DNA of 64,000 nt, from assembly GCA_018268595.1 (NCBI GenBank), contig JAFDWH010000009.1, positions 372,001 through 436,000 of the forward strand, in the 5' to 3' direction. Below the pieces are notes generated by a model. It made no database searches and was not told the DNA's origin. It saw nothing but the letters and a program-made list of their open reading frames with translations. Position numbers and translations under genes: made by a program. Shown piece by piece: positions 1 through 64,000 of the stretch. The number at the start of each line of letters is the position of its first letter. Position 1 is the first letter of the stretch. The DNA comes from Actinomycetota bacterium. GTDB taxonomy: Bacteria; Actinomycetota; Thermoleophilia; Solirubrobacterales; Solirubrobacteraceae.

Positions 1-1
1 G

Positions 2-2095
2 GCCGGCGTCGAGCCCGGCGACTTCGTGACGATCGACATGGCCGGTCGCGCGCATCGGGTGCGTGTGGCAGCGCTGCTCCATGCGAGCGACATCGGCCCG
101 CTCACCGGAAGCTCGGTCGTGATCGCCCCGCTCGGCTTCGCGCAGCGGCTCCTCGGGATGCCGGGACGTCTGTCACGCGTCCTGATCCACGCTCGCACGG
201 ACCGACTCGCGCGCGTTCGAGCGACGGTGACCGCGATGGCAGCCGGGCGCCTCGACGTCGGACCGGCCGACTCGACCGTCAGCCGGCTCGAGAGCGCATC
301 TGCGCCGAACGACCAGTCGACGGCGCTGTTCTCCGGGATCAGCGCGATGATCGGCGTGCTGTTCGCGTTCAACGCGATGCTGCTGACGCTGCCCGACCGC
401 CGCGCGTTCGTCGCGGAGCTGCGAATCCAGGGCTTCACGACCTGGCAGGTCGTCGGCCTGCTGGTCTTCGAGGCGCTGCTGCTCGGGACGATCGCGTCGC
501 TCGGGGGGCTGCTGTTCGGCGACCTGCTCTCCGGCAGCGTCTTTCACGCCGTGCCGACCTACCTCGCCTTCACCTTCCCGATCGGCACCCAGCGGGTGGT
601 CGCCTTCCACACGGTCGCGCTGGCGTTCGCCTCGGGCCTCGTCGCGTCGCTGATCGCCGCAAGCCGGGCGTTGATGGACGTGACGTCCCGCCGCGCGACC
701 GACGACGTCTTCCAGGAGCGTGGCGAAACCGGCGAGCGCATCGACGCGTCGCTGCGGCGCAAGATGCTGATCGGCTCGCTCGCGATCGTGCTCGCCACGA
801 CGGTGACCGTTTGGCTCGACGCGGGGATGACGATCGTCGGCGTGATGGCGCTCGGCGTGGCCGTGCTGCTGGCGATCCCGGCCGCGTTCGCGCGCGCGAT
901 GCCGCTGGTCGACCGGCTTGCGCGGAGGCTGCGGCGCAATCTCCTGCTCGTCGCCGTGATGGGCGCCCGCTCGGCGATGACGCGCTCCGTCGCAGTCGCC
1001 GCGATCGCGGCGCTGGCGGTGTTCGGAAGCGTGGCGATCGACGGCGCTCGCGGCGACCTGGTGCGCGGCCTCGGAGCCGGCTTCGCCGAGCAGGCGCGGG
1101 CGGCGGACGTCTGGGTCACGACGGCGGGAAGAAGCCTGACGACCGACGCGTTCCCCTTGGACGCGTCCGCGCTGCGCCGCATCCGCGAGGCGCCGGAGGT
1201 GCGCTCGGTGCGGCTGTACCAAGGCGGCATGCTCGACATCTCGAACCCGGCTCGCCGCATCTGGGTGCTCGGCCGGCCGTCGAGCGACCCCGACATCGTT
1301 CCGCCGAGCCAGATCGTCAGCGGCGATCCGGCGCTCGTCGAGCGCCGCCTGCGGGCGGGCGGTTGGGCGGCGGCCTCGCGGACCATCGCGGACACGCAGG
1401 CCTCGCGGGTCGGCGGCAGATTCGAGCTGGCGACCCCGAGTGGCACGGCCCACCTCCGGCTCGCCGCGATCGTCACGAATCTCGGCTGGGGATCGGGCGC
1501 GGTCATCCTCAACACACGCGACTACCGGCGTTACTGGCAAACCGACGCAGTGGTCGCGATCGGAGTGGACCTGGCGCCCGGCGTCTCCGCGACCGCCGGA
1601 CGTCGCGCGGTCAGGCGGGCACTCGGACCGGGTCGCGGCTTCGACGTCGAGACAGCCCAGCAGTTCGAGGCGGAGTTCAACCGTCTGCTGCAGGACGGGC
1701 TGACGCGGCTGAGCCAGATCTCGCTGCTGCTGATGATCGCCGCCACGCTCGCGCTGTCGGCGGCGTTGAGCGCTGCGCTGTGGCAGCGACGCCCACGCCT
1801 TGCCGCGCAGAAGGTTCAGGGCTTCAAGGATTCGCAACTGCGCCGCACGCTGGTGCTCGAAGCCGTGCTGGTGCTGCTGCTCGGTTGCGTGGCCGGAGCG
1901 ATCGGCGGCGCAGGAGGCCACCTGCTCGGCAACCGCTGGCTCGAGCTGACGACCGGGTTTCCCGCGCCCTACTCGCTCCAAGTCACCGCCACGCTGACCA
2001 CCCTGTTGACGATCCTCGGAGGCGTCGTGGTGACCGTCGCGACCGTGGGCACCTTCGCCGTCCGGGTTCCCCCGGGAGCGAGCTTCGGCAGGTGA
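2..2095 (+). CDS. FtsX-like ABC transporter permease (5' partial)
   Basis: Membrane component of a MacB/LolC-type ABC system, which typically exports or extracts lipids or lipoproteins. The reading frame is open to the left edge, with coding-like residues before the first GTG at 26, so the gene is truncated by the window. Hydrophobic segments lie near residues 100-125, 140-165, 190-215, 250-290 and 310-340 (counted from that GTG). A large soluble extracytoplasmic domain follows at about 345-560, then three C-terminal helices at about 565-590, 615-640 and 655-680. This double FtsX-domain arrangement suits long actinobacterial permeases. The next gene starts within its stop codon (GTGA overlap). 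A cognate ATPase presumably lies upstream outside the window; the ATPase at 3167-3889 is on the other strand and degenerate. Confidence 0.8.
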   Translation, partial: AGVEPGDFVTIDMAGRAHRVRVAALLHASDIGPLTGSSVVIAPLGFAQRLLGMPGRLSRVLIHARTDRLARVRATVTAMAAGRLDVGPADSTVSRLESASAPNDQSTALFSGISAMIGVLFAFNAMLLTLPDRRAFVAELRIQGFTTWQVVGLLVFEALLLGTIASLGGLLFGDLLSGSVFHAVPTYLAFTFPIGTQRVVAFHTVALAFASGLVASLIAASRALMDVTSRRATDDVFQERGETGERIDASLRRKMLIGSLAIVLATTVTVWLDAGMTIVGVMALGVAVLLAIPAAFARAMPLVDRLARRLRRNLLLVAVMGARSAMTRSVAVAAIAALAVFGSVAIDGARGDLVRGLGAGFAEQARAADVWVTTAGRSLTTDAFPLDASALRRIREAPEVRSVRLYQGGMLDISNPARRIWVLGRPSSDPDIVPPSQIVSGDPALVERRLRAGGWAAASRTIADTQASRVGGRFELATPSGTAHLRLAAIVTNLGWGSGAVILNTRDYRRYWQTDAVVAIGVDLAPGVSATAGRRAVRRALGPGRGFDVETAQQFEAEFNRLLQDGLTRLSQISLLLMIAATLALSAALSAALWQRRPRLAAQKVQGFKDSQLRRTLVLEAVLVLLLGCVAGAIGGAGGHLLGNRWLELTTGFPAPYSLQVTATLTTLLTILGGVVVTVATVGTFAVRVPPGASFGR

Positions 2096-3258
2096 GAGTC
2101 GCACCGCGCGGAGGGCGGTGGCGAGCGAACCTCAAGCTGCTGTGGGCGCTCTCGCTCTACTGGATCTCGATCTATCCGCGAACGCGGGCGGAGCTGCGTC
2201 GTTGGAGCGAACGAGCCGAAGCGATCCCGGACCTGGTGCTGCGCGCGCATGCGCTCGCCAAGTTGCGCAGCGAGCGCATGGTGCTGGAGGGAGCGGCGGC
2301 GTTCGCGTTGCTCGCCGCGCGACCGCACCGCGTCGATGTGATCCGCGCCTGCGTGACCTTCGAGATCGTCTACGAGCTCACCGACGTGCTCGGCGAGCAG
2401 CCGGTCGAACACCCCCTCGCCCATAACGAGCGTCTCAACCGCGCGCTCGTGTCCGCCGTCGTGCCGCTGACGCCGCACGAGGCGCACCTGCTCGCAATCG
2501 GCGAGCGCGACCCCGACTACCTCCACGAGCTGATCGACGCCTGCCGCACGGCACTCATGCGGCTTCCGGGGCACGCCGCGATCCTGCCGACCGTGCAGCG
2601 GCTGGCGGCGCTGGCCGCACACGCGCAGACACTCAACCACGGAGAGCCGGCCGACCGGCAGCGCTTGTTCGCGGCGTGGGCGACGTCGTGCAACGCGGGC
2701 GACGCGACCTGGTGGGAGTTCGCCGCGGCGGCCAGCTCCCCGCTCGGGATCTTCGCGCTGTTCGCCGCGGCGAGCCGTTCCGGGCTCGAGCCGGAGATGG
2801 TCGTCATGATCGACGCGGCGTACTTCCCGTGGATCGGCGCCGTCGTGTGGCTGATGGAGAGCCTGGTCGACCATCTCGAGGACGCGTGCAGCGACAACCT
2901 CAGCTACTTCGGCCAGTACGGGTCGACCGACGAGGCGGCCCGCAGACTCGTCGCTGTGACCGCGCGGGCGTACACCGCCGCCCGCAGCCTCCCGGACGGC
3001 GAGCTGCACACGATCCTGTTCACCGGCGCCGTCGGGCTCTACCTCTCCAAGCACGAGGCGCGCCACCGGTCTGTGCGCCCCGTCGCGGAAGCGATCCGCG
3101 AGTCGCTTCCGGGCCCGATCGGACCGCTGATGGCGGTCTCGCGACTGCGGCGGCTAGCGCAGCGCCTCAGCGGCCCTCGCCGCCGCGGCCACCACCGCGC
3201 AGCGCGACGACGTTGGCGAGCTCGCTGCTCGCCTCGGCGCGCAGGACGCCGCCGCTGA
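2092..3258 (+). CDS. DUF2600 family protein (YtpB / tetraprenyl-beta-curcumene synthase-like)
   Basis: 388-residue protein resembling the DUF2600 family, whose Bacillus member YtpB cyclises a C35 prenyl diphosphate. The acidic stretch in LVDHLEDACSDNLSYF (near residue 260) is the sort of Asp-rich helix expected of such an enzyme. The GTG start at 2092 overlaps the TGA of the permease gene, so the two are probably cotranscribed and translationally coupled. The Arg-rich C-terminal tail of about 35 residues runs 92 bases into the convergent ABC ATPase gene, so the exact end is less certain than the core. No signal peptide is visible. The family assignment is by pattern recognition; the substrate is unknown. 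Confidence 0.65.
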   Translation: MRVAPRGGRWRANLKLLWALSLYWISIYPRTRAELRRWSERAEAIPDLVLRAHALAKLRSERMVLEGAAAFALLAARPHRVDVIRACVTFEIVYELTDVLGEQPVEHPLAHNERLNRALVSAVVPLTPHEAHLLAIGERDPDYLHELIDACRTALMRLPGHAAILPTVQRLAALAAHAQTLNHGEPADRQRLFAAWATSCNAGDATWWEFAAAASSPLGIFALFAAASRSGLEPEMVVMIDAAYFPWIGAVVWLMESLVDHLEDACSDNLSYFGQYGSTDEAARRLVAVTARAYTAARSLPDGELHTILFTGAVGLYLSKHEARHRSVRPVAEAIRESLPGPIGPLMAVSRLRRLAQRLSGPRRRGHHRAARRRWRARCSPRRAGRRR

Positions 3259-3889
3259 TCGTGAGGGCGCGGTCGACGCCGGAGACGCCCATCGCTTCGC
3301 CGGTCGTCATCAGCACGGCGACGTCGCCGTCGGCGATCGAGCGCACGAGCAGCAGGACCGCCTCGCGCTCGAGCAGGTCGACGTGGCGCGTGGGGTCGTC
3401 GACGAGCAGCAGCCTCGGGGCGGTCGCGAGCGCCTGCGCGATCGCGACGCGCACGCGCTCGGTCGGCTCCAGCTCGCGCGGCTGGAGGTGCGCGCAGGCG
3501 GCCGCGCCGACGCGCTCGAGCTGCAGCAGCGCGCGGGCGCGCGCGACCTCGGGCGGCGTGCCGCGTGCGAGCAGCGGCATCGCGACGTGGTCGAGGATCG
3601 ACTCGCCGCCGACGCTCGCGAGCCCGACCTGGACGTAGCCGATGCCGGACGGGATGCCGTCGTGCTGCGCGGCGGCGAGCGCCTCGCCGTCGAAGCGCAC
3701 GTCGCCGCCGTCGGGCTGCTCGAGGCCGGCCGCGATCCGCAGCAGCGTCGTGCGCCCCGAGCGTGGCATGCCCCAGACGGCGACGAGCTCGCCCGGCGCG
3801 ACCGTCAGCGAGACGTCGTCGAGCGCCGTGACGTCGCGCCGCCCGCTGCGGTAGCGCTTGCTGACCCGCTCAAGCGTCAGCAGGCTCAT
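3167..3889 (-). CDS. ABC transporter ATP-binding protein with degenerate catalytic motifs
   Basis: 240-residue protein with the fold order of a LolD/FtsE-like ATPase. Nearly every catalytic motif is altered. Walker A (residues 40-48, GMPRSGRTT) has Arg instead of Lys. The signature at 140-144 is LEPTE rather than LSGGQ. Walker B reads LLLVDDPT with Asp in place of the catalytic Glu (165). The H-loop position (195-197, TTG) lacks His. The Q-loop Gln (87) remains. ATP hydrolysis is therefore doubtful and a regulatory or structural role is possible. It overlaps the PadR gene upstream by 20 bases, giving a padR-ABC operon, a common arrangement for regulated exporters, but no permease follows on this strand. 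Confidence 0.8.
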   Translation of the reverse strand: MSLLTLERVSKRYRSGRRDVTALDDVSLTVAPGELVAVWGMPRSGRTTLLRIAAGLEQPDGGDVRFDGEALAAAQHDGIPSGIGYVQVGLASVGGESILDHVAMPLLARGTPPEVARARALLQLERVGAAACAHLQPRELEPTERVRVAIAQALATAPRLLLVDDPTRHVDLLEREAVLLLVRSIADGDVAVLMTTGEAMGVSGVDRALTISGGVLRAEASSELANVVALRGGGRGGEGR

Positions 3890-4514
3890 CGACCGTCCCC
3901 GAGCGCGTCCGCTCGAACGCCTCGATCTCCTTGCGCGCGTATGTGATCCAAGCGAAGTGCGCGTCGAGCAGGCCGCGGCGCGCGGCCAGCACGAGCCGCT
4001 CGACCAGCTCCCCGGCGGCGGCCGCCGGCGTCACGCCGTCGCGCGTGGGCGGCAGCGGCAGCCGGCTCGCCTCCTCGACGCAGGCGCGCTCGTAGGCGTC
4101 CACGAGCGCGCGCATCGTGCCGGTGCGGTCGACGCCGGCGGCGGCGGTGCCGGCGATCCGCTGCAGCAGTTCGACGTGGCGCGGGTCCTCGCGCATCTGC
4201 TCCGCGACCCATTCGCGGAACGCGCGCGCGCCACTCGCGGTCGCGCGGTAGTGGACCTTCGGCTGGCGCTTGGCGGCCGGCCGCAGGCCGTCGTCCGGCT
4301 CCGAGATGCGCGCTTCTTCCGGCAGCGGCTCGATCAACGCCGCGCGCTCGAGCGCGTTGAGCGCGGCGTATATCTGCGAGATCGGCGGGTCGAGCACACC
4401 GCCGTAGCGGCGTTCGAGCCGCTGGAACAGCTCGTAGCCGTAGCTGGGGCGCTCGATCACCAGCCCGAGCACCGCCCAGTTGACCGCCGACCTCATCCTC
4501 ACCGAAGCAGCCAC
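3870..4514 (-). CDS. PadR family transcriptional regulator
   Basis: 214-residue PadR-type repressor. The N-terminal winged helix (about residues 10-85) carries the family pattern: a helix beginning NWAVLGL, then PSYGYELFQRLE, then a recognition segment with ISQIYAALNALE. A C-terminal dimerisation helix region follows. The GTG at 4514 is used here; an in-frame ATG at 4496 is an alternative start. It heads an operon with the degenerate ABC ATPase and diverges from the crotonase gene. An imperfect 30-bp dyad in the shared intergenic region (4584-4613) may be its operator. The inducing ligand cannot be read from the sequence. Confidence 0.85.
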   Translation of the reverse strand: MAASVRMRSAVNWAVLGLVIERPSYGYELFQRLERRYGGVLDPPISQIYAALNALERAALIEPLPEEARISEPDDGLRPAAKRQPKVHYRATASGARAFREWVAEQMREDPRHVELLQRIAGTAAAGVDRTGTMRALVDAYERACVEEASRLPLPPTRDGVTPAAAAGELVERLVLAARRGLLDAHFAWITYARKEIEAFERTRSGTVDEPADA

Positions 4515-4583
4515 TCGGCCCCCGTCCGTCGCTCAAAGAAACGGTAAACGGGACGCTATTCGAGATCGGTGCCAAAACGCAAC

Positions 4584-4613
4584 CGTTCACGTCACTGCTC
4601 GGTGACTGGAACG
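4584..4613. promoter_or_regulatory. Imperfect dyad between padR and crotonase genes
   Basis: Left arm CGTTCACGTCAC and right arm GTGACTGGAACG pair at 10 of 12 positions around a 6-base centre (TGCTCG). It lies in the divergent intergenic region, about 70 bases from the padR start and 33 bases before the crotonase ATG. Placement and symmetry suit a PadR operator, but no binding evidence is available. Confidence 0.4.
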
Positions 4614-4645
4614 TTCGCGCAGCGAGCACGGATAGGGTGCGCGCC

Positions 4646-5413
4646 ATGTCCGAGCCGGCGGTGCTGACCGAGGAGCGCGACGGCGTCCTGCTCGTCACGC
4701 TGAACCGCCCCGAGCAGCGCAACGCGGTGAACCGCGCCGTCGCGGAGGGGATCGCAGGCGCACTCGACACGCTCGACGCGGACCCCGACCTGCGCGTCGG
4801 GATCCTCACCGGCGCCGGCAAGGGCTTCTGCGCCGGCATGGACCTGAAGGCGTTCGTCGCGGGCGAGCGGCCGGCGGTCGAGGGGCGCGGCTTCGCGGGG
4901 ATCGTGCAGCGCGCCGCCGACAAGCCGCTGATCGCCGCGGTCGAGGGCTTCGCGGTCGCCGGCGGCTTCGAGGTCGCGCTCGCGTGCGACCTGATCGTCG
5001 CGGCGCGCGGGGCGCGCTTCGGCATCCCGGAGGTGACGCGCGGGCTCGTCGCGGCGGGCGGCGCGCTGCTGCGGCTGCCGCGCCGGATTCCCTACCACCT
5101 CGCGATGGAGCTGGCGCTGACGGGCGCGCTGGTCGACGCGGAGCGGATGGCCGAGGTCGGGCTCGTGAGCCGGCTGGTGGAGCCGGGCGCGGCGGTCGCG
5201 AGCGCGCTCGAGCTGGCGCGCGCGATCGCGGCCAACGGCCCCCTGGCGCTCGCCGCCTCGAAGCGCATCCTCGTCGAGGCGCCGGCGTGGCCGGACGACG
5301 AGGCGTGGGCGCGGCAGGCGCAGATCACCGACCCGGTGAGAGCGTCCGCCGACGCGCGCGAGGGGTCGCTGGCGTTCGCGGAGAAGCGCGCGCCGCGCTG
5401 GCAGGGCCGCTGA
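4646..5413 (+). CDS. Enoyl-CoA hydratase/isomerase (crotonase) family protein
   Basis: 255-residue crotonase-fold protein, acting on a CoA thioester in fatty-acid or related acyl-CoA metabolism. The oxyanion-hole strand KGFCAGMDLKAF (about residues 55-66), the second Gly-rich loop FAVAGGFEVALACD and the segment FGIPEVTRG, where catalytic Glu residues of hydratases lie, are all present. The C-terminal helix AMELALTGALVDA is also typical. ATG 4646 is preferred; an in-frame GTG at 4637 adds only three residues. The gene stands alone between padR (divergent) and the ArsR-AHSA1 gene. Exact substrate is undetermined. Confidence 0.88.
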   Translation: MSEPAVLTEERDGVLLVTLNRPEQRNAVNRAVAEGIAGALDTLDADPDLRVGILTGAGKGFCAGMDLKAFVAGERPAVEGRGFAGIVQRAADKPLIAAVEGFAVAGGFEVALACDLIVAARGARFGIPEVTRGLVAAGGALLRLPRRIPYHLAMELALTGALVDAERMAEVGLVSRLVEPGAAVASALELARAIAANGPLALAASKRILVEAPAWPDDEAWARQAQITDPVRASADAREGSLAFAEKRAPRWQGR

Positions 5414-5456
5414 GGCGCGCGGACACGCCAACGTGCCCGCGGTGCGTCCCCATGGC

Positions 5457-5486
5457 TTGACATGTGACCTTTTGGTCACCTATTCT
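5457..5486 (+). promoter_or_regulatory. Promoter with embedded operator for the ArsR-AHSA1 gene
   Basis: TTGACA (5457-5462) and TATTCT (5481-5486) are separated by 18 bases. Between them lies a perfect inverted repeat, GTGACC-TTTT-GGTCAC (5464-5479). Transcription would start at or just before the ATG at 5494, making a leaderless or nearly leaderless mRNA. A repressor bound between -35 and -10 would block initiation, which fits autorepression by the ArsR domain of the gene product. Confidence 0.65.
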
Positions 5487-5493
5487 CCGCGCC

Positions 5494-6261
5494 ATGGACG
5501 AGGTCTTCAGAGCGCTCGCGGACCCCACGCGGCGCAGCCTGCTCGACGAGCTGTTCCGCGCCGACGGGCAGACGCTGAGCGCGCTGGAGGAGCGGCTGCC
5601 GATGACGCGCTTCGGCGTGATGAAGCACCTGAGAGTGCTGGAGCAGGCGGGGCTGGTGGTCACGCGCCGGCGCGGCCGCGAGAAGCTCCACTTCCTCAAC
5701 CCCGTCCCGATCCGGCTCGTCCACGACCGCTGGGTGAGCAAGTACGCGGAGCCGTGGGTCGCCGGCCTCAGCGCGCTCAAGCACGACCTGGAGGGCAGGA
5801 CCATGGAGAAGGTCTTCGAGATCTACATCAAGACGACGCTGGAGCGGCTGTGGGAGGCGATCGTGAACCCCGAGCTGCGCGCGAAGTACAACTTCGGCGT
5901 CGGCGTGCAGTCCGACTGGGCGCCCGGCTCGTCGTACAGATCGGTGCACCCGGGCGCCGGCGTCGCGATCGCCGAGGGCGTCAACGTCGACGTCGACCCG
6001 CCGCGCCGGCTCGTGCAGACGTTCACCGCGCTGTGGGGCGAGGACGTGCAGGCCGAGGGCGAGTCCCGCGTCACCTGGGAGATCGAGCAGGTCGCCGACT
6101 CGTGCCGCCTCACCGTGATCCACGACCAGCTGCGCGAGGGCGCGAACAACCAGCTCTACGGCGGCTGGCCGATGATCCTGTCCGGCCTCAAGACGCTGCT
6201 GGAGACGGGCGAGCTGCTCACCACGCCGGGGTCGCTGCAGTACGCGAGCGCCGGTTCCTAA
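5494..6261 (+). CDS. ArsR-type HTH / SRPBCC (AHSA1) fusion regulator
   Basis: 255-residue two-domain protein. Residues 1-95 form an ArsR-like winged helix (MDEVFRALADPTRRSLLDEL, then a recognition helix including MTRFGVMKHLRVLE). Residues about 105-240 resemble an AHSA1/SRPBCC ligand-binding domain beginning at EKVFEIYIKTTLERLWEAI. Such fusions probably sense a hydrophobic ligand through the SRPBCC pocket, though the ligand is unknown. ATG 5494 is chosen over the GTG at 5464 because the latter falls inside the promoter/operator. No metal-binding Cys motif of classical ArsR is evident. It is a single-gene unit followed by a small membrane protein. Confidence 0.88.
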   Translation: MDEVFRALADPTRRSLLDELFRADGQTLSALEERLPMTRFGVMKHLRVLEQAGLVVTRRRGREKLHFLNPVPIRLVHDRWVSKYAEPWVAGLSALKHDLEGRTMEKVFEIYIKTTLERLWEAIVNPELRAKYNFGVGVQSDWAPGSSYRSVHPGAGVAIAEGVNVDVDPPRRLVQTFTALWGEDVQAEGESRVTWEIEQVADSCRLTVIHDQLREGANNQLYGGWPMILSGLKTLLETGELLTTPGSLQYASAGS

Positions 6262-6360
6262 ACGTCCATTTCGGCGTCGCTGACACGGGCGGCGGGACGG
6301 CGCGTGCCGCTCCTGCCGCCCGGGTACTTCCCGGGCCACCAAGTCGAGAGGAGACGGAAG

Positions 6361-6501
6361 ATGCTTTGGCTGCTGCTCGGGATCATCCTGTTGGTCATCG
6401 CGATCGCCGGTGGCGTGATCATCCACCCGATCCTGTTCGTGATCGCGATCCTCGCGCTCGCCGCCTTCTTCTTCGGCGGCGGCTCGCGTCGCACCGTCTG
6501 A
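6361..6501 (+). CDS. Small hydrophobic membrane protein (46 aa)
   Basis: 46-residue peptide, almost entirely hydrophobic, with two membrane-spanning stretches (about 2-20 and 24-40) joined by a short HP turn and a short basic tail. A GAGGAGA ribosome-binding site lies 6-12 bases before ATG 6361, supporting this start over an upstream in-frame GTG at 6304. Many actinobacteria carry tiny membrane proteins of this kind near stress or envelope genes. Function is unknown. It ends 7 bases before the convergent ligD stop. Confidence 0.6.
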   Translation: MLWLLLGIILLVIAIAGGVIIHPILFVIAILALAAFFFGGGSRRTV

Positions 6502-6508
6502 CGGACTG

Positions 6509-8953
6509 CTAGAGCCCGCGCAGCGCCGGCAGCGGCTGGCGCTGCGAGAGCACCTCTGCGAACAGGTCGCCGTGCTGCGCCACCCGCGCGAGCACGGCGG
6601 CGTGCTCGAAGCGCAGCAGGGCCGGGTCGCCGGCCTGCAGGCACGCCTCGACCTCGTCCCACGTGACCGGGGTCGAGACGGTCGGGCGCTCCTTCGCGCG
6701 CAGCGAGTAGACCGCGACGGTCGTCTTGTGCTCGTCGTTCTGGGACCAGTCGATCAGCACCTTGCCCTCGCGCTCGCCGCCCTTTCTGCGCATGTCGGAG
6801 ACGACCAGCTCGGGCCGCTGCCGCTCGAGCAGCGCCGCGACCGCGTGCGCGAACGGCTTCGTCTGCTCGTAGCGCACGTCCGGGTCGTTGAGCGGGACGT
6901 ACACCTGCATCCCCTTCGAGCCCGACGTCTTCGCCACCGCGCGCAGGCCGAGCTGCTCGAACAGCGCGCGCAGCGCGAGCGCAACCTCGCAGCACTCGAC
7001 GACCGTGGCCGGCGGGCCAGGGTCGAGGTCGAACGCGAGCGTCGTCGGGCGCTCGATCTCGTCCGCTCTGGAGAGCGACGGATGCAGCTCGAGGTCGGCG
7101 AGGTTCGCGAGCCACACGAGCGTCGGCAGGTCGTCGCAGAGCGTGTACTCGATGTCGCGTCTGCTGTGGCGGCTGTAGACGGTGACCGTCCGCACCCACT
7201 CGGGCCGGTGTCTCGGCGACTGCTTCTCGTAGAAGAATCTGCCCTCGACGCCGTCGGGGTAGCGCTTGAGCGTGAGCGGGCGGTCGCGCAGGTGCGGCAG
7301 CAGCGCCGGCGCGACGGCGACGCAGTAGTCGACGAGGTCGCGCTTCGTGAAGCCGGCCTGCGGATACAGCACCTTGTCGGGGTTGCTGAGTCTGACGGTG
7401 CGGCCCTCGACGTCCAGCTCGAGGCCGCCGCGCACGCGGCGCTCGGCCAGCGCCGGGCCGGGCGACGGCGAGGTCGGCTCGGGCGGCGGCGGCTCGACGC
7501 GCTCGCGCACGACCTCGGCGGCCGGCTTGTCGTTGCGCAAGCCCTCGTAGCGCGGATGCCGCAGGCGGCCGTCTCTCGTCCACTCGCCGAACTCGACCTC
7601 GGCGACGAGCCGCGGCTCGACGAAGTGCGCGCCTTTCGCCGGCTGGCGGCCGGCGAACGGAGAGCTTCTCCGCGCGAGCGGTCTCAGCAACGCGCCGAGC
7701 CGCTCCAGCTCCGCTTCGTCGAAGCCGGTGCCGACCTTGCCGGCGTACTTCAGCTCGCCGCTGCGCGGGTCGTGGACGCCCAGCTCGAGCGCGCCGAGCC
7801 GCCCGGCGCGCGCGCCTCTCCCCTCCGTCCAGCCGCCGATCACCAGCTCCTGGCGCTGCGCGTTCTTGATCTTCAACCAGCTCCCGTCGCGGCGCCCGGG
7901 CGCGTAGCGCGAGTCGAGCCGCTTGGCGACGACGCCCTCCAGGCCCTGCTCGCGCGTGGCCGCCAGCAGCGCGCTGCCGTTCCCCACGTGGTGGGCCGGC
8001 ACGCGCCAGTGCTCGCCGTCGAGGCCGAGCGCTTGCAGGTGCTTGCGGCGGTCGACGTACGGCAGCCCCAGCAGCGAGTGGCCGTCGAGCCACAGCAGGT
8101 CGAAGATCACGTACGTCACCGGCGTCTCGGCCGCGCGCCGTCTGACGGCCGCCTCGCCGCGCAGGTGGATGCGCGGCTGCAGCGCCTGGAAGCTCGGCCT
8201 GCCCTGCTCGTCGAACGCGACGATCTCGCCGTCGAGGATCGCCGCGTGCGAGCCGAACGCGCGATTGAGCGGGCGCAGCTCCGGATAGGCGGCGGAGACG
8301 TCGTTGCCGTTGCGCGTGACGAGTCTGAGGCGGCCCGGCTCGGAGTGCGCGATCGCGCGCACGCCGTCCCACTTGACCTCGAACGCCCAGCGCTGCTCGT
8401 CGGCCGGCATCGTCGAGAGGCGCGCGAGCATCGGCTCGACGAAGTCGGGCATCTGCTCGGCGCTCGCGTCGGCGGGCGGGTCCATGCGGTGGATCATCCA
8501 GTCGCGCTCGGATCTGCCGGCGCGGAACAGCGCGTAGCGGCCGTTGAGGCGCTCGCCCTCGAAGGCCACGATCACTCTCTCCGGCAGCCACTTCTCGCAC
8601 GTGTAGGTGCCGCTGTCCCAGATCGTCACCTCGCCGGCGCCGTACTGGCCGGCCGGGATGGTGCCGTGGAAGTCGAGGTACTCGAGCGGGTGGTCCTCGA
8701 CGTGCACGGCCTTGCGGTTGCGTCTGGGGTCGTCCGGGATGCCGTTCGGGATCGCCCACGAGACGAGCACGCCGTCGCGCTCGAGCCGCAGATCCCAATG
8801 CAGCCGGCGGGCGTGATGCTCGTGCACGACGAAGCGGCCGCCCGGCTGCGCGGGCGCGGCGCCGTCGCCGCCCCCGTGCGGTTCGGGCGTGGCGTCGAAG
8901 CGGCGCTTTCCGCGGTACTCGGCCAGTCCCCTCGGCATGGATGGTTCGGACAT
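6509..8953 (-). CDS. ligD: ATP-dependent DNA ligase LigD (3'-phosphoesterase, ligase, polymerase)
   Basis: About 814-residue multifunctional enzyme of bacterial non-homologous end joining. Domain order is phosphoesterase (about 40-160: HHARRLHWDLRLE, VHVEDHPLEY), ligase (about 170-480, nucleotidyl-accepting Lys194 in FEVKWDGVRA) and primase-polymerase (about 510-800, metal-binding Asp pair in FDLDPG). It seals double-strand breaks together with Ku, which is not in this window. ATG 8953 is used; GTG 8977 and ATG 8938 are alternatives. Order PE-Lig-Pol differs from mycobacterial Pol-PE-Lig. It diverges from the toxin-antitoxin pair. Confidence 0.93.
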   Translation of the reverse strand: MSEPSMPRGLAEYRGKRRFDATPEPHGGGDGAAPAQPGGRFVVHEHHARRLHWDLRLERDGVLVSWAIPNGIPDDPRRNRKAVHVEDHPLEYLDFHGTIPAGQYGAGEVTIWDSGTYTCEKWLPERVIVAFEGERLNGRYALFRAGRSERDWMIHRMDPPADASAEQMPDFVEPMLARLSTMPADEQRWAFEVKWDGVRAIAHSEPGRLRLVTRNGNDVSAAYPELRPLNRAFGSHAAILDGEIVAFDEQGRPSFQALQPRIHLRGEAAVRRRAAETPVTYVIFDLLWLDGHSLLGLPYVDRRKHLQALGLDGEHWRVPAHHVGNGSALLAATREQGLEGVVAKRLDSRYAPGRRDGSWLKIKNAQRQELVIGGWTEGRGARAGRLGALELGVHDPRSGELKYAGKVGTGFDEAELERLGALLRPLARRSSPFAGRQPAKGAHFVEPRLVAEVEFGEWTRDGRLRHPRYEGLRNDKPAAEVVRERVEPPPPEPTSPSPGPALAERRVRGGLELDVEGRTVRLSNPDKVLYPQAGFTKRDLVDYCVAVAPALLPHLRDRPLTLKRYPDGVEGRFFYEKQSPRHRPEWVRTVTVYSRHSRRDIEYTLCDDLPTLVWLANLADLELHPSLSRADEIERPTTLAFDLDPGPPATVVECCEVALALRALFEQLGLRAVAKTSGSKGMQVYVPLNDPDVRYEQTKPFAHAVAALLERQRPELVVSDMRRKGGEREGKVLIDWSQNDEHKTTVAVYSLRAKERPTVSTPVTWDEVEACLQAGDPALLRFEHAAVLARVAQHGDLFAEVLSQRQPLPALRGL

Positions 8954-8983
8954 ACCCGTCGAGCGGGACGATGCCACGGCTAT

Positions 8984-9014
8984 GTTGACCAGGTCAAGCT
9001 GGTTGACCAGATCA
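8984..9014 (+). promoter_or_regulatory. Repeated dyad upstream of toxin-antitoxin operon
   Basis: GTTGACCAGGTCA (8984-8996) and GTTGACCAGATCA (9002-9014) are direct repeats 18 bases apart. The first contains a perfect palindrome TTGACC-A-GGTCAA. CTGGT/ACCAG arms (8999-9010) form a further dyad. Multiple sites just before the antitoxin ATG are typical of autoregulation by antitoxin and toxin-antitoxin complexes. Confidence 0.5.
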
Positions 9015-9027
9015 GTACACTTTGTGC

Positions 9028-9246
9028 ATGGAAGTCACCGTGCAAGAGGCGAAGACGCAGCTCTCGCGCTTGCTGCGCCGCGTCGAGGCGGGCGAGTCGA
9101 TCACGATCCGCCGCGGGCGCGAGCCGGTCGCAATGCTCGTGCGCGCGCCGGCCAAGCCCGGACAGCGCCGGATCTGGGGCGACGTGAGCGGCGCGCTCGG
9201 GCCGGAGTTCGACGAGCTGCCCGACGACTTCGCCGGCTACGCGTGA
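9028..9246 (+). CDS. Antitoxin, Phd/YefM-like (VapB partner)
   Basis: 72-residue protein with the Phd/YefM-like N-terminal pattern MEVTVQEAKTQLSRLLRRVEAGESITIRRGREPVAMLV. This region normally forms the DNA-binding dimer, and the acidic C-terminal tail (FDELPDDFAGYA) would wrap the toxin. ATG 9028 is preferred to TTG 9022. The toxin gene begins inside its stop codon (GTGA), typical of a coupled type II toxin-antitoxin operon. Repeated dyads just upstream (8984-9014) are likely autoregulatory sites. Confidence 0.85.
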   Translation: MEVTVQEAKTQLSRLLRRVEAGESITIRRGREPVAMLVRAPAKPGQRRIWGDVSGALGPEFDELPDDFAGYA

Positions 9247-9623
9247 AGCGGCTGCTGCTCGACACGAACGTCGTCGTGTGGCTGCTGCTGGGCGACCGCG
9301 ACGCCGTATCCGCGGCGGCCGTGGATGCGCTGCTCGACGAGCGCAACGCCGTCTCGCTGAGCGCCGTCAGCGTGTGGGAGATCGCGATCAAGCGCTCGCT
9401 CGGCAAGCTCGAGATCGCGGCCGACTGGGCGCGCTCGCTCGCGCGGCTGGACTTCGACCCGCTCCCCGTCACAGGCGCGCACGCGCAGCAGGTCGAGCAG
9501 CTTCCGTGGCATCACCGCGACCCGTTCGACCGGCTGCTGATCGCGCAGGCCGCGCTCGAAGACCACGCGCTCGTCAGCGCCGATTCGCGGATGGCCGACT
9601 ACGACGTCGAGGTGGTCTGGTGA
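9243..9623 (+). CDS. PIN-domain toxin, VapC family
   Basis: 126-residue PIN domain, a Mg-dependent ribonuclease that usually cleaves tRNA or rRNA. The conserved acidic residues are visible: Asp7 in LLLDTN, Glu in SAVSVWEIAIK, Asp in DPFDRLLIAQA and Asp in LVSADSRM. The GTG start overlaps the antitoxin TGA, so translation is coupled. The length and the WHHRDPFDRLLIAQA motif match the VapC subgroup common in actinobacteria and cyanobacteria. The RNA target is unknown. Confidence 0.88.
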   Translation: MKRLLLDTNVVVWLLLGDRDAVSAAAVDALLDERNAVSLSAVSVWEIAIKRSLGKLEIAADWARSLARLDFDPLPVTGAHAQQVEQLPWHHRDPFDRLLIAQAALEDHALVSADSRMADYDVEVVW

Positions 9624-9651
9624 GCGCGGCGACCGGCGGCTGACCGGCGCC

Positions 9652-10956
9652 TCACACCACGCTCAGCACCAGCAACGCGCCGACCGACAGCGCGACGAGC
9701 GCGATCACGGCGGCGGTCGCGATCCGGTCCCAGCGGCCGAGCGCGTGTCTGCCCATCAGCTCGCGGTCGCGCGCGAGCGAGCGGATGAACGGCAGGATCG
9801 CGAGCAGCAGCACCGCGTTGAGCGCCTGCGAGAGGAACAGGATCGGCACGAGCGGCGCGCCCGGGATCAGCACGATCGCGGCGGCGAGCGCCATGCTCGC
9901 GATATAGGCGACGTAGAAGACGGGCGCGTCGCGGAAGCGGTCGTTGAGGTCGGCCGGGCGCTCGGCCGCCTCCGCGACCGAGTACGCCGTCGACAGCGGC
10001 ACGACCGCCGCCGCCAGCAGCGCGGCGCCGACGAAGCCGAGCCCGAACAGCGTCTGCGCGGCCGAGCCGGCGAGCGGCGCGAGCGCGCGCGCCGCGTCGG
10101 CCGCGTCCTTCACCGAGACGCCCTGCTCGTGCAGCGTCGCCGCGCACGCGACGACGACGAAGAAGCCGATCACGCCGGTCAGCACCGCGCCGGTGATGAC
10201 GTCGACGCGCTCGAAGCCGAGGTCGCGCACGGACAGCCGCTTGTCGACCGCGTAGGACTGCATGAACGCGAGCCCCCAGGGCGCGAGCGTGGTGCCGAGC
10301 GTGGCGACGACGACGAGCAGGCCGTGGCGCGTGCCGGGCAGGTACGGCACGACCAGCCCGTGCGCGGCGGCGCCCCAGTCGGGGTGCGCGAGGAAGCCGG
10401 AGATCACGTACGCGGCGAAGATCGCGGAGAGCGCGAGCAGCACGTGCTCGACCCCGCGGAACGAGCCGCGCAGCACGAGCAGGCCGACCGCGACCGCCGC
10501 CAGCGGCACCGACACGTAGCGCGAGGTGCCGGCGAGCACCTCCATGCCGGCCGCGACGCCGGCCAGCTCGGCGCAGATCGTGCCGACGTTCGCGACCACG
10601 AGCGCGCTCAGCGCGAAGGCGGCGGCGCGCTGGCCGTGGCGCTCGCGCACGAGCCGCATCAGCCCCTTGCCGGTGACGACGCCGGTGCGGGCGGCCAGCT
10701 CGTGGAAGACGATCAGCGCGACCGTCGAGAGCGCCAGCACCCACAGCAGCTCGTAGCCGTAGTCGGCGCCGAGGATCGAGTAGGTCGTGATGCCGGCCGG
10801 GTCGTCGTCGGACAGGCCCGCGAGCAGGCCGGGCCCGACGACCGCCAGCAGCGCCAGCAGGCGCACGCGGTGGCCGCGCCGCCGCGCAAGCGCGCGGTGC
10901 GGGTGACGGACCGCGAGGTGCGGCGGGTGCGGTCGGCGGGGGACGCGGCGGGCCAT
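9652..10956 (-). CDS. NRAMP-family divalent metal transporter, non-canonical metal site
   Basis: 434-residue polytopic protein with about 11 membrane helices and overall NRAMP/MntH resemblance (GPGLLAGLSDDDPAGITTYS in helix 1, ADYGYELLWVLALST after it). The canonical helix-1 DPGN motif is DPAG followed by Ile, and the helix-6 MPH motif is MQSY. Metal-liganding Asn, Met-Pro-His contacts are therefore changed and Mn/Fe selectivity may be lost; related NRAMP relatives move Mg or other ions. The basic N-terminus is long (about 35 residues). ATG 10956 fits the start of coding-like sequence. It stands alone and is convergent with the vapC gene. Confidence 0.8.
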   Translation of the reverse strand: MARRVPRRPHPPHLAVRHPHRALARRRGHRVRLLALLAVVGPGLLAGLSDDDPAGITTYSILGADYGYELLWVLALSTVALIVFHELAARTGVVTGKGLMRLVRERHGQRAAAFALSALVVANVGTICAELAGVAAGMEVLAGTSRYVSVPLAAVAVGLLVLRGSFRGVEHVLLALSAIFAAYVISGFLAHPDWGAAAHGLVVPYLPGTRHGLLVVVATLGTTLAPWGLAFMQSYAVDKRLSVRDLGFERVDVITGAVLTGVIGFFVVVACAATLHEQGVSVKDAADAARALAPLAGSAAQTLFGLGFVGAALLAAAVVPLSTAYSVAEAAERPADLNDRFRDAPVFYVAYIASMALAAAIVLIPGAPLVPILFLSQALNAVLLLAILPFIRSLARDRELMGRHALGRWDRIATAAVIALVALSVGALLVLSVV

Positions 10957-11091
10957 GCGCCGCCGATCATGACGCGTGGGGGCGGACGGGTCGGGGGCGG
11001 GCGGCAGTTCGCCGCGACGACGGAGCGCCTGTCCGGCATTCGAAGGATCTTTGATGGAAACAACGGAATAGTTTTCTTTCGAAAATGGTTG

Positions 11092-11097
11092 TAAACT
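11092..11097 (+). promoter_or_regulatory. Possible -10 element before the DUF234-type ATPase gene
   Basis: TAAACT lies 7-12 bases before ATG 11104 within an AT-rich stretch (about 11040-11098) that contrasts with its surroundings. The same TGTAAACT string occurs just before the Fic start (24216-24222). Transcription would begin at or near the ATG. No convincing -35 is visible. Confidence 0.35.
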
Positions 11098-11103
11098 CCG
11101 GGC

Positions 11104-12540
11104 ATGTCCTTCGACCGCCCGATCGACGCCTTCGTCGGCCGCGGTCCCGAGCTGGCGCTCTTGGACAGAGCGCTCAGACGCGTCAAGCGCACGGGCCACG
11201 GCACGCTCATGTCCCTGCGCGGCCGCCGGCGCGTCGGCAAGAGCCGCCTCGTCGAGGAGTTCATCGGCCGCGCGGGTTGCCCCGCGATCTTCTACACCGC
11301 CGTCCAGGGCCCCGGCGCGATGGAGCTGGAGCGCTTCCTGGACGCGGTCGCCCGCTCCGACGCGCCCGCCGCCGAGCAGGTGCGCGCCGGCGCTACAGCC
11401 CGCACCTGGGAGGCCGCACTGACGCTCGCGGTGCGCGACGCGACCCGCGCCAAGCCGCTCGTGCTGGTGCTCGACGAGCTGCCCTACCTCACCGCGAAGG
11501 AACCGACGATCGAGGCCGTCCTGCAGCTCGTCTGGGACCGGACGTTCCAGCGACTGCCGGTCATGGTGCTCCTCGTCGGCTCGGACCGGGCGACGATGGA
11601 GGCGCTCACGCAGGAGGGCCGCCCGCTGTACGACCGCGCCCGCGAGATGGTCGTGCGTCCGCTCGACCCGGCGACCGTCGGCGACATGCTCGGCCTGCCG
11701 CCCGCCGACGCGCTCGACGCCTACGCGGTGATCGGCGGGTTCCCCGTGCTGGCGCGCGAGTGGGGTCACGGGCGCTCGCTCCGGCAGTACCTCGACGACG
11801 CGCTCACGGACCCCAGCTCGTTCCTCGTCATCAGCGCCGAGCGCTCGCTCGCCGCCGAGTTCCCCGCCGACCTGCAGGCACGCGCGGTGCTGTCGACGAT
11901 CGGCGCCGAAGCGCGCGCCCACAAGGCGCTTCTGGCCCGCACCGGGCTGCCGCAGTCCTCGCTCGACCGCGCGCTCAGGTCGCTGGTCGAGAAGGGCGTC
12001 GTCGATCGCCTCGTCCCCTATGCCGCCAAGCCGTCGCCGAAGAACCGGCAGTACGTCGTCGCCGATCCGTACCTGCGCTTCTGGCTGCGCTTCGTCGGCC
12101 CGGCCGCCGACGCGATCGAGCGCGGCCGCGGCGAGCTGGCGGTGGCCGACGTCGCGCGCGACTGGCCGAGCTTCCGCGGGCGCGCGATCGAGCCGATCGT
12201 GCGCGCGGCGCTCGAGCGCTCGCTGCCCGACAAGCGGTTCGGCTCCGCGCGCCACGTGGGCGGCTGGTGGAACCGGACGAGCAGCGCCGAGGTCGACCTG
12301 GTGGGCGGCGACACGCTGCCGCAGGCGAGGACCGTGGCGTTCGTCGGGTCGATCACGTGGCGCGACGAGCAGCCGTTCCGGCGCACCGACGCGGGAGCGC
12401 TCGCGGCTCATCGCGCGGCGGTCCCCGGAGCGGATGCCGACACGCTGCTGCTGGGCGTCTCGCGCTGCGGGTTCGAGGCCGAGGCGCACCTCGACCTGCG
12501 GATCGGCCCGGACGAGCTGCTCGCGGCATACCGCCGCTGA
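11104..12540 (+). CDS. ATP-binding protein, archaeal-type ATPase with DUF234 C-terminus
   Basis: 478-residue STAND/AAA-like ATPase. Walker A GRRRVGKS sits at residues 40-47 and Walker B LVLVLDELPY near 118-127, with a GSD sensor-type strand afterwards. A winged-helix region follows (about 265-310, including GLPQSSLDRALRSLVEKGVVDRL). The C-terminal part (about 320-475), containing YLRFWLRFV and NRTSSAEVDLV, matches the nuclease-like DUF234 domain found in this family. Such genes are common in archaea and sporadic in bacteria, and many are thought to be mobile or defence-linked, but the role is not established. A possible -10 lies immediately upstream. Confidence 0.8.
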   Translation: MSFDRPIDAFVGRGPELALLDRALRRVKRTGHGTLMSLRGRRRVGKSRLVEEFIGRAGCPAIFYTAVQGPGAMELERFLDAVARSDAPAAEQVRAGATARTWEAALTLAVRDATRAKPLVLVLDELPYLTAKEPTIEAVLQLVWDRTFQRLPVMVLLVGSDRATMEALTQEGRPLYDRAREMVVRPLDPATVGDMLGLPPADALDAYAVIGGFPVLAREWGHGRSLRQYLDDALTDPSSFLVISAERSLAAEFPADLQARAVLSTIGAEARAHKALLARTGLPQSSLDRALRSLVEKGVVDRLVPYAAKPSPKNRQYVVADPYLRFWLRFVGPAADAIERGRGELAVADVARDWPSFRGRAIEPIVRAALERSLPDKRFGSARHVGGWWNRTSSAEVDLVGGDTLPQARTVAFVGSITWRDEQPFRRTDAGALAAHRAAVPGADADTLLLGVSRCGFEAEAHLDLRIGPDELLAAYRR

Positions 12541-12629
12541 CCGCCGCTCGCCGGCATGGGCGTCGGCGCCGGTCTCGGCCGCCCGGCTCCCGCTTTCCTT
12601 CGCGCCGCGGCCGGGTTAGGCTGGCTCGC

Positions 12630-14774
12630 ATGGCAAGCGCCGGCCCTGGGGGAGCGGCGGTCGCTGTGCCGCGGCCGCGCAGCCGTACCGACCGCGCCGC
12701 GACGTCCGACGTCGAGTCGGCCGCGTGGCTGTGGGCGCTGCCGTGCGCGCTCGTGACGGTCGCGCTCGTCGCGTGGCTCGGGCCGCCGCTCAGCCACGTG
12801 CTGTACCCGACGACGCTGCCGGTCCTGCCGACGGTCGAACACAACCCCGAGCCGGTCGAGGACACGCGCTTCCTGCTGTCGCTGCTCGGCCCCGTGCTGC
12901 TGGCCGTGAGCGTCGTCTGGCTCGCGCCGCGGCTGCCGCTCCCGCGGCGCGCCGGCGCGATGCTCGCGCTCGGCGCCCAGCTGCTCGCGCTCGGCGTCGT
13001 CGTGCTGTGCTTCGCGCGCCAGTTCGGGCCCAGCTGGCGGATCGAATTCTTCACCCCCGCGCAGGTCGCGCTCGGCCTCGCCGGCGCCGTCGCGCTCGCG
13101 CTGCTGGCACGCGCCGGCCGGCTGACCGGCTGGCGCTTCGAGCCGCGCTGGCTGACCTGGCTCGCGCCGCTCGCGGCGGCGCTGCTGACCGGCGTGTGGT
13201 TCCTCTCCTACCTCAACACCGCGCAGACGATCTGCTCCTACGGCGACTGCTACAACACCGCGTTCATGGCGGACGAGACGTTCGCCGTGCTCAACGGGCT
13301 GACGCCGCTCGTGAACCACACCGCCGCGTACGGCGCGCTGTGGCCCTACGTCTTCGCCCCCTTCATGCTCGTGCTGGGCAAGACGCTGTTCGTCTGGACG
13401 CTGCTCGAGTGGGCGCTCGTGGTCGCGATGCTGCTCGCGCTCTACGGCGTGCTGCGGCGCGTCACGCGCAGCTCGCTCGCGGCGCTCGCGCTGTTCCTGC
13501 CGCTGATGGCGTTCACCTACTACGCCGGCTCGCGCGACCTGCACAACCCGATAGCGATCTACCAGCAGGTGCCGATGCGCACCGCCGGCCCGTTCCTCGT
13601 CGCGTGGCTGGTCGCGCGGCGGCTGCACCGCGGCGGCGGCGACGCGGCCGTCTGGCCGCTCGGACTCGCCGCCGGGCTCGCCGCGCTCAACAACGTCGAC
13701 TTCGGGCTCGCCGCGCTCGGCGCGACCGTCGCGGCGCTGCTGTGGACCGAGCCGCTCACGCGCGCACGGCTGCGCCGGCTCACGGCCGGCTTCGGCGGCG
13801 GGCTGCTCGCCGCCTACGCGCTCGTCGCGCTCGTGACGCTGATCCGCGCCGGCGCGCTGCCCGACCCGGCGAAGGCGTTCGCGTTCGCGCGCCTCTACAC
13901 GCAGACCGGCGTCGGCGTGTGGCCGCTACTGCGGCTGTTCGGCCTGCCGCTCGTCGCCTACCTCACGTACGCGGCGGCGATCGGCGTCGCGACGACGCGC
14001 GCGCGGCGCGGCGCGCCCGACCGCACGCTCACGGGGATGCTCGTGTGGAGCGGGATCTTCGGCCTCGGCTCGGCCGCCTACTACATGGGCGCGACGACGA
14101 TATTGGCGATCGCGACGCTGTTCCCGGCGTGGGGCCTGTCGCTGGCGCTGCTGGCGGTCGTCGCCGTCCGGCAGCTCGCGAGCCGGCGCGAACGGCTGCC
14201 GGGCCTGCCCGCGCTCGCCGCGCTGTTCGGCATCTGCCTGATCGCGACGTTCGTGTTCATGCCGCCGGCGCGCTTCGCGCCGTGGACGCAGGCGGACCGC
14301 ATCAGGAGCGCGCCGGAATACGCGCCGCCCGACGCCGAACCGCTCGCGCCGCCGAGCGCGACGCCCGGCTTCCGCCGCTTCGTCAGCGCGACGGTCGACG
14401 CGCACGGCCGCCTCGTCGTGCGCCACGGCGCGCCGGTCGCGTTCTTCACCGCGACCGGCCATCTGCTCGCCGACGCGTACGGGATCCGCGACGTCGTCCC
14501 CTACACCGGCCGCTCCGTCTTCACCGCGCAGCAGTTCGACGAGGCGCTCGCGCGGCTGCGCGCGGCCGGCGGCAACACCGTCATCGTGCCGTCGCTGATA
14601 CTGCCGCGCGTCGCGCGGCTGCTGGTCGAGCGCGGCTTCCGCGTGCTGACGCGCTCCGGCTGGCGCGCAGGCGTCCCGGGCGCGGGGATCGACGCCGGCG
14701 ACGTCGTCGTCATGAGCGCCGACGTCTACCCGGACGAACTGACGAAGTGGGTCGACGCGCGGGCGCTGCGCTGA
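12630..14774 (+). CDS. Polytopic membrane protein, possible GT-C glycosyltransferase
   Basis: 714-residue integral membrane protein with roughly 12-14 hydrophobic helices between residues 30 and 550, then a soluble C-terminal domain (about 560-714). The loop after the fifth helix holds NTAQTICSYGDCYNTAFMADE, an acidic extracytoplasmic loop as in GT-C transferases such as mannosyl- or arabinosyltransferases. No certain family signature is seen, so the glycosyltransferase idea is inference from topology. The ATG at 12630 follows a short spacer after the ATPase gene. Its 3' side is followed by a 15-bp inverted repeat (14840-14925). Confidence 0.6.
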   Translation: MASAGPGGAAVAVPRPRSRTDRAATSDVESAAWLWALPCALVTVALVAWLGPPLSHVLYPTTLPVLPTVEHNPEPVEDTRFLLSLLGPVLLAVSVVWLAPRLPLPRRAGAMLALGAQLLALGVVVLCFARQFGPSWRIEFFTPAQVALGLAGAVALALLARAGRLTGWRFEPRWLTWLAPLAAALLTGVWFLSYLNTAQTICSYGDCYNTAFMADETFAVLNGLTPLVNHTAAYGALWPYVFAPFMLVLGKTLFVWTLLEWALVVAMLLALYGVLRRVTRSSLAALALFLPLMAFTYYAGSRDLHNPIAIYQQVPMRTAGPFLVAWLVARRLHRGGGDAAVWPLGLAAGLAALNNVDFGLAALGATVAALLWTEPLTRARLRRLTAGFGGGLLAAYALVALVTLIRAGALPDPAKAFAFARLYTQTGVGVWPLLRLFGLPLVAYLTYAAAIGVATTRARRGAPDRTLTGMLVWSGIFGLGSAAYYMGATTILAIATLFPAWGLSLALLAVVAVRQLASRRERLPGLPALAALFGICLIATFVFMPPARFAPWTQADRIRSAPEYAPPDAEPLAPPSATPGFRRFVSATVDAHGRLVVRHGAPVAFFTATGHLLADAYGIRDVVPYTGRSVFTAQQFDEALARLRAAGGNTVIVPSLILPRVARLLVERGFRVLTRSGWRAGVPGAGIDAGDVVVMSADVYPDELTKWVDARALR

Positions 14775-14839
14775 AGTTGGCCCGGCCGCGCTCTGCGCGC
14801 CGGTTAGCGCCGACCCGGGCCTTGGGTAGGCGGCGGACT

Positions 14840-14925
14840 GTGGACGGGGAAGCGAACGGTCGCGGCAGGGTTGCGCCAAGCGGCCGGCGGTGCGCACGGA
14901 CGCGCGTCTGCGCTTCCCCGTCCAC
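14840..14925. repeat. Perfect 15-bp inverted repeat with 56-base loop
   Basis: GTGGACGGGGAAGCG (14840-14854) and its exact complement CGCTTCCCCGTCCAC (14911-14925) flank 56 bases in the convergent gap between the membrane protein and the LuxR-type regulator. It could be a bidirectional terminator or a small repetitive element. No run of T follows, so simple intrinsic termination is uncertain. Confidence 0.6.
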
Positions 14926-14943
14926 GACGACGCGGTCGGCCGG

Positions 14944-15621
14944 CTACGCGCGCTCGGCCAGGTAGATCAGCGCCGCCTTCACGCGGCGGCTGACGTCCGC
15001 CGCCTCGGTCAGCCCGAGCTTGAGGAAGATCGCGTTGATGTGCTTCTCGACGGCCCGCTTCGTCAGCACGAGCTCGTCCGCGATCGCCTGGTTGCTGTGG
15101 CCGCGCGCCACGTAGGCGAGGATCTCGATCTCGCGCGGCGTCAGCTCGGCGAGCGGCGAGTGCTCGAGCCGGCGGCGCTCGGCGATCAGGCCGTCGACGA
15201 CCTTCGCGTCGATCATCGAGCCGCCGGCGGCGACCGCTTCGATCGCCGCGACGAGCTGCCCGCGGCTCTGCACGCGCTCCTTCAGCAGGTACGCGCGGCG
15301 GTCGGAGCCGTCCTCCAGCAGCGTCAGCCCGTAGCGCGGCTCGGCGAACTGGCTCAGCACCACGACGCCGACGCGCGGGTGCGTGCGGCGCAGCGCGGCG
15401 GCGACCTGCAGGCCCTCGTCGGTGTCGGTCGGCGGCATGCGGATGTCGGTCACGACGACGTCCGGCTGCTGCTCCTCGACCGCCCGCAGGAGCGTGTCGC
15501 GATCGCCGCAGGAAGCGACGACCGCGATCCCGTCGGCCTGCTCCAGCACGTGCGCGATCGCCTCGCGCAGCAGGTAGCTGTCGTCGGCGAGCACGACGCG
15601 GATGCCGCCGGCCGGCTCCAT
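14944..15621 (-). CDS. Response regulator, NarL/LuxR family
   Basis: 225-residue two-domain regulator. Receiver domain (about 7-125) has acidic pocket LADD, phospho-acceptor Asp59 in VVVTDIRMP and a Lys in AYLLKERV. A LuxR-type HTH (about 155-215) follows: LTPREIEILAYVARGHSNQAIADEL and KRAVEKHINAIFLKLGL. ATG 15621 is preferred over an upstream TTG (15657). It probably works with the membrane histidine kinase at 16165-17997, which has the HisKA_3 type normally paired with NarL regulators. The two are separated by a divergent receiver-only gene. Confidence 0.9.
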   Translation of the reverse strand: MEPAGGIRVVLADDSYLLREAIAHVLEQADGIAVVASCGDRDTLLRAVEEQQPDVVVTDIRMPPTDTDEGLQVAAALRRTHPRVGVVVLSQFAEPRYGLTLLEDGSDRRAYLLKERVQSRGQLVAAIEAVAAGGSMIDAKVVDGLIAERRRLEHSPLAELTPREIEILAYVARGHSNQAIADELVLTKRAVEKHINAIFLKLGLTEAADVSRRVKAALIYLAERA

Positions 15622-15749
15622 CGCCGCACCGTCCGGTGCCGTGCCCGTGCGCGTCAACCCGCCTCCCGCGCTCGTGCGCGCACGCCCGCGATTCGCTGGA
15701 GCGTCCCCTTGCCCGCCGCTTGCGCGCGCGCGACCGTGGACGCAACGCG

Positions 15750-16181
15750 ATGCCCGACGATCCCACGTCCCCGTCTCGAGCGCCCGCCGCCGACGGCTCG
15801 CGCACGCCGGTCACGGTGCTGGCGGTGGACGACCAGCGGATCTTCCGCCGCGCGATCGCAAGCCTGATCGACGCGACGCCGGAGTTCGAGCAGGTCGGCG
15901 AGGCGACGTCCGGCGCCGAGGCGCTGGAGCTGGCGGCGGAGCTGCATCCCGACCTCGTGCTGCTCGACGTGCGCATGCCGGAGATGGACGGGATCGAGAC
16001 CGCCCGCCGCCTGCACGAGGCCGACGCCCGGATCGCGATCGTGTTGACGTCGCTCGACGAGGTGCCCGAGCTGGCGGCCGCGAGGGGCGCCACCGGCGCG
16101 TGCGCCTACGTTCGCAAGCAGGACCTCTCGACGCGCAAGCTGCACGAGCTGTGGGCCTCGCTCGTCAGCCCCCCGGGCTGA
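15750..16181 (+). CDS. Stand-alone response regulator receiver protein
   Basis: 143-residue receiver domain without an output domain. The acidic pair VDDQR, phospho-acceptor Asp73 in LVLLDVRMPEMDG, Thr/Ser switch in IVLTSLDE and conserved Lys in AYVRKQD are all present. About 20 proline/serine-rich residues precede the domain. It is divergent from the NarL gene and its stop overlaps the convergent histidine kinase gene by 17 bases. A CheY/Spo0F-like role, sharing phosphate with the neighbouring kinase and regulator, is inferred. The ATG at 15750 is preferred to an in-frame upstream GTG at 15636, since the extra residues look non-coding. Confidence 0.82.
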   Translation: MPDDPTSPSRAPAADGSRTPVTVLAVDDQRIFRRAIASLIDATPEFEQVGEATSGAEALELAAELHPDLVLLDVRMPEMDGIETARRLHEADARIAIVLTSLDEVPELAAARGATGACAYVRKQDLSTRKLHELWASLVSPPG

Positions 16182-17997
16182 CGACGGTCGGGAGCCAGCC
16201 TTCCACGCAGGTGCCCGCGCCCGGCGCCGAGCGCACGGTCAGCTCGCCGCCGAGCGCGACGAGTCGGTCGCGCATGTTCGTGATCCCGACGCCGTCCGTG
16301 GGCGCCGCGAAGCCGGGGCCGTCGTCGCGCACGCGCAGCCACAGCGCCGCCGGCGCGCTCCCGTCCAGCTCGACCTCCACGCGGCTCGCCCCGCGCGCGT
16401 GCTTGAGCACGTTCTGGAGCGCCTCCAGCACGCAGAAGTAGGCGGCGCCCTCGAGCTCCGGCGCGTAGCGCCCGACGCGATGCGCCGTCAGCCGCAGCGG
16501 CACCGCGAAGCGCCCGGCGACCGAGCGCAGCGCGTCCGGCAGGCCGTGGTCGGCCAGCAGCGGCGGGTAGACGCCGTGCGCCAGCGCGCGCAGCTCGTCG
16601 AGCGCCTCTTCGACCTCGTGCTCCAGCTCGTGCAGCCGGCGCGCGCCCTCCTCCGGGTCGCGGCGCACGGCCTCCCCCGCCAGCTCAAGCTCGATCCGCA
16701 GCGCGACGAGCCGCTGCTGGGCGCCATCGTGCAGGTCGCGCTCGATCCGCCGCCGCTCGCGCTCGGCGCCCGCCGCGATCCGCGCGCGCGAGGCCGTCAC
16801 CTCGCGCATCGCCGCCGCCGTCTCCGCCTCCAGCCGCTGGTTCTCCAGCACGACGCCCGCCATCTCGAGGCCGGCGTGCAGCAGCGCCGGATAGGCGCAG
16901 AGCGTCTCGTCGTGCACGATCGCGGCGACCGGCTCGCCGCGCTCGCTGACGGTGCTGACGCTGAGCCCGCCGCCGGGTCCCGGCAGCCTCGCCGGGTCGC
17001 CGTGCGCGTCCATCCAGCGGCCCGCGCCGCGGGCCGGGAACGCGAGCTCGACCGACGGGTCCTCGAATGCGTCCGCGAACGCGCGCCGCAGCGTGGGCGC
17101 GTCGGGCTTCGCGCGCAGGCAGGCGGCGAGCCGCTCGAGCGCGCGCCCGGCGAACAGCCGCCAGCGCAGCAGCCCGGCGAGGAACGCGAGCGCGATCAGC
17201 GGGACGGCGAGCGCCAACATCCACGCGACCGTGCGCAGCACGACGGGGCTCGGATCGACCCAGCGCGCGGACATCCCGACCGCCAGCAGGCCGGCGCGCA
17301 CGCACGCGATCCCGAGCACCGGCGCGAGCATCCGCCGCGCGAGCGGGGTCGCGGCGCGCATCCGCCCGCGCAGCCGCACGACCACCGCGACCATCAGCGC
17401 GAGCACGGCGACGACGCCGAGCGGCCGCATGAGCGCGTCGAGCAGCGGCGGCTCGCGCTGCAGCGCGAACAGCGCGTTGCGCGGGCAGCCCGCCACGCAC
17501 GACGTGTACGGGCTCGGCAGCTCGAAGCGCTCCGCCAGCAGCAGCCGCGGCAGGAACAGCGTCGCGACCGTCACGCCGGTGGCGACGACGATCGCGCGCT
17601 CGCCGCGGGTCGCGAGCCGCCCGCTCGGGAACGACAGGAACAGGTAGACGAGCAGCACCTCGACGAGCCAGCCGGCGGTGCGACCGAGCGTGTAGAGCAG
17701 CTCGTCCGAGGACTCCGCCAGCGTCGTCAGGAACCAGCCGCCGCCGGCCGCGACGAGCAGCAGCCCGAAGCGCTCGTTCACGCGCGCGTACCACGCGTAC
17801 AGCCCGACCGCGAGCGGCACGCCGACCATGCTCACGCGCGCGAGCGCGACGAGCCCGGGGCGCGTGTCGGCGCTCGTCGCCGCCGCGCCGGCGATCGCCA
17901 TGCAGCCGAGCGTCGCCGTGACGCCCAGCGCCAACAGCGCTCGCCGCCGGTCTCGCGGCGTGGTGATCCCGTTCGCGACCGGCGCGCCGGCAGCCAT
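16165..17997 (-). CDS. Membrane sensor histidine kinase (HisKA_3 type)
   Basis: 610-residue sensor kinase. About eight hydrophobic helices span residues 18-285, giving a large membrane sensor region. A GAF-like cytoplasmic segment (about 300-395) leads to the dimerisation helix with phospho-acceptor His423 in RRIERDLHDGAQQRLVAL. The ATPase domain follows with N-box EALQNVLKHA, G1 box DDGPGF and GVGITNMRDR. This is the kinase type that pairs with NarL/LuxR regulators, so 14944-15621 is the likely partner. The signal cannot be inferred from the sequence. Confidence 0.9.
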   Translation of the reverse strand: MAAGAPVANGITTPRDRRRALLALGVTATLGCMAIAGAAATSADTRPGLVALARVSMVGVPLAVGLYAWYARVNERFGLLLVAAGGGWFLTTLAESSDELLYTLGRTAGWLVEVLLVYLFLSFPSGRLATRGERAIVVATGVTVATLFLPRLLLAERFELPSPYTSCVAGCPRNALFALQREPPLLDALMRPLGVVAVLALMVAVVVRLRGRMRAATPLARRMLAPVLGIACVRAGLLAVGMSARWVDPSPVVLRTVAWMLALAVPLIALAFLAGLLRWRLFAGRALERLAACLRAKPDAPTLRRAFADAFEDPSVELAFPARGAGRWMDAHGDPARLPGPGGGLSVSTVSERGEPVAAIVHDETLCAYPALLHAGLEMAGVVLENQRLEAETAAAMREVTASRARIAAGAERERRRIERDLHDGAQQRLVALRIELELAGEAVRRDPEEGARRLHELEHEVEEALDELRALAHGVYPPLLADHGLPDALRSVAGRFAVPLRLTAHRVGRYAPELEGAAYFCVLEALQNVLKHARGASRVEVELDGSAPAALWLRVRDDGPGFAAPTDGVGITNMRDRLVALGGELTVRSAPGAGTCVEGWLPTVVSPGG

Positions 17998-18104
17998 GCT
18001 GGGACGGTAGACCGGCGCGCGCGGCCTGCCGTCGGTAGTTCCCCACCACGAGCGTCCGGGGAGAGCCTGCGCATACGGCCAAGACGGCGCGCGGGCGCTC
18101 CGGC

Positions 18105-18635
18105 TCAGCGCCCGCGCTGCGGTCGCAGCACGACGATCTCGCCGCCCGCGTGCTCCAGCAGCCACGCCGTCTGGTCGGGCGTGAAGCCGTCGTCGCCGTT
18201 CGTCGCGGCCGGCAGCACGATGCGGTCGTAGCGCTCGTGGTCGAGCATCTCGCGCAGCGCGTGGCGCGGGTCGCGCCCGCGCTCGATGCGCGCGTCGACC
18301 GGCACGCCGCACGTATGGGCGCGCTGCTCGACCGCTTCCAGCAGCGTCAGCGCGCGCTCGCTCTGGCGCGGCAGCGGCGTGTCGAGCGGCAGGTGGCGCG
18401 GCACCTGCGCGAGGTAGACCGGCACGAGCGTCGCGCCCTCCGCGCGCGCGAGCCGCAGCGCGGCCTCCAGCGCGGGCTTCGACAGCGCCTGGCCGACGAA
18501 CGGGAACAGCAGGCGGTGGGGACCGGGCGCCGGCAGCGCCCGGCGGGCGCGGCTGCCGCGCACGCGCCAGGCGGCCGCTCCGGCGGCGAGCGCCGCCAGC
18601 AGCAGCGCCGCGATCATCGTGCGCACGTCGTTCAT
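18105..18635 (-). CDS. Membrane-anchored universal stress protein-like (UspA) protein
   Basis: 176-residue protein. Residues 7-24 form a membrane anchor and about 40-175 form a Usp-like alpha/beta domain, with PHRLLFPFVGQALSKPALEAALRLA and the nucleotide-loop-like segment ERGRDPRHALREML. The ATG overlaps the kdpD stop (ATGA) and follows a GGAGGAGGAACGG ribosome-binding site, so it is coupled to the Kdp operon. KdpD itself has a Usp domain, so this extra one may bind a nucleotide and modulate the system. That role is inference. Confidence 0.7.
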   Translation of the reverse strand: MNDVRTMIAALLLAALAAGAAAWRVRGSRARRALPAPGPHRLLFPFVGQALSKPALEAALRLARAEGATLVPVYLAQVPRHLPLDTPLPRQSERALTLLEAVEQRAHTCGVPVDARIERGRDPRHALREMLDHERYDRIVLPAATNGDDGFTPDQTAWLLEHAGGEIVVLRPQRGR

Positions 18636-19789
18636 GACCGTTCCTCCTCCTCGTCGAGGCTGCGCTGCGTGCGGTCGGCGACGATCCGCAGGTCGATGCC
18701 CGGCAGCGCGGCGAGCAGCCGGCTCGGGAGCGAGGGGCCGCGCGCGCGGCGCAGCACGTTGCGGTGGGCGGGCGCGCCGATCAGCACGTAGGTCGTGCCG
18801 CGCTCGCGCGCGACGCGCTGGACGGTCGCGACGAGGTCCTCGCCGCGCTCCACGAGCAGGTGCGCGCCCAGCACGATCGTGAGCCGTCGCAGCGCCTCGA
18901 GCTGCTCGGCCTCCTCGGCGCTCGACGCGCGCTCCTGCACCCACAGCACGTCGAGCTCGGCGCCGAGCCGCTGCGCCGAGCGCCACGCGCGTCGCACGAC
19001 GCGCTGCGACGAGGGGCGCGGCGTGACGAGCGCCAGCAGCCGCTCGCCGATCGCCGACGGCACGCTGGCGGCGAGCCGCTCGCCGTGCTGGCCGCGCCGG
19101 CGCGCGCCGGGCGCGCCGTCGATGCGGCGCGTGCCGACCTCCTCGGCGACCTGCCGCAGCGCGACCTCGCGCAGCGACGCGAGGTGCTCGATGCGGAAGA
19201 AGCTCTGAAGCGCGGTCTCGACGCGGTCGCGCGGGTAGACCTTGCCCGCCCGCAGCCGCTCGATCAGCGCCTCGGGCGTCAGGTCGATCAGCACGATCTC
19301 GTCGGCCGCGCCGAGCACGTCGTCGGGGATCGTCTCGCGCACTCGCGTGCCGGTCGCCTCGGCGACCTGGTCGTTGAGCGACTCGAGGTGCTGGACGTTG
19401 ACGGTCGAGAAGACGTCGATCCCCGCGGCCAGCACGTCGGCGACGTCCTCGTAGCGCTTCGCGTGCTCGACGCCGGGCGCGTTCGTGTGCGCCAGCTCGT
19501 CGATCAGGCACAGCTCCGGCGCGCGCCGCAGCACCGCGCGCAGGTCCATCTCCTCGAGCGTCGTGCCCTGGTACTCGACGCGGCGGCGCGGGACGGTCTC
19601 GAGCCCGCGCGCGAGCGCGCTCGTGTCGGGGCGGTCGTGCGGCTCGAGGTACCCGATCGCGACGTCGCGCCCAGCCTCCGCCTCCGCCTGCCCCTCCTGC
19701 AGCATGCGGTAGGTCTTGCCGACGCCGGCGGCCATCCCGAGGAAGACCTTGAGGCGCCCGGCGGGCGGCGGGTGGGCGGGCGGGACCAC
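18632..19789 (-). CDS. kdpD: KdpD N-terminal sensor protein without kinase (split KdpD)
   Basis: 385-residue protein corresponding to the N-terminal half of KdpD only. The KdpD domain (about 10-220) has a Walker-A-like GMAAGVGKTYRML, FSTVNVQHLESLNDQV and CLIDELAHTN. A Usp-like domain follows (about 245-370). The membrane, HisKA and ATPase domains are absent; they occur in a separate protein (26111-27544) at the far end of the locus. The GTG start lies one base past the kdpB stop. The protein probably senses K+ limitation or turgor through contact with the kinase half; this division of labour is inference from domain content. Confidence 0.85.
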   Translation of the reverse strand: MVPPAHPPPAGRLKVFLGMAAGVGKTYRMLQEGQAEAEAGRDVAIGYLEPHDRPDTSALARGLETVPRRRVEYQGTTLEEMDLRAVLRRAPELCLIDELAHTNAPGVEHAKRYEDVADVLAAGIDVFSTVNVQHLESLNDQVAEATGTRVRETIPDDVLGAADEIVLIDLTPEALIERLRAGKVYPRDRVETALQSFFRIEHLASLREVALRQVAEEVGTRRIDGAPGARRRGQHGERLAASVPSAIGERLLALVTPRPSSQRVVRRAWRSAQRLGAELDVLWVQERASSAEEAEQLEALRRLTIVLGAHLLVERGEDLVATVQRVARERGTTYVLIGAPAHRNVLRRARGPSLPSRLLAALPGIDLRIVADRTQRSLDEEEERS

Positions 19790-19790
19790 G

Positions 19791-21794
19791 TCACGCTCCC
19801 AACAGGTTGTGCACCACGAGGTCGATCAGCTTGATGCCGACGAACGGCGCGATCAAGCCGCCGAGCCCGTAGACGAGCAGGTTGCGGCGCAGCAGCGCGG
19901 TCGCCCCCACGGGGCGGTAGCGCACGCCGCGCAGCGCGAGCGGGACGAGCAGCGGGATCACGAGCGCGTTGAAGACGATCGCCGAGACGATCGCGCTGCG
20001 CGGGCTGCCGAGCTGCATCACGTTGAGCGTGTCGAGCGGGCCGCGCGCGCCGGCCTTCGCGTACGTGAAGGCGAAGATCGCCGGCAGGATCGCGAAGTAC
20101 TTGGCGACGTCGTTGGCGATCGAGAAGGTCGTCAGCGCGCCGCGCGTGATCAGCAGCTGCTTGCCGACCTCGACGATCTCGATCAGCTTCGTCGGGTTGG
20201 AGTCGAGGTCGACCATGTTGCCCGCCTCGCGCGCCGCCTGGGTGCCGGTGTTCATCGCCACGCCGACGTCGGCCTGCGCGAGCGCGGGCGCGTCGTTCGT
20301 GCCGTCGCCGGTCATCGCGACCATGCGGCCCTGCGCTTGGTGCTCCTTGATCAGCGCCAGCTTCGCCTCCGGCGTCGCCTGCGCGAGGAAGTCGTCGACG
20401 CCGGCCTCCGCGGCGATCTTCGCGGCCGTCAGCGGGTTGTCGCCCGTCACCATGATCGTGCGGATGCCCATCGCGCGCAGGTGCTCGAAGCGCTCGCGCA
20501 TGCCCTCTTTGACGACGTCCTTGAGGTACACGACGCCGAGCGCCTGGTTGTCGCGCGCGACCGCCAGCGGCGTGCCGCCCTCGCGCGCGACGCGGTCCAT
20601 CGCGTCTCTCAGCTGCGGCGGCGCGCTGCCGCCCTCGTCCACGATCCAGCGCTCGATCGCGTCGCCGGCGCCCTTGCGCAGGCGCGTGCCGTCGAAGTCG
20701 ACGCCGCTCATGCGCGTCTGCGCGGTGAACGGCACGAAGCGCGCGTCGTGCGGCGCGACGGCCGGCTCGCGCAGCCCGTGCAGCTGCTTCGCGAGCACGA
20801 CGATCGAGCGGCCCTCCGGCGTCTCGTCGGCGAGCGAGGCGAGCTGCGCGGCGCCGGCGAAGTCGCGCTCGGCGACGCCCGGCATCGGGATCAGCTCGGC
20901 CGCCTGGCGGTTGCCGAGCGTGATCGTGCCGGTCTTGTCGAGCAGCAGCACGTCGACGTCGCCGGACGCCTCGACCGCGCGGCCGGACAGCGCCAGCACG
21001 TTGCGGCGCACGAGCCGGTCCATGCCCGCGATCCCGATCGCGCTCAGCAGCGCGCCGATCGTCGTCGGGATCAGCGCGACCAGCAGCGAGACGAGCGTCG
21101 CGAGCGAGATCGTCGTGCCGGCGTAGCCGGCGAACGGCCGCAGCGTCACGACGACGACGAGGAAGATCAGCGTGAGGCCGGCGAGCAGGATCCCGAGCGC
21201 GATCTCGTTCGGCGTCTTGCGCCGCGCGGCGCCCTCGACGAGCGCGATCATGCGGTCGAGGAACGACTCGCCCGGCTTCTGCGTGATCTCCACGACGATG
21301 CGGTCCGACAGCACGCGCGTGCCGCCGGTGACGGCGGAGCGGTCGCCGCCCGACTCGCGGATCACGGGCGCCGACTCGCCCGTGATCGCCGACTCGTCGA
21401 CCGATGCGATCCCCTCGATCACGGTGCCGTCGCCGGGGATCGTCTCGCCCGCGTCGACGACGACGACGTCGCCCGGGAGCAGCTCGCCGGCCGCCTTCTC
21501 GCCGCCGTCGCGCAGCCGCGCGACCGTGTCGCTGCGCATCGCGCGCAGCGTCGCCGCCTGCGCGCGGCCGCGCCCCTCCGCGACCGCCTCGGCGACGTTG
21601 CCGAAGATCACGGTCAGCCACAGCCAGGCCGCGACGGTCAGCGTGTACCAGCCCGGGTCGCCGCCGCCGACGACCCACGCGACCGTCACGACGGCGGCCC
21701 CCAGCTCGACCACGAACATCACCGGGTTGTGAATCATCAGCCGCGGGTCGAGCTTGCGCAGCGACTCCAGCAGCGTCTCGCGCCAGCGCGTCAT
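19791..21794 (-). CDS. kdpB: K+-transporting P-type ATPase subunit KdpB
   Basis: 667-residue catalytic subunit of the KdpFABC potassium pump. It has the phosphorylation motif DKTGTIT (about residue 300), the actuator loop TGES, the P-domain [17 protein letters not shown] and about seven membrane helices. It hydrolyses ATP to drive high-affinity K+ uptake through KdpA. The ATG overlaps the kdpC stop (ATGA). Length fits the family. Gene order kdpA-kdpC-kdpB is unusual, since kdpC normally follows kdpB. Confidence 0.97.
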
Positions 21795-22390
21795 CGCGAG
21801 CCCTCCTCGTCGAGCGCCAGGTTGAGCGTCAGCACGTTCACGCCCGGCTCGCCGAAGAGGCCGAGCGCGCGCCCGTCGGTGTGCGCGGCGATCAGCCGCT
21901 CGACGCGCGCGAGCGGCAGGCCGCGGGCCGTGGCGACGCGGTGCGTCTGGATGCGCGCGTTCGCGACCGAGATGTGCGGGTCGACGCCGGAGGCGGACGT
22001 CTGCACCGCGTCCGGCGGGATCGCCGCGCGCGTGAGCGCGGGGTCGTAGGGGCGCTCGCGCCGCAGGTAGGCGCGCGCGCTGGCGGCGATCGCGGCGCGC
22101 GTGGCGGCGTCGTTCGGGCCGGCGTTCGAGAAGGCGGTCGCGCTCGCGCTGTAGCCGGTCTGCGACGGGCGCGACTGGAAGTCGCGCGCGCGTCCGCCGA
22201 AGCCCTGGCCGAGCAGGCGCGATCCGATCACGCGGCCGGCGCCGTCGCGCACGAGCGAGCCGTTCGCGGCGCCGGGGAAGGCGACCTGCGCGATCCCCGT
22301 CACGAGCAGCGGGTAGCCGAGCCCGAGCACGAGCGTGAGGACGACCAGCGCGACGAGCGCGGCGGTCAGGTCGCGGCGCAGCGCGCGCAT
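21791..22390 (-). CDS. kdpC: K+-transporting ATPase subunit KdpC
   Basis: 199-residue subunit with one N-terminal membrane helix (about 10-32: [20 protein letters not shown]) and an extracytoplasmic domain holding family motifs such as [15 protein letters not shown] and SGVDPHIS. KdpC stabilises and assists the KdpAB pump. Its ATG overlaps the last base of the kdpA stop, and its stop overlaps kdpB. The position between kdpA and kdpB departs from the standard kdpABC order. Confidence 0.96.
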
Positions 22391-24096
22391 CAGAAGGTCC
22401 TCCCGGCGAGCCCCTGCACGACCGGGCCGAGCAGCAGCGCGGGCACGAACGTCAGCAGCGCGACGAGCAGGATCGTGCCGACGAGCAGCACGACGAACGT
22501 CGGCGTGTCGGTCCGCATCGTGCCCGGCCCCGCGGGCGCGACGCGGCGGCCGGCGAGCGCGCCGGCGACCGCCAGCACCGCGAGCAGCGGCAGGAAGCGG
22601 CCCGCCAGCATCGCGCCGCTGCCGAGCAGGTCCGCGAACGCGATCCCGGACGCGCCGGCGTTGCCCGGCGGGTGCGGCTGGACGAAGCCGCTGTAGCCGG
22701 CGAACGCGGAGCCGTTGTTGTTCGCCTGCGAGGTGTAGGCGTAGAGCGTCTCGGAGAAGCCCTGCGGGCCGTGCACCGACAGCGACGCCTTGCCGGCGCG
22801 CGTCGCGATCGCGACCGCGGTCGTCGCCAGCACCAGCAGCGGCACCGCGAGCGTGCCGGCCATCGTCAGCTTGACCTCGCGGACGCCGATCTTCTTGCCG
22901 AGGTACTCGGGCGTGCGGCCGACCATCAGCCCGGCGAGGAAGACCGCCAGCAGCACGAACAGCAGCATCGAGGCGAGCCCCGAGCCGACGCCGCCGAACA
23001 CCACCTCGCCGGTCATCATGCTGGCCATCGGGAGCGCGCCGCCGAAGCCGGTCAGCGACTGCATCGCGGCGTTGACGGCGCCGCACGAGGTGACCGTCGT
23101 GATCGCCGCGAACAGGCTGCTGTCCGCGATCCCGAAGCGCACCTCCTTGCCCTCCATGTTGCCGCCCGCGACGCCGGCGAGGTGCTGCGCCGGCGAGCCG
23201 TGGCCCTCGGCGACGAAGACGATCGCGACCGCCACCGCGAACAGCGCGAGCATGCCGGCGAAGACGGCCCAGCCCTGCCGGCGGCTGCCGACCATGCGGC
23301 CGAAGGTCGCCGTCAGCGCCGCCGGGATGCAGACGATCAGCAGCATCTCGACGAGGTTCGAGAAGGCCGTCGGGTTCTCGAACGGCATCGCCGAGTTGAC
23401 GTTGTAGAAGCCGCCGCCGTTGGTGCCGAGCAGCTTGATCGCCTCCTGCGAGGCGACCGGGCCGACGACGATCCCGTGATGGGCGGCGGCGAGCGACTGC
23501 ACGACGCCCTGCGAGACGAGCACGAGCGCGGCGACGAACGCGATCGGCAGCAGCACGTAGAGGAGCGTGCGCGTGAGGTCGACCCAGAAGTTGCCGAGCG
23601 TCGCGACCGAGCGCGCCGCGAAGCCGCGGATGACCGCGACCACGACCGCGATCCCGACCGCGGCCGAGGCGAAGTTCTGCACCGCCAGGCCGGCCATCTG
23701 GCTGAAGTTCGAGAGCGTCGTCTCGCCGCCGTAGTACTGCCAGTTCGTGTTCGTCACGTACGACGAGGTCGTGTTGAACGTGACGTCCCACGGCGCCGGC
23801 CCGAAGCCGGCCGGGTTGAACGGCAGATGGCCCTGCAGTTGCAGGATCGCGTAGAGGCCGAGCCACGAGACGAGGCTGAACGCGAGCACCGCGCGCGCGT
23901 ACGCCTTCCAGTCGTGCTCGTGCGCCGGGTCGACGCGCAGCAGCCGGTAGAAGCCGCGCTCGACCGGCCCGAGCACGCGCGCCAGCAGCACGCGCTCGCC
24001 CGTGAAGACGCGCGCCATGTAGCCGCCCAGCAGCGGCGTGACGGCGACGATCAGGCCGAGGAAGACGGCGAGCTGGAGCCACCCCTGAGCGGTCAT
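22390..24096 (-). CDS. kdpA: K+-transporting ATPase subunit KdpA
   Basis: 568-residue channel-like subunit that selects and translocates K+. About ten membrane helices are visible, with superfamily-of-K-transporter selectivity-filter-like segments, for example [36 protein letters not shown] and [10 protein letters not shown]. It is the first gene of the kdpA-kdpC-kdpB-kdpD'-usp operon. No kdpF-like small gene is obvious before it. Candidate KdpE half-sites lie at 24152-24167, upstream of this ATG. Confidence 0.97.
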
Positions 24097-24151
24097 GGCT
24101 CCAGGGTGCGCCCGGCGCCGTCCAGCGCGCGCGAAGATTCAGCCGGCCGGC

Positions 24152-24167
24152 GTCAAGATCGCGTGAA
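24152..24167 (-). promoter_or_regulatory. Possible KdpE binding repeats upstream of kdpA
   Basis: On the minus strand TTCAC and TTGAC half-sites are 11 bases apart, start to start. Direct repeats with this spacing are characteristic of OmpR/PhoB-type regulators such as KdpE. The location, about 60 bases before the kdpA ATG, is suitable. It is a short match and could be chance. Confidence 0.35.
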
Positions 24168-24197
24168 GACCCAAGAGAAGTTGACTCTGACGCACGC

Positions 24198-24229
24198 CGA
24201 CTCAAGTTTCGCCCTGTAAACTTGAGTCG
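24198..24229 (+). promoter_or_regulatory. Perfect 12-bp inverted repeat at the Fic gene start
   Basis: CGACTCAAGTTT (24198-24209) and AAACTTGAGTCG (24218-24229) are exact complements separated by 8 bases. The right arm overlaps a -10-like TAAACT (24217-24222), and the ATG follows at 24231. A protein bound here would block transcription. The Fic protein has its own C-terminal winged helix, so autoregulation is plausible. Confidence 0.65.
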
Positions 24230-24230
24230 C

Positions 24231-25409
24231 ATGGACGTCGCCCGCTTGTCCGCAAGCCCCGTCGGGCAGCTCGTCCCCATCCTCGGGCCCGATCCCGCAA
24301 CCCGAGAGATCGTAGAAGGTCTCGCGTTCCTTCCGGCCCCGCTGCCGATGGAGATCGAGCTGTCGACGAGCACCTGGAACACCGTCTCCGCCGCTACGGC
24401 TGCGCTGGCCCGGCTCGACGGCGCAGCTCGCCTGATCCCGACGCCGCGACTGCTGCGACGGCCGGCGCTGCGCCGAGAGGCCCAGAGCACGAGCGCCCTC
24501 GAGGGGACCTACGCGCCGTTCGAGGAGGTCCTGGCCGCCGACGCCGGGAACCGCGAGCACATGCACGCCAATCTTCGAGAGGTCCTCAACTTCGAGGACA
24601 TGGCCGAGCTGGCCTTCACGTGGCCGGAGGATCGGCCGTTGACCGTCGGCATGCTCGGAGAGCTTCAGCGAACGCTCGTCCGAGGGACGACCGGACAGCT
24701 CGGCGACGCCGGCGGGATGCGCGACCGCATCGTCGTCATCGGGCCGCAGGGATGCAGTCTGACCGAGGCCCGCTTCGTGCCTCCTCCGCCTGGCGACCAG
24801 CTCCGCGCGGGTGTCGAAGACCTGCTCGACTGGGCCAACCATCCGCCCGAGCTGCCGGCAGTGGTGCAGGCGGGGCTGACGCATTATCAGTTCGAGTCGC
24901 TGCACCCGTTCTCGGACGGCAACGGCCGTCTGGGGCGCCTCCTCGTGATCGTCCAGCTCATGCGCGGCGCACTCATCCGCGAGCCGCTGCTCGTGGTGTC
25001 CCCCTGGTTCGAGCAGCGGCGAGCCATGTATCAGGACGCCCTCCTGGACATGAGCTGCACAGGAGACTGGGACGCCTGGATCGCGTTCTTCGCCGAGGGC
25101 GTCGCCGCCTCGGCGCGCGAGTCGCAGGACAAGGTCGAGCGCCTCGTCGCGCTTCAGGACACGCTCCGGCGGCGGGTTCAGGACGCAGGAAAGCGCGGGA
25201 AGGCCGAGCAGGTCGCGGCCGATCTCGTCGGCATGCCCTTCATCACGATGCCTGACGTGGCAGCCGCCTACGGACTCTCCCAGCAGGGGGCGATCAACGT
25301 CGTTCGTGCACTGGAGAGAATCGGCATCCTCGAACGCGCCCGGTTCAGCACCGCGACGGGTGCGCAGCTCTATCTCGCCAGAGACGTCTACGACGTCATC
25401 TCGGAATAG
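24231..25409 (+). CDS. Fic family protein (probable AMP transferase) with wHTH tail
   Basis: 392-residue Fic protein. The catalytic motif HPFSDGNGRLGRLL (about residues 224-237) matches HxFx[D/E]GNGRxxR, so transfer of AMP from ATP to a target hydroxyl is expected. The N-terminal segment AQSTSALEGT (about 84-93) fits the inhibitory helix motif [S/T]xxxE[G/N], so the enzyme should be auto-inhibited (class II Fic). The C-terminus (about 325-390) is a winged-helix with TMPDVAAAYGLSQQGAINVVRALE. It stands on the plus strand between two minus-strand kdp units and its GC content is lower than that of its neighbours, suggesting insertion or transfer. The protein target is unknown. Confidence 0.9.
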   Translation: MDVARLSASPVGQLVPILGPDPATREIVEGLAFLPAPLPMEIELSTSTWNTVSAATAALARLDGAARLIPTPRLLRRPALRREAQSTSALEGTYAPFEEVLAADAGNREHMHANLREVLNFEDMAELAFTWPEDRPLTVGMLGELQRTLVRGTTGQLGDAGGMRDRIVVIGPQGCSLTEARFVPPPPGDQLRAGVEDLLDWANHPPELPAVVQAGLTHYQFESLHPFSDGNGRLGRLLVIVQLMRGALIREPLLVVSPWFEQRRAMYQDALLDMSCTGDWDAWIAFFAEGVAASARESQDKVERLVALQDTLRRRVQDAGKRGKAEQVAADLVGMPFITMPDVAAAYGLSQQGAINVVRALERIGILERARFSTATGAQLYLARDVYDVISE

Positions 25410-25436
25410 GTCGCGCTCGCGAACGCGCCGCGCTTC

Positions 25437-26114
25437 TCAGCCGGCGAAGCGGTAGCCGACGCCGGGGTCGGTGCGGATGTAGCGCGCCTCGCCGTCTGCC
25501 GGCTCGAGCTTGCGGCGCAGGTTGGCGATGTGGGTGCGCAGCGTGCGCACGTCGTCGGCGTACGCCGGCCCCCACACCTCGGTCAGCAGGGCGCGGTGCG
25601 TCAGCAGGCGACCGCGGTTGCGCGCGAGCGTGCGCAGCAGGTCGTACTCGATCGGCGTCAGGTGGACCGCCTCGCCGTCGCGCCGCACGACGCGCGCCGC
25701 GAGGTCGATCTCGAGCCCGTCGACGACGATCGCCGGCTCGTCGGCGGCGCGGCCGGCGCGCCGCAGCGCCGCCCCCAGCCGCGCGACCAGCTCGCGCGCG
25801 CCGAACGGCTTCGTCACGTAGTCGTCGGCGCCGGCCTCCAGCGCGCGCACCTTCTGCTCCTCGTCGCCGACCGCCGACAGCACGAGGATCGGCATGTCGC
25901 TCCAGGCGCGCAGCTGCTCGGTGACGGCGACGCCGTCGCCGTCGGGCAGCACGAGGTCGACGATCGCCGCGTCCGGCGGGCGCGTGGCGGCGGCGTCGAG
26001 CGCCTCCTCGGCGGTCGCGACGGCGACCGGCTCGAAGCCGGCCTCGCGCAGGATCACCTTCAGCGCGCGCAGGATCTGCAGCTCGTCGTCGACGACCAGC
26101 ACGCGGCCCTTCAC
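25437..26114 (-). CDS. kdpE: Response regulator KdpE (OmpR family)
   Basis: 225-residue regulator. The receiver domain has VVDDE, phospho-acceptor Asp53 in AIVDLVLPDGDG and Lys in DDYVTKPFG. The winged-helix output domain (about 128-222) includes LTPIEYDLLRTLARNRGRLLTH and a recognition helix followed by GVGYRFAG. The stop is followed 28 bases later by the convergent Fic stop. The ATG overlaps the stop of the kinase gene (ATGA). It should activate the kdpA operon downstream on the same strand. Confidence 0.9.
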   Translation of the reverse strand: MKGRVLVVDDELQILRALKVILREAGFEPVAVATAEEALDAAATRPPDAAIVDLVLPDGDGVAVTEQLRAWSDMPILVLSAVGDEEQKVRALEAGADDYVTKPFGARELVARLGAALRRAGRAADEPAIVVDGLEIDLAARVVRRDGEAVHLTPIEYDLLRTLARNRGRLLTHRALLTEVWGPAYADDVRTLRTHIANLRRKLEPADGEARYIRTDPGVGYRFAG

Positions 26115-27544
26115 GACGCCGCCACCGCCTCAGGCGCCGGCTCCAGCGGCAGCTCGACGACGAACGTCGCGCCCTGGCCCGGCAGCGACTCGACCCACAC
26201 GCGCCCGCCGTTCGCCTCCACGAAGCCGCGCACGACCGCGAGCCCGAGGCCCGAGCCGAGGTGGCCGTCGTCCGGGCCCGGCGCGCGGTAGAACGGCTCG
26301 AAGATGCGCTCGCGCTCGGGCGCCGCGATTCCGGGCCCGCGGTCGACGACGCGCACCAGCAGCCGCGGCCCGACCGCCCGCGCGCGCACCGCGACCGGGT
26401 GTGTGCCGCCGTGGCGCGCCGCGTTCTCCAGCAGGTTCGCGAAGGCGCGCTCGAGCTGCGCGGCGTCGGCGCGGATCAGCGGCAGCTGCGGGTCGATCCC
26501 GACGCTCCAGCCGGCGGCGTGCGGCGTGTGCTCCATCGCGGCGCGCAGCACCTCCTCGATCGAGCACCACTCGGCGCGCGGCTCGGCGGCGCCGCCCTGC
26601 AGCCGCGAGAGGTCGAGCAGCTTGTCGACCAGCTGCGACATGCGCGACGCCTCGCCGACGACGGCGCCGGCCAGCTCCTCGCGCTCGGCGTCGCTGATGC
26701 GCGCCGACGCGAGCGCCTCGCCGGCCGCGGCGATCCCGGTCAGCGGCGAGCGCAGGTCGTGCGAGACGGCGCGCAGCAGCGCCGTCTTGAGGTCGTCGCT
26801 GCGGCGCAGCGCCTTCGTCTCGACGACCTCGCGCTGGAGCGCGTCGCGCGCGAGCGCGGCGCCGAGCAGCGCCTCGAGGCTCGGCAGCACGCGCTCGCGC
26901 AGGCGCGCGAGCAGCGGCTCGCCGGGCGGCGCGTCGAAGCGCAGCGTCGCGATCCGCCGCCCGCCCGCGTGCAGCGGGATGCGGCGCGCGTCGCGGTCGT
27001 CACCGCCGGCGTCCTCGGCGTCGCCGGGCGCCAGCTCGACCGCGGCGAACGGCAGCTCGAGCGCGGCGGCGAGCCGCTCGCCGGCCGGCGCGAGCGCCGC
27101 CTCGACGTCCGGGCCGCCGAGCAGCAGCCGCGCCAGCTCGGCCGCGAGGTCGGCCTCGCGGCGGCGCTGCTCCGCCTCGTTCGCGCGCGCCCGCGCCAGC
27201 TCCGCCAGCGTGCTGACGACGACCGCCGCAGCGAGGAAGACGAGCAGCGCGACGACGTTCTGCGCGTCCGAGATCGTCAACCGGCCGGTCGGCGGCAGGT
27301 GGAACCAGTTGAACGCGAGCGCGCTCGCGACGGCGGTCGCGAGGCCGAGCCAGATCCCGAACCAGCTCGAGACGAGCAGCACCGCCAGCAGGTACACGAC
27401 GCCGGTCGAGACGACCGGCACGACCGTCCGCAGCGGATAGATCGCGAGCGTCGTCAGCGCGACCGCGAGCACGGCGGCGGCGACGCCCACCGGCAGCGGC
27501 GGGCGGCGGTCGCGCAGCAGCAGCGAGGAGGAGCGCGGAGCCAT
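26111..27544 (-). CDS. KdpD C-terminal-like sensor histidine kinase (DUF4118 type)
   Basis: 477-residue kinase equivalent to the second half of KdpD. Residues about 20-120 form the four-helix DUF4118 membrane domain, 150-240 a GAF-like domain, 255-320 a HisKA domain with phospho-acceptor His in LLRAVSHDLRSPLTG, and 360-470 the ATPase domain (NLLENAARHGG, DRGPGI, GSGLGLAVVRGFVE). It lacks the N-terminal KdpD and Usp domains, which are encoded separately at 18632-19789. ATG 27544 is used; an upstream GTG at 27583 is possible. It is translationally coupled to kdpE. Confidence 0.85.
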   Translation of the reverse strand: MAPRSSSLLLRDRRPPLPVGVAAAVLAVALTTLAIYPLRTVVPVVSTGVVYLLAVLLVSSWFGIWLGLATAVASALAFNWFHLPPTGRLTISDAQNVVALLVFLAAAVVVSTLAELARARANEAEQRRREADLAAELARLLLGGPDVEAALAPAGERLAAALELPFAAVELAPGDAEDAGGDDRDARRIPLHAGGRRIATLRFDAPPGEPLLARLRERVLPSLEALLGAALARDALQREVVETKALRRSDDLKTALLRAVSHDLRSPLTGIAAAGEALASARISDAEREELAGAVVGEASRMSQLVDKLLDLSRLQGGAAEPRAEWCSIEEVLRAAMEHTPHAAGWSVGIDPQLPLIRADAAQLERAFANLLENAARHGGTHPVAVRARAVGPRLLVRVVDRGPGIAAPERERIFEPFYRAPGPDDGHLGSGLGLAVVRGFVEANGGRVWVESLPGQGATFVVELPLEPAPEAVAAS

Positions 27545-27610
27545 CGGGCGGAAGGTACTCCCACGCGGGGCAGGCACGCGCACGACCGGCGGCCGCGGCG
27601 CGCGCGCCCG

Positions 27611-28378
27611 TCACCCGCGCACGCGCGCGGGGCGCGGCGGCAGGCGGGCGCGCTCGGGCGAGAGCGCCTCGCGCGGCTGCCAGTGCAGCTGCTCGAGCTC
27701 GTCGGGCGGGGTGCCGCACAGCACCCACGTGCCGTCGTCGCGGCGCCGCGCGCGGCCGCTGGCGGCGACGCGCTGCAGCGCGGTCGTGACCGACGCGCGC
27801 TGGCAGCCGACGAGCTGCCCGAGCAGCCGGTGCGAGAGCGGCAGGCGCAGCGCGATCCCCTCGCGCGTGACGCGACCCCAACGCTCCGCGAGACACCACA
27901 GCAGCAGGAGCAGGCGCGTCTCGACCGGCGAGAGCTGCAGCAGCGCCTGGTGCACGGTCGCGCGCGCGGAGCGCCGCAGCGCGCGCTCGAGCAGCGCGCT
28001 CGTGACCTGCGGCCAGTCGTCGAGCCGCTGCGCGAAGGCGGCGTCGAGCACGGCCAAACGGACCGGCTCGACGACCTGCCAGTGCAGGTGGAGGCGCACG
28101 AGCCGCTCGTCGCGGCCGAGCTGCGCCGCCTCCAGCACGTCGCCCGCGCCGAGCAGCTCGGTCGACGTCGTCCCGGCGAGGATCGCGGCGCGGCCGAGCA
28201 CCCCGTCGAGCAGCAGGAAGCCGAGCTGGCCGCGCGTCGCCGGCGGCACCTCCCAGCAGCCGCGCTCGAGCGCCAGCAGCGGCGCGACGAGCGTCTGGCG
28301 CGCGGACGCGATGCGGTCCGGGGGAACGCGCAGGCCGAGCTCGGGATCGACCTGCAGCACCCGCACCGAGCCGTTCAC
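27611..28378 (-). CDS. Crp/Fnr-like transcriptional regulator divergent from hydrogenase operon
   Basis: 255-residue regulator with an N-terminal cupin-like region (about 20-115: LVAPLLALERGCWEV, GFLLLDGVLGRAAIL, GAGDVLEAAQL) and a C-terminal Crp-type HTH (about 170-225: IALRLPLSHRLLGQLVGCQRASVTTALQRV). No Fnr-type N-terminal cysteine cluster is present, so an iron-sulfur oxygen sensor is unlikely. GTG 28378 is chosen because an AAGGGAG ribosome-binding site lies just before it. Its position directly upstream of and divergent from hypC suggests that it controls the hydrogenase operon. Confidence 0.75.
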   Translation of the reverse strand: MNGSVRVLQVDPELGLRVPPDRIASARQTLVAPLLALERGCWEVPPATRGQLGFLLLDGVLGRAAILAGTTSTELLGAGDVLEAAQLGRDERLVRLHLHWQVVEPVRLAVLDAAFAQRLDDWPQVTSALLERALRRSARATVHQALLQLSPVETRLLLLLWCLAERWGRVTREGIALRLPLSHRLLGQLVGCQRASVTTALQRVAASGRARRRDDGTWVLCGTPPDELEQLHWQPREALSPERARLPPRPARVRG

Positions 28379-28427
28379 GCGCCGCTCCCTTCTCGGAGTC
28401 CTCCGAGCGCGTACCCATCGCGGCGGG

Positions 28428-28455
28428 CGTTGCAACCCAACGTTGCGCCGCAACG
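28428..28455. promoter_or_regulatory. Overlapping CGTTGC palindromes between crp-like gene and hydrogenase operon
   Basis: CGTTGC occurs at 28428-28433 and 28441-28446, with its complement GCAACG at 28450-28455. The last two form a perfect palindrome, CGTTGCG-C-CGCAACG (28441-28455). They sit in the 122-base divergent intergenic region. The clustered dyads are good candidates for operators of the Crp-like protein, although the spacing differs from standard Crp and Fnr sites. Confidence 0.5.
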
Positions 28456-28500
28456 CGCCGTGCTTACGCGGCTCGCGCGCGCGGGCATACCGCCGGCCTC

Positions 28501-28779
28501 GTGTGCCTTGCGATCCCCGGCCAGATCGTCGCGATCGTGGACGAGCCGAACCGGCTCGCGCAGGTCGAGGTCGCCGGCGTGCGGCGCAACGTCAACGTCG
28601 GGCTGCTTGACGCACCGGAAGGCGGAGCGCTGCCCGGGGACTGGGTCCTGATCCACGTCGGCTTCGCGATCTCGCGCGTCGACGCGGAGGAGGCGCGCGC
28701 CACGCGCGAGCTGCTGGAGCGGATGGGCGCCGAGTACGAGCAGGAGCTGGCCGAGCTGCGCGGGAGCGAGATCCGGTGA
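28501..28779 (+). CDS. hypC: Hydrogenase maturation chaperone HypC
   Basis: 92-residue HypC. It begins MCLAIPGQIV with the essential Cys2, which binds the Fe(CN)2CO unit during assembly. The OB-like core includes RRNVNVGLLD and GDWVLIHVGFAISRVD. It acts with HypD to build the iron part of the [NiFe] centre and deliver it to the large subunit. The start is GTG and this is the first gene of the hydrogenase operon. The next gene, another HypC-like one, overlaps by 4 bases. Confidence 0.95.
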   Translation: MCLAIPGQIVAIVDEPNRLAQVEVAGVRRNVNVGLLDAPEGGALPGDWVLIHVGFAISRVDAEEARATRELLERMGAEYEQELAELRGSEIR

Positions 28780-29003
28780 GCGCCTGCCGCGGCGACCACT
28801 GCGTCACCTGCTCGGACGAGGGGATCGCGATGCGCGTGCTGCGGGTGGACGCCGCGCGCGGGCTGGCGCTGTGCGCCGGCGAGGACGGCGCGCGCAGCAC
28901 CGTCGAGATCGCGCTCGTCGAGCCGGTCGCGCCCGGCGACGCGCTGCTCGTCCACGCGGGCGTCGCGCTCGTGCGGCTGGAGCCGGCGGAGGTCGGCGCG
29001 TGA
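28776..29003 (+). CDS. Second HypC/HupF-like protein with altered N-terminus
   Basis: 75-residue protein with the HypC core (MRVLRVDAARGLALC, VEPVAPGDALLVHAGVALVRLEPA). It lacks the Met-Cys start. Instead the N-terminus is MSACRGDHCVTCSDEGIA with Cys4, Cys9 and Cys12. It is coupled on both sides by 4-base overlaps, between hypC and hypD. It could be a specialised chaperone or a metal or iron-sulfur carrying variant. In other actinobacterial clusters similar short HupF-like proteins occur. Function is not established. Confidence 0.7.
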   Translation: MSACRGDHCVTCSDEGIAMRVLRVDAARGLALCAGEDGARSTVEIALVEPVAPGDALLVHAGVALVRLEPAEVGA

Positions 29004-30118
29004 GGTTCGTCGACGAGTTCCGCGACGCCGAACTGGGCCGCGCGGTCGCGACCGAGATCCTCGGCGCGGTCGAGCCGGGGCGCCACTACAAGCTGATGGA
29101 GGTGTGCGGCGGGCACACGCACGCGATCTACAAGTACGGGGTCGACGACCTGCTGCCGGAGAACGTCGAGCTGGTGCACGGCCCCGGCTGCCCGGTGTGC
29201 GTGATCCCGATGGGCCGCGTCGACGACGGCATCGCGATCGCGCGCGAGCCGGGCGTGATCTTCACCTGCTTCGGCGACATGCTGCGCGTGCCCGGCTCGG
29301 ACGGCTCGCTGCTGGAGGCGAAGGCGGCCGGCGCCGACGTGCGGATGGTCTACTCGCCGCTCGACGCGCTGCGGATCGCGAAGGCCAACCCCGCGCGCGA
29401 GGTCGTCTTCTTCGCGATCGGCTTCGAGACGACCGCGCCCTCGACCGCGCTGACGCTCAAGCGGGCGCGCGCGGAGGGCGTGCGCAACTTCTCCTGCATG
29501 TGCAACCACGTGACGATCGTGCCGCCGCTGCGCGCGCTGCTCGACTCGCCCGACCTGCGGCTCGACGGCTTCATCGGCCCCGGGCACGTCTCGACCGTCG
29601 TCGGCGCGCGGCCGTTCGAGTTCATCCCGGCCGACTACGGCAAGCCGGTCGTGATCGCGGGCTTCGAGCCGCTCGACGTGCTGCACGCGATCCGCATGCT
29701 GCTCGCGCAGCTCGCGGAGGGGCGCCGCGCGGTCGAGAACCAGTACACGCGCGTGGTCCCGTGGGAGGGCAACGTGCGTGCGCTGGAGGCGCTGGCAGAG
29801 GTGTTCGAGCTGCGCCCGCACTTCGAGTGGCGCGGGCTCGGCTTCATCTCGCAGAGCGGGCTGCGCCTCTCCGACGCCTACGCCGAGCTGGACGCCGAGC
29901 GGCGCTTCGCGGTGCCGGGCGTGCGCGTCGCGGACCCGAAGGCGTGCCAGTGCGGCGAGGTGCTGAAGGGCGTCATCAAGCCGTGGGAGTGCAAGGTGTT
30001 CGGCACCGCCTGCACGCCCGAGCGGCCGATCGGGACGTGCATGGTGAGCTCGGAGGGCGCGTGCGCGGCGTACTACAACTTCGGGCGCTTCCAGCGCGGG
30101 GAGCGAGCCGCGCTGTGA
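29000..30118 (+). CDS. hypD: Hydrogenase maturation protein HypD
   Basis: 372-residue iron-sulfur protein that, with HypC, assembles Fe(CN)2CO. Family motifs are clear: EVCGGHTHAIYKYG, HGPGCPVCVIP, GFETTAPSTA, CNHVTIVPP, FIGPGHVSTVVG, and C-terminal cysteines in KACQCGEVLKG and GTACTPERPIGTCMVSSEGACAAY, which carry the [4Fe-4S] cluster. The GTG start overlaps the preceding TGA. Length matches the family. Confidence 0.97.
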   Translation: MRFVDEFRDAELGRAVATEILGAVEPGRHYKLMEVCGGHTHAIYKYGVDDLLPENVELVHGPGCPVCVIPMGRVDDGIAIAREPGVIFTCFGDMLRVPGSDGSLLEAKAAGADVRMVYSPLDALRIAKANPAREVVFFAIGFETTAPSTALTLKRARAEGVRNFSCMCNHVTIVPPLRALLDSPDLRLDGFIGPGHVSTVVGARPFEFIPADYGKPVVIAGFEPLDVLHAIRMLLAQLAEGRRAVENQYTRVVPWEGNVRALEALAEVFELRPHFEWRGLGFISQSGLRLSDAYAELDAERRFAVPGVRVADPKACQCGEVLKGVIKPWECKVFGTACTPERPIGTCMVSSEGACAAYYNFGRFQRGERAAL

Positions 30119-31242
30119 CGTCGCGCGCAGGTGCACGCGAAGCGGGAACCGGAGCGCGAAACGCGCCGTCCGGCCGCGAGGAGCGCATCCTCGACATCAT
30201 CGAGACCGCGCGCGCGAAGCGCCCGCGCTTCCGCGACGAGCGCGTGACGATGGCGCACGGCGCCGGCGGCAAGGCGACGCAGGCGCTCGTCGAGGGGCTG
30301 TTCCTGCCGGCCTACGGCTCGCCCGCGCTCGCCGCGCTCGGCGACGCCGGCCTGCTCGCGCTCGACGGCGTCGAGCTGGCGCTCACGACCGACGCGTTCG
30401 TCGTCACGCCGCTGCGCTTCCCCGGCGGCTCGATCGGCGAGCTGGCCGTCAACGGCACCGTCAACGACCTCGCCGTCGCGGGCGCGCGCCCGCTCGCGCT
30501 GAGCCTGTCGCTGATCCTCGAGGAGGGGCTCGCCGCGGACGCGCTGCGCGCCGAGGCGGAGGCGATCGCGCGCGCGGCGGCCGCCGCCGGCGTCGAGCTG
30601 ATCGCGGGCGACACGAAGGTCGTCGAGCGCGGCCACGCCGACGGCATGTACGTCACGACCGCCGGGATCGGTCGCCGGGACCCGCGCGCAGCGCTCTCCC
30701 CCGCCGCGCTGCGCCCCGGCGACCGCATCCTGCTGTCGGGCGCGGTCGGCGCGCACGGCACCGCGATCATGCTCGCGCGCGGCGAGTTCGAGCTGGGCGC
30801 CGAGATCGTCTCCGACACGCGCTCGCTGTGGCCGGCCGCCGACGCGCTGCTCGGCGCCGCCGGGCCCGCGCTGCGCTGCATGCGCGACGCGACGCGCGGC
30901 GGCGTCGCCTCGGTGCTCAACGAGCTGGCGCGCGCGTCCGGCGTCGGGCTGCTCGTGCGCGAGGCGGCGGTGCCGCTGCAGGCGCCGGTCGCCGGCGCCT
31001 GCGAGCTGCTCGGGATCGACCCGCTCTACGTCGCCAACGAGGGCGTGCTGGTCGCGTTCGCGGCGCCGGAGGCGGCCGACGCCGCGCTCGCGGCGCTGCG
31101 CACGGTGCCGGGCTGCGCGCAGGCCGCCGCGATCGGCGAGGTGCGCGAGCAGCCGCCCGGGCTCGTGCTGGTCGAGACGAGCTTCGGCGGGCGGCGGGTG
31201 ATGGACCAGCTCGTCGGCGACCCCCTCCCGCGGATCTGCTGA
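30115..31242 (+). CDS. hypE: Carbamoyl dehydratase HypE
   Basis: 375-residue enzyme that dehydrates the HypF-donated thiocarbamate to a thiocyanate, giving the CN ligands. The core begins MAHGAGGKATQALVEG and includes LTTDAFVVTPLRFPGGSIGELAVNGTVNDLAV. It ends in the invariant C-terminal PRIC, whose Cys is modified. About 45 extra residues precede the usual start because the GTG at 30115 overlaps the hypD stop; an internal ATG at 30250 would give the canonical length. The overlap and intact frame favour the long form, but this is not certain. Confidence 0.93.
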   Translation: MTSRAGAREAGTGARNAPSGREERILDIIETARAKRPRFRDERVTMAHGAGGKATQALVEGLFLPAYGSPALAALGDAGLLALDGVELALTTDAFVVTPLRFPGGSIGELAVNGTVNDLAVAGARPLALSLSLILEEGLAADALRAEAEAIARAAAAAGVELIAGDTKVVERGHADGMYVTTAGIGRRDPRAALSPAALRPGDRILLSGAVGAHGTAIMLARGEFELGAEIVSDTRSLWPAADALLGAAGPALRCMRDATRGGVASVLNELARASGVGLLVREAAVPLQAPVAGACELLGIDPLYVANEGVLVAFAAPEAADAALAALRTVPGCAQAAAIGEVREQPPGLVLVETSFGGRRVMDQLVGDPLPRIC

Positions 31243-31601
31243 TGCACGAGCTGGCGCTCGCCGAGTCCGTCCTCGCGATCGCCGGCGCGCACGCGCGCGG
31301 GCGCCGCGTGCGGCGCGTCACGGTCGCGGCGGGCGCGCTGCGCCAGGTCGTCCCCGGCGCGCTGACGCTCGCGTTCGCGCTGCTGAGCGCGGGCACGCCG
31401 CTGGCGGGCGCCGAGCTGGAGGTGCGCACCGTGCCGGCGGTCGTGCGGTGCCGCGACTGCGGCGCGTCGAGCGAGCAGGACGGCTTCCCGCTGGCCTGCG
31501 CGGCGTGCGGCGCGCTCGACGTGGAGGTGACGGCGGGCGAGCAGCTGCTCGTCGAGGAGCTGGAGGTCGAACAGGAAGCCGAGGTGAGTCATGTCCGTTG
31601 A
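31242..31601 (+). CDS. hypA: Hydrogenase nickel incorporation protein HypA
   Basis: 119-residue nickel metallochaperone. It starts MHELALAESV with the nickel-binding His2, and has a zinc site formed by CRDCG and CAACG (about residues 70-91). It works with HypB to insert nickel into the large subunit. Its ATG overlaps the last base of the hypE stop, and its end overlaps the hydrogenase small-subunit gene by 11 bases. Confidence 0.95.
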   Translation: MHELALAESVLAIAGAHARGRRVRRVTVAAGALRQVVPGALTLAFALLSAGTPLAGAELEVRTVPAVVRCRDCGASSEQDGFPLACAACGALDVEVTAGEQLLVEELEVEQEAEVSHVR

Positions 31602-32640
31602 GTCGACGGCGCCGGCGGTGGAGGAGGTCCACATCCTGTGGACGTCGGAGGGGCTGAGCTGCGACGGCGACTCGGTGGCGGTGACGGCGGCCGCGCAGCC
31701 GGCGCTCGAGGAGGTGCTGCTGGGCGCGATCCCGGGCCTGCCGAGAGTCGTGCTGCACAACAAGGTGCTGTCGCCGACGCTCGGCGGCGAGGAGTTCATG
31801 GCGCCGTTCCGCGCGGCCGCCGAGGGGACCCTCGGCGCGCCCTACGTGCTGGTCGTCGAGGGCTCGATCCCGAACGAGCGGATCAACGGCGACGGCTACT
31901 GGACCTCGATGGGCAACGACCTCGCGACCGGCGAGCCGATCACGGTCAACGAGTGGGTCGACAGACTCGTGCCCGGCGCGTGGGCCGTCGTCGCCGCCGG
32001 CACGTGCGCGACCTACGGCGGCATCCACGCGATGGCCGGCAACCCGACGGGCGCGATGGGCCTCGCCGACTACCTCGGCTGGGACTTCCGCTCGGCCGGC
32101 GGGCTGCCGATCGTCAACGTGCCGGGCTGCCCGATCCAGCCGGACAACTTCATGGAGACGCTCACGTGGCTGCTGCACCAGGCGGCCGGGCTGGCGCCGA
32201 TGATCCCGCTGGACCGCGAGCTGCGCCCGCAGTGGCTGTTCGGCAAGACGGTCCACGAGGGCTGCGACCGCGCCGGCTACTACGAGCAGGGCGACTTCGC
32301 GCACGACTACAACTCGCCCAAGTGCCTGGTGAAGATCGGCTGCTGGGGGCCGGTCGTCAACTGCAACGTGCCGAAGCGCGGCTGGATGGGCGGAGTCGGC
32401 GGCTGCCCGAACGTGGGCGGAATCTGCATCGGCTGCACGATGCCGGGCTTCCCCGACAAGTTCATGCCGTTCATGGACGCGCCGCCGGGCGGCGGCGTCT
32501 CCTCGGCGCTGTCGAGCGCCTACGGGCCGGTGATCCGCCGCCTGCGCGGGATCACCAACAAGACGATGAACAGAGAGCCGAAGTGGCGTCACAACCGCGA
32601 CGCGCTCACCACCGGCGCGCAGCCGCGCTGGCCGAACTGA
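31591..32640 (+). CDS. hhyS: [NiFe]-hydrogenase small subunit, group 1h type
   Basis: 349-residue electron-transfer subunit. The proximal-cluster motif is SCDGD (Cys24, Asp27), so the usual CxxC is CxxD, a hallmark described for actinobacterial group 1h enzymes with 3Cys/1Asp ligation. Further ligands are in AGTCATYGG and NVPGCPIQP, with distal clusters supplied by VHEGCDRAGYY, PKCLVKIGCWG, NCNVPKRG, GGCPNVGG and GCTMPGFPD. The C-terminal NREPKWRHNRD is typical of this group. No Tat signal or membrane anchor is visible. With HhyL it should oxidise H2, including atmospheric traces. Confidence 0.95.
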   Translation: MSVESTAPAVEEVHILWTSEGLSCDGDSVAVTAAAQPALEEVLLGAIPGLPRVVLHNKVLSPTLGGEEFMAPFRAAAEGTLGAPYVLVVEGSIPNERINGDGYWTSMGNDLATGEPITVNEWVDRLVPGAWAVVAAGTCATYGGIHAMAGNPTGAMGLADYLGWDFRSAGGLPIVNVPGCPIQPDNFMETLTWLLHQAAGLAPMIPLDRELRPQWLFGKTVHEGCDRAGYYEQGDFAHDYNSPKCLVKIGCWGPVVNCNVPKRGWMGGVGGCPNVGGICIGCTMPGFPDKFMPFMDAPPGGGVSSALSSAYGPVIRRLRGITNKTMNREPKWRHNRDALTTGAQPRWPN

Positions 32641-32653
32641 GAGGAGGACGACG

Positions 32654-34447
32654 ATGGCCACGACGCGCGAGCGCATCGCACCGGAGGCGGGGAACGTCGT
32701 CGACATGTCGTGGGACCCGATCACCCGCATCGTCGGGAACCTCGGGATCTACACGAAGATCGACTTCAGGGCGAGAGAGGTCGTGAGCTGCAAGAGCACC
32801 TCCTCGATCTTCCGCGGCTACAGCGTCTTCATGCGCGGCAAGGACCCGCGCGACGCGCACTTCATCACGAGCCGCATCTGCGGCATCTGCGGCGACAATC
32901 ACGCCGTCTGCTCGATGTACGCGCAGAACATGGCGTACGGGGTCAAGACGCCGCCGCTCGGCGAGTGGATCGTCAATTTGGGCGAGGCGGCCGAGTACAT
33001 CTTCGACCACACGATCTTCCAGGACAACCTCGTGTTCGTCGACTTCTGCGAGCAGATCGTGAGAGCGACGAACCCGAGCGTGATGGAGAAGGCGGAGCGC
33101 GCGGAGGCGCCCCACGCGCACGTTCACGGTTACAGGACGATCGCCGACATCATGCGCGCGTTCAACCCGTTCACCGGCGAGGTCTACCGCGAGGCGCTGG
33201 TGGTGAGCCGGGTGACGCGCGAGATGTGCTGCCTGATGGAGGGGCGCCACGTGCACCCCTCGACGATCTACCCGGGCGGGGTCGGCACGGTCGCCACGCC
33301 GACGCTGTTCACCGACTACCTGACGCGCCTGATGCGCACGATGGACTTCGTCAAGAAGGCCGTGCCGATGAACGACGACGTGTTCGACTTCTTCTACGAG
33401 GCGCTGCCGGGCTACGAGGAGGTCGGCCGCCGGCGCGTGCTGCTCGGCTGCTGGGGCGCGTTCCAGAACCCCGCGCACGTCGACTACGACTACCGCAACA
33501 TGGAGCACTGGGGCAACGAGATGTTCGTCACCCCCGGCGTCGTGGTCGACGGCGAGCTGCTGACGACGAGCCTCGTCGACATCAACCTCGGCATCCGCAT
33601 CCTGCTCGGCTCCTCCTACTACGAGGACTGGGTGAACGAGCAGACGTTCGTCGCGCTCGACCCGCTCGGCAATCCGGTCGACCGCCGCCACCCGTGGAAC
33701 CAGACGACGCTGCCGAGACCGCAGAGACGCGACCTCACCGGCGGCAACTACTCGTGGGTGATGAGCCCGCGCTGGCACGACAGACGCACCGGCGAGCACC
33801 TCGCGCTCGACACCGGCGGCGGTCCGCTCGCGCGGCTGTGGGCGACCGCGCTCGCCGGCAAGGTCGACACGCCGTACGTGAAGGCGCGCGGCGGAGCGGT
33901 CGAGATCATGCTCCCGAGAACGCCGCTGATGCCGGAGGCGCAGCTGACGTGGCAGATCCCGCGCTGGTCCAACGCGCTCGAGCGCGACCGCGCGCGGGCG
34001 TACTTCGTCGCCTACGCCGCCGCGATGGCGCTGCACTTCGTCGACGAGGGACTCGCCGAGCTGCGCAACGGCGTGACGAAGGTGTTCGAGGACTTCGAGG
34101 TGCCCGAGGAGGGGATCGGCTGCGGCTTCCACGAGGCGGTCCGCGGCGTGCTCTCGCACCACCTCGTGATCCGCGACAGAAAGATCGCCAACTACCACCC
34201 GTACCCGCCGACGCCGTGGAACGGCTCGCCGACCGACTCCTACGGGACGCTCGGCCCCTACGAGGACGCCGTCACCGGCCAGCCGATCTTCGAGGAGAAC
34301 GGCCCGGACGAGTTCCGCGGGATCGACGTCATGCGCGCGGTCCGCAGCTTCGACCCGTGCCTGCCGTGCGGCGTGCACATGTACCTCGGAAACGGGAAGG
34401 TCGTCGAGCAGCGCCACTCGCCGATGCTGGGAGCCCACGGTGGCTGA
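32654..34447 (+). CDS. hhyL: [NiFe]-hydrogenase large subunit, group 1h type
   Basis: 597-residue catalytic subunit holding the NiFe centre. L1 motif RICGICGDNH (about residues 75-84) and L2 motif DPCLPCGVH near the C-terminus supply the four cysteine ligands. The 22 residues after that His (MYLGNGKVVEQ... to GAHGG) would be removed by the protease encoded at 37432-38280 after nickel insertion. A GAGGAGG ribosome-binding site precedes ATG 32654. Sequence flavour (DPITRIVGNLGIYTKID) fits the high-affinity actinobacterial group. Confidence 0.96.
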   Translation: MATTRERIAPEAGNVVDMSWDPITRIVGNLGIYTKIDFRAREVVSCKSTSSIFRGYSVFMRGKDPRDAHFITSRICGICGDNHAVCSMYAQNMAYGVKTPPLGEWIVNLGEAAEYIFDHTIFQDNLVFVDFCEQIVRATNPSVMEKAERAEAPHAHVHGYRTIADIMRAFNPFTGEVYREALVVSRVTREMCCLMEGRHVHPSTIYPGGVGTVATPTLFTDYLTRLMRTMDFVKKAVPMNDDVFDFFYEALPGYEEVGRRRVLLGCWGAFQNPAHVDYDYRNMEHWGNEMFVTPGVVVDGELLTTSLVDINLGIRILLGSSYYEDWVNEQTFVALDPLGNPVDRRHPWNQTTLPRPQRRDLTGGNYSWVMSPRWHDRRTGEHLALDTGGGPLARLWATALAGKVDTPYVKARGGAVEIMLPRTPLMPEAQLTWQIPRWSNALERDRARAYFVAYAAAMALHFVDEGLAELRNGVTKVFEDFEVPEEGIGCGFHEAVRGVLSHHLVIRDRKIANYHPYPPTPWNGSPTDSYGTLGPYEDAVTGQPIFEENGPDEFRGIDVMRAVRSFDPCLPCGVHMYLGNGKVVEQRHSPMLGAHGG

Positions 34448-34958
34448 GGCCGAGCGCGTCGAGCGGCTGCTGGAGGCGGCCGAGGCGCTGCCCGACGCGC
34501 GGGCGCGCGCGACCGCGCTGGCCGCCGTGCAGGGCGTGGTGGAGCTGTACGGCACCGCGCTCGCGCGGATCGTCGAGCGCGTCGGGCCGGGGACGGCGCG
34601 CTCGCTCGCGGACGACGAGCTGGTCGGCCACCTGCTGCTCGTGCACGACCTGCATCCGCTCGCCGTCGAGCAGCGCGTGCGCGACGCGCTCGACGGCGTG
34701 CGCCCCTACCTCGGCTCGCACGGCGGCGACGTCGAGCTGGTGGCGGTCGAGGGCGACGTCGCGCGCGTGCGGCTGCAGGGGAGCTGCGACGGCTGCCCCG
34801 CCTCCGCGGCGACGCTGAAGCTGGCGATCGAGCAGGCGGTGCTGGCGGCGGCGCCGGAGCTCGAGCGCGTCGAGGCGCAGGCGCCGCCGGCCGGCAGCGG
34901 GCTGTTGCAAATCGAGTGCGCGCCGGCGCTCGCGGCGGCGCAGCGCGAGGGGGGCTGA
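34440..34958 (+). CDS. NifU C-terminal domain protein (Nfu-like)
   Basis: 172-residue protein. Residues about 1-75 form a helical N-terminal part of unknown role; about 80-140 are a NifU/Nfu domain (VRPYLGSHGGDVELVAVEG, then GSCDGCPAS with the CxxC motif that carries a transient Fe-S cluster). It probably delivers iron-sulfur clusters to the hydrogenase small subunit or acts as an electron-transfer partner. Its GTG start overlaps the end of the large-subunit gene by 8 bases, a strong sign of functional coupling. Confidence 0.85.
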   Translation: MAEAERVERLLEAAEALPDARARATALAAVQGVVELYGTALARIVERVGPGTARSLADDELVGHLLLVHDLHPLAVEQRVRDALDGVRPYLGSHGGDVELVAVEGDVARVRLQGSCDGCPASAATLKLAIEQAVLAAAPELERVEAQAPPAGSGLLQIECAPALAAAQREGG

Positions 34959-34960
34959 GG

Positions 34961-35590
34961 ATGTCCTCGCGCCTGGCGCAGCTCGCACGTCCGGCGCCGG
35001 CTCCCGGCCCGGCCGCGGCGGCGCAGGAGGAGCGCTGCGACCTGTGCGGCGAGCCGGTCGCGCCGCGCCACCGCCACCTCGTCGACCTCGACGAGCGGCG
35101 CGTGCTGTGCGCCTGCCGCGCCTGCGCGCTGCTGATGGACCGGCCGGCGGCGGGCGGCGGGCGGCTGCGGCTGATCCCGACGCGGCGCCGGCGGCTCGAC
35201 GCGCTGCGACTCGACGCGGCGGCGTGGGCGCGGCTGCGGCTGCCGGTCGAGCTGGCGTTCCTGTTCCACAGCAGCGCGGCCGGGCGCACGGTCGCCGTCT
35301 ATCCCAGCCCGCTGGGCGCGACCGAGTCGGCGCTGGCGCTCGACGCGTGGGACGAGCTGGTCGCGTCGGAGCCGGCGCTGGCCGAGCTGGAGCCGGACGT
35401 CGAGGCGCTACTCGTGTGCCGCGCGCGCGGGCTGGACGAGCGGTGGCTCGTGCCGATCGACGACTGCTACGCGCTCGTCGGCGCGCTGCGCACGCGCTGG
35501 CGCGGCTTCGGCGGCGGCGCCGAGGCGTGGCAGGCGATCGAGCGCTTCTTCGAGGACCTGGACCGCCGAGCACGAGAGGAGCGGCGATGA
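34961..35590 (+). CDS. DUF5947-like hydrogenase-associated protein
   Basis: 209-residue soluble protein. The N-terminal third carries Cys clusters (RCDLCGEPV and LCACRACALLM) that could bind zinc or a cluster. The remainder (about 75-205) is a conserved globular region with ELAFLFHSS and WLVPIDDCYALVG. ATG 34961 follows GAGGGGGGCTGAGG. Proteins of this type recur next to group 1h hydrogenase genes, from which I take the DUF5947 label. Biochemical role is unknown; maturation or electron transfer is inference. Confidence 0.65.
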   Translation: MSSRLAQLARPAPAPGPAAAAQEERCDLCGEPVAPRHRHLVDLDERRVLCACRACALLMDRPAAGGGRLRLIPTRRRRLDALRLDAAAWARLRLPVELAFLFHSSAAGRTVAVYPSPLGATESALALDAWDELVASEPALAELEPDVEALLVCRARGLDERWLVPIDDCYALVGALRTRWRGFGGGAEAWQAIERFFEDLDRRAREERR

Positions 35591-35793
35591 CGATCAGATA
35601 CGGCAAGCCCGACGTGAGACAGGACACGCCGGCGCACACTCCCGGCATCCAGCAGGGCAACGCGCCGGGGGCCTACGCGAGACAGAGGGGACACCGGCCC
35701 GACGGCCGCTCGCGCGCGCGCCGCTCGACGGGCATCAACCCGAAGGGCGCCGAGCCGATCGACCCGCGCATGCCGAACCTCTCCCCCGGCTAG
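35587..35793 (+). CDS. Small hydrophilic hydrogenase-cluster protein (68 aa)
   Basis: 68-residue protein rich in Arg, Pro, Gly and Gln, with no Cys, no membrane helix and low-complexity features suggesting intrinsic disorder (MTIRYGKPDVRQDTPAHTPG; GINPKGAEPIDPRMPNLSPG). It overlaps the preceding gene by ATGA and is followed 2 bases later by the DUF6084-like gene, so it is firmly within the operon. I do not recognise a family. A scaffold or assembly role is only a guess. Confidence 0.6.
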   Translation: MTIRYGKPDVRQDTPAHTPGIQQGNAPGAYARQRGHRPDGRSRARRSTGINPKGAEPIDPRMPNLSPG

Positions 35794-35795
35794 CG

Positions 35796-36443
35796 ATGGG
35801 CGCCGCCGCCGAGCCGCTCGCCGCGCCGCCGCTCGCGTGCGCCGTCGCGCGCGTGGAGGCGCTCGCGCCGGCCGCCGCGCCGACGCTGCGCTTCACGCTC
35901 GCGCTCGACGCCGGCGGCGCGTCGGTGCGCGCGCTCGCGCTCGGCGTGCAGGTGCAGATCGTCGCGCGCGAGCGCCGCTACGACGCGGCCGAGCAGGCGC
36001 AGCTCGCCGACCTGTTCGGCGCGCCCGAGCGCTGGGGCCAGACGCTGCGCACGCTGCCGTGGCTGCGCGCGACGCTGACCGTCGGGCCGTTCGACGGCAG
36101 CGCGGAGGTGGCGCTCGACATCCCCTGCACGTACGACTTCGAGGTCGCGGCGGCGCGCTACCTGGCAGCGCTGCGCGACGGCGCGGTGCCGCTCGAGCTG
36201 CTGCTGAGCGGGACGCTGTTCGCGCTCGGCGCGGACGGGCGGCTGCAGGCGAGCCGCATCCCTTGGGAGTGCGAGGCGCACTGCGCGCTGCCCGTCGCGA
36301 CGTGGCGCGCGGCGCTCGACGCGTGCTTCGCGGGCGCCGCCTGGCTGCGGCTCGAGCGCGGCGCGTTCGAGCGGCTCGCGGCCTACCGCGCGCAGCGGGC
36401 GCTGCCGAGCTGGGAGGCGGTCGTGGAGGAGCTGCTGCCGTGA
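35796..36443 (+). CDS. DUF6084-like hydrogenase-associated protein
   Basis: 215-residue soluble protein, predicted rich in beta strands (LRFTLALDAGG, LALGVQVQIVA, VALDIPCTYDFEV) with a conserved helix-turn near WGQTLRTLPWLRATLTVGPF and a Trp/Cys patch IPWECEAHCALP. No catalytic motif or membrane segment is visible. It sits between the 68-residue and 331-residue proteins, overlapping the latter by 4 bases. Similar proteins occur beside group 1h hydrogenases; function is unknown. Confidence 0.65.
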   Translation: MGAAAEPLAAPPLACAVARVEALAPAAAPTLRFTLALDAGGASVRALALGVQVQIVARERRYDAAEQAQLADLFGAPERWGQTLRTLPWLRATLTVGPFDGSAEVALDIPCTYDFEVAAARYLAALRDGAVPLELLLSGTLFALGADGRLQASRIPWECEAHCALPVATWRAALDACFAGAAWLRLERGAFERLAAYRAQRALPSWEAVVEELLP

Positions 36444-37435
36444 GCGACCCGGTCCGCGCGATCGCCGACGCGGTCCTCTACGAGGGCTACGTGCTGTGGC
36501 CCTACCGCCGCTCGGCGCTCAAGAACGCGCAGCGCTGGACGTTCGGGTGCGTGCTGCCGCGCGCGCATTGCGAGGCGCGCGCGGCCGGCGACGACGCCTG
36601 GACGATGCAGACGCAGTGCCTCGTCGAGGGGCCCGCGCACGCGCGCCTGCGCGCGACGGTGCGCTTCCTGCACGTCGTCCGCCGTCAGGCGCACGACCTG
36701 CGCGGGCACCCGGTCGACGTCGTCGAGCACGCCGGCGAGCGCCACCTCAGCTGGGACGAGGCGGTCGAGCGCGAGCTGCGCCCGGCGCCCGCCACGCTCA
36801 CGCAGCTCGGTCACGCGCGCGAGCGCAGCCCGTTCGAGCTGCCGGCGGGGACGGCGCGCGAGCCGCTGCCCGGCGGCGCCGCGCTCGTGCGCAGCTGGCA
36901 GCAGCTCGAAGGACTTGTCGAGCTGCGCGCCGAGCGCCGCGACGAGCGGCTGCACCGCGTGACGGTGCGGATCGAGAACCGCACGCCCTGGCGCGGCGGA
37001 CCGCGCGCGGCGGCGCTGCGGCGCGCGCTCTGCTCCACGCACACGCTCCTGCGCGTGGAGGGCGGCGCGTTCGTCTCGCTGACGGACCCGCCGGCGTCGC
37101 TGGCGGACGAGGCGGCGGCGTGCGCGAACGCGGGCACGTGGCCGGTGCTGGTCGGCGAGCCGGACGCGCGCGACGCGCTGCTGTCCTCGCCGATCATCCT
37201 CGCCGACCATCCGCGCGTCGCCCCCGAGAGCCCGGGCGACTTCTTCGACGGCGGCGAGATCGACCAGTTGCTCGTGCTCAACGTGCTCGGGCTGACCGAC
37301 GGGGAGAAGGACGAGATGCGCGCGTCGGACCCGCGCACGCGCGCGCTGCTGGAGCGCGTCGAGGCGCTCGGCCCCGACGAGCTGATGGCGCTGCACGGGC
37401 GGACCGTGCGCGAGGCGCGGGAGCTGCGGCCGTGA
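36440..37435 (+). CDS. Uncharacterised hydrogenase-cluster protein (331 aa)
   Basis: 331-residue soluble protein of unrecognised family. Conserved-looking segments include EGYVLWPYRRSALKNAQRWTFG near the N-terminus, MQTQCLVEG, VRFLHVVRRQ, DGGEIDQLLVLNVLGLTDGEKDEM and DELMALHGRTVREA near the C-terminus. No transmembrane helix or cofactor motif is evident. Both ends overlap neighbours by 4 bases. Because it always lies inside this tight operon here, a role in assembly, regulation or electron transfer of the hydrogenase is likely, but which is open. Confidence 0.65.
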   Translation: MSDPVRAIADAVLYEGYVLWPYRRSALKNAQRWTFGCVLPRAHCEARAAGDDAWTMQTQCLVEGPAHARLRATVRFLHVVRRQAHDLRGHPVDVVEHAGERHLSWDEAVERELRPAPATLTQLGHARERSPFELPAGTAREPLPGGAALVRSWQQLEGLVELRAERRDERLHRVTVRIENRTPWRGGPRAAALRRALCSTHTLLRVEGGAFVSLTDPPASLADEAAACANAGTWPVLVGEPDARDALLSSPIILADHPRVAPESPGDFFDGGEIDQLLVLNVLGLTDGEKDEMRASDPRTRALLERVEALGPDELMALHGRTVREARELRP

Positions 37436-38280
37436 GCGCGTGGGAGGAGCTGGCGGGCCGTCCGCCGCGCACGGTCGCGGTCGGCGGCGTGCACGTCGGG
37501 CGCGGCAGCGTCGTGCGGCTGCGTCCGCGACGGCGCGCCGGCGGCGACGTGTTCGACCTCGCGCTCGCCGGCCGCGTCGCGGTCGTCGAGTCGATCGAGC
37601 AGGACCTCGAGGGCGGCGTGCAGCTCGCGGTCGTGCTGGACGAGGACCCGGGCCGCGAGCTGGGCGTCGGGCGCCAACCCGGCCACCGCTTCTTCTTCTC
37701 CGCCGAGGAGCTCGAGCCGCTCAGCGCTGCCGCCGCGGGCGCGCCCGACGCGCCGAGCGTGCTCGTCGCAGGGATCGGCAACGTGCTGCTGGCCGACGAC
37801 GGCTTCGGCGTCGCGGTCGCGCAGCGGCTCGCGCAGCGCGAGCTGCCGGCGGGCGTGAAGGTCGCCGACTACGGCATCCGCGGGATGGACCTCGCCTACG
37901 AGCTGCAGGAGGACTACGACGCCGCGATCCTGGTCGACGCCGTGCCGCGCGGCGCGGCGCCCGGCACGCTGTTCGCGCTCGAGCACGGCGGCCCGGCCGA
38001 CGAGGAGGCGGTGCTCGACGTGCACGCGATGACGCCCGTGCGCGTGCTCGCGCTCGCGCGCGCGCTCGGGACGCTGCCGGCGCGCATCCTCGTCGTCGGC
38101 TGCGAGCCGGCGGTGCTGCTGGGCGCCGACGACGCCGAGATCGAGATGGAGCTGAGCCCGCCCGTGCGCGCCGCGCTGCCGGCGGCGGTGGAGCTGGTCG
38201 AGCGGCTGCTCGGCGAGCTGCTCGCGCCGGCGGCGGCGGCGCGCGCGGCGGGAGACGACGAACCGGAGGACCGCTCATGA
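37432..38280 (+). CDS. Hydrogenase maturation protease with N-terminal extension
   Basis: 282-residue endopeptidase of the HyaD/HycI type that clips the C-terminal tail of the large subunit. The protease core begins near residue 103 (VLVAGIGNVLLADDGFGV) with nickel-sensing acidic residues in that motif, in DYGIRGMDLAYEL and His in LDVHAMTP. The first 100 residues are an extra domain (VAVGGVHVGRGSVVRLRPRRR, VESIEQDLEGGVQLAVVLDEDPGRELG) absent from standard proteases of about 160 residues. The extension may recognise the group 1h enzyme. GTG and ATGA overlaps couple it to both neighbours. Confidence 0.88.
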   Translation: MSAWEELAGRPPRTVAVGGVHVGRGSVVRLRPRRRAGGDVFDLALAGRVAVVESIEQDLEGGVQLAVVLDEDPGRELGVGRQPGHRFFFSAEELEPLSAAAAGAPDAPSVLVAGIGNVLLADDGFGVAVAQRLAQRELPAGVKVADYGIRGMDLAYELQEDYDAAILVDAVPRGAAPGTLFALEHGGPADEEAVLDVHAMTPVRVLALARALGTLPARILVVGCEPAVLLGADDAEIEMELSPPVRAALPAAVELVERLLGELLAPAAAARAAGDDEPEDRS

Positions 38281-38381
38281 GCAAGGCACTCGTCGGGCTC
38301 GCGGCGCTCGCCGCGATCGGATGGGCGGCGCGCAGCGCCGTGCCCGAGCTGCAGCGCTACCTCAAGGTCCGGCAGATGTAG
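38277..38381 (+). CDS. DUF6893-like small membrane-associated peptide (34 aa)
   Basis: 34-residue peptide with a hydrophobic stretch (residues 4-18, ALVGLAALAAIGWAA) and a basic end, ELQRYLKVRQM. It begins with ATGA overlap of the protease stop and ends just before the GGAGG of hypB. It matches the style of tiny proteins (DUF6893) encoded inside actinobacterial hydrogenase operons. Membrane anchoring or assembly may be its job. No direct evidence of function exists. Confidence 0.6.
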   Translation: MSKALVGLAALAAIGWAARSAVPELQRYLKVRQM

Positions 38382-38390
38382 GAGGCCCCG

Positions 38391-39077
38391 ATGCACCGCA
38401 CGAAGGTGAGGGTCGTCGAGGACGTGCTCGACGCCAACGACACGATCGCGGCCGCCAACCGCGCCGACTTCGCGCGCGCCGGCGTGCGCGTCGTGAACCT
38501 GATGAGCGCGCCCGGCGCCGGCAAGACCGCGCTGCTGGAGCGGGTGCTCGGCGAGCTGCGCGACGACGGCGTGCGCGTCGGCGTGCTCGAGGGCGACGTG
38601 CAGGGCAGCCTCGACGCCGACCGGCTCGCGAGCCTGCACGTGCCGGTCGTGCAGCTCGACACCGATCCCGGCTTCGGCGGCGAGTGCCACCTCGACGCGA
38701 ACATGGTTCGCTCCGCGCTGCCGCAGCTCCCGCTCGGGGAGCTGGACCTGCTGGTGGTCGAGAACGTCGGCAACCTCGTCTGCCCGGCCGAGTTCCGCGT
38801 CGGCGAGCACGCGCGCGCGATGGTCTGCTCGGTCGCCGAGGGCGAGGACAAGCCGCTCAAGTACCCGCTGATGTTCCGCACCTGCGAGCTGGTGCTCGTC
38901 AACAAGCTCGACCTGCTGCCGCACCTCGACTTCGACCTCGACAAGCTGCTCGGCAACCTCGACGCGGTCCACCCCGGGGTCGAGCGGATGCTCGTGAGCG
39001 CGCGCACGGGCGCGGGCCTCGGGCCGTGGCGGGGATGGCTGGCGCGCGTGGCGGCGCGCGCGGAGGTCGCGGCGTGA
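38391..39077 (+). CDS. hypB: Hydrogenase nickel insertion GTPase HypB
   Basis: 228-residue GTPase that drives nickel insertion with HypA. P-loop SAPGAGKT is at about 39-46, followed by GVLEGDVQGSLDADRL, the metal-binding region GGECHLDANMV and the guanine-specificity motif VNKLDLL. The N-terminus lacks both the CxxCGC site and the His-rich nickel-storage stretch seen in many HypB proteins. A GGAGG ribosome-binding site overlaps the previous stop. Length is typical for the short form. Confidence 0.95.
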   Translation: MHRTKVRVVEDVLDANDTIAAANRADFARAGVRVVNLMSAPGAGKTALLERVLGELRDDGVRVGVLEGDVQGSLDADRLASLHVPVVQLDTDPGFGGECHLDANMVRSALPQLPLGELDLLVVENVGNLVCPAEFRVGEHARAMVCSVAEGEDKPLKYPLMFRTCELVLVNKLDLLPHLDFDLDKLLGNLDAVHPGVERMLVSARTGAGLGPWRGWLARVAARAEVAA

Positions 39078-40297
39078 GCGTGACGCGCGCGCCGAGCGGC
39101 CCGGCCGCGGCGCTGCTCGACGCGGCGCTCGCCGAGCGGCTGCGCGCGAGCGGGGCGTTCTTCGACGGGGAGGCGGAGCGGCTCGCGCGCTGCTGCCATG
39201 CGCTGGCGGAGCGCTTCGCGCGCGGCGGGCGGCTCGTCGCGTTCGGCGAGGGACCGGCGGCGCGGTCGGACGTGCGCCACGTCGCGGTCGAGTTCGTGCA
39301 CCCGGTGATCGTCGGCAAGCGCGCGCTGCCGGCGCTCGGGCTCGCGTGCGACGGCGGCCCGCTCGCGCGTCAGGTCGAGCTGGCGCTGGAGCCGGCCGAC
39401 ATGGCGCTGGCGTTCGGCGACGGCGCGCAGGTCGCGGCGGCGCTGGCGCTGGCAGCGCGGCGCGGCTGCCTGACGCTCGCGCTCGACGCGGGCGCGGCCG
39501 GCGCCGCCGCCGAGTGGTCGTTCGCGCCCGACAGCGCCGACCCGCTCGTGTGCCAGGAGGTGTGCGAGACCGCCTACCACGTGCTGTGGGAGCTGGTGCA
39601 CGTGTTCTTCGAGCATCGCGGGCTGCTGGCGGGGCGCAGCGAGCGGCGCGCGCACGACGCCGGCGCCTCCAGCTTCCTCTACCCCTTCCTCGCCGAGCGC
39701 GAGGACGACCTCGACGCGGTGCTCGCCGACGTGCGCCGCTCCGCGCTCGCGAAGGCGCGCGAGGTCGGCGAGCTGCGCGCGCAGACGCTGACCGAGAACC
39801 GCGACGCGCTGCTGGCGGCGGCGCGCTCGCTGCGCGCCGCGCTCGATGGCGGCGGACGGCTGCTGGCGCTCGGCAACGGCGGCTCGGCGACCGACGCGAT
39901 GGACCTCGCCGCCGACTTCCGCTTCCCGCCCGACCCGCGCTGGCCGCCGCGTCGCGCGCTCGACCTGACCGAGGACGCGGCGATCCTGACGGCGGTGGCG
40001 AACGACGTCGGCGTCGAGGCGATCTTCGCGCGGCAGGCGATCGCGCACGCGCGCGCGGGCGACTGCCTGCTCGCGCTCTCGACGAGCGGCGGCTCGGCGA
40101 ACGTGCTGGCGGCGCTCGCGGAGGCGCGCCGGCGCGGGCTGACGACGATCGCGCTCGTCGGCTACGACGGCGGGCGCGTCGCCGCCGAGCGGCTCGCCGA
40201 CCACGTCGTGATCACGCGCTCCGAGCACATCCCCCGCATCCAGGAGGCGCAGGCGAGCGCCTGTCACGCGCTGCGCGCGCTGGTCGAGCTGCCATGA
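39074..40297 (+). CDS. Tandem SIS-domain protein (GmhA-like) in hydrogenase operon
   Basis: 407-residue protein with two SIS-like halves. The C-terminal half (about 215-405) is a good match to phosphoheptose isomerase GmhA: LALGNGGSATDAMDLAADF, LSTSGGSANVLAAL and IPRIQEAQASACHAL. The N-terminal half (about 10-190) has the same layout but degenerate motifs (LVAFGEGPAARSDVRHVAVEF). GTG overlap with hypB and ATGA overlap with hypF place it in the maturation block. No heptose or LPS genes are nearby, so an unknown sugar-phosphate or ligand-binding role in hydrogenase assembly is possible. Confidence 0.82.
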   Translation: MSVTRAPSGPAAALLDAALAERLRASGAFFDGEAERLARCCHALAERFARGGRLVAFGEGPAARSDVRHVAVEFVHPVIVGKRALPALGLACDGGPLARQVELALEPADMALAFGDGAQVAAALALAARRGCLTLALDAGAAGAAAEWSFAPDSADPLVCQEVCETAYHVLWELVHVFFEHRGLLAGRSERRAHDAGASSFLYPFLAEREDDLDAVLADVRRSALAKAREVGELRAQTLTENRDALLAAARSLRAALDGGGRLLALGNGGSATDAMDLAADFRFPPDPRWPPRRALDLTEDAAILTAVANDVGVEAIFARQAIAHARAGDCLLALSTSGGSANVLAALAEARRRGLTTIALVGYDGGRVAAERLADHVVITRSEHIPRIQEAQASACHALRALVELP

Positions 40298-42756
40298 CCG
40301 CGGTCGCGTCCAGGCGCCGCCGCGTCCGTGCCCGCGTCGAGGGCGTCGTGCAGGGCGTCGGCTTCCGCCCGCACGTGCACCGGCTCGCGTGCGAGCTGGG
40401 CGTCGGCGGGCGCGTGTGGAACGACGCGCGCGGCGTCGTCGTGGAGGCCGAGGCGGACGCGGCTTCGCTCGCCGCCTTCCTGGAGCGGATCGCGGCGCAG
40501 GCGCCGCCGCTCGCGCGCGTCGAGCGGGTGCTCGTCGCCGAGGAGCTCGAACCGACCGGAGCGGCTGCCCGCTTCGCGATCGTCGCGAGCCCGCAGGGCG
40601 AGGCGCCCGACGCGCTCGTCGCGCCCGACGCGGCGACGTGCGAGGCGTGCCTGGCGGAGCTGTTCGACCCGGCCGACCGCCGCTTCCGCTACCCGTTCGT
40701 CAACTGCACGAACTGCGGCCCGCGCTTCACGATCGTGCGCGGGGTCCCCTACGACCGGCCGCTGACGACGATGGCGGGCTTCGCGATGTGCGACGCCTGC
40801 CGCGCGGAGTACGAGGACCCGGCCGACCGCCGCTTCCACGCGCAGCCGAACGCGTGCCCGGCGTGCGGGCCGCGCGTGCGGCTGCTCGGCCCGGGCGGCC
40901 GGACGCTGCCGCTCGGCGACGCGCGCGACGCGGTCGCGGCGGCGGCGCGCGCGCTGCTGGCCGGCGCGATCGTGGCGGTCAAGGGGATCGGCGGCTACCA
41001 CCTCGCCTGCCGCGCCGACGACGAGCGCGCGGTCGCGCGGTTGCGCGCGCGCAAGCGGCGCGAGTTCAAGCCGTTCGCGCTGATGGCGGGATCGCTTGAC
41101 GCGGCCGGCGCGCTGGTCGAGCTGGGCGACGCCGAGCGTACGCTGTTGACCGGGCCGGAGCGCCCGATCGTGCTCGCGCCACGGCGGGCGGACGCGCGCG
41201 TGGCCGAGGCGGTCGCGCCGCACGCGCGAGAGCTGGGCGTGATGCTGCCCTACGCGCCGCTGCACCACCTGCTGCTGGCCGACGCCGGCACGCCGCTCGT
41301 GCTGACGAGCGGCAACGTCTCCGACGAGCCGATCGCCTACCGCGACGACGACGCGCTGGAGCGGCTCGCGCCGATCGCCGACCTGATGCTGCTGCACGAC
41401 CGCCCGATCGCGACGCGCACGGACGACTCGGTCGTGCGCGCGGTCGCGGGCCGGCCGCTGACGCTGCGCCGCTCGCGCGGCTTGGCGCCGTCGAGCACGC
41501 CGCTGCCGCTCGCGACGCCGCGCCCGCTGCTCGCCTGCGGCGCGGAGCTGAAGAGCACCTTCTGCGTGGCACGCGGCGCGCGCGCGTGGGTCAGCCACCA
41601 CGTCGGCGACCTCGAGAGCTGGGAGACGCTGCGCTCGTTCACGGAGGGGATCGCGCACTTCGAGCGGCTGTTCGCGGTGACGCCGGAGGTCGTCGTGCAC
41701 GACCTGCACCCGGAGCATCTCTCGACCAAGCACGCGCTCGCGCTGGCGGCGGCGGACGCCGCCGTCGAGCTGCTCGGCGTCCAGCACCACCACGCCCACC
41801 TCGCCGCCTGCCTCGCCGAGCACGGCGAGACCGGCCCCGCGCTCGGCGCGATCTTCGACGGCGCCGGGCTCGGCAGCGACGGCGCGATCTGGGGCGGCGA
41901 GCTGCTGCTCGGCGAGCTCGCCGACAGCGTGCGCGTCGGCGCGCTGCGCGCGGTGCCGCTGCCGGGCGGCGACGCCGCCGTGCGCCAGCCGTGGCGGATG
42001 GCGTGCGCGTGGCTGCTGGCGACGAGCGGCGCGCCGGCCGCCACGCCGCCGCTGCCGCGCGCGCTCGCCGGCCGCGTCGCGCCGGACGCGTGGGCGGCGG
42101 TCGCGCAGCTGGCGCGCGCCGGCGTCGCGTCGCCCGCGACGACGAGCGTCGGGCGGCTGTTCGACGCGGTCGCCGCGCTGTGTGGGATCTGCCCCGAGAT
42201 CGCGTACGAGGGGCAGGCGGCGATCGAGCTGGAGGCCGCGTGCGACCCGTTCGCGCGGGGCGCCTATCCGCTGCCGCTCGACGACGCCGGCGGCTTCACG
42301 ACGCTCGACGCGCGCGCGACGGTCGCGGCCGTCGCCGCCGACCTCGCGCGCGGCGTGCCGGTCGGCGCGGTCGCCGCGCGCTTCCACGCCGGGCTCGCCG
42401 CCGCGACGGCGGAGGCGTGCGCGCACGCCGCCGCGCGCGGAGGCGTGGGGACGGTCATCCTGTCGGGCGGGGTCTTCCAGAACCGGCGCCTGCTGGAGCG
42501 CACGGCGGCGCTGCTGCGCGAGCGCGGGCTGCGCGTGCTCGTGCCGGAGCGGCTGCCGCCCGGCGACGGCGGGATCTCCTACGGGCAGGCGGCGGTCGCG
42601 GCGGCGCGGCTCGCGGCGCGCGCCGCGCCGCCCCCGGCCGCGCCCGCGGCTACGCGCGCGGCGCCGTCCCCGGCCGCACCCGCGGCTACGCGCGCGGCGC
42701 CGTCCCCGGCCGCACCCGCGGCGGCGCCCCCCACCGCTGCCGCGAGAGGCCGCTGA
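40294..42756 (+). CDS. hypF: Carbamoyltransferase HypF
   Basis: 820-residue enzyme that converts carbamoyl phosphate into the HypE-bound thiocarboxamide, source of CN ligands. Domains in order: acylphosphatase (about 10-95, VQGVGFRPHVHRLA), two zinc fingers (CEACLAELFDP...CTNCGPRFT and CDACRAEYEDP...CPACGPRV), a YrdC-like domain (about 205-385, KGIGGYHLACRA), and the C-terminal carbamoyltransferase domain (VQHHHAHLAACLAEHG, FDGAGLGSDG, LSGGVFQNRRLLE). The last 45 residues are an Ala/Pro tail containing a 12-residue tandem repeat. The start overlaps the SIS gene. Confidence 0.96.
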   Translation: MTAVASRRRRVRARVEGVVQGVGFRPHVHRLACELGVGGRVWNDARGVVVEAEADAASLAAFLERIAAQAPPLARVERVLVAEELEPTGAAARFAIVASPQGEAPDALVAPDAATCEACLAELFDPADRRFRYPFVNCTNCGPRFTIVRGVPYDRPLTTMAGFAMCDACRAEYEDPADRRFHAQPNACPACGPRVRLLGPGGRTLPLGDARDAVAAAARALLAGAIVAVKGIGGYHLACRADDERAVARLRARKRREFKPFALMAGSLDAAGALVELGDAERTLLTGPERPIVLAPRRADARVAEAVAPHARELGVMLPYAPLHHLLLADAGTPLVLTSGNVSDEPIAYRDDDALERLAPIADLMLLHDRPIATRTDDSVVRAVAGRPLTLRRSRGLAPSSTPLPLATPRPLLACGAELKSTFCVARGARAWVSHHVGDLESWETLRSFTEGIAHFERLFAVTPEVVVHDLHPEHLSTKHALALAAADAAVELLGVQHHHAHLAACLAEHGETGPALGAIFDGAGLGSDGAIWGGELLLGELADSVRVGALRAVPLPGGDAAVRQPWRMACAWLLATSGAPAATPPLPRALAGRVAPDAWAAVAQLARAGVASPATTSVGRLFDAVAALCGICPEIAYEGQAAIELEAACDPFARGAYPLPLDDAGGFTTLDARATVAAVAADLARGVPVGAVAARFHAGLAAATAEACAHAAARGGVGTVILSGGVFQNRRLLERTAALLRERGLRVLVPERLPPGDGGISYGQAAVAAARLAARAAPPPAAPAATRAAPSPAAPAATRAAPSPAAPAAAPPTAAARGR
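42646..42717 (+). repeat. Two 36-bp tandem repeats in the hypF tail
   Basis: Two identical 36-base copies (42646-42681 and 42682-42717), each encoding the 12 residues AATRAAPSPAAP, plus a partial similar unit on each side. They expand a low-complexity Ala/Pro tail after the HypF catalytic domain and look like recent slippage. Confidence 0.8.
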
Positions 42757-42757
42757 C

Positions 42758-43639
42758 GTGCACGGCCTCGACGAGGCGATCGCCGGCCTCGCCCGCGCGC
42801 ACGGGTCGCTCGTCGTGCTGGCGGTCGCGCTGCTGCTCGGCCTGCGCCACGCGACCGACCCCGACCACCTCGCGGCCGTCTCGACGCTGATCGCGACGGA
42901 GCCGGCGGACGGCGCGCGGCGCGCGGGCCGGCTCGGGCTCGCGTGGGGGCTCGGCCACGCAACGGCGCTGTTCGCGCTCGGACTGCCGCTCGTGCTGCTG
43001 GGGGTCCGCCTGCCGGAGCCGGCGCAGCGCGGCGCGGAGCTGCTCGTCGGACTCGCGATCGTCGCGCTCGCCGTGCGCCTGCTGGTGCGCTGGCGGCGCG
43101 GGCGCTACCACGCGCACGTGCACCGCCACGGCGCGGTCGCGCACCGCCACCTGCACGCGCACGCGGCGGGCGGCGGCCACGCGCACGCGGCGGGCGGCCA
43201 AGCGCACGCGGCGGGAGGCCACGCGCAGGCGCCAGGCGGCCGCGCGCATGCGGCAGGCGGCGAGCACGCCGCCGGCCACCACGCGCACGCCGCAGGCGGC
43301 CCCGCGCACGCGCACCGCCACGAGCCGGCGGCGCGCCTCGGCCGCTCGCCGCTGCAGGCCTACGGCATCGGCCTGCTGCACGGGATCGGCGGCTCCGCCG
43401 GCGTCGGCCTGCTGCTGCTCGCCGCGATCCCCGGCCGCGCGCAGGCGGCCGGCGCGCTCGTCGCCTTCGCGCTCGCGGCGGCGGCGTCGATGGCGACGCT
43501 CTCCTACGGCTTCGGCCGCGCGCTCGCGCGCGCCCCCGCGCGACGCCGCACGCTCGCGTTCGCACCCGCGCTCGCGACGGCCGCGCTCGCGTTCGGCGCC
43601 TGGTACGCGCTCACCGCCGTCACCGCCGCGCCGCTCTGA
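42758..43639 (+). CDS. Nickel/cobalt transporter (NiCoT-like) with His-rich loop
   Basis: 293-residue membrane protein with about six helices. The helix-2 signature RHATDPDHLAAVSTL (about 30-44) matches the NiCoT HX4DH metal motif. A cytoplasmic or periplasmic loop (about 120-200) is loaded with repeats of the form HAHAAGG, holding roughly 30 His residues and likely binding nickel. It ends the hydrogenase operon, 1 base after hypF, and should supply nickel to the enzyme. The His-rich loop may store nickel in place of the missing HypB His tract. GTG start; a hairpin terminator follows. Confidence 0.85.
   Translation: MHGLDEAIAGLARAHGSLVVLAVALLLGLRHATDPDHLAAVSTLIATEPADGARRAGRLGLAWGLGHATALFALGLPLVLLGVRLPEPAQRGAELLVGLAIVALAVRLLVRWRRGRYHAHVHRHGAVAHRHLHAHAAGGGHAHAAGGQAHAAGGHAQAPGGRAHAAGGEHAAGHHAHAAGGPAHAHRHEPAARLGRSPLQAYGIGLLHGIGGSAGVGLLLLAAIPGRAQAAGALVAFALAAAASMATLSYGFGRALARAPARRRTLAFAPALATAALAFGAWYALTAVTAAPL
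43120..43325 (+). repeat. Degenerate His-Ala-Gly heptad repeat in the nickel transporter gene
   Basis: Imperfect 21-base units encode HAHAAGG-like heptads (AHAHAAGGGHAHAAGGQAHAAGG and variants). They give a His-rich loop between membrane helices. Units vary by single codons, which argues for selection for His and Gly rather than very recent duplication. Confidence 0.7.
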
Positions 43640-43640
43640 T

Positions 43641-43659
43641 CCACCCCCCGATCGGGTGG
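43641..43659 (+). terminator. Hairpin after the hydrogenase operon
   Basis: CCACCC (43641-43646) pairs with GGGTGG (43654-43659) across a 7-base loop, starting one base after the nickel-transporter stop. No U-tract is evident, as is usual for very GC-rich genomes, so it may act as a GC-type or Rho-assisted terminator. Confidence 0.5.
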
Positions 43660-43721
43660 CGCTAAAGACTGCATGGTCGGTCTTCGCGCGCCGCCATCCC
43701 GCCCCGAAGCATCCTCTGGCG

Positions 43722-43746
43722 TAAGATAGTTGGAGTTCAAACTATC
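43722..43746 (+). promoter_or_regulatory. Promoter/operator of the 3-hydroxyacyl-CoA dehydrogenase gene
   Basis: A -10-like TAAGAT (43722-43727) overlaps a 22-base dyad at 43725-43746 with arms GATAGTT and AACTATC. Nearly the same layout occurs before the acyl-CoA dehydrogenase gene (49498-49522), where CTCTGGC, TAAGAT and the dyad are all repeated. Two copies in front of two beta-oxidation genes point to one regulator. Confidence 0.7.
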
Positions 43747-43769
43747 TGAGAGCAGAGCGAGGAACCCAG

Positions 43770-44654
43770 ATGACCACCCAGCCCGTCAGCTCGGTCGGCG
43801 TCGCCGGCGCCGGCTTCATGGGCTCCGGCATCGCGGAGACGGTCGCGCGCGCCGGCATGCGCGTGACCCTCTACGAGCCCGACGCCAAGCCGCTCGCGCG
43901 CTCGCGCGAGCGCATCGACCAGTCCGTCGCGCGCGCGCTCCGCGGCGGCAAGCTGACCCCGCAGGAGGGCGTCCAGCTCGTCGAGCGGATCGTCTGGACC
44001 AGCGACCTCGCCGACCTCGAGGACGCCGACGTCGTGATCGAGGCGATCGTCGAGGACCTCGACACCAAGCGCGACCTGTTCGCCCGTCTCGACACGGCCG
44101 CGCCCAACGCCCGCATCCTCGCGTCCAACACCTCCTCGATCCCGATCGCCTCGCTCGCGGCCGCGACGAGCCGGCCGGAGCGCGTCTGCGGCCTGCACTT
44201 CTTCAGCCCGGTGCCGGTGATGAGCCTCGTGGAGGTCGTCGTCGGGCTCGACACGAGCCTCGCCACGATCACCGAAGCCGACGCGTTCGCGGCGCAGCTC
44301 GGCAAGCACGCCGTGCGCACGAAGGACCGCGCCGGCTTCATCGTCAACTTCCTGCTCGTCCCCTACCTGATGAGCGCCGTGCGGATGCTCGAGGACGGCT
44401 TCGCCACGCGCGAGGACATCGACGAGGGCATGCGCCAGGGCTGCGGCCACCCGATGGGCCCGCTCACGCTCTGCGACTTCATCGGCCTCGACGTCCTGCA
44501 AGCGGTCTGCGACTCGCTCTACGACGAGTTCAAGCAGCCCGAGTACGCGCCGCCCGCGCTGCTGCGCCGCATGACCGCCGCCGGCCGCCTCGGCCGCAAG
44601 AGCGGTCGCGGCTTCTACGACTACGCGCCGGAGCGCCAGACGGTCCCGGCCTGA
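43770..44654 (+). CDS. 3-hydroxyacyl-CoA (3-hydroxybutyryl-CoA) dehydrogenase
   Basis: 294-residue NAD-dependent dehydrogenase of beta-oxidation. The Rossmann motif GAGFMGSGIA is at about 12-21; catalytic His lies in GLHFFSPVPVMSLVEVV and the C-terminal domain begins near DRAGFIVNFLLVPYL with GHPMGPLTLCDFIGLD and GRKSGRGFYDY. A GAGG ribosome-binding site precedes the ATG. Promoter and operator closely resemble those of the acyl-CoA dehydrogenase gene 5 kb downstream, which suggests shared control. A divergent-convergent MarR gene follows. Confidence 0.93.
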   Translation: MTTQPVSSVGVAGAGFMGSGIAETVARAGMRVTLYEPDAKPLARSRERIDQSVARALRGGKLTPQEGVQLVERIVWTSDLADLEDADVVIEAIVEDLDTKRDLFARLDTAAPNARILASNTSSIPIASLAAATSRPERVCGLHFFSPVPVMSLVEVVVGLDTSLATITEADAFAAQLGKHAVRTKDRAGFIVNFLLVPYLMSAVRMLEDGFATREDIDEGMRQGCGHPMGPLTLCDFIGLDVLQAVCDSLYDEFKQPEYAPPALLRRMTAAGRLGRKSGRGFYDYAPERQTVPA

Positions 44655-44670
44655 GCGGCGCGGCCGGCGC

Positions 44671-45189
44671 TCACGTCTCGAAGTCGTGCGCGCCGGCGCG
44701 CAGCCGGCGCAGCACCGCGGTCGTCGCGTCGAGGTCCGCGACCCGTAGCGGCTGGGTGCCGAAGCGGATCGCGTTGAGCGCCTCGGTCGCGGCGCCGGCG
44801 ACCTCGCGCCCGCGCTCGCTGATCGTCGCGAGCGTCGTGCGGCGGTCGCTCGGGTGCGGCGTGCGGGTCGCGTAGCCGCGCTTCTCGAGCCCGTCGATCA
44901 GGTTCGTCACGCTCGCCGGGTGGACCTGCAGCCGCGCGCCCATCTTGCCGAGCGGCAGCGACCCGCGCCGGCTGAGGAACAGCAGCATCAGCGCCTCGTA
45001 GCGGGGGAACGTCAACTCGAACGGCACGAGCGCGTCGTTGAGCCGCGCGATCAGGATCTGCTGCGCGCGCATGATCGACGTGACCGCCATCATCGGCGGC
45101 GCCGAGGCGGCGCCCCAGTGCGTGCGCCACTGGCGGCCGGCCTCCTCGATCGGGTCGAAGCTGAGCGGATCGGACAACCGCCGCAGCAT
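44671..45189 (-). CDS. MarR family transcriptional regulator
   Basis: 172-residue winged-helix regulator. The core (about 55-145) contains LTFPRYEALMLLFLSRRGSLPLGKMG, the recognition helix HPASVTNLIDGLEKRGYATR and wing SDRRTTLATISERGREV. ATG 45189 starts the coding-like region. It is placed between two fatty-acid oxidation genes carrying the same dyad operator, so it is a candidate regulator of both, perhaps responding to acyl-CoA. No copy of that dyad is found in front of its own gene, which weakens the idea. Confidence 0.88.
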   Translation of the reverse strand: MLRRLSDPLSFDPIEEAGRQWRTHWGAASAPPMMAVTSIMRAQQILIARLNDALVPFELTFPRYEALMLLFLSRRGSLPLGKMGARLQVHPASVTNLIDGLEKRGYATRTPHPSDRRTTLATISERGREVAGAATEALNAIRFGTQPLRVADLDATTAVLRRLRAGAHDFET

Positions 45190-45312
45190 GTCACGGGCGG
45201 CGGCAGGTCGTCGCACGGCCCGATCGTCCACCCGCCTCGCCGGCGGCCGGCGAGCGGCGCAAGCCCCCTTGCGCCGCTCGCGCGGGGCCTTCTCACGGTC
45301 GATGCGCCGAGC

Positions 45313-47001
45313 ATGATCGAACGACGGAGACTCGCCCTCGCGCTGCTGACCGCCCTCGCGACCGCCGGGTGCCTTGCGCCGCCAGCCGGCGCCGCCGCCC
45401 CCCGGCCGGCGCTCGCGACGACCGTCAACGGCGACAGCGTCGCGACGTTCGACGCCTTGACCGGGGTGTTCGGTGCGCCGCTCGCGCTCGGCGGGCACCT
45501 GTGGGGCGTCGCGATCGCGCCTGACGGCGCGAGCGCGTACGTCGCGGACGAGTCGGCCGACAGCGTGATCCCGGTCGACGTGGCGACCGGCACGCTCGGC
45601 ACGCCGATCCCGGTCGGCAGCTCGCCGCGCATCCTCGGCATCACGCCCGACGGCGCGACCGCCTACGTCGCCAACATCGGCAGTGGCACCGTCACCCCAA
45701 TCGACACGGCGACGAACACGGCCGGCGCCCCGATCGCCGTCGGCTCCGGCCCGCACGGGATCGCGATCGCGCCGGACGGCTCGCGCGTCTACGTCGCCAA
45801 CCTCGGCGGCAGCGTCTCCGTGATCGACACGGCGACGAACACGGTCCTCGCCACGATCGCGACCGGCGGCTCGCCGTACACGATCGCGATCACGCCCGAC
45901 GGCGCGACCGTCTTCGCGACCGACCTCGGCAACGCCGACGTCTTCCGCATCGACACGGCGACCGACACCGCCAGCACGATCGCGATCCCCGTCCCCGCCT
46001 TCGGCGTCGCCGTCGCGCCCGACGGCAGAACCGCCTACGTCAGCGCGTCCAGCATGCAGGCGCTGCTGCCGATCGACACGGCGACCGGCACGGTCGGCAC
46101 GCCGATCTCGATCGGCTCGAGCCCGGAGGGGATCGGGATCACGCCCGACGGCAGCACCGCCTGGGTGACCGACGTCGCGACCGACACGATCACGCCGCTC
46201 GACCTCGCGAGCGGGACCGCCGGGACGCCGACGCCCGTCGGGCACTCGCCGATGACCGTCGCGATCACGCCGGACCGCTCCCCCACGGCCGCGTTCACGG
46301 CCAGCCCCGACGGCCTCACCGCGACGCTCGACGCGTCCGCCTCGAGCGACCCCGACGGCAGCGTCGCCCGCTACGCCTGGGACTTCGGCGACGGCCAGAC
46401 CGCGACGACCGCGCAGCCGACCGTCAGACACGTCTACGCGCAGGGCGGCAGCCACAGCGTCACGCTCACCGTCACCGACGACGAGCGCTGCTCGGACGCG
46501 CTCGTCTTCACCGGCCAGACGGCCGCGTGCACCGGCTCGCCGGGCGCGCGCGTCGTGCACGCCGTCACGGTGACGGCGCCGTCGCAGAGCTCCCACTCGA
46601 CCCCGCACGGCGGGCCGCCCGCGCGCCAGGTGATCGAGCGCTTCACGCTCGCGCGCCGCTGCGTGCGCCCGGGCCGCGACGGCACGGCGCGCGTCGGCCT
46701 GCGCCTGCGCCTCGCGCTGCCGGGCGCGGTGGACGTCGAGGTCGACCGCGCGCTGACGGCCGTGAGCGCCGAGCGCTGCCCGAAGCGCAACCCGGACCGC
46801 CGCTACGCCGGCAAGCTGCGCCGGGTCGCGACGCTCGACGGCCTGCCCACGCAGGCGGCCGCCGCGTCGGTGCGGCGCACGCTGACGCGCGGCTTCGCGC
46901 TGCGGCCCGGTCTCTACCGCGTCGTCGTGCGCGCGCACGGCCCCGGCGGCGCGCTGACGCGCCCGGCCTACCGCTGGGTACGCGTGCTCGCGCGCGCCTG
47001 A
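45313..47001 (+). CDS. Secreted YVTN-type beta-propeller protein with PKD domain
   Basis: 562-residue exported protein. A signal peptide covers about residues 1-27 (hydrophobic ALALLTALATAG; a Cys at about 20 could be lipidated, but the lipobox is weak). About seven to eight repeats of roughly 42 residues follow, each like GIAITPDGSTAYVAN...VIDTATNT, forming a YVTN/NHL-type propeller (about 35-320). A PKD domain (about 325-405: DASASSDPDGSVARYAWDFGDG) and a C-terminal region of about 130 residues complete it. It probably acts at the cell surface in binding; the ligand is unknown. Confidence 0.85.
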   Translation: MIERRRLALALLTALATAGCLAPPAGAAAPRPALATTVNGDSVATFDALTGVFGAPLALGGHLWGVAIAPDGASAYVADESADSVIPVDVATGTLGTPIPVGSSPRILGITPDGATAYVANIGSGTVTPIDTATNTAGAPIAVGSGPHGIAIAPDGSRVYVANLGGSVSVIDTATNTVLATIATGGSPYTIAITPDGATVFATDLGNADVFRIDTATDTASTIAIPVPAFGVAVAPDGRTAYVSASSMQALLPIDTATGTVGTPISIGSSPEGIGITPDGSTAWVTDVATDTITPLDLASGTAGTPTPVGHSPMTVAITPDRSPTAAFTASPDGLTATLDASASSDPDGSVARYAWDFGDGQTATTAQPTVRHVYAQGGSHSVTLTVTDDERCSDALVFTGQTAACTGSPGARVVHAVTVTAPSQSSHSTPHGGPPARQVIERFTLARRCVRPGRDGTARVGLRLRLALPGAVDVEVDRALTAVSAERCPKRNPDRRYAGKLRRVATLDGLPTQAAAASVRRTLTRGFALRPGLYRVVVRAHGPGGALTRPAYRWVRVLARA

Positions 47002-47047
47002 CGCGCCGGCCTGCCGCCCGGCCGGGCCCGCGCCTAGCATGGGGACG

Positions 47048-49456
<2,409 letters not shown>

Positions 49457-49459
49457 GAG

Positions 49460-49483
49460 CCGGCGCGGGCAGCCGGCGCCGGC
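49460..49483 (+). terminator. Hairpin after the UvrA-like gene
   Basis: GCCGGCGC (49460-49467) and GCGCCGGC (49476-49483) can pair across 8 bases, immediately after the stop codon and before the next promoter. Short and without a U-tract, so termination is only probable. Confidence 0.4.
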
Positions 49484-49497
49484 AAGACGCTCTGGCA

Positions 49498-49522
49498 TAA
49501 GATAGTTGGAGATCCAACTATC
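49498..49522 (+). promoter_or_regulatory. Promoter/operator of the acyl-CoA dehydrogenase gene
   Basis: TAAGAT (49498-49503) overlaps a perfect dyad at 49501-49522: arms GATAGTTGGA and TCCAACTATC around a GA centre. CTCTGGC precedes it, as in the promoter at 43722-43746. A regulator bound to the dyad would cover the -10 and start site. Confidence 0.75.
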
Positions 49523-49537
49523 GAAGGAGCTGGCGTC

Positions 49538-50689
49538 GTGTTCGAGGAGCTGTATGCGCTGCCGCCGGAGCTGGTCGACCTGCGGGCGATGGTGCGTCAG
49601 CTCGCGCAGGAGCGGATCGCGCCGCGCGCGGCGGAGATCGACGCCAGCGCGCAGTACCCGGCCGACGTGCGCGCGCTGCTGGCCGAGCACGACGTCCTCG
49701 GGCTGCCGTTCGACGAGCGCCACGGCGGCACCGGCACCGGCACGCTGATGCTGAACGTCGCGATCGAGGAGCTCGCCGCCGCGTGCGCCTCCAGCGCGCT
49801 GATCCTGATGCTGCAGGAGCTCGGCACGCTGCCGCTCAAGCTGTTCGGCAGCGAGGAGCAGCAGCAGCGCGTGCTGCCGAAGTGCGCGAGCGGCGAGTGG
49901 CTCGCCGCCTTCGCGCTGTCCGAGGCCGAGGCCGGCTCCGACCCCGCCGCGATGCGCACGCGCGCCGTCCAGGACGGCGACGAGTGGGTCATCAACGGCG
50001 AGAAGACGTGGATCTCCAACGCCGGCGTCGCCGACTTCTACGTCGTCTTCGCCTCGACCGACCGCGAGCGGCGCCGCACGACCGCGTTCCTCGTCGAGAG
50101 AGACCGGCCCGGCCTGACGATCGGCAAGCTCGAGCACAAGCTCGGCATCAAGGGCTCCCCCACCGGCTCGCCCGTCCTCACCGACGTGCGCGTGCCCGCC
50201 GAGAACGTGATCGGCGAGGTCGGCGGCGGCCTGCGCGTCGCGCTCGGGACGCTCGAGCGCAGCCGCCTCGGCGCAGCCGCGCAGGCGGTCGGGATCGCGC
50301 AGGGCGCGACCGACTACGCGAACGCGTACGCGAAGGAGCGCGTCACCTTCGGCCAGCCGCTCAACCGCCACCAGGGCATCCAGTTCAAGCTGGCCGAGAT
50401 GGAGACGCGCACCGCCGCCGCGCGCGAGCTGCTCTACAAGGCGTGCGCGCTCGCCGACCGCGCGCAGCCGCCGGCCGACCTCGGCAAGTGGACCTCGATG
50501 GCGAAGCTGTGCGCCGCCGACACCGCGATGGCCGTCACGGTCGACGCCGTGCAGGTCCTCGGCGGCTACGGCTACACGACCGAGTACCCCGTCGAGCGGA
50601 TGCTGCGCGACGCCAAGATCACGCAGATCTACGAGGGCACGAGCGAGATCCAGCGGATCGTGATCGCGCGCGCGATGGCCGGGGCGTAG
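49538..50689 (+). CDS. Acyl-CoA dehydrogenase
   Basis: 383-residue FAD enzyme catalysing the first step of acyl-CoA beta-oxidation. Family patterns include FALSEAEAGSDPAAMRTRA, WVINGEKTWISNAG, ERVTFGQPLNRHQGIQFKLAEM, QVLGGYGYTTEYPVERMLRDAK and the catalytic-base segment QIYEGTSEIQRIVIAR. GTG 49538 follows AAGGAG 8 bases upstream. Operator sharing with the 3-hydroxyacyl-CoA dehydrogenase gene ties the two into one pathway. Chain-length specificity cannot be told. Confidence 0.95.
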   Translation: MFEELYALPPELVDLRAMVRQLAQERIAPRAAEIDASAQYPADVRALLAEHDVLGLPFDERHGGTGTGTLMLNVAIEELAAACASSALILMLQELGTLPLKLFGSEEQQQRVLPKCASGEWLAAFALSEAEAGSDPAAMRTRAVQDGDEWVINGEKTWISNAGVADFYVVFASTDRERRRTTAFLVERDRPGLTIGKLEHKLGIKGSPTGSPVLTDVRVPAENVIGEVGGGLRVALGTLERSRLGAAAQAVGIAQGATDYANAYAKERVTFGQPLNRHQGIQFKLAEMETRTAAARELLYKACALADRAQPPADLGKWTSMAKLCAADTAMAVTVDAVQVLGGYGYTTEYPVERMLRDAKITQIYEGTSEIQRIVIARAMAGA

Positions 50690-50713
50690 GCCCCCGCCGG
50701 CGGGCGCGGCGGG

Positions 50714-51577
50714 TCACTCCGTCCGCGCGAACTGGACGATCGCGAGCGCCAGCAGCGCGAGCCCGAGCGCCAGCACGATCGCCATCTCGACGAGCGCCGG
50801 CACGCGCCAGCCGAACCACGTCACGCCGGCGTCGAGCGTGCGCCGCGCGGCGTCGGAGATCGCGAGATGGTCGAACACGAGCCGCCGCATCGGGTCGACG
50901 GCGTAGGTCAGGGGGTTGAGGCGGTTGAGCAGCTCGAGCCACGTCGGCAGCCCGGAGACCGGGTAGAGCGCGCCGGACAGGAAGAACATCGGCATCACGA
51001 GCATCTGCATCACGGACGTGAACGACTGCAGCTGTCTGATGCGCACGGCGACCAGCAGGCCGAACGCGGTCACCGTGAACGCCAGCAGCAACAGCAGGCC
51101 GAACAGGCCGAGCAGCAGCAGCGGGTCGTAGGGCACGTGCACGAGGCCGGCGAGCGCGAGCATGATCGCGCCCTGGAGCGCGGCGACGGTCGCGCCGCCG
51201 AGGCACTTGCCGACGACGATCGACGAGCGCCGCACCGGCGCGACCATCATCTCGCGCAGGAAGCCGAACTCGCGGTCCATCACCAGCGTCGCCGCGCTGA
51301 ACATCGCGCTGAACACGAGCGCCATGCAGAGGACCCCCGGGAAGATGACCGTCTTGAGGTCGACGCCCTCGGTCGACGCGGCCGCGAGCGCCTGCAAGCC
51401 CGACCCGAGCACGAACAGGAACAGCAGCGGCTGGATCAGCAGCGTCACGACTCTCGTGCGGTCGGTCGCGAAGCGCAGCAGGTCGCGCCGCCAGACGATC
51501 CGCACCGCCCGCGCCTCCGACCGCCACGAGCGCTCGGGCACGCGCACGGGGACGACCTCCACGGCCACGGCGCTCAT
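50714..51577 (-). CDS. ABC-2 type transporter permease (DrrB-like)
   Basis: 287-residue membrane protein with about six helices. It has the DrrB/NodJ layout: VTLLIQPLLFLFVLGSGL, MDREFGFLREMMVAPVRRSSIVVGK and MFFLSGALYPVSGLPTWL. Its ATG overlaps the stop of the ATPase gene. The pair probably exports a drug or lipid-like molecule. Expression is likely controlled by the divergent TetR protein. The stop lies 24 bases from the convergent acyl-CoA dehydrogenase stop. Confidence 0.9.
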   Translation of the reverse strand: MSAVAVEVVPVRVPERSWRSEARAVRIVWRRDLLRFATDRTRVVTLLIQPLLFLFVLGSGLQALAAASTEGVDLKTVIFPGVLCMALVFSAMFSAATLVMDREFGFLREMMVAPVRRSSIVVGKCLGGATVAALQGAIMLALAGLVHVPYDPLLLLGLFGLLLLLAFTVTAFGLLVAVRIRQLQSFTSVMQMLVMPMFFLSGALYPVSGLPTWLELLNRLNPLTYAVDPMRRLVFDHLAISDAARRTLDAGVTWFGWRVPALVEMAIVLALGLALLALAIVQFARTE

Positions 51578-52389
51578 CGCCCGGACCCCCGCAGCGCGCG
51601 CGTCAGCACGCGGTTGAGGTCGGTCGCCGAGCTGGACTCGGCGTCGCGGATCGCCGAGCCGGTGTAGTGCATGAAGACGTCGTCGAGGCGGTCGGCGCCG
51701 ACGCTCGCCTTCAGCGCCGCGGGCGTGTCGAGCACGACGAGCTCGCCGCGGTCCATGATCGCGATGCGGTCGCACTGCTCCGCCTCGTCCATGTAGTGCG
51801 TCGTCATGAAGATCGTCGTGCCCTCGGTCTGCTGGAGCGCGCGGATGTAGTCCCAGATCGAGCTGCGCGTCTGCGGGTCGAGGCCGACGGTCGGCTCGTC
51901 GAGGAACAGCACGCGCGGCGAGTGCAGCAGGCCGCGCGCGATCTCCAGGCGCCGTCTCATGCCGCCGGAGAAGGTCAGGACCGGCTGGTCGCGCCGCTCC
52001 CACAGGTCGACCATCTCGAGCATCTGGCGCATCCGCGCCGGGATGACGCCCGGGTCGATCCCGTACAGCTCGGCGTGCATGCGCAGGTTCTGCGCGGCGG
52101 TCAGGTAGAGGTCGAGCGTCTGGTCCTGGAACACGAGGCCGATGTGCCGGCGCACGTCGTCGCGCTCGGCGGCGACGTCGAAGCCGCTCACGCGGGCGCT
52201 GCCGGAGGTGGGCCGGGCGAGCGTGCAGAGCATGTTGATCGTCGTGCTCTTGCCGGCGCCGTTGGGGCCGAGGAAGCCGAAGACCTCGCCGCGGGCGACG
52301 CTGAACGAGACGCCGCGGACGGCCTCGACCTCGCCGTAGGTCTTGACGAGGTCGTCGACCTCGATGGCGGGTGAATTGGAGGAGTGCAT
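51574..52389 (-). CDS. ABC transporter ATP-binding protein (DrrA-like)
   Basis: 271-residue ATPase with intact motifs: Walker A GPNGAGKST (about 36-44), Q-loop GLVFQDQTL, signature FSGGMRRRLEIA, Walker B VLFLDEPTVGLDP and an H-loop MTTHYMDEA. The sequence resembles the daunorubicin-resistance DrrA type. It powers the permease encoded next. The ATG overlaps the operator region shared with tetR. Contrast this normal ATPase with the degenerate one at 3167-3889. Confidence 0.92.
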   Translation of the reverse strand: MHSSNSPAIEVDDLVKTYGEVEAVRGVSFSVARGEVFGFLGPNGAGKSTTINMLCTLARPTSGSARVSGFDVAAERDDVRRHIGLVFQDQTLDLYLTAAQNLRMHAELYGIDPGVIPARMRQMLEMVDLWERRDQPVLTFSGGMRRRLEIARGLLHSPRVLFLDEPTVGLDPQTRSSIWDYIRALQQTEGTTIFMTTHYMDEAEQCDRIAIMDRGELVVLDTPAALKASVGADRLDDVFMHYTGSAIRDAESSSATDLNRVLTRALRGSGR

Positions 52390-52407
52390 GGCGCGGCACG
52401 ATAACAG

Positions 52408-52445
52408 TACAGTGACTGTAATTCTATGGTCGCTATAGTGCTATA
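52408..52445. promoter_or_regulatory. Twin TetR operators between drrA-like and tetR genes
   Basis: TACAGTGACTGTA (52408-52420, perfect dyad) and TATAGTGCTATA (52434-52445, arms TATAG and CTATA) are related sites about 25 bases apart, centre to centre, with shared pattern TAYAG...CTRTA. A possible tetR promoter is GTGACT (52412-52417), 16 bases, then TATAGT (52434-52439). TetR binding would repress both directions. Confidence 0.6.
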
Positions 52446-52449
52446 CTTC

Positions 52450-53100
52450 ATGTCAGGAGGCGTCCCCCAGGGCCTGCGCGAGCGCAAGAAGCGCGCCACG
52501 CACGACGCGATCGTCGCCACCGCGCGCCGTCTGTTCCTCGCGCGCGGCTTCGACGCCGTCACCGTCGCCGAGATCGCCGCCGCCGCCGACGTCTCGGAGA
52601 AGACGGTCTTCAACCACTTCGCCGCCAAGGAGGACCTCGTGTTCGCCGGCGGCGAGGCGCGCCTGGCCGAGCTGCAGGCGGCGATCGCCGGGCGGCCGCC
52701 CGGCAGCTCGCTGCTCGACGTCTTCCGCGCCAGCTCGGAGGCGATGCTCGACGCGGTCGCCGGCGGCGAGAGCGAGGAGCGCCTCGTCGTCGCCCGCATC
52801 GTGCGCGCCAGCCCCGCGCTGCAAGCGCGGCTCGCGGCGGGGTGGGCGCGCGAGGCCGACGCGCTCGCCGCCGCCGTCGCGGAGGCGACCGGCGCGGCCG
52901 GCGACGACCTCGTCCCCGCGGTCGTCGCGCGCACGCTCGCGTGGACGCTGATCGCGATCTTCCGCGCCACGCTCGACGGGCTGTCGGCCGGCGAGGACCC
53001 CGCGCGGCTCGCCGCGCGCCTGCGGCCCCAGGCCGCACGCGCCTACGACCGGCTCGCGGCCGGTCTCGGCGACTACGGGCTCGCCGAGCCCGCGGCGTAG
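52450..53100 (+). CDS. TetR family transcriptional regulator
   Basis: 216-residue regulator. HTH (about 15-60) reads ATHDAIVATARRLFLARGFDAVTVAEIAAAADVSEKTVFNHFAAKEDL, the usual TetR layout, and the ligand domain follows. ATG 52450 is preferred over the ATG at 52426, since the latter sits between two operator sites and would overlap the promoter. It is divergent from the DrrAB exporter genes and likely represses them until an exported compound binds. Confidence 0.9.
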   Translation: MSGGVPQGLRERKKRATHDAIVATARRLFLARGFDAVTVAEIAAAADVSEKTVFNHFAAKEDLVFAGGEARLAELQAAIAGRPPGSSLLDVFRASSEAMLDAVAGGESEERLVVARIVRASPALQARLAAGWAREADALAAAVAEATGAAGDDLVPAVVARTLAWTLIAIFRATLDGLSAGEDPARLAARLRPQAARAYDRLAAGLGDYGLAEPAA

Positions 53101-53149
53101 GCGGCGTGCGCGCGGGCCGCCGCGCGGGTACGAATCGGGACTGAAGGCC

Positions 53150-54529
53150 ATGTCCGCATCCGTCGTCGCCGATCCGCCGGCGCCGGCCGGCGCGCCGCCG
53201 CCGCCCGAGCAGGAGATCCGTGCGCTCGGGCGCTCGCTCGACGCGGCCTTCCCGTCCGCCGCGCGCCGGCCCGTGCACGCGGCCGAGCGGGCGCTCGCGG
53301 CGCCCCTGTCCGACCGTCCCGAGCTGCGCGCAGCGCTGTTCCGGCTCGTCGACGTCGCGCCCGCCTGCCGCACGCCGACGGAGTTGGGCGAGCACCTCGA
53401 CGCGTTCCTGGCCGAGCTGCCCGCGCATGAGCGCGCCGCCGGCCTCGCGCTGCACCTCACCGGCGGGCGCGGCGGCCATGCGCTGTCCGGGCGTGCCGCG
53501 GCCGTCGCGGTCGCGCGGATGGCGCGCTTCTTCATCGCCGGCGAGGACCCGGCGGCCGCGCTGCCCGCGCTCGCACGGCTGTGGAGCGGCGGCGTCGCCT
53601 CGTCGCTCGACCTGCTCGGCGAGGCGACCGTCACCGCGGCCGAGGCCGACCGCTACGCCGCCCGCTGCGACGACGCGCTCGTGCAGCTCGCGCAGGCGGT
53701 GCGTGCGTGGCCCGCGCGCCCGTTGCTGGAGCGCGACTTCGCCGGCCGCCTGCCGCGCGCGAACCTGTCGGTCAAGGTGACCGCGCTCACGCCGCTGATC
53801 CGCGAGGCGGCGCCGGAGATCGGGCGCGAGGACGCGGCGCGGCGGCTGCGCCCGCTGCTGCGGCGCGCGCGCGAGCTGGGCGCCCACCTGCACGTCGACA
53901 TGGAGTCGATCGCCTCGCGCGAGCTGATCGTGGGGCTCGTGCTCGGCCTGCTCGCCGAGGACGAGTTCCGCGACGGCCCCGACGCCGGCATCGTGCTGCA
54001 GGCCTACCTGACCGACAGCGACGAGCTGCTGCGCGAGGTGCTGGAGTGGGCGGCGCGCACCGAGCGCGCGACGCCGCTGACGGTGCGGCTCGTGAAGGGC
54101 GCCTACTGGGACCACGAGCTGGTCGAGGCGCGCCAGCGCGGCTGGACGCCGCCCGTTCACGCGACGAAGGCCGACACCGACCGCAGCTTCGAGCGGCTCA
54201 CGCGCGCGCTGCTCGCCGCGCGCCCCGCCGTGCGCGTCGCGATCGCCTCGCACAACCTCCGCTCGATCGCCCACGCGATCGTGTGCAACCGCCGCAGCGG
54301 CCGCCCCGACACGGACCTGGAGCTGCAGGTGCTGCGCGGCCTCGGCGACGACCTGCACCACGCGCTGGCCGCGCACAGACTGCGCGTGCGCAGCTACTGC
54401 CCCGTCGGCGACCTCGTGTCCGGGATGGCGTACCTCGTGCGCCGCCTGCTGGAGAACACCGCCAACGACTCGTTCCTCGCCGCGCGCGCGGACGGCGCCG
54501 ACCTCGACCGGCTGCTGCGCGCGCCATGA
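53150..54529 (+). CDS. Proline dehydrogenase
   Basis: 459-residue FAD enzyme oxidising proline to pyrroline-5-carboxylate, of the PutA PRODH-domain type. The barrel region is about 155-450: LSVKVTALTPLI, GAHLHVDMESIASRELI, VLQAYLTDSDELL, VRLVKGAYWDHELVEARQRG, IASHNLRSIAHA and VRSYCPVGDLVSGMAYLVRRLLENTAN. The N-terminal 150 residues resemble the helical PutA arm. ATG 53150 follows GGGACTGAAGG. Coupled by ATGA to the P5C dehydrogenase gene. Confidence 0.94.
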   Translation: MSASVVADPPAPAGAPPPPEQEIRALGRSLDAAFPSAARRPVHAAERALAAPLSDRPELRAALFRLVDVAPACRTPTELGEHLDAFLAELPAHERAAGLALHLTGGRGGHALSGRAAAVAVARMARFFIAGEDPAAALPALARLWSGGVASSLDLLGEATVTAAEADRYAARCDDALVQLAQAVRAWPARPLLERDFAGRLPRANLSVKVTALTPLIREAAPEIGREDAARRLRPLLRRARELGAHLHVDMESIASRELIVGLVLGLLAEDEFRDGPDAGIVLQAYLTDSDELLREVLEWAARTERATPLTVRLVKGAYWDHELVEARQRGWTPPVHATKADTDRSFERLTRALLAARPAVRVAIASHNLRSIAHAIVCNRRSGRPDTDLELQVLRGLGDDLHHALAAHRLRVRSYCPVGDLVSGMAYLVRRLLENTANDSFLAARADGADLDRLLRAP

Positions 54530-56082
54530 GCTTCGCGAACGAGCCGCTGCTGGAGCTGCGCCGCGCGTGGGTGCGCGACGGGCTCGAGGACGCGCTGCGC
54601 GCGCTCGACGCCGAGCTGCCGCTGCACGTGCCGGTGCTGATCGACGGCGCCACGCGCGACGCGCCGGACCTCGCCTCGACCGACCCTGGCGCGCCGGAGC
54701 GCGTCGTCGCCGCCGCGACGCGCGCGACGCCCACCGAGGTGGACGACGCGGTGCGCGCCGCGAGCGCGGCGCAGGCGGCGTGGGCCGCGCGCCGCGCCGC
54801 CGCGCGGGCGGCGGTCCTCGTCCGCGCCGCCGGGCTGCTGCGCGAGCGGCGCGCGCGCCTGGCCGCGCTCGCCGTGCGCGAGTGCGCGAAGCCGTGGGCG
54901 GAGGCCGACGCCGACGTCTGCGAGGCGATCGACTTCCTCACCTACTACGCCGCCGACGCGGTGCGGCTCGAGCGCGGCGAGGAGCTCGTGCAGCTGCCCG
55001 GCGAGCGCAACGAGCTGCGCTACCGCCCGCGCGGCGTCGTCGCGGTCGTCGCGCCGTGGAACTTCCCGTTCGCGATCGCGCTCGGGATGACCGCGGCCGC
55101 GCTCGCGACCGGCAACGCGGTCGTGCTCAAGCCGGCCGAGCAGAGCCCCGGCTGCGCTTTCGAGCTCGTGCGCGCGCTGCACGAGGCGGGCGTCCCGGCC
55201 GGCGCGCTCGCGCTGCTGCCGGGCGAGGGCGACGTCGGCGCCGCGCTCGTGGCGCACGCGGGCGTGCACGTGATCGCGTTCACCGGCTCCTCCGCCGTCG
55301 GCCAGCAGATCCTGCGCGTCGCCGCCGACGTGCGTCCCGGCCAGCGCCACCTCAAGCACGTCGTCGCCGAGATGGGCGGCAAGAACTGCGTGCTCGTGGA
55401 CGCCGACGCCGACCTCGACGACGCCGTCCCGGCCGTCGCCTACTCGGCCTTCGGCTTCGCCGGCCAGAAGTGCTCCGCCTGCTCGCGCGTGCTCGTGCAC
55501 GAGGCGATCGCAGCGCCGTTCGCGGAGCGCCTGCGCGGCCTGCTCGACACGCTCGTGGTCGACCAGGCAACGCGCTTCGGCGTCGACGTGCCGCCGCTGA
55601 TCGAGCGCTCCGCGCAGGAGCGGATCGCGGACGCGCTCGCGCAGGCGGCGGCCGTTGGGGCGACCGTCGCGCGCGGCGCGGCCGGCCCCGACGAGGGCTG
55701 GTTCGCCGCGCCGGCGATCGTGACGGACGTCGCGGCCGACGCGCCGCTGCTCTCGACCGAGCTGTTCGGCCCGGTCGTGACGGTCGAGCCCGTCCCCGAC
55801 CTGCAGGCGGCGCTGGCGCGCGTCGAGGCGCTGCCGTTCGGCCTCACCGGCGGGATCTTCTCGCGCAACCCGGCGCGCGTGCGCGAGCTGACCTGGAAGC
55901 TGCCCGTCGGCAACGTCTACGTCAACCGCCACATCACCGGCGCGACCGTCGCGCGCCAGCCGTTCGGCGGCACCCGCCTGTCCGGCGGCGGGCCGAAGGC
56001 CGGCGGCCCCGGCTACCTGCACCACTTCGTCGAGAGCGTCGTCGTGTCGGAGAACACGACGCGCCACGGGCTGGTCGTCTAG
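54526..56082 (+). CDS. L-glutamate gamma-semialdehyde (P5C) dehydrogenase
   Basis: 518-residue aldehyde dehydrogenase that completes proline catabolism to glutamate. Motifs: VVAPWNFPFAIALGMTAAAL, AFTGSSAVGQQIL, catalytic Glu in VVAEMGGKNCVLVD, catalytic Cys in FGFAGQKCSACSR and ELFGPVVTVEPV. The pathway intermediate can be channelled from the adjacent proline dehydrogenase. Its TAG overlaps the stop codon of the convergent acidic protein (CTAG). Confidence 0.95.
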   Translation: MSFANEPLLELRRAWVRDGLEDALRALDAELPLHVPVLIDGATRDAPDLASTDPGAPERVVAAATRATPTEVDDAVRAASAAQAAWAARRAAARAAVLVRAAGLLRERRARLAALAVRECAKPWAEADADVCEAIDFLTYYAADAVRLERGEELVQLPGERNELRYRPRGVVAVVAPWNFPFAIALGMTAAALATGNAVVLKPAEQSPGCAFELVRALHEAGVPAGALALLPGEGDVGAALVAHAGVHVIAFTGSSAVGQQILRVAADVRPGQRHLKHVVAEMGGKNCVLVDADADLDDAVPAVAYSAFGFAGQKCSACSRVLVHEAIAAPFAERLRGLLDTLVVDQATRFGVDVPPLIERSAQERIADALAQAAAVGATVARGAAGPDEGWFAAPAIVTDVAADAPLLSTELFGPVVTVEPVPDLQAALARVEALPFGLTGGIFSRNPARVRELTWKLPVGNVYVNRHITGATVARQPFGGTRLSGGGPKAGGPGYLHHFVESVVVSENTTRHGLVV

Positions 56083-56657
56083 CCGCGGCGAGCCGTTCGC
56101 GGTCTGGCTCTTCTGCGGGGTCTGCTGGGCGGGCGCGGCGGCGAGGCTCTGCGTCTCCGCGCTCTGGGCGGCTCCGGCTCCTCCTCGGCCTCCGGCTCCT
56201 CCTCCTCTTCGTCCTCCTCGTCCTCGTACTCGTCGTCCGCCTCGGCCTCCGGCTCCTCCTCCTCTTCGTCCTCCTCGTCCTCGTACTCGTCGTCCGCCTC
56301 GGCCTCGGGCTCCTCGTCCTCGTCCTCCTCGTACTCCTCGTCCTCTTCGTCCTCGTAGTCCTCCTCGGCCTCGGCCTCGGGCTCCTCGTACTCTTCCTCG
56401 TCCTCGTACTCGTCGTCCTCGTACTCGTCGTCCTCTGCCGGCGGCTCCTCCGACTCCTCGTCCTGGGCGCCCAGCCGCTCGCCGATCAGGCGGCGGGCGG
56501 GACCGACCGTGGCACGTCCCGCGATCGCGAGCGCCGCGCCAGCAGCGACGGCACGCGCCGGAGTGAGGAGGTGCTTGTGCTTGCTTCTCCCGCCCTTGAT
56601 GTCCTCGAGCGCGGACTCGGCGGCAGCGTTGAGCATCTTTCCTACGTCGATGGCCAT
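56079..56657 (-). CDS. Extremely acidic repeat protein beside gas vesicle cluster
   Basis: 192-residue protein. The first 70 residues look globular (MAIDVGKMLNAAAESALED, KHKHLLTPARAVAAGAALAIAG, GPARRLIGERLG) with one possible membrane helix. Residues about 75-165 are almost pure Glu/Asp with Tyr and Ala, including two near-exact 19-residue repeats; the final 25 residues are Arg/Pro-rich. It follows a GGAG ribosome-binding site and diverges from the gas vesicle genes. The charge polarity (acidic middle, basic tail) suggests a disordered, ion- or protein-binding function. Function is unknown. Confidence 0.75.
   Translation of the reverse strand: MAIDVGKMLNAAAESALEDIKGGRSKHKHLLTPARAVAAGAALAIAGRATVGPARRLIGERLGAQDEESEEPPAEDDEYEDDEYEDEEEYEEPEAEAEEDYEDEEDEEYEEDEDEEPEAEADDEYEDEEDEEEEEPEAEADDEYEDEEDEEEEEPEAEEEPEPPRARRRRASPPRPPSRPRRRARPRTARRG
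56194..56306 (-). repeat. Two 57-bp tandem repeats in the acidic protein gene
   Basis: Copies begin at 56194 and 56251 (period 57 bases, 19 residues: PEAEADDEYEDEEDEEEEE on the coding strand). More divergent Glu/Asp codons extend to about 56450. The copies are nearly identical, so expansion is recent. Confidence 0.85.
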
Positions 56658-56730
56658 GGTGTCTCCGTCCCGTTCGATCGTGCCGTCGGAGTCACACGGG
56701 TACCCGTCCGCAGCCCGCGTTACCCACATC

Positions 56731-56755
56731 GGTTGCCCGCATCCCGACCGGGTAG
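56731..56755 (+). promoter_or_regulatory. Possible SigB/SigF-type promoter for gas vesicle genes
   Basis: GGTTGC (56731-56736) and GGGTAG (56750-56755) are 13 bases apart and resemble actinobacterial stress-sigma promoters (GTTT...GGGTA). The start would lie about 75 bases before the first gvp ATG. This is a short-motif match, and GC-rich DNA gives such hits by chance. Confidence 0.35.
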
Positions 56756-56836
56756 TGCTGAGCGCAGCGACCGAACCGACCGGGCCCGCGGGGGACTCGA
56801 CGGAACCGGCGGCCGAGGTGAGTCGAGGTGAAGTGA

Positions 56837-57232
56837 ATGAGTGTGCAACCGAGCCCCGGTGGGGCGCTCGAGCGCAGCCAGGAGAGCTCGCTCGCGGACG
56901 TCGTCAACACGATTCTCGAGAAGGGGGTCGTGATCGACGTGTTCGCGCGCGTCTCGCTCGTCGGCATCGAGCTGCTGCGGGCCGACGTCCGCGTGGTGAT
57001 CGCGAGCGTCGACACCTACCTCCGCTTCGCGGAGCGGGTCGGCCGGCTCCAGCTGGGCTCCCAGGAACCGCGCGACCTCACGGAGGTCGCCGAGGGCCTC
57101 ACCGAGGGAGGCGCCAAGGCCAAGAGCAAGGGCGCGCTGGAGGCTGGCGCGGAGAAGCTCGGCGACGCGCTCGGCAGAGGCGACGACGAGCAGCAGCCCG
57201 CGAGACACAACCGCAGGAGACGGCGCAGATGA
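56837..57232 (+). CDS. gvpA: Gas vesicle structural protein GvpA (GvpA/GvpJ family)
   Basis: 131-residue protein. Residues 16-72 are the conserved gas vesicle core ([45 protein letters not shown]), which assembles into the rib wall in true GvpA. The C-terminal extension (about 75-131), including [17 protein letters not shown] and an Arg-rich end, is like that of streptomycete GvpA. A GAGGTGA ribosome-binding site precedes ATG 56837. It is the first gene of a cluster of about nine gvp genes. A GvpJ role rather than the main structural one cannot be excluded. Confidence 0.88.
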
Positions 57233-57954
57233 GCGCGGAGCAGCAGGACCGACGGCGGCAGGAGCAGGAGGGCAACGTCTGGGTCTACGGCGTCGTCCCC
57301 GCGCACGCGGCCATGAGGGAGCTCGAGCGCCGCGGCGACCGGCTCCCCGAGGTGTGGGTCGTCGAGGCCGGCGATCTCGGCGCGATCGCGGGGCCGGCGC
57401 CGGCCCAGGACGAGCAGGGGACGCGCGACCAGGCGCTCGCGCACGCCCGCGTGCTCGAGGCGGCGGTCGTCGACGCGCCGGTGGTCCCGTTCCGCTTCGG
57501 GATCATGGTGCCGGAGACGGAGGACGTGGGCGACGAGCTGCTGCTGCCCCAGCACGACGAGCTCGCGCAGCTGCTCGCGCGGGTCGAGGGCCGCATCCAG
57601 ATGACGCTGAAGGCGTACTACGACGAGGACACGCTGCTGCGTGAGATCGTCGAGCGCGAGCCGGAGATCGCGCGCCTGCGCGAGGAGCTGCGCGACATGC
57701 CCGAGGACGAGTCGCACGCCGCGCAGGTGCGGCTCGGCGAGCTCGTGAGCGCTGCGGTCGACCAGGCGCGCGAGCGCGACGCCGCCGAGCTGCTCGAGCA
57801 GCTCCAGCCGGTCGCGGTCTCCGCCGCGACGGACCCGCTCGAGCGCGAGTACATGGTGCTCAACGCCCCGCCCAGCGGCTCCAAGAGCTGGAGGAGGCGC
57901 GCGAGCGGGGCGAGCTGTCGCCCGAGGAGGCCGCGCGACGTCAGGGCGAGCTGA
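57229..57954 (+). pseudogene. gvpF: Gas vesicle GvpF/GvpL family protein, C-terminus lost (fused to gvpG remnant)
   Basis: Residues 1-213 are a normal GvpF/L protein (VWVYGVVPAH, VVPFRFGIMVPE, EREYMVLNA). After MVLNA at about 57867 the expected tail (of about 45 residues, ending GPxPPYxF) is missing, and the frame continues as 28 unrelated residues. The DNA after the junction encodes, in another frame, the C-terminal half of GvpG (57864-58025). So a deletion of about 250 bases (gvpF end plus gvpG start) is inferred. It overlaps gvpA by ATGA. An assembly error is the main alternative. Confidence 0.75.
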
Positions 57955-58025
57955 TCGAACAGGTGGCGCAGCCGAGCGTCGAGGCGACGCCGGCCGAGCC
58001 GCAGGAGGACGCGCACGATGGCTGA
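57864..58025 (+). pseudogene. gvpG: Remnant of gvpG
   Basis: Frame 3 of this stretch reads QRLQELEEARERGELSPEE followed by AARRQGELIEQV, matching the helical end of GvpG. No start codon or N-terminal GvpG half (about 40 residues) exists before it, because the upstream DNA is the interior of gvpF. The fragment ends in a TGA that overlaps the gvpO start (ATGGCTGA). GvpG normally helps gas vesicle assembly. Confidence 0.75.
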
Positions 58026-58377
58026 GGAGAGACCCCGGCGCAGACGCAGAGCGAGCGGCGGCGGGCGGTCGGACGGGGCGCCGCGCAGACGCACGGCGAA
58101 GCGGGCGTCCGGCGTCGAGCTGGCGAAGCGCGCGAAGGACCAGCTCGCCGAGATCACCGGGCTGGCGGCGGAGAGCGTGAGCGCGCTGGAGCGCGCCGAG
58201 GACGGGTCGTGGTTCGTGACCGTCGACCTGCTCGAGCTCTCGCGCATCCCCGAGACCGACGACGTGCTCGGCAGCTACGAGGCGCAGCTCGACGCGGACG
58301 GAGAGCTGCTCAGCTACAAGCGGCTGCGCCGCTACCCGCGCAGCCAGGCGCAGGAGTCGAGCAACAACTCCCGATGA
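58018..58377 (+). CDS. gvpO: Gas vesicle protein GvpO
   Basis: 119-residue protein. The first 30 residues are Arg-rich and probably disordered. The GvpO core (about 30-110) includes ELAKRAKDQLAEITGLAAESV, DGSWFVTVDLLELSRIPETDDVLGSYEAQLD and LLSYKRLRRYPRS. GvpO is thought to regulate or assist gas vesicle formation in haloarchaea and actinobacteria. A GGAGGA ribosome-binding site precedes ATG 58018, within the gvpG remnant. The next gene overlaps by ATGA. Confidence 0.9.
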   Translation: MAEERPRRRRRASGGGRSDGAPRRRTAKRASGVELAKRAKDQLAEITGLAAESVSALERAEDGSWFVTVDLLELSRIPETDDVLGSYEAQLDADGELLSYKRLRRYPRSQAQESSNNSR

Positions 58378-58727
58378 GCGGCATCGTCCCCTCGAGCAGC
58401 TCGGGCCCCGCGCCCGTCTCGTCCGCGCTCACCGGCCCGTCGGACGGCGCGGCCAACCTCGCCGACGTGCTCGAGCGCGTGCTCGACAAGGGCATCGTGA
58501 TCGTCGGCGACATCCGCGTGAACCTGCTCGACATCGAGCTGCTCACGATCAAGCTGCGGCTCGTCATCGCCGGCGTCGACACCGCCCGCCGCATCGGCAT
58601 CACGTGGTGGGAGCACGATCCGTGGCTGACCGGCGAGGACGACGACCGCGGCGCGCTCGCCGACCGCGTCAGACGGCTCGAGCGCCGGCTCGAGGCCGGC
58701 TCCTCCTCGGAGGGCGACGATGCGTGA
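58374..58727 (+). CDS. gvpJ: Gas vesicle protein GvpJ
   Basis: 117-residue GvpA-related minor protein. Core residues about 26-85 read ANLADVLERVLDKGIVIVGDI, then NLLDIELLTIKLRLVIAGVDTARRIG and ITWWEHDPWL, close to streptomycete GvpJ. Such proteins may shape vesicle ends and nucleate assembly. The Ser/Pro-rich first 25 residues and charged end are typical. Coupled to neighbours by short overlaps. Confidence 0.88.
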   Translation: MSGIVPSSSSGPAPVSSALTGPSDGAANLADVLERVLDKGIVIVGDIRVNLLDIELLTIKLRLVIAGVDTARRIGITWWEHDPWLTGEDDDRGALADRVRRLERRLEAGSSSEGDDA

Positions 58728-59544
58728 CGAGCCGTCCGCCTGCTACGTGTACTGCGTCGTGCCCGCGGCGCAGGTCCCGCCGCTCGACGACCTCGCCGGC
58801 GTCGACCCGGGGCTCCCGGTCGGGTCGCTCACGGCGGGCGAGCTGTGCGCCGTCACGAGCCGCGTGCGCCTCGCCGAGTTCGGCGAGGACGCGCTGCGAC
58901 GCAACCTCGAGGACCTCGCCTGGGTCGAGCGGACGGCGCGCGCGCACGACGCCGTGCTGGCCCGCGCGCTGTCGGCCGGCGCCGTCGTCCCGCTGCGGCT
59001 GTGCACGATCTTCGGCGACGCCGACCACGTCCGTGCGATGCTCGAGCGCGAGCGCGAGCGGCTGCACGACGCGCTCGAGCGTCTGCGCGGTCGCAGCGAG
59101 TGGAGCGTGAAGGCGCGCGCCGACCTGCGGCGGCCCGCGCCGGCCGAGTCCGGCGGCGCTGCACCGGAGCAGACGCCCGGACGCGCGTTCTTCGCCCGCA
59201 AGCAGGGCGATCGCGAGCTGCGCGAGCGGGCGGCCGCGCGCGCGACGGCGGCGGCGCAGGAGATCCACGACGGGCTGCGCGCGGAGGCGGTCGACGCGCT
59301 GCTGCTGCCGCCGCAGGACCCCGCCCTCTCCGGACGCAGCGGCACGACGCTGCTGAACGGCGCCTACCTCGTCGAGCGGGCGCGCGAGCCGGCGTTCACG
59401 GCGGCCGTCGCGCAGCTCGCCGCGCGCCACCGCGACGGCGGCGTCGAGGTCGACGTCAGCGGCCCGTGGGCTCCGTACAACTTCGTCGCGACCGAACCGC
59501 AGCGCGATGAGCGACGAGCGGCAGCGCCTGCCCAGCCAGCGTGA
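58720..59544 (+). CDS. gvpL: Gas vesicle GvpL/GvpF family protein
   Basis: 274-residue complete member. N-terminal CYVYCVVPA, central PLRLCTIFGDADHVRAML and the C-terminal signature SGPWAPYNFV (about 247-256) are all present, so it is an intact reference for judging the truncated copy at 57229. Function is in vesicle assembly as an accessory protein. It overlaps gvpJ by 8 bases and gvpS by 38. Confidence 0.9.
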   Translation: MRDEPSACYVYCVVPAAQVPPLDDLAGVDPGLPVGSLTAGELCAVTSRVRLAEFGEDALRRNLEDLAWVERTARAHDAVLARALSAGAVVPLRLCTIFGDADHVRAMLERERERLHDALERLRGRSEWSVKARADLRRPAPAESGGAAPEQTPGRAFFARKQGDRELRERAAARATAAAQEIHDGLRAEAVDALLLPPQDPALSGRSGTTLLNGAYLVERAREPAFTAAVAQLAARHRDGGVEVDVSGPWAPYNFVATEPQRDERRAAAPAQPA

Positions 59545-59728
59545 GGTCGCGCTCGTCGAGCTGCTCGACCGCGCGCTCGGCGCCGGCGTCGTGATCGCCG
59601 GCGACGTCACGCTGACGCTCGCCGACATCGACCTCGTCGACCTGAGCCTGCGGCTCGTCGTCGGCTCGGTGCCGACGCTGCGCGGGCCGGCGGAGCAGCG
59701 CGCGCAGGACCCGGAGGGCGCGTCGTGA
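59507..59728 (+). CDS. gvpS: Gas vesicle protein GvpS (GvpA-related)
   Basis: 73-residue short GvpA-family protein with core VALVELLDRALGAGVVIAGD and VTLTLADIDLVDLSLRLVVG, matching actinobacterial GvpS. Its ATG lies inside the end of gvpL (38-base overlap), and its stop overlaps the next gene by 4 bases. It probably serves as a minor component or nucleator. Confidence 0.82.
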   Translation: MSDERQRLPSQREVALVELLDRALGAGVVIAGDVTLTLADIDLVDLSLRLVVGSVPTLRGPAEQRAQDPEGAS

Positions 59729-60387
59729 TCTACGCGTACGGGATCTGCGCCGCGACGGCGCCGCCGCTGCCGCCTACGTGCCGGGGCCTCGGCGGCGCGC
59801 GCGTCGGCGTGCTGCAGCGCGACGGGCTGGCCGCGGTCTACAGCCGCCACCGCACGCTGCGCCCCGAGCCGACGCCCGCGGAGGTGCTCGCGCACGAGCG
59901 GATCGTGGAGGCCGTCATGGCGCGCGGTCCCGTGCTGCCGCTGCGCTTCGGGACGCAGCTGGCGACGGAGGAGCGGCTCGCGACCGCGCTCGAGGAGCGC
60001 CGCGAGGAGCTGCTGCGCACGCTCGCGCGCGTGCGCGACCGTGTCGAGCTCGGCGTGCGCGCGCTGCCCGCCGTCGGGACGCCGCAGCGCGCCGGCGGGG
60101 AGCGCAGCGGTCGCGCCTACCTGCTCGCGCGAGCGGCGGAGCAGCAGCGCCGCGACCGCGCCGTCCACGACCTGCACGCGCCGCTCGCGCAGCTGGCGGC
60201 GGCGAGCGTCGTGCAGGCGCTGCCCGCGCCGCCGGCGCTGCTGGCCGCCGCGTACCTCGTGGACGCCGAGCGCGTCGCCGCCTTCCGCGCGCACGCCGCC
60301 GCGCTCGGCGCCGAGCACGGCGAGCTGCACGTCGTCGTGACCGGTCCGTGGCCGCCCTACAACTTCGCGACCGAGGGCGACGCGTGA
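59725..60387 (+). CDS. Gas vesicle GvpL/GvpF family protein (third copy)
   Basis: 220-residue complete member. IYAYGICAA at the start, VLPLRFGTQLATEERL in the middle and TGPWPPYNFATEGDA at the end are diagnostic. GTG start. It overlaps gvpS and gvpK by 4 bases each. With 57229 and 58720 it makes three GvpF/L proteins, which normally interact with GvpA during assembly. Confidence 0.9.
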   Translation: MIYAYGICAATAPPLPPTCRGLGGARVGVLQRDGLAAVYSRHRTLRPEPTPAEVLAHERIVEAVMARGPVLPLRFGTQLATEERLATALEERREELLRTLARVRDRVELGVRALPAVGTPQRAGGERSGRAYLLARAAEQQRRDRAVHDLHAPLAQLAAASVVQALPAPPALLAAAYLVDAERVAAFRAHAAALGAEHGELHVVVTGPWPPYNFATEGDA

Positions 60388-60593
60388 GAGTCGACGCCGA
60401 CGACGAGGACGTCGCGCGCGGGCTCGCGCAGCTCGTGCTGACGGTGATCGAGCTGTTGCGGCAGCTGATGGAGCGTCAGGCGATCCGTCGCGTCGAGGCC
60501 GGCGACCTCAGCGACGACCAGGGACTTCGGGCTGAGCGACGAGGACCTCAACCTCAACCTCGGCCCGCTCGGGAAGCTGCTGTGAGCGCGTAG
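60384..60593 (+). pseudogene. gvpK: gvpK with internal deletion and frameshift
   Basis: The frame starts as normal GvpK: DEDVARGLAQLVLTVIELLRQ, LMERQAIRRVEAGDLSDDQ. At about 60522 the expected helix of about 20 residues is missing and the frame shifts. The true GvpK ending (DFGLSDEDLNLNLGPLGKLL, stop at 60585) is encoded in another frame from 60523. The shifted product ends at 60593. GvpK is required or important for vesicles in other organisms, so function is doubtful. Assembly error is the alternative. Confidence 0.75.
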
Positions 60594-60618
60594 CCGGGCG
60601 GCACGCGGTGCCGCCCGG
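60594..60618. terminator. Perfect 11-bp hairpin terminating gvp operon and the converging gene
   Basis: CCGGGCGGCAC (60594-60604) and GTGCCGCCCGG (60608-60618) are exact complements around a GCG loop. It lies directly between the gvpK end and the stop of the convergent gene at 60632, so it can serve both directions. Confidence 0.75.
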
Positions 60619-60631
60619 CCGCCGCACAGCG

Positions 60632-61018
60632 TCAGCGCAGGTAGATGTTGTCGAGCACCCGTTCGTCGGATGCGCGCTTTATCGCGATCCAGGCGTTGCC
60701 GCCGGTGAGTCTTCTTATCTTGATCGTGCAGCCGCGCTCCTGCCTGGCAGGGGCTGTGGCGCCTTCGCACGTCGTTTCCGGGAAAACGATTTCGTAGCGC
60801 GTCGGGAACGCGTTGCCGAGCCTCAACGTGATGCCTTCTAGCGCGCCGAATTGAACCGTGTCGAGCTTTATCGTTTCCGTCGCGCCGAACGTGAGCGTCT
60901 GAACCGTCGGCTTGGCCCCCGGCCCGTTGCAGCCGGTCACCGCCAGCGGGAAGGCCACGGCCGCGAGCGCCACTGCGAGCGCTCTCATGCCACGCATGGT
61001 CCACCCCCGGGGCCTCAT
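60632..61018 (-). CDS. Putative lipoprotein in low-GC patch
   Basis: 128-residue exported protein with a hydrophobic signal (ALAVALAAVAFPLAV) and a Cys after VTG that may be lipidated. The mature part (FGATETIKLDTVQFGALEG, ETTCEGATA, GCTIKIRRLTGG) is predicted beta-rich. ATG 61018 overlaps the upstream stop (ATGA); ATG 60997 with a GGGGGTGG site is an alternative. The codon use includes ATA, AGA and TTA-like AT-rich choices. A sampled 60-base line (60661-60720) has 35 G+C, versus 47 in a nearby gvp line. I do not recognise a family. Confidence 0.6.
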   Translation of the reverse strand: MRPRGWTMRGMRALAVALAAVAFPLAVTGCNGPGAKPTVQTLTFGATETIKLDTVQFGALEGITLRLGNAFPTRYEIVFPETTCEGATAPARQERGCTIKIRRLTGGNAWIAIKRASDERVLDNIYLR

Positions 61019-61632
61019 ATTAGCCTCACGATCATGCCGTTTTCGGATTCGATCACTTCGACTTCCCCGCTTCCGCTGGCCGTTCCGGACGCGGGACAGA
61101 AGCCGCCGGTGGAAGGGATTCTCGCCGCTTCTTCGGCTCTCACCGACGTGACGGTCCCTTCGGCGCTGAGGTTCGCTATCACCCTCGCCGGGCTTTCGGC
61201 GGTGGATCTGTATAGGCACGACACGCCGAGGATGGTGACCTGGAAGCTCATCCCGACCACGTCGAAGTTGATGCCGGTTATTCTCGGTAGCGTCCCGGTG
61301 AACGAGTTGTATTTGATGTGCCACGGCAGCGACGCGTCTAGCGGCGTCGGCCTCGCCCCTTCGGTGCCTCTGCACGTTTCCGTCGGCAGGAAGCCCGACG
61401 TCGCGTAGCCCACTAGCAGCCCTCTCGTCTTCGCGAACGTCGCGGCGTGCAGCGAGCCCGTTATGTACACGTGACACGCTGTCGATATGCCTTCGGTTCT
61501 GAAGGTGAGTTCTGACCAGTAGGCGTTGAACGTTCTTTCGTTGACGCTCAGCCTGCCGCCGAATGCGTTCCCGGCAGCGACGAGCATGACCGTCGCCGCA
61601 AGCGCCGCGACGGCCCCCTTCCGGAAGCTCAT
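61015..61632 (-). CDS. Putative secreted protein in low-GC patch
   Basis: 205-residue protein with a cleavable signal peptide (about 1-25, GAVAALAATVMLVAAGNAFG). The mature part has four cysteines (ACHVYIT, ETCRG, SCLYRS, GFCPAS) and is likely beta-rich. An AGG site lies before ATG 61632. It is coupled by ATGA to the lipoprotein gene. GC is about 57 percent in 61021-61080. I see no family; pairs of small secreted proteins like this can be surface or adhesion components, but nothing here proves it. Confidence 0.65.
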   Translation of the reverse strand: MSFRKGAVAALAATVMLVAAGNAFGGRLSVNERTFNAYWSELTFRTEGISTACHVYITGSLHAATFAKTRGLLVGYATSGFLPTETCRGTEGARPTPLDASLPWHIKYNSFTGTLPRITGINFDVVGMSFQVTILGVSCLYRSTAESPARVIANLSAEGTVTSVRAEEAARIPSTGGFCPASGTASGSGEVEVIESENGMIVRLI

Positions 61633-61651
61633 AGACCTGCCCTTTCCCCCG

Positions 61652-61670
61652 GGGCAGCTGCAGGCTGCCC
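61652..61670 (-). promoter_or_regulatory. 7-bp hairpin in the leader of the secreted protein gene
   Basis: GGGCAGC (61652-61658) and GCTGCCC (61664-61670) flank a 5-base loop, 20-38 bases before the ATG of the gene at 61015-61632. It may affect translation or be a protein site. A TTGAAA-like -35 lies further upstream on the minus strand. Confidence 0.35.
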
Positions 61671-61749
61671 GATTAGTCCACCTTCCCACCGGTAAGTTAC
61701 TGTATAGTGGTCGAGCTTTCAACCATGTTGGGGTGAAAAGGGGGAAGTG

Positions 61750-62223
61750 ATGATCCGGGGGACGCTCCTGCTGCTGTTGGTGACGGCTTGCGTCACCACC
61801 GCAGCCGGCTGCGGCGACGCGACGGCGCCGCAGAAGCGATCCGGGGCGGCGACCGCCACCGCCTCCGGGGCGAGCTTCGTGCAAGACGTCGAAGAGACGT
61901 GCGCGCGCGTGAACCGGCAGCTGCTGCGGCTCACACGCCACGCGACGGACCTGACGCCGACGATGCGCAAGGGCATCGCGATCGAAGGCGACGCGCTCGC
62001 GCACCTGCAGGCGCTGCGTCCCCCCGCCGCGATGCGCGACGGCTACGCGGCCTTCACGCACGCGTTCGCCGCGCGCCACGCCGCGCGCATGCAGCAGCTC
62101 GCGAGGCTCGAAGCCGACGACTTCCACCACTACCGGGCCGTCGAGGCGCGCGTGAACGCGCAGACGTCGAACGTGATGCGCACGGCCAAGCGCCTCGCGC
62201 TCGGCCGCTGCCCGACGTTCTGA
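61750..62223 (+). CDS. Putative small lipoprotein (157 aa)
   Basis: 157-residue exported protein. The signal (IRGTLLLLLVTACVTTA) ends at Cys21 after AAG, a loose lipobox, so lipid anchoring is likely. The mature part is mostly helical and charged (SFVQDVEETCARVNRQLLRLTRHATDL, LQALRPPAAMRDGYAAFTHAF) and resembles hypothetical lipoproteins of actinobacteria. A GGGGGAAG site precedes ATG 61750, and a TATAGT -10-like element lies at 61703-61708. Function unknown. Confidence 0.7.
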   Translation: MIRGTLLLLLVTACVTTAAGCGDATAPQKRSGAATATASGASFVQDVEETCARVNRQLLRLTRHATDLTPTMRKGIAIEGDALAHLQALRPPAAMRDGYAAFTHAFAARHAARMQQLARLEADDFHHYRAVEARVNAQTSNVMRTAKRLALGRCPTF

Positions 62224-62247
62224 GCGGTCGTCCGCTGCTGCGTGGCG

Positions 62248-62484
62248 CTACGACGCGCGGGCGCGCGTGCCGTCCGTCTGGAACCAGGCGAACACGAGCG
62301 CGGCGAGGCCGAGCAGCAGCGCGGCGATGCCGTGCTTGACGTGATGGTGCGCGGAGCCGGCCTGGTGGCCCGGGACGAACGACGGCAGCGAGGACGCGGA
62401 GTCCGCGAAGTACATGGCGGCGAGCGCGAACAGCAGGACCGCGACGACGATCGCGGGTATGACGAGATGCGGTCGCTTGGTCAC
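62248..62484 (-). CDS. Small membrane protein (78 aa) next to uppP
   Basis: 78-residue protein with two membrane helices (about 8-26 and 50-67) separated by a short loop holding three consecutive His (GSAHHHVKHG). GTG 62484 follows GGAGG about 9 bases upstream. It lies 17 bases after the uppP gene on the same strand, so both are likely cotranscribed. Function unknown. Confidence 0.6.
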   Translation of the reverse strand: MTKRPHLVIPAIVVAVLLFALAAMYFADSASSLPSFVPGHQAGSAHHHVKHGIAALLLGLAALVFAWFQTDGTRARAS

Positions 62485-62501
62485 GACGAGGGACCTCCGG
62501 G

Positions 62502-63374
62502 TCAGGTGATCGCGAAGCCGATCGCGAGCGCCGCACCGACAGCGGTGCAGTAGACGGCGAACGGCGTGAGTCGGTTCGTCTCGAAGAAGCGCAGCAGGAA
62601 GCGCACGGAGAAGTAGGCGGTGACGGCGGCGCACAGCGCGGCGACGAGCGCCTGTCCGCGCACGTGCTCGCCGTGCGGGCCGAACAGCTCGGGCAGCTTC
62701 AGCAGCGCCGCAGCGCCGATGATCGGCGTCGCCAGCAGGAACGCGAAGCGCGCCGCGTCCTCGTTCGAGAGGCCGGCGAGCAGGCCGCCGCTCATGCTCG
62801 CGCCCGAGCGCGAGAGGCCGGGGATCAGCGCGAGCGCCTGCGCGGTGCCGATCCCGAGCGCTCTGCGGAAGTCGAGCCGCTGCGCGATCACGATGTCGGA
62901 GCGCGGCCCCTCGGGGACGTGCTCCGGGGCGCGGCGGCGCAGCCGCTCGGCGCCGAACAGCATCAACCCGTTGAGGAACAGGAAGATCGCCGCCGTCTGC
63001 GCCGAGGCGAACACGCTGCGCAGCGGGTGCTCGAGCAGCAGCCCGAGCAGGCCGGCCGGGATCGTCGCGACGACGATCAGCCAGCCGAGCTTCGCGTCGG
63101 CGTCGTCGGCCGCGATCTCGCGCGCCTGCAGCGAGCGCCACAGCCCGCGGACGATGCGCGCCCAGTCGGCGCGGAAGAAGCCGAGCAGCACGAGCGCGGT
63201 GGCGGCGTGCGTGGCGACCAGGAACGTGACGAAGTACTCGTCGTTCTGGTGGATGTTCCAGCCGAACAGCGCCGGCAGCACGACGCTGTGCCCGAGGCTT
63301 GAGATCGGGAACAGCTCCGAGACGCCCTGCACCAGGCCGAGCACGACCGCCTGGAAGTACGAGATCGGGTCCAT
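62502..63374 (-). CDS. uppP: Undecaprenyl-diphosphatase UppP (BacA)
   Basis: 290-residue membrane enzyme that recycles undecaprenyl diphosphate for cell-wall synthesis and may give bacitracin tolerance. Catalytic signature VQGVSELFPISSLGHS (about 15-30) and PGLSRSGASMSGGLLAGL (about 185-202) are present. Eight helices fit the family. ATG 63374. Gene context is a kinase upstream and a small membrane protein downstream. Confidence 0.94.
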   Translation of the reverse strand: MDPISYFQAVVLGLVQGVSELFPISSLGHSVVLPALFGWNIHQNDEYFVTFLVATHAATALVLLGFFRADWARIVRGLWRSLQAREIAADDADAKLGWLIVVATIPAGLLGLLLEHPLRSVFASAQTAAIFLFLNGLMLFGAERLRRRAPEHVPEGPRSDIVIAQRLDFRRALGIGTAQALALIPGLSRSGASMSGGLLAGLSNEDAARFAFLLATPIIGAAALLKLPELFGPHGEHVRGQALVAALCAAVTAYFSVRFLLRFFETNRLTPFAVYCTAVGAALAIGFAIT

Positions 63375-63419
63375 CGCCCCGGCACGATGACCGGCGCAGA
63401 TGACGCGCAGATGACGGCG

Positions 63420-64000
63420 TCACGCGAGCGGCAGGCGCAGCCACGCGTCCGCGCCGCGGCGGTCGCCGCGATTGCGCAGGCCAGCCTCGCCGTCGTGCGC
63501 GTTCGCGATCAGCCCGACGATCGCGAGGCCGAGGCCGGCGCCCGGCCCGCTGCGCGCGCGGTCGAGCTGGCTGAAGCGCTCGAACGCCTGCGGGATGAAC
63601 TCGGCCGGGACGCCCGCGCCCTCGTCGAGCACGTGCAGCTCGACCGTGCCGTCGACGTGACGCGAGCGCAGCGTGACCGCGCCGTCGCCGTGCCGCAGCG
63701 CGTTCTCGACGAGGTTCGAGAGCGCCTGCTCGATCCGCGGCGCGTCGGCGCGCAGCGCGACGTCCGCGCCCGCTTCGACCGTCAGGCTGCGCCGCTGCTC
63801 GCGCGCACGGGTGCGGAAGCGGCGCGCCGTGTCCTCCAGCAGCGCCTGGACGTCGAGCGGCCGGCGGTCGAGCGCGAGCTGACCGGCGTCGCTCTGCGCC
63901 ACGAGCAGCAGGTCGTCGGCGAGCTGGGCGAGCCGGTCGGCCTCCTCGCCGACCGTCGCGAGCGCCGCGCGCAGCGTCTCGGGCGGGTTCGGGGTCCGCA
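63420..64000 (-). CDS. Sensor histidine kinase (5' partial)
   Basis: The frame is open to the right edge, so only the C-terminal part is seen. It includes the end of a HisKA helix (EEADRLAQLADDLLLVAQSDAGQLAL) and the ATPase domain: N-box ALSNLVENALRHGDGAV, G1 box LDEGAGVP, F box AFERFSQLDRARS and G2 box GPGAGLGLAIVGLIANAH. Partner regulator and sensor region lie outside the window. Confidence 0.85.
   Translation of the reverse strand, partial: RTPNPPETLRAALATVGEEADRLAQLADDLLLVAQSDAGQLALDRRPLDVQALLEDTARRFRTRAREQRRSLTVEAGADVALRADAPRIEQALSNLVENALRHGDGAVTLRSRHVDGTVELHVLDEGAGVPAEFIPQAFERFSQLDRARSGPGAGLGLAIVGLIANAHDGEAGLRNRGDRRGADAWLRLPLA

What the first reader, a model, noticed from the sequence alone, without database searches (positions are those of the whole stretch)
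56079..56657. Highly acidic repeat protein diverging from gas vesicle genes
A Glu/Asp-rich repeat region with nearly identical 57-bp units and a basic tail sits back to back with the gvp operon. It might coat, buffer or organise vesicles, or bind cations. I know of no described function.
Basis: partly seen in the sequence, partly recalled or inferred. Interest (0 to 1): 0.6.

Follow-up and report, generated by a model that had tools for sequence, protein, structure and literature searches.

The report
Acidic gas-vesicle accessory protein
A real gene beside a bacterial gas-vesicle operon makes a protein with a short helical head, a very acidic disordered middle and a basic tail; relatives of it travel with gas-vesicle genes, and it probably acts as a charged tether or organiser of vesicle proteins, but that role has never been tested.

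Summary
A 192-aa gene (56079-56657, minus strand) diverges from a gvp operon. It encodes a 62-aa helical N-terminal module, a 98-aa tract of net charge -0.76 per residue with near-identical 57-bp repeats, and an Arg/Pro-rich tail.

The N-terminal module alone finds eight acidic-tailed homologues in the order (this genome included). All eight genomes are gvp-positive (25 of 232 are; p about 6e-9), and in six the gene adjoins gvpA. None appeared in 395 other genomes sampled across the phylum.

In seven of eight genomes the gene sits beside an SRPBCC (START-like) gene; here that gene is elsewhere. The two proteins share their N-terminal module. The SRPBCC tails are mostly basic where this acidic partner exists, and acidic or near-neutral where it does not.

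Streptomyces-type clusters hold an equivalent pair at the gvpY-gvpZ position: an acidic protein with a basic tail, then an SRPBCC protein with an acidic tail. Their GvpY N-terminus is unrelated.

The best explanation is a non-shell accessory whose charged tract binds basic tails (SRPBCC, GvpA, GvpO) to recruit or cluster vesicle proteins. This is inferred. It is a new variant of a known, functionally untested kind. Deletions in gvpF/gvpG and gvpK suggest this strain's own operon is damaged.

The parts
56079..56657 (-). acidic-repeat accessory protein gene, 192 aa (stop codon included)
56472..56657 (-). conserved N-terminal module, residues 1-62 (MAIDVGKMLNAAAESALEDI...RAVAAGAALAIAGRATVGPARRLIGERL); predicted two helices, 5-21 and 33-66, low confidence (pLDDT 64)
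56169..56462 (-). acidic tract, residues 66-163, 76% D/E, no basic residue
56199..56255 (-). 57-bp unit EPEAEADDEYEDEEDEEEE, copy 2
56256..56312 (-). 57-bp unit EPEAEADDEYEDEEDEEEE, copy 1
56328..56384 (-). diverged unit EPEAEAEEDYEDEEDEEYE
56082..56168 (-). Arg/Pro-rich basic tail, residues 164-192
56658..56836 (.). 179-bp divergent intergenic region; no sigma-70-type promoter match found
56837..57232 (+). gvpA (first GvpA-family gene) with Arg6 C-terminus
57229..57954 (+). gvpF/L 1, C-terminus lost; fused out of frame to the 3' part of gvpG
58018..58377 (+). gvpO with strongly basic N-terminus
58374..58727 (+). second GvpA-family gene (gvpJ-like)
58720..59544 (+). gvpF/L 2
59507..59728 (+). 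third GvpA-family gene (gvpS/M-like)
59725..60387 (+). gvpF/L 3
60384..60593 (+). gvpK, frameshifted by a 59-nt deletion relative to the same-genus homologue

Best explanation
It is a non-shell accessory protein of actinobacterial gas vesicles. Shown by computation: a conserved helical N-terminal module, a disordered-type acidic tract, a basic tail, linkage to gvp genes, and pairing with an SRPBCC protein that shares the same N-terminal module. Inferred: the helical module docks on a shared partner (the SRPBCC protein or an assembly protein), while the long acidic tract binds the basic low-complexity tails of the SRPBCC protein, of GvpA and of GvpO by multivalent charge attraction. This would concentrate gas-vesicle proteins at assembly sites and tether or cluster finished vesicles, a job like that of GvpU/GvpT in Bacillus megaterium. 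In clusters without this gene the acidic tract is often carried in cis by the SRPBCC protein.
For: N-terminal module finds 8 acidic-tailed proteins, all in gvp-positive genomes (25/232; hypergeometric p 5.9e-9); 6 adjoin gvpA; SRPBCC gene adjacent in 7 of 8. Shared N-terminal module with the SRPBCC protein: HHalign score 32.3 over 59 columns versus a maximum of 16.0 in 200 column shuffles and 20.6 in 200 block shuffles. SRPBCC tails: +6 to +24 in most loci with this gene's family, acidic or near-neutral (-48 to +6) in gvp loci of the order without it (Mann-Whitney p 0.004). Strongly acidic genes: 26 of 515 in gvp clusters plus 1.8 kb versus 0 of 318 in flanks (p 4e-6). GvpA ends in RRRRRR and GvpO begins with RPRRRRR. 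An acidic-plus-basic-tail protein followed by an SRPBCC gene recurs at the gvpY-gvpZ position in other actinobacteria. Precedent for clustering by non-essential GvpU/GvpT: PMC11445434.
Against: No binding, localisation or phenotype data exist. Two of eight homologues (G118, G125) lie in an SRPBCC pair away from gvp, and the family's N-terminal module also occurs without acidic tail in two genomes with no gvpF hit (G047, G219). In four clusters of other families GvpA tails are acidic (net -8 to -10) while acidic proteins are still present in at least two of them, so docking on GvpA tails cannot be universal. G081 and G137 break the basic-SRPBCC-tail pattern. Loci are related, so the p-values overstate independence.
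Confidence: 0.4

Rival explanations
1. Anti-aggregation accessory (entropic bristle): the N-terminal helices bind hydrophobic Gvp monomers and the acidic tract keeps them soluble or repels vesicles from one another, the opposite of clustering.
For: Weakly hydrophobic Ala/Gly helix, KD19 maximum 1.31; acidic tract with extreme net charge; chaperoning of GvpA is needed during assembly and is ascribed to GvpF/GvpG.
Against: Basic tails on this protein and on its partner favour attraction over repulsion; no shown contact with GvpA.
Confidence: 0.2
2. Role of the SRPBCC-acidic pair in a general envelope or stress process that gvp clusters have recruited; the link with vesicles is secondary.
For: G118, G125 and G047 carry the pair away from gvp; in this genome the SRPBCC gene sits at C13 with coiled and E3-binding-domain proteins, not gvp genes; G219 fuses the module to a different C-terminal part.
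Against: All eight acidic-tailed members are in gvp-positive genomes.
Confidence: 0.2
3. Nitrogen or arginine storage: Arg/Glu/Pro-rich Gvp proteins as reserve material, as proposed for Streptomyces under ArgR control.
For: Proposed in PMC5839063; composition rich in E, R, P.
Against: Asp/Glu-rich tract is poor in nitrogen; conserved N-terminal module and gene pairing are not needed for storage.
Confidence: 0.05
4. Cation (Ca2+, Mg2+) binding or buffering by the acidic tract.
For: High D/E density.
Against: No EF-hand or other metal motif found by Pfam; does not explain the basic tails.
Confidence: 0.07
5. Decaying gene in a dead gvp locus: the operon of this strain has lost function and the acidic gene is simply not yet lost.
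For: gvpF/gvpG fusion deletion and 59-nt frameshifting deletion in gvpK relative to G081; SRPBCC partner not in the cluster.
Against: The acidic gene itself is intact with a coding-type substitution pattern; the deletions could be assembly errors. This concerns this strain, not the family.
Confidence: 0.3

Closest known systems
Streptomyces GvpY (SCO6503/SCO0653 position)
   Same: Small N-terminal region with an Ala/Gly-rich helix, then long Glu/Asp-rich tract, then basic tail; next to an SRPBCC gene inside a gvp cluster. Assigned by gene order only.
   Different: N-terminal sequence unrelated (HHalign probability 0.3%); tail is Lys/Ala-rich, not Arg/Pro-rich; lies between gvpG and gvpJ, not divergent.
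SRPBCC gvp protein (Streptomyces GvpZ position; PF03364/PF10604)
   Same: In this order it shares the N-terminal module and often carries an acidic tail.
   Different: The window protein lacks the SRPBCC domain.
Bacillus megaterium GvpU/GvpT
   Same: Proposed job: non-essential spatial organisation of vesicles (PMC11445434).
   Different: No sequence relationship shown; no GvpU or GvpT sequence was compared directly, and no gvp family model matched.
GvpC
   Same: Repeat-bearing, non-GvpA gas-vesicle protein.
   Different: No Gas_vesicle_C match; 19-aa acidic low-complexity repeats, not amphipathic ~33-aa repeats (repeat length of GvpC from general knowledge).

Membership tests
Order-specific NT-acidic gvp accessory family (defined here) | 62-aa N-terminal module | tested here: met
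   E 2e-26 (window sequence is in the profile); pairwise G081 E 3e-13
Order-specific NT-acidic gvp accessory family (defined here) | acidic C-terminal tract | tested here: met
Order-specific NT-acidic gvp accessory family (defined here) | linkage to gvp genes | tested here: met
   6 of 8 adjacent, 8 of 8 genomes gvp-positive
Streptomyces GvpY | position beside the SRPBCC (GvpZ-position) gene in the gvp cluster | tested here: inconclusive
   true for 7 of 8 relatives, but the SRPBCC gene is elsewhere in the window's genome
Streptomyces GvpY | acidic tract plus basic tail | tested here: met
Streptomyces GvpY | homologous N-terminal domain | tested here: not met
   HHalign probability 0.3%
SRPBCC gvp protein (GvpZ position) | SRPBCC domain PF03364/PF10604 | tested here: not met
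SRPBCC gvp protein (GvpZ position) | shared N-terminal module of this order | tested here: met
GvpC | Gas_vesicle_C Pfam match | tested here: not met
   no match at E <= 1
GvpU/GvpT | sequence homology | not tested
   no reference sequence was compared; NCBIfam gave no gvp family
GvpU/GvpT | clusters vesicles in cells | not testable with these tools
   needs imaging

The most novel reading that the evidence does not exclude
Actinobacterial gas-vesicle clusters encode a two-protein, charge-complementary scaffold: an acidic-tract protein and an SRPBCC protein with a shared N-terminal docking module, where the acidic tract is carried either in cis or in trans. It forms a condensate-like compartment for vesicle assembly or clustering, evolved independently of GvpU.
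Probability: 0.2. Interest if true: 0.65.

Novelty: new variant of a known kind. Interest (0 to 1): 0.4.

Why it matters
Actinobacteria carry many gvp clusters whose purpose is unclear; disruption of them in Streptomyces did not change buoyancy (PMC5839063, citing van Keulen 2005). A conserved charged module found inside these clusters gives a concrete, testable handle on what they do, and candidate parts for controlling vesicle clustering in acoustic reporter systems.

Tried and rejected
Two genome-contig scans with the N-terminal module found no relatives, and the alignment was too weakly conserved for a scan, so organisms could not be named. The G038 hit is a chance match in a 604-aa antisense-type frame. 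Weak profile hits above E 1e-4 were not followed and are treated as chance. The single remote phylum hit, G396 (E 1.5e-5, inside an 823-aa frame), was not followed. Pfam/NCBIfam hits of the full protein (BUD22, Nop14, RNase E, SepX) match only the acidic low-complexity part and lie far below their cut-offs. Homology of the module with the GvpY N-terminus was tested and rejected. A transmembrane role for the Ala-rich helix is unlikely (hydropathy maximum 1.3). Literature searches for gas vesicle plus SRPBCC gave one paper with no connection between the two.

Full report
WHAT IS THERE. The gene 56079-56657 (-) is an intact ATG-started ORF of 192 codons with a ribosome-binding-type GGAG upstream. 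It has three parts: residues 1-62, a conserved module of near-neutral charge; residues 66-163, 55 Glu and 19 Asp of 98 residues; residues 164-192, an Arg/Pro-rich tail. Two 57-bp units are 98% identical and a third 84-86%, and the best in-frame 57-bp pair is identical, beyond codon-order shuffles (maximum 89.5%). This points to recent tandem duplication. It is by far the most acidic of the 462 ORFs of at least 60 aa in the window.

SURROUNDINGS. The plus strand from 56837 carries a gvp operon: GvpA-family, GvpF/L, GvpO, GvpA-family, GvpF/L, GvpA-family, GvpF/L, GvpK. The 179-bp gap is a divergent intergenic region. On the other side, the acidic gene's stop overlaps the stop of a convergent aldehyde-dehydrogenase-like ORF that ends at 56082 (the enzyme name is my reading of the sequence, not a database match).

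RELATIVES. Acidic low-complexity sequence makes whole-protein searches meaningless, so the N-terminal module was used alone. It found the same-genus genome G081 at E 3e-13 and further genomes. A profile of seven modules gave ten clear hits in 232 genomes of the order (E <= 6e-9). Eight have acidic tails: G000, G081, G058, G118, G125, G137, G223, G222. G047 has the module only (76 aa), and G219 has it at the front of a different protein. Sampling 396 genomes across the phylum, the window's own genome included, gave no other clear member, although 27 of them are gvp-positive.

ASSOCIATION WITH GVP. 25 of 232 genomes of the order have GvpF/L. All eight acidic-tailed members are in these (p 5.9e-9). 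Six lie next to the first gvpA: divergent in the window and G081, co-directional in G058, G137, G223 and G222. In G118 and G125 the gene is in a two-gene unit on a contig without gvp genes.

THE PARTNER. In nearly all complete gvp clusters of the order an SRPBCC (PF03364/PF10604) gene lies directly upstream of gvpA, and in seven of eight members the acidic gene is beside an SRPBCC gene. In the window's genome the only close SRPBCC homologue (73% identical to that of G081) is at another locus, C13:199018. The N-terminal modules of the acidic protein and of the SRPBCC protein are homologous: HHalign score 32.3 against shuffled maxima of 16.0 and 20.6. The reading is that the acidic protein is an SRPBCC-type protein without the SRPBCC domain, or the reverse.

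CHARGE. SRPBCC tails in loci of this family are basic in seven of nine cases (+6 to +24; C13 of the window genome and G047 are counted here); exceptions are G081 (-25, with its own acidic repeats) and G137 (-2, a 12-residue tail). In order clusters without the gene they are acidic or near-neutral (-48 to +6; Mann-Whitney p 0.004, uncorrected for relatedness). One of those values comes from a frame-broken SRPBCC gene split in two (G019). GvpA tails of the order end in basic Arg/Ser-rich sequence in most clusters, Arg6 in the window. Strongly acidic genes are concentrated in gvp clusters, 26/515 versus 0/318 in flanks. This suggests an acidic tract carried in cis or in trans to basic tails, but four clusters of other families have acidic GvpA tails, so the scheme is not universal.

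STREPTOMYCES-TYPE CLUSTERS. In the large-genome family f27, and in G603, an acidic gene with a basic Lys/Ala- or Arg-rich tail precedes an SRPBCC gene. In several f27 clusters the order is O-A-F-G-[acidic]-[SRPBCC]-J-L-S-K, which is the published S. coelicolor order with gvpY and gvpZ at those two places, both listed as hypothetical (PMC5839063); a review table leaves that place blank (PMC9501494). The identification with GvpY/GvpZ is by position only; the species of these genomes is hidden. The GvpY-position N-terminus is not homologous to the module here. So the window protein resembles GvpY in architecture and setting but is not shown to be GvpY.

MECHANISM. Shown: anatomy, linkage, partner homology, charge pattern. 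Inferred: docking through the helical module and multivalent charge attraction between acidic tract and basic tails, concentrating Gvp proteins or tethering vesicles. [quoted passage not shown]). The AlphaFold model of the module is two helices at low confidence (pLDDT 64), so it is weak support.

CAVEAT ON THIS STRAIN. Against G081, the window's gvpF1 lacks its C-terminus and runs into the 3' part of gvpG, and gvpK has a 59-nt deletion that shifts its frame. Either the operon is damaged or the assembly is. This does not affect the family-level result.

SCORES. New variant of a known but functionally untested kind; interest 0.4. The window's taxonomic placement is not given; an actinobacterial order such as Solirubrobacterales is my guess from the gvp organisation and sequence character, not a result.

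Noticed in passing
57860-58023: gvpF1 loses its C-terminus and is joined out of frame to the 3' part of gvpG, compared with the intact same-genus cluster in L038; true deletion or assembly error.
   Followed up: partly
60510-60590: gvpK carries a 59-nt internal deletion that shifts its frame relative to L038.
   Followed up: partly
L059:9584-13660: The genome's SRPBCC gene lies in a separate locus with two paralogous coiled proteins (one ending in an E3-binding domain); a similar locus with a module-only protein occurs in L086.
   Followed up: partly
L087:5903-6775: The N-terminal module is fused to an unrelated C-terminal part resembling DUF2382 stress proteins (resemblance from memory).
   Followed up: no
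60632-61640: Two small secreted-looking proteins on the minus strand, with codon usage that looks less GC-rich at third positions than the surroundings, just downstream of gvp; possibly acquired.
   Followed up: no
L098, L100, L101, L102: gvp clusters of other families with acidic rather than basic GvpA tails.
   Followed up: no
L101:5366-6403 and 8165-9994: Further acidic low-complexity proteins of different type inside a gvp cluster, sharing an EPVLDLEMGPVALDVLG-like segment.
   Followed up: no
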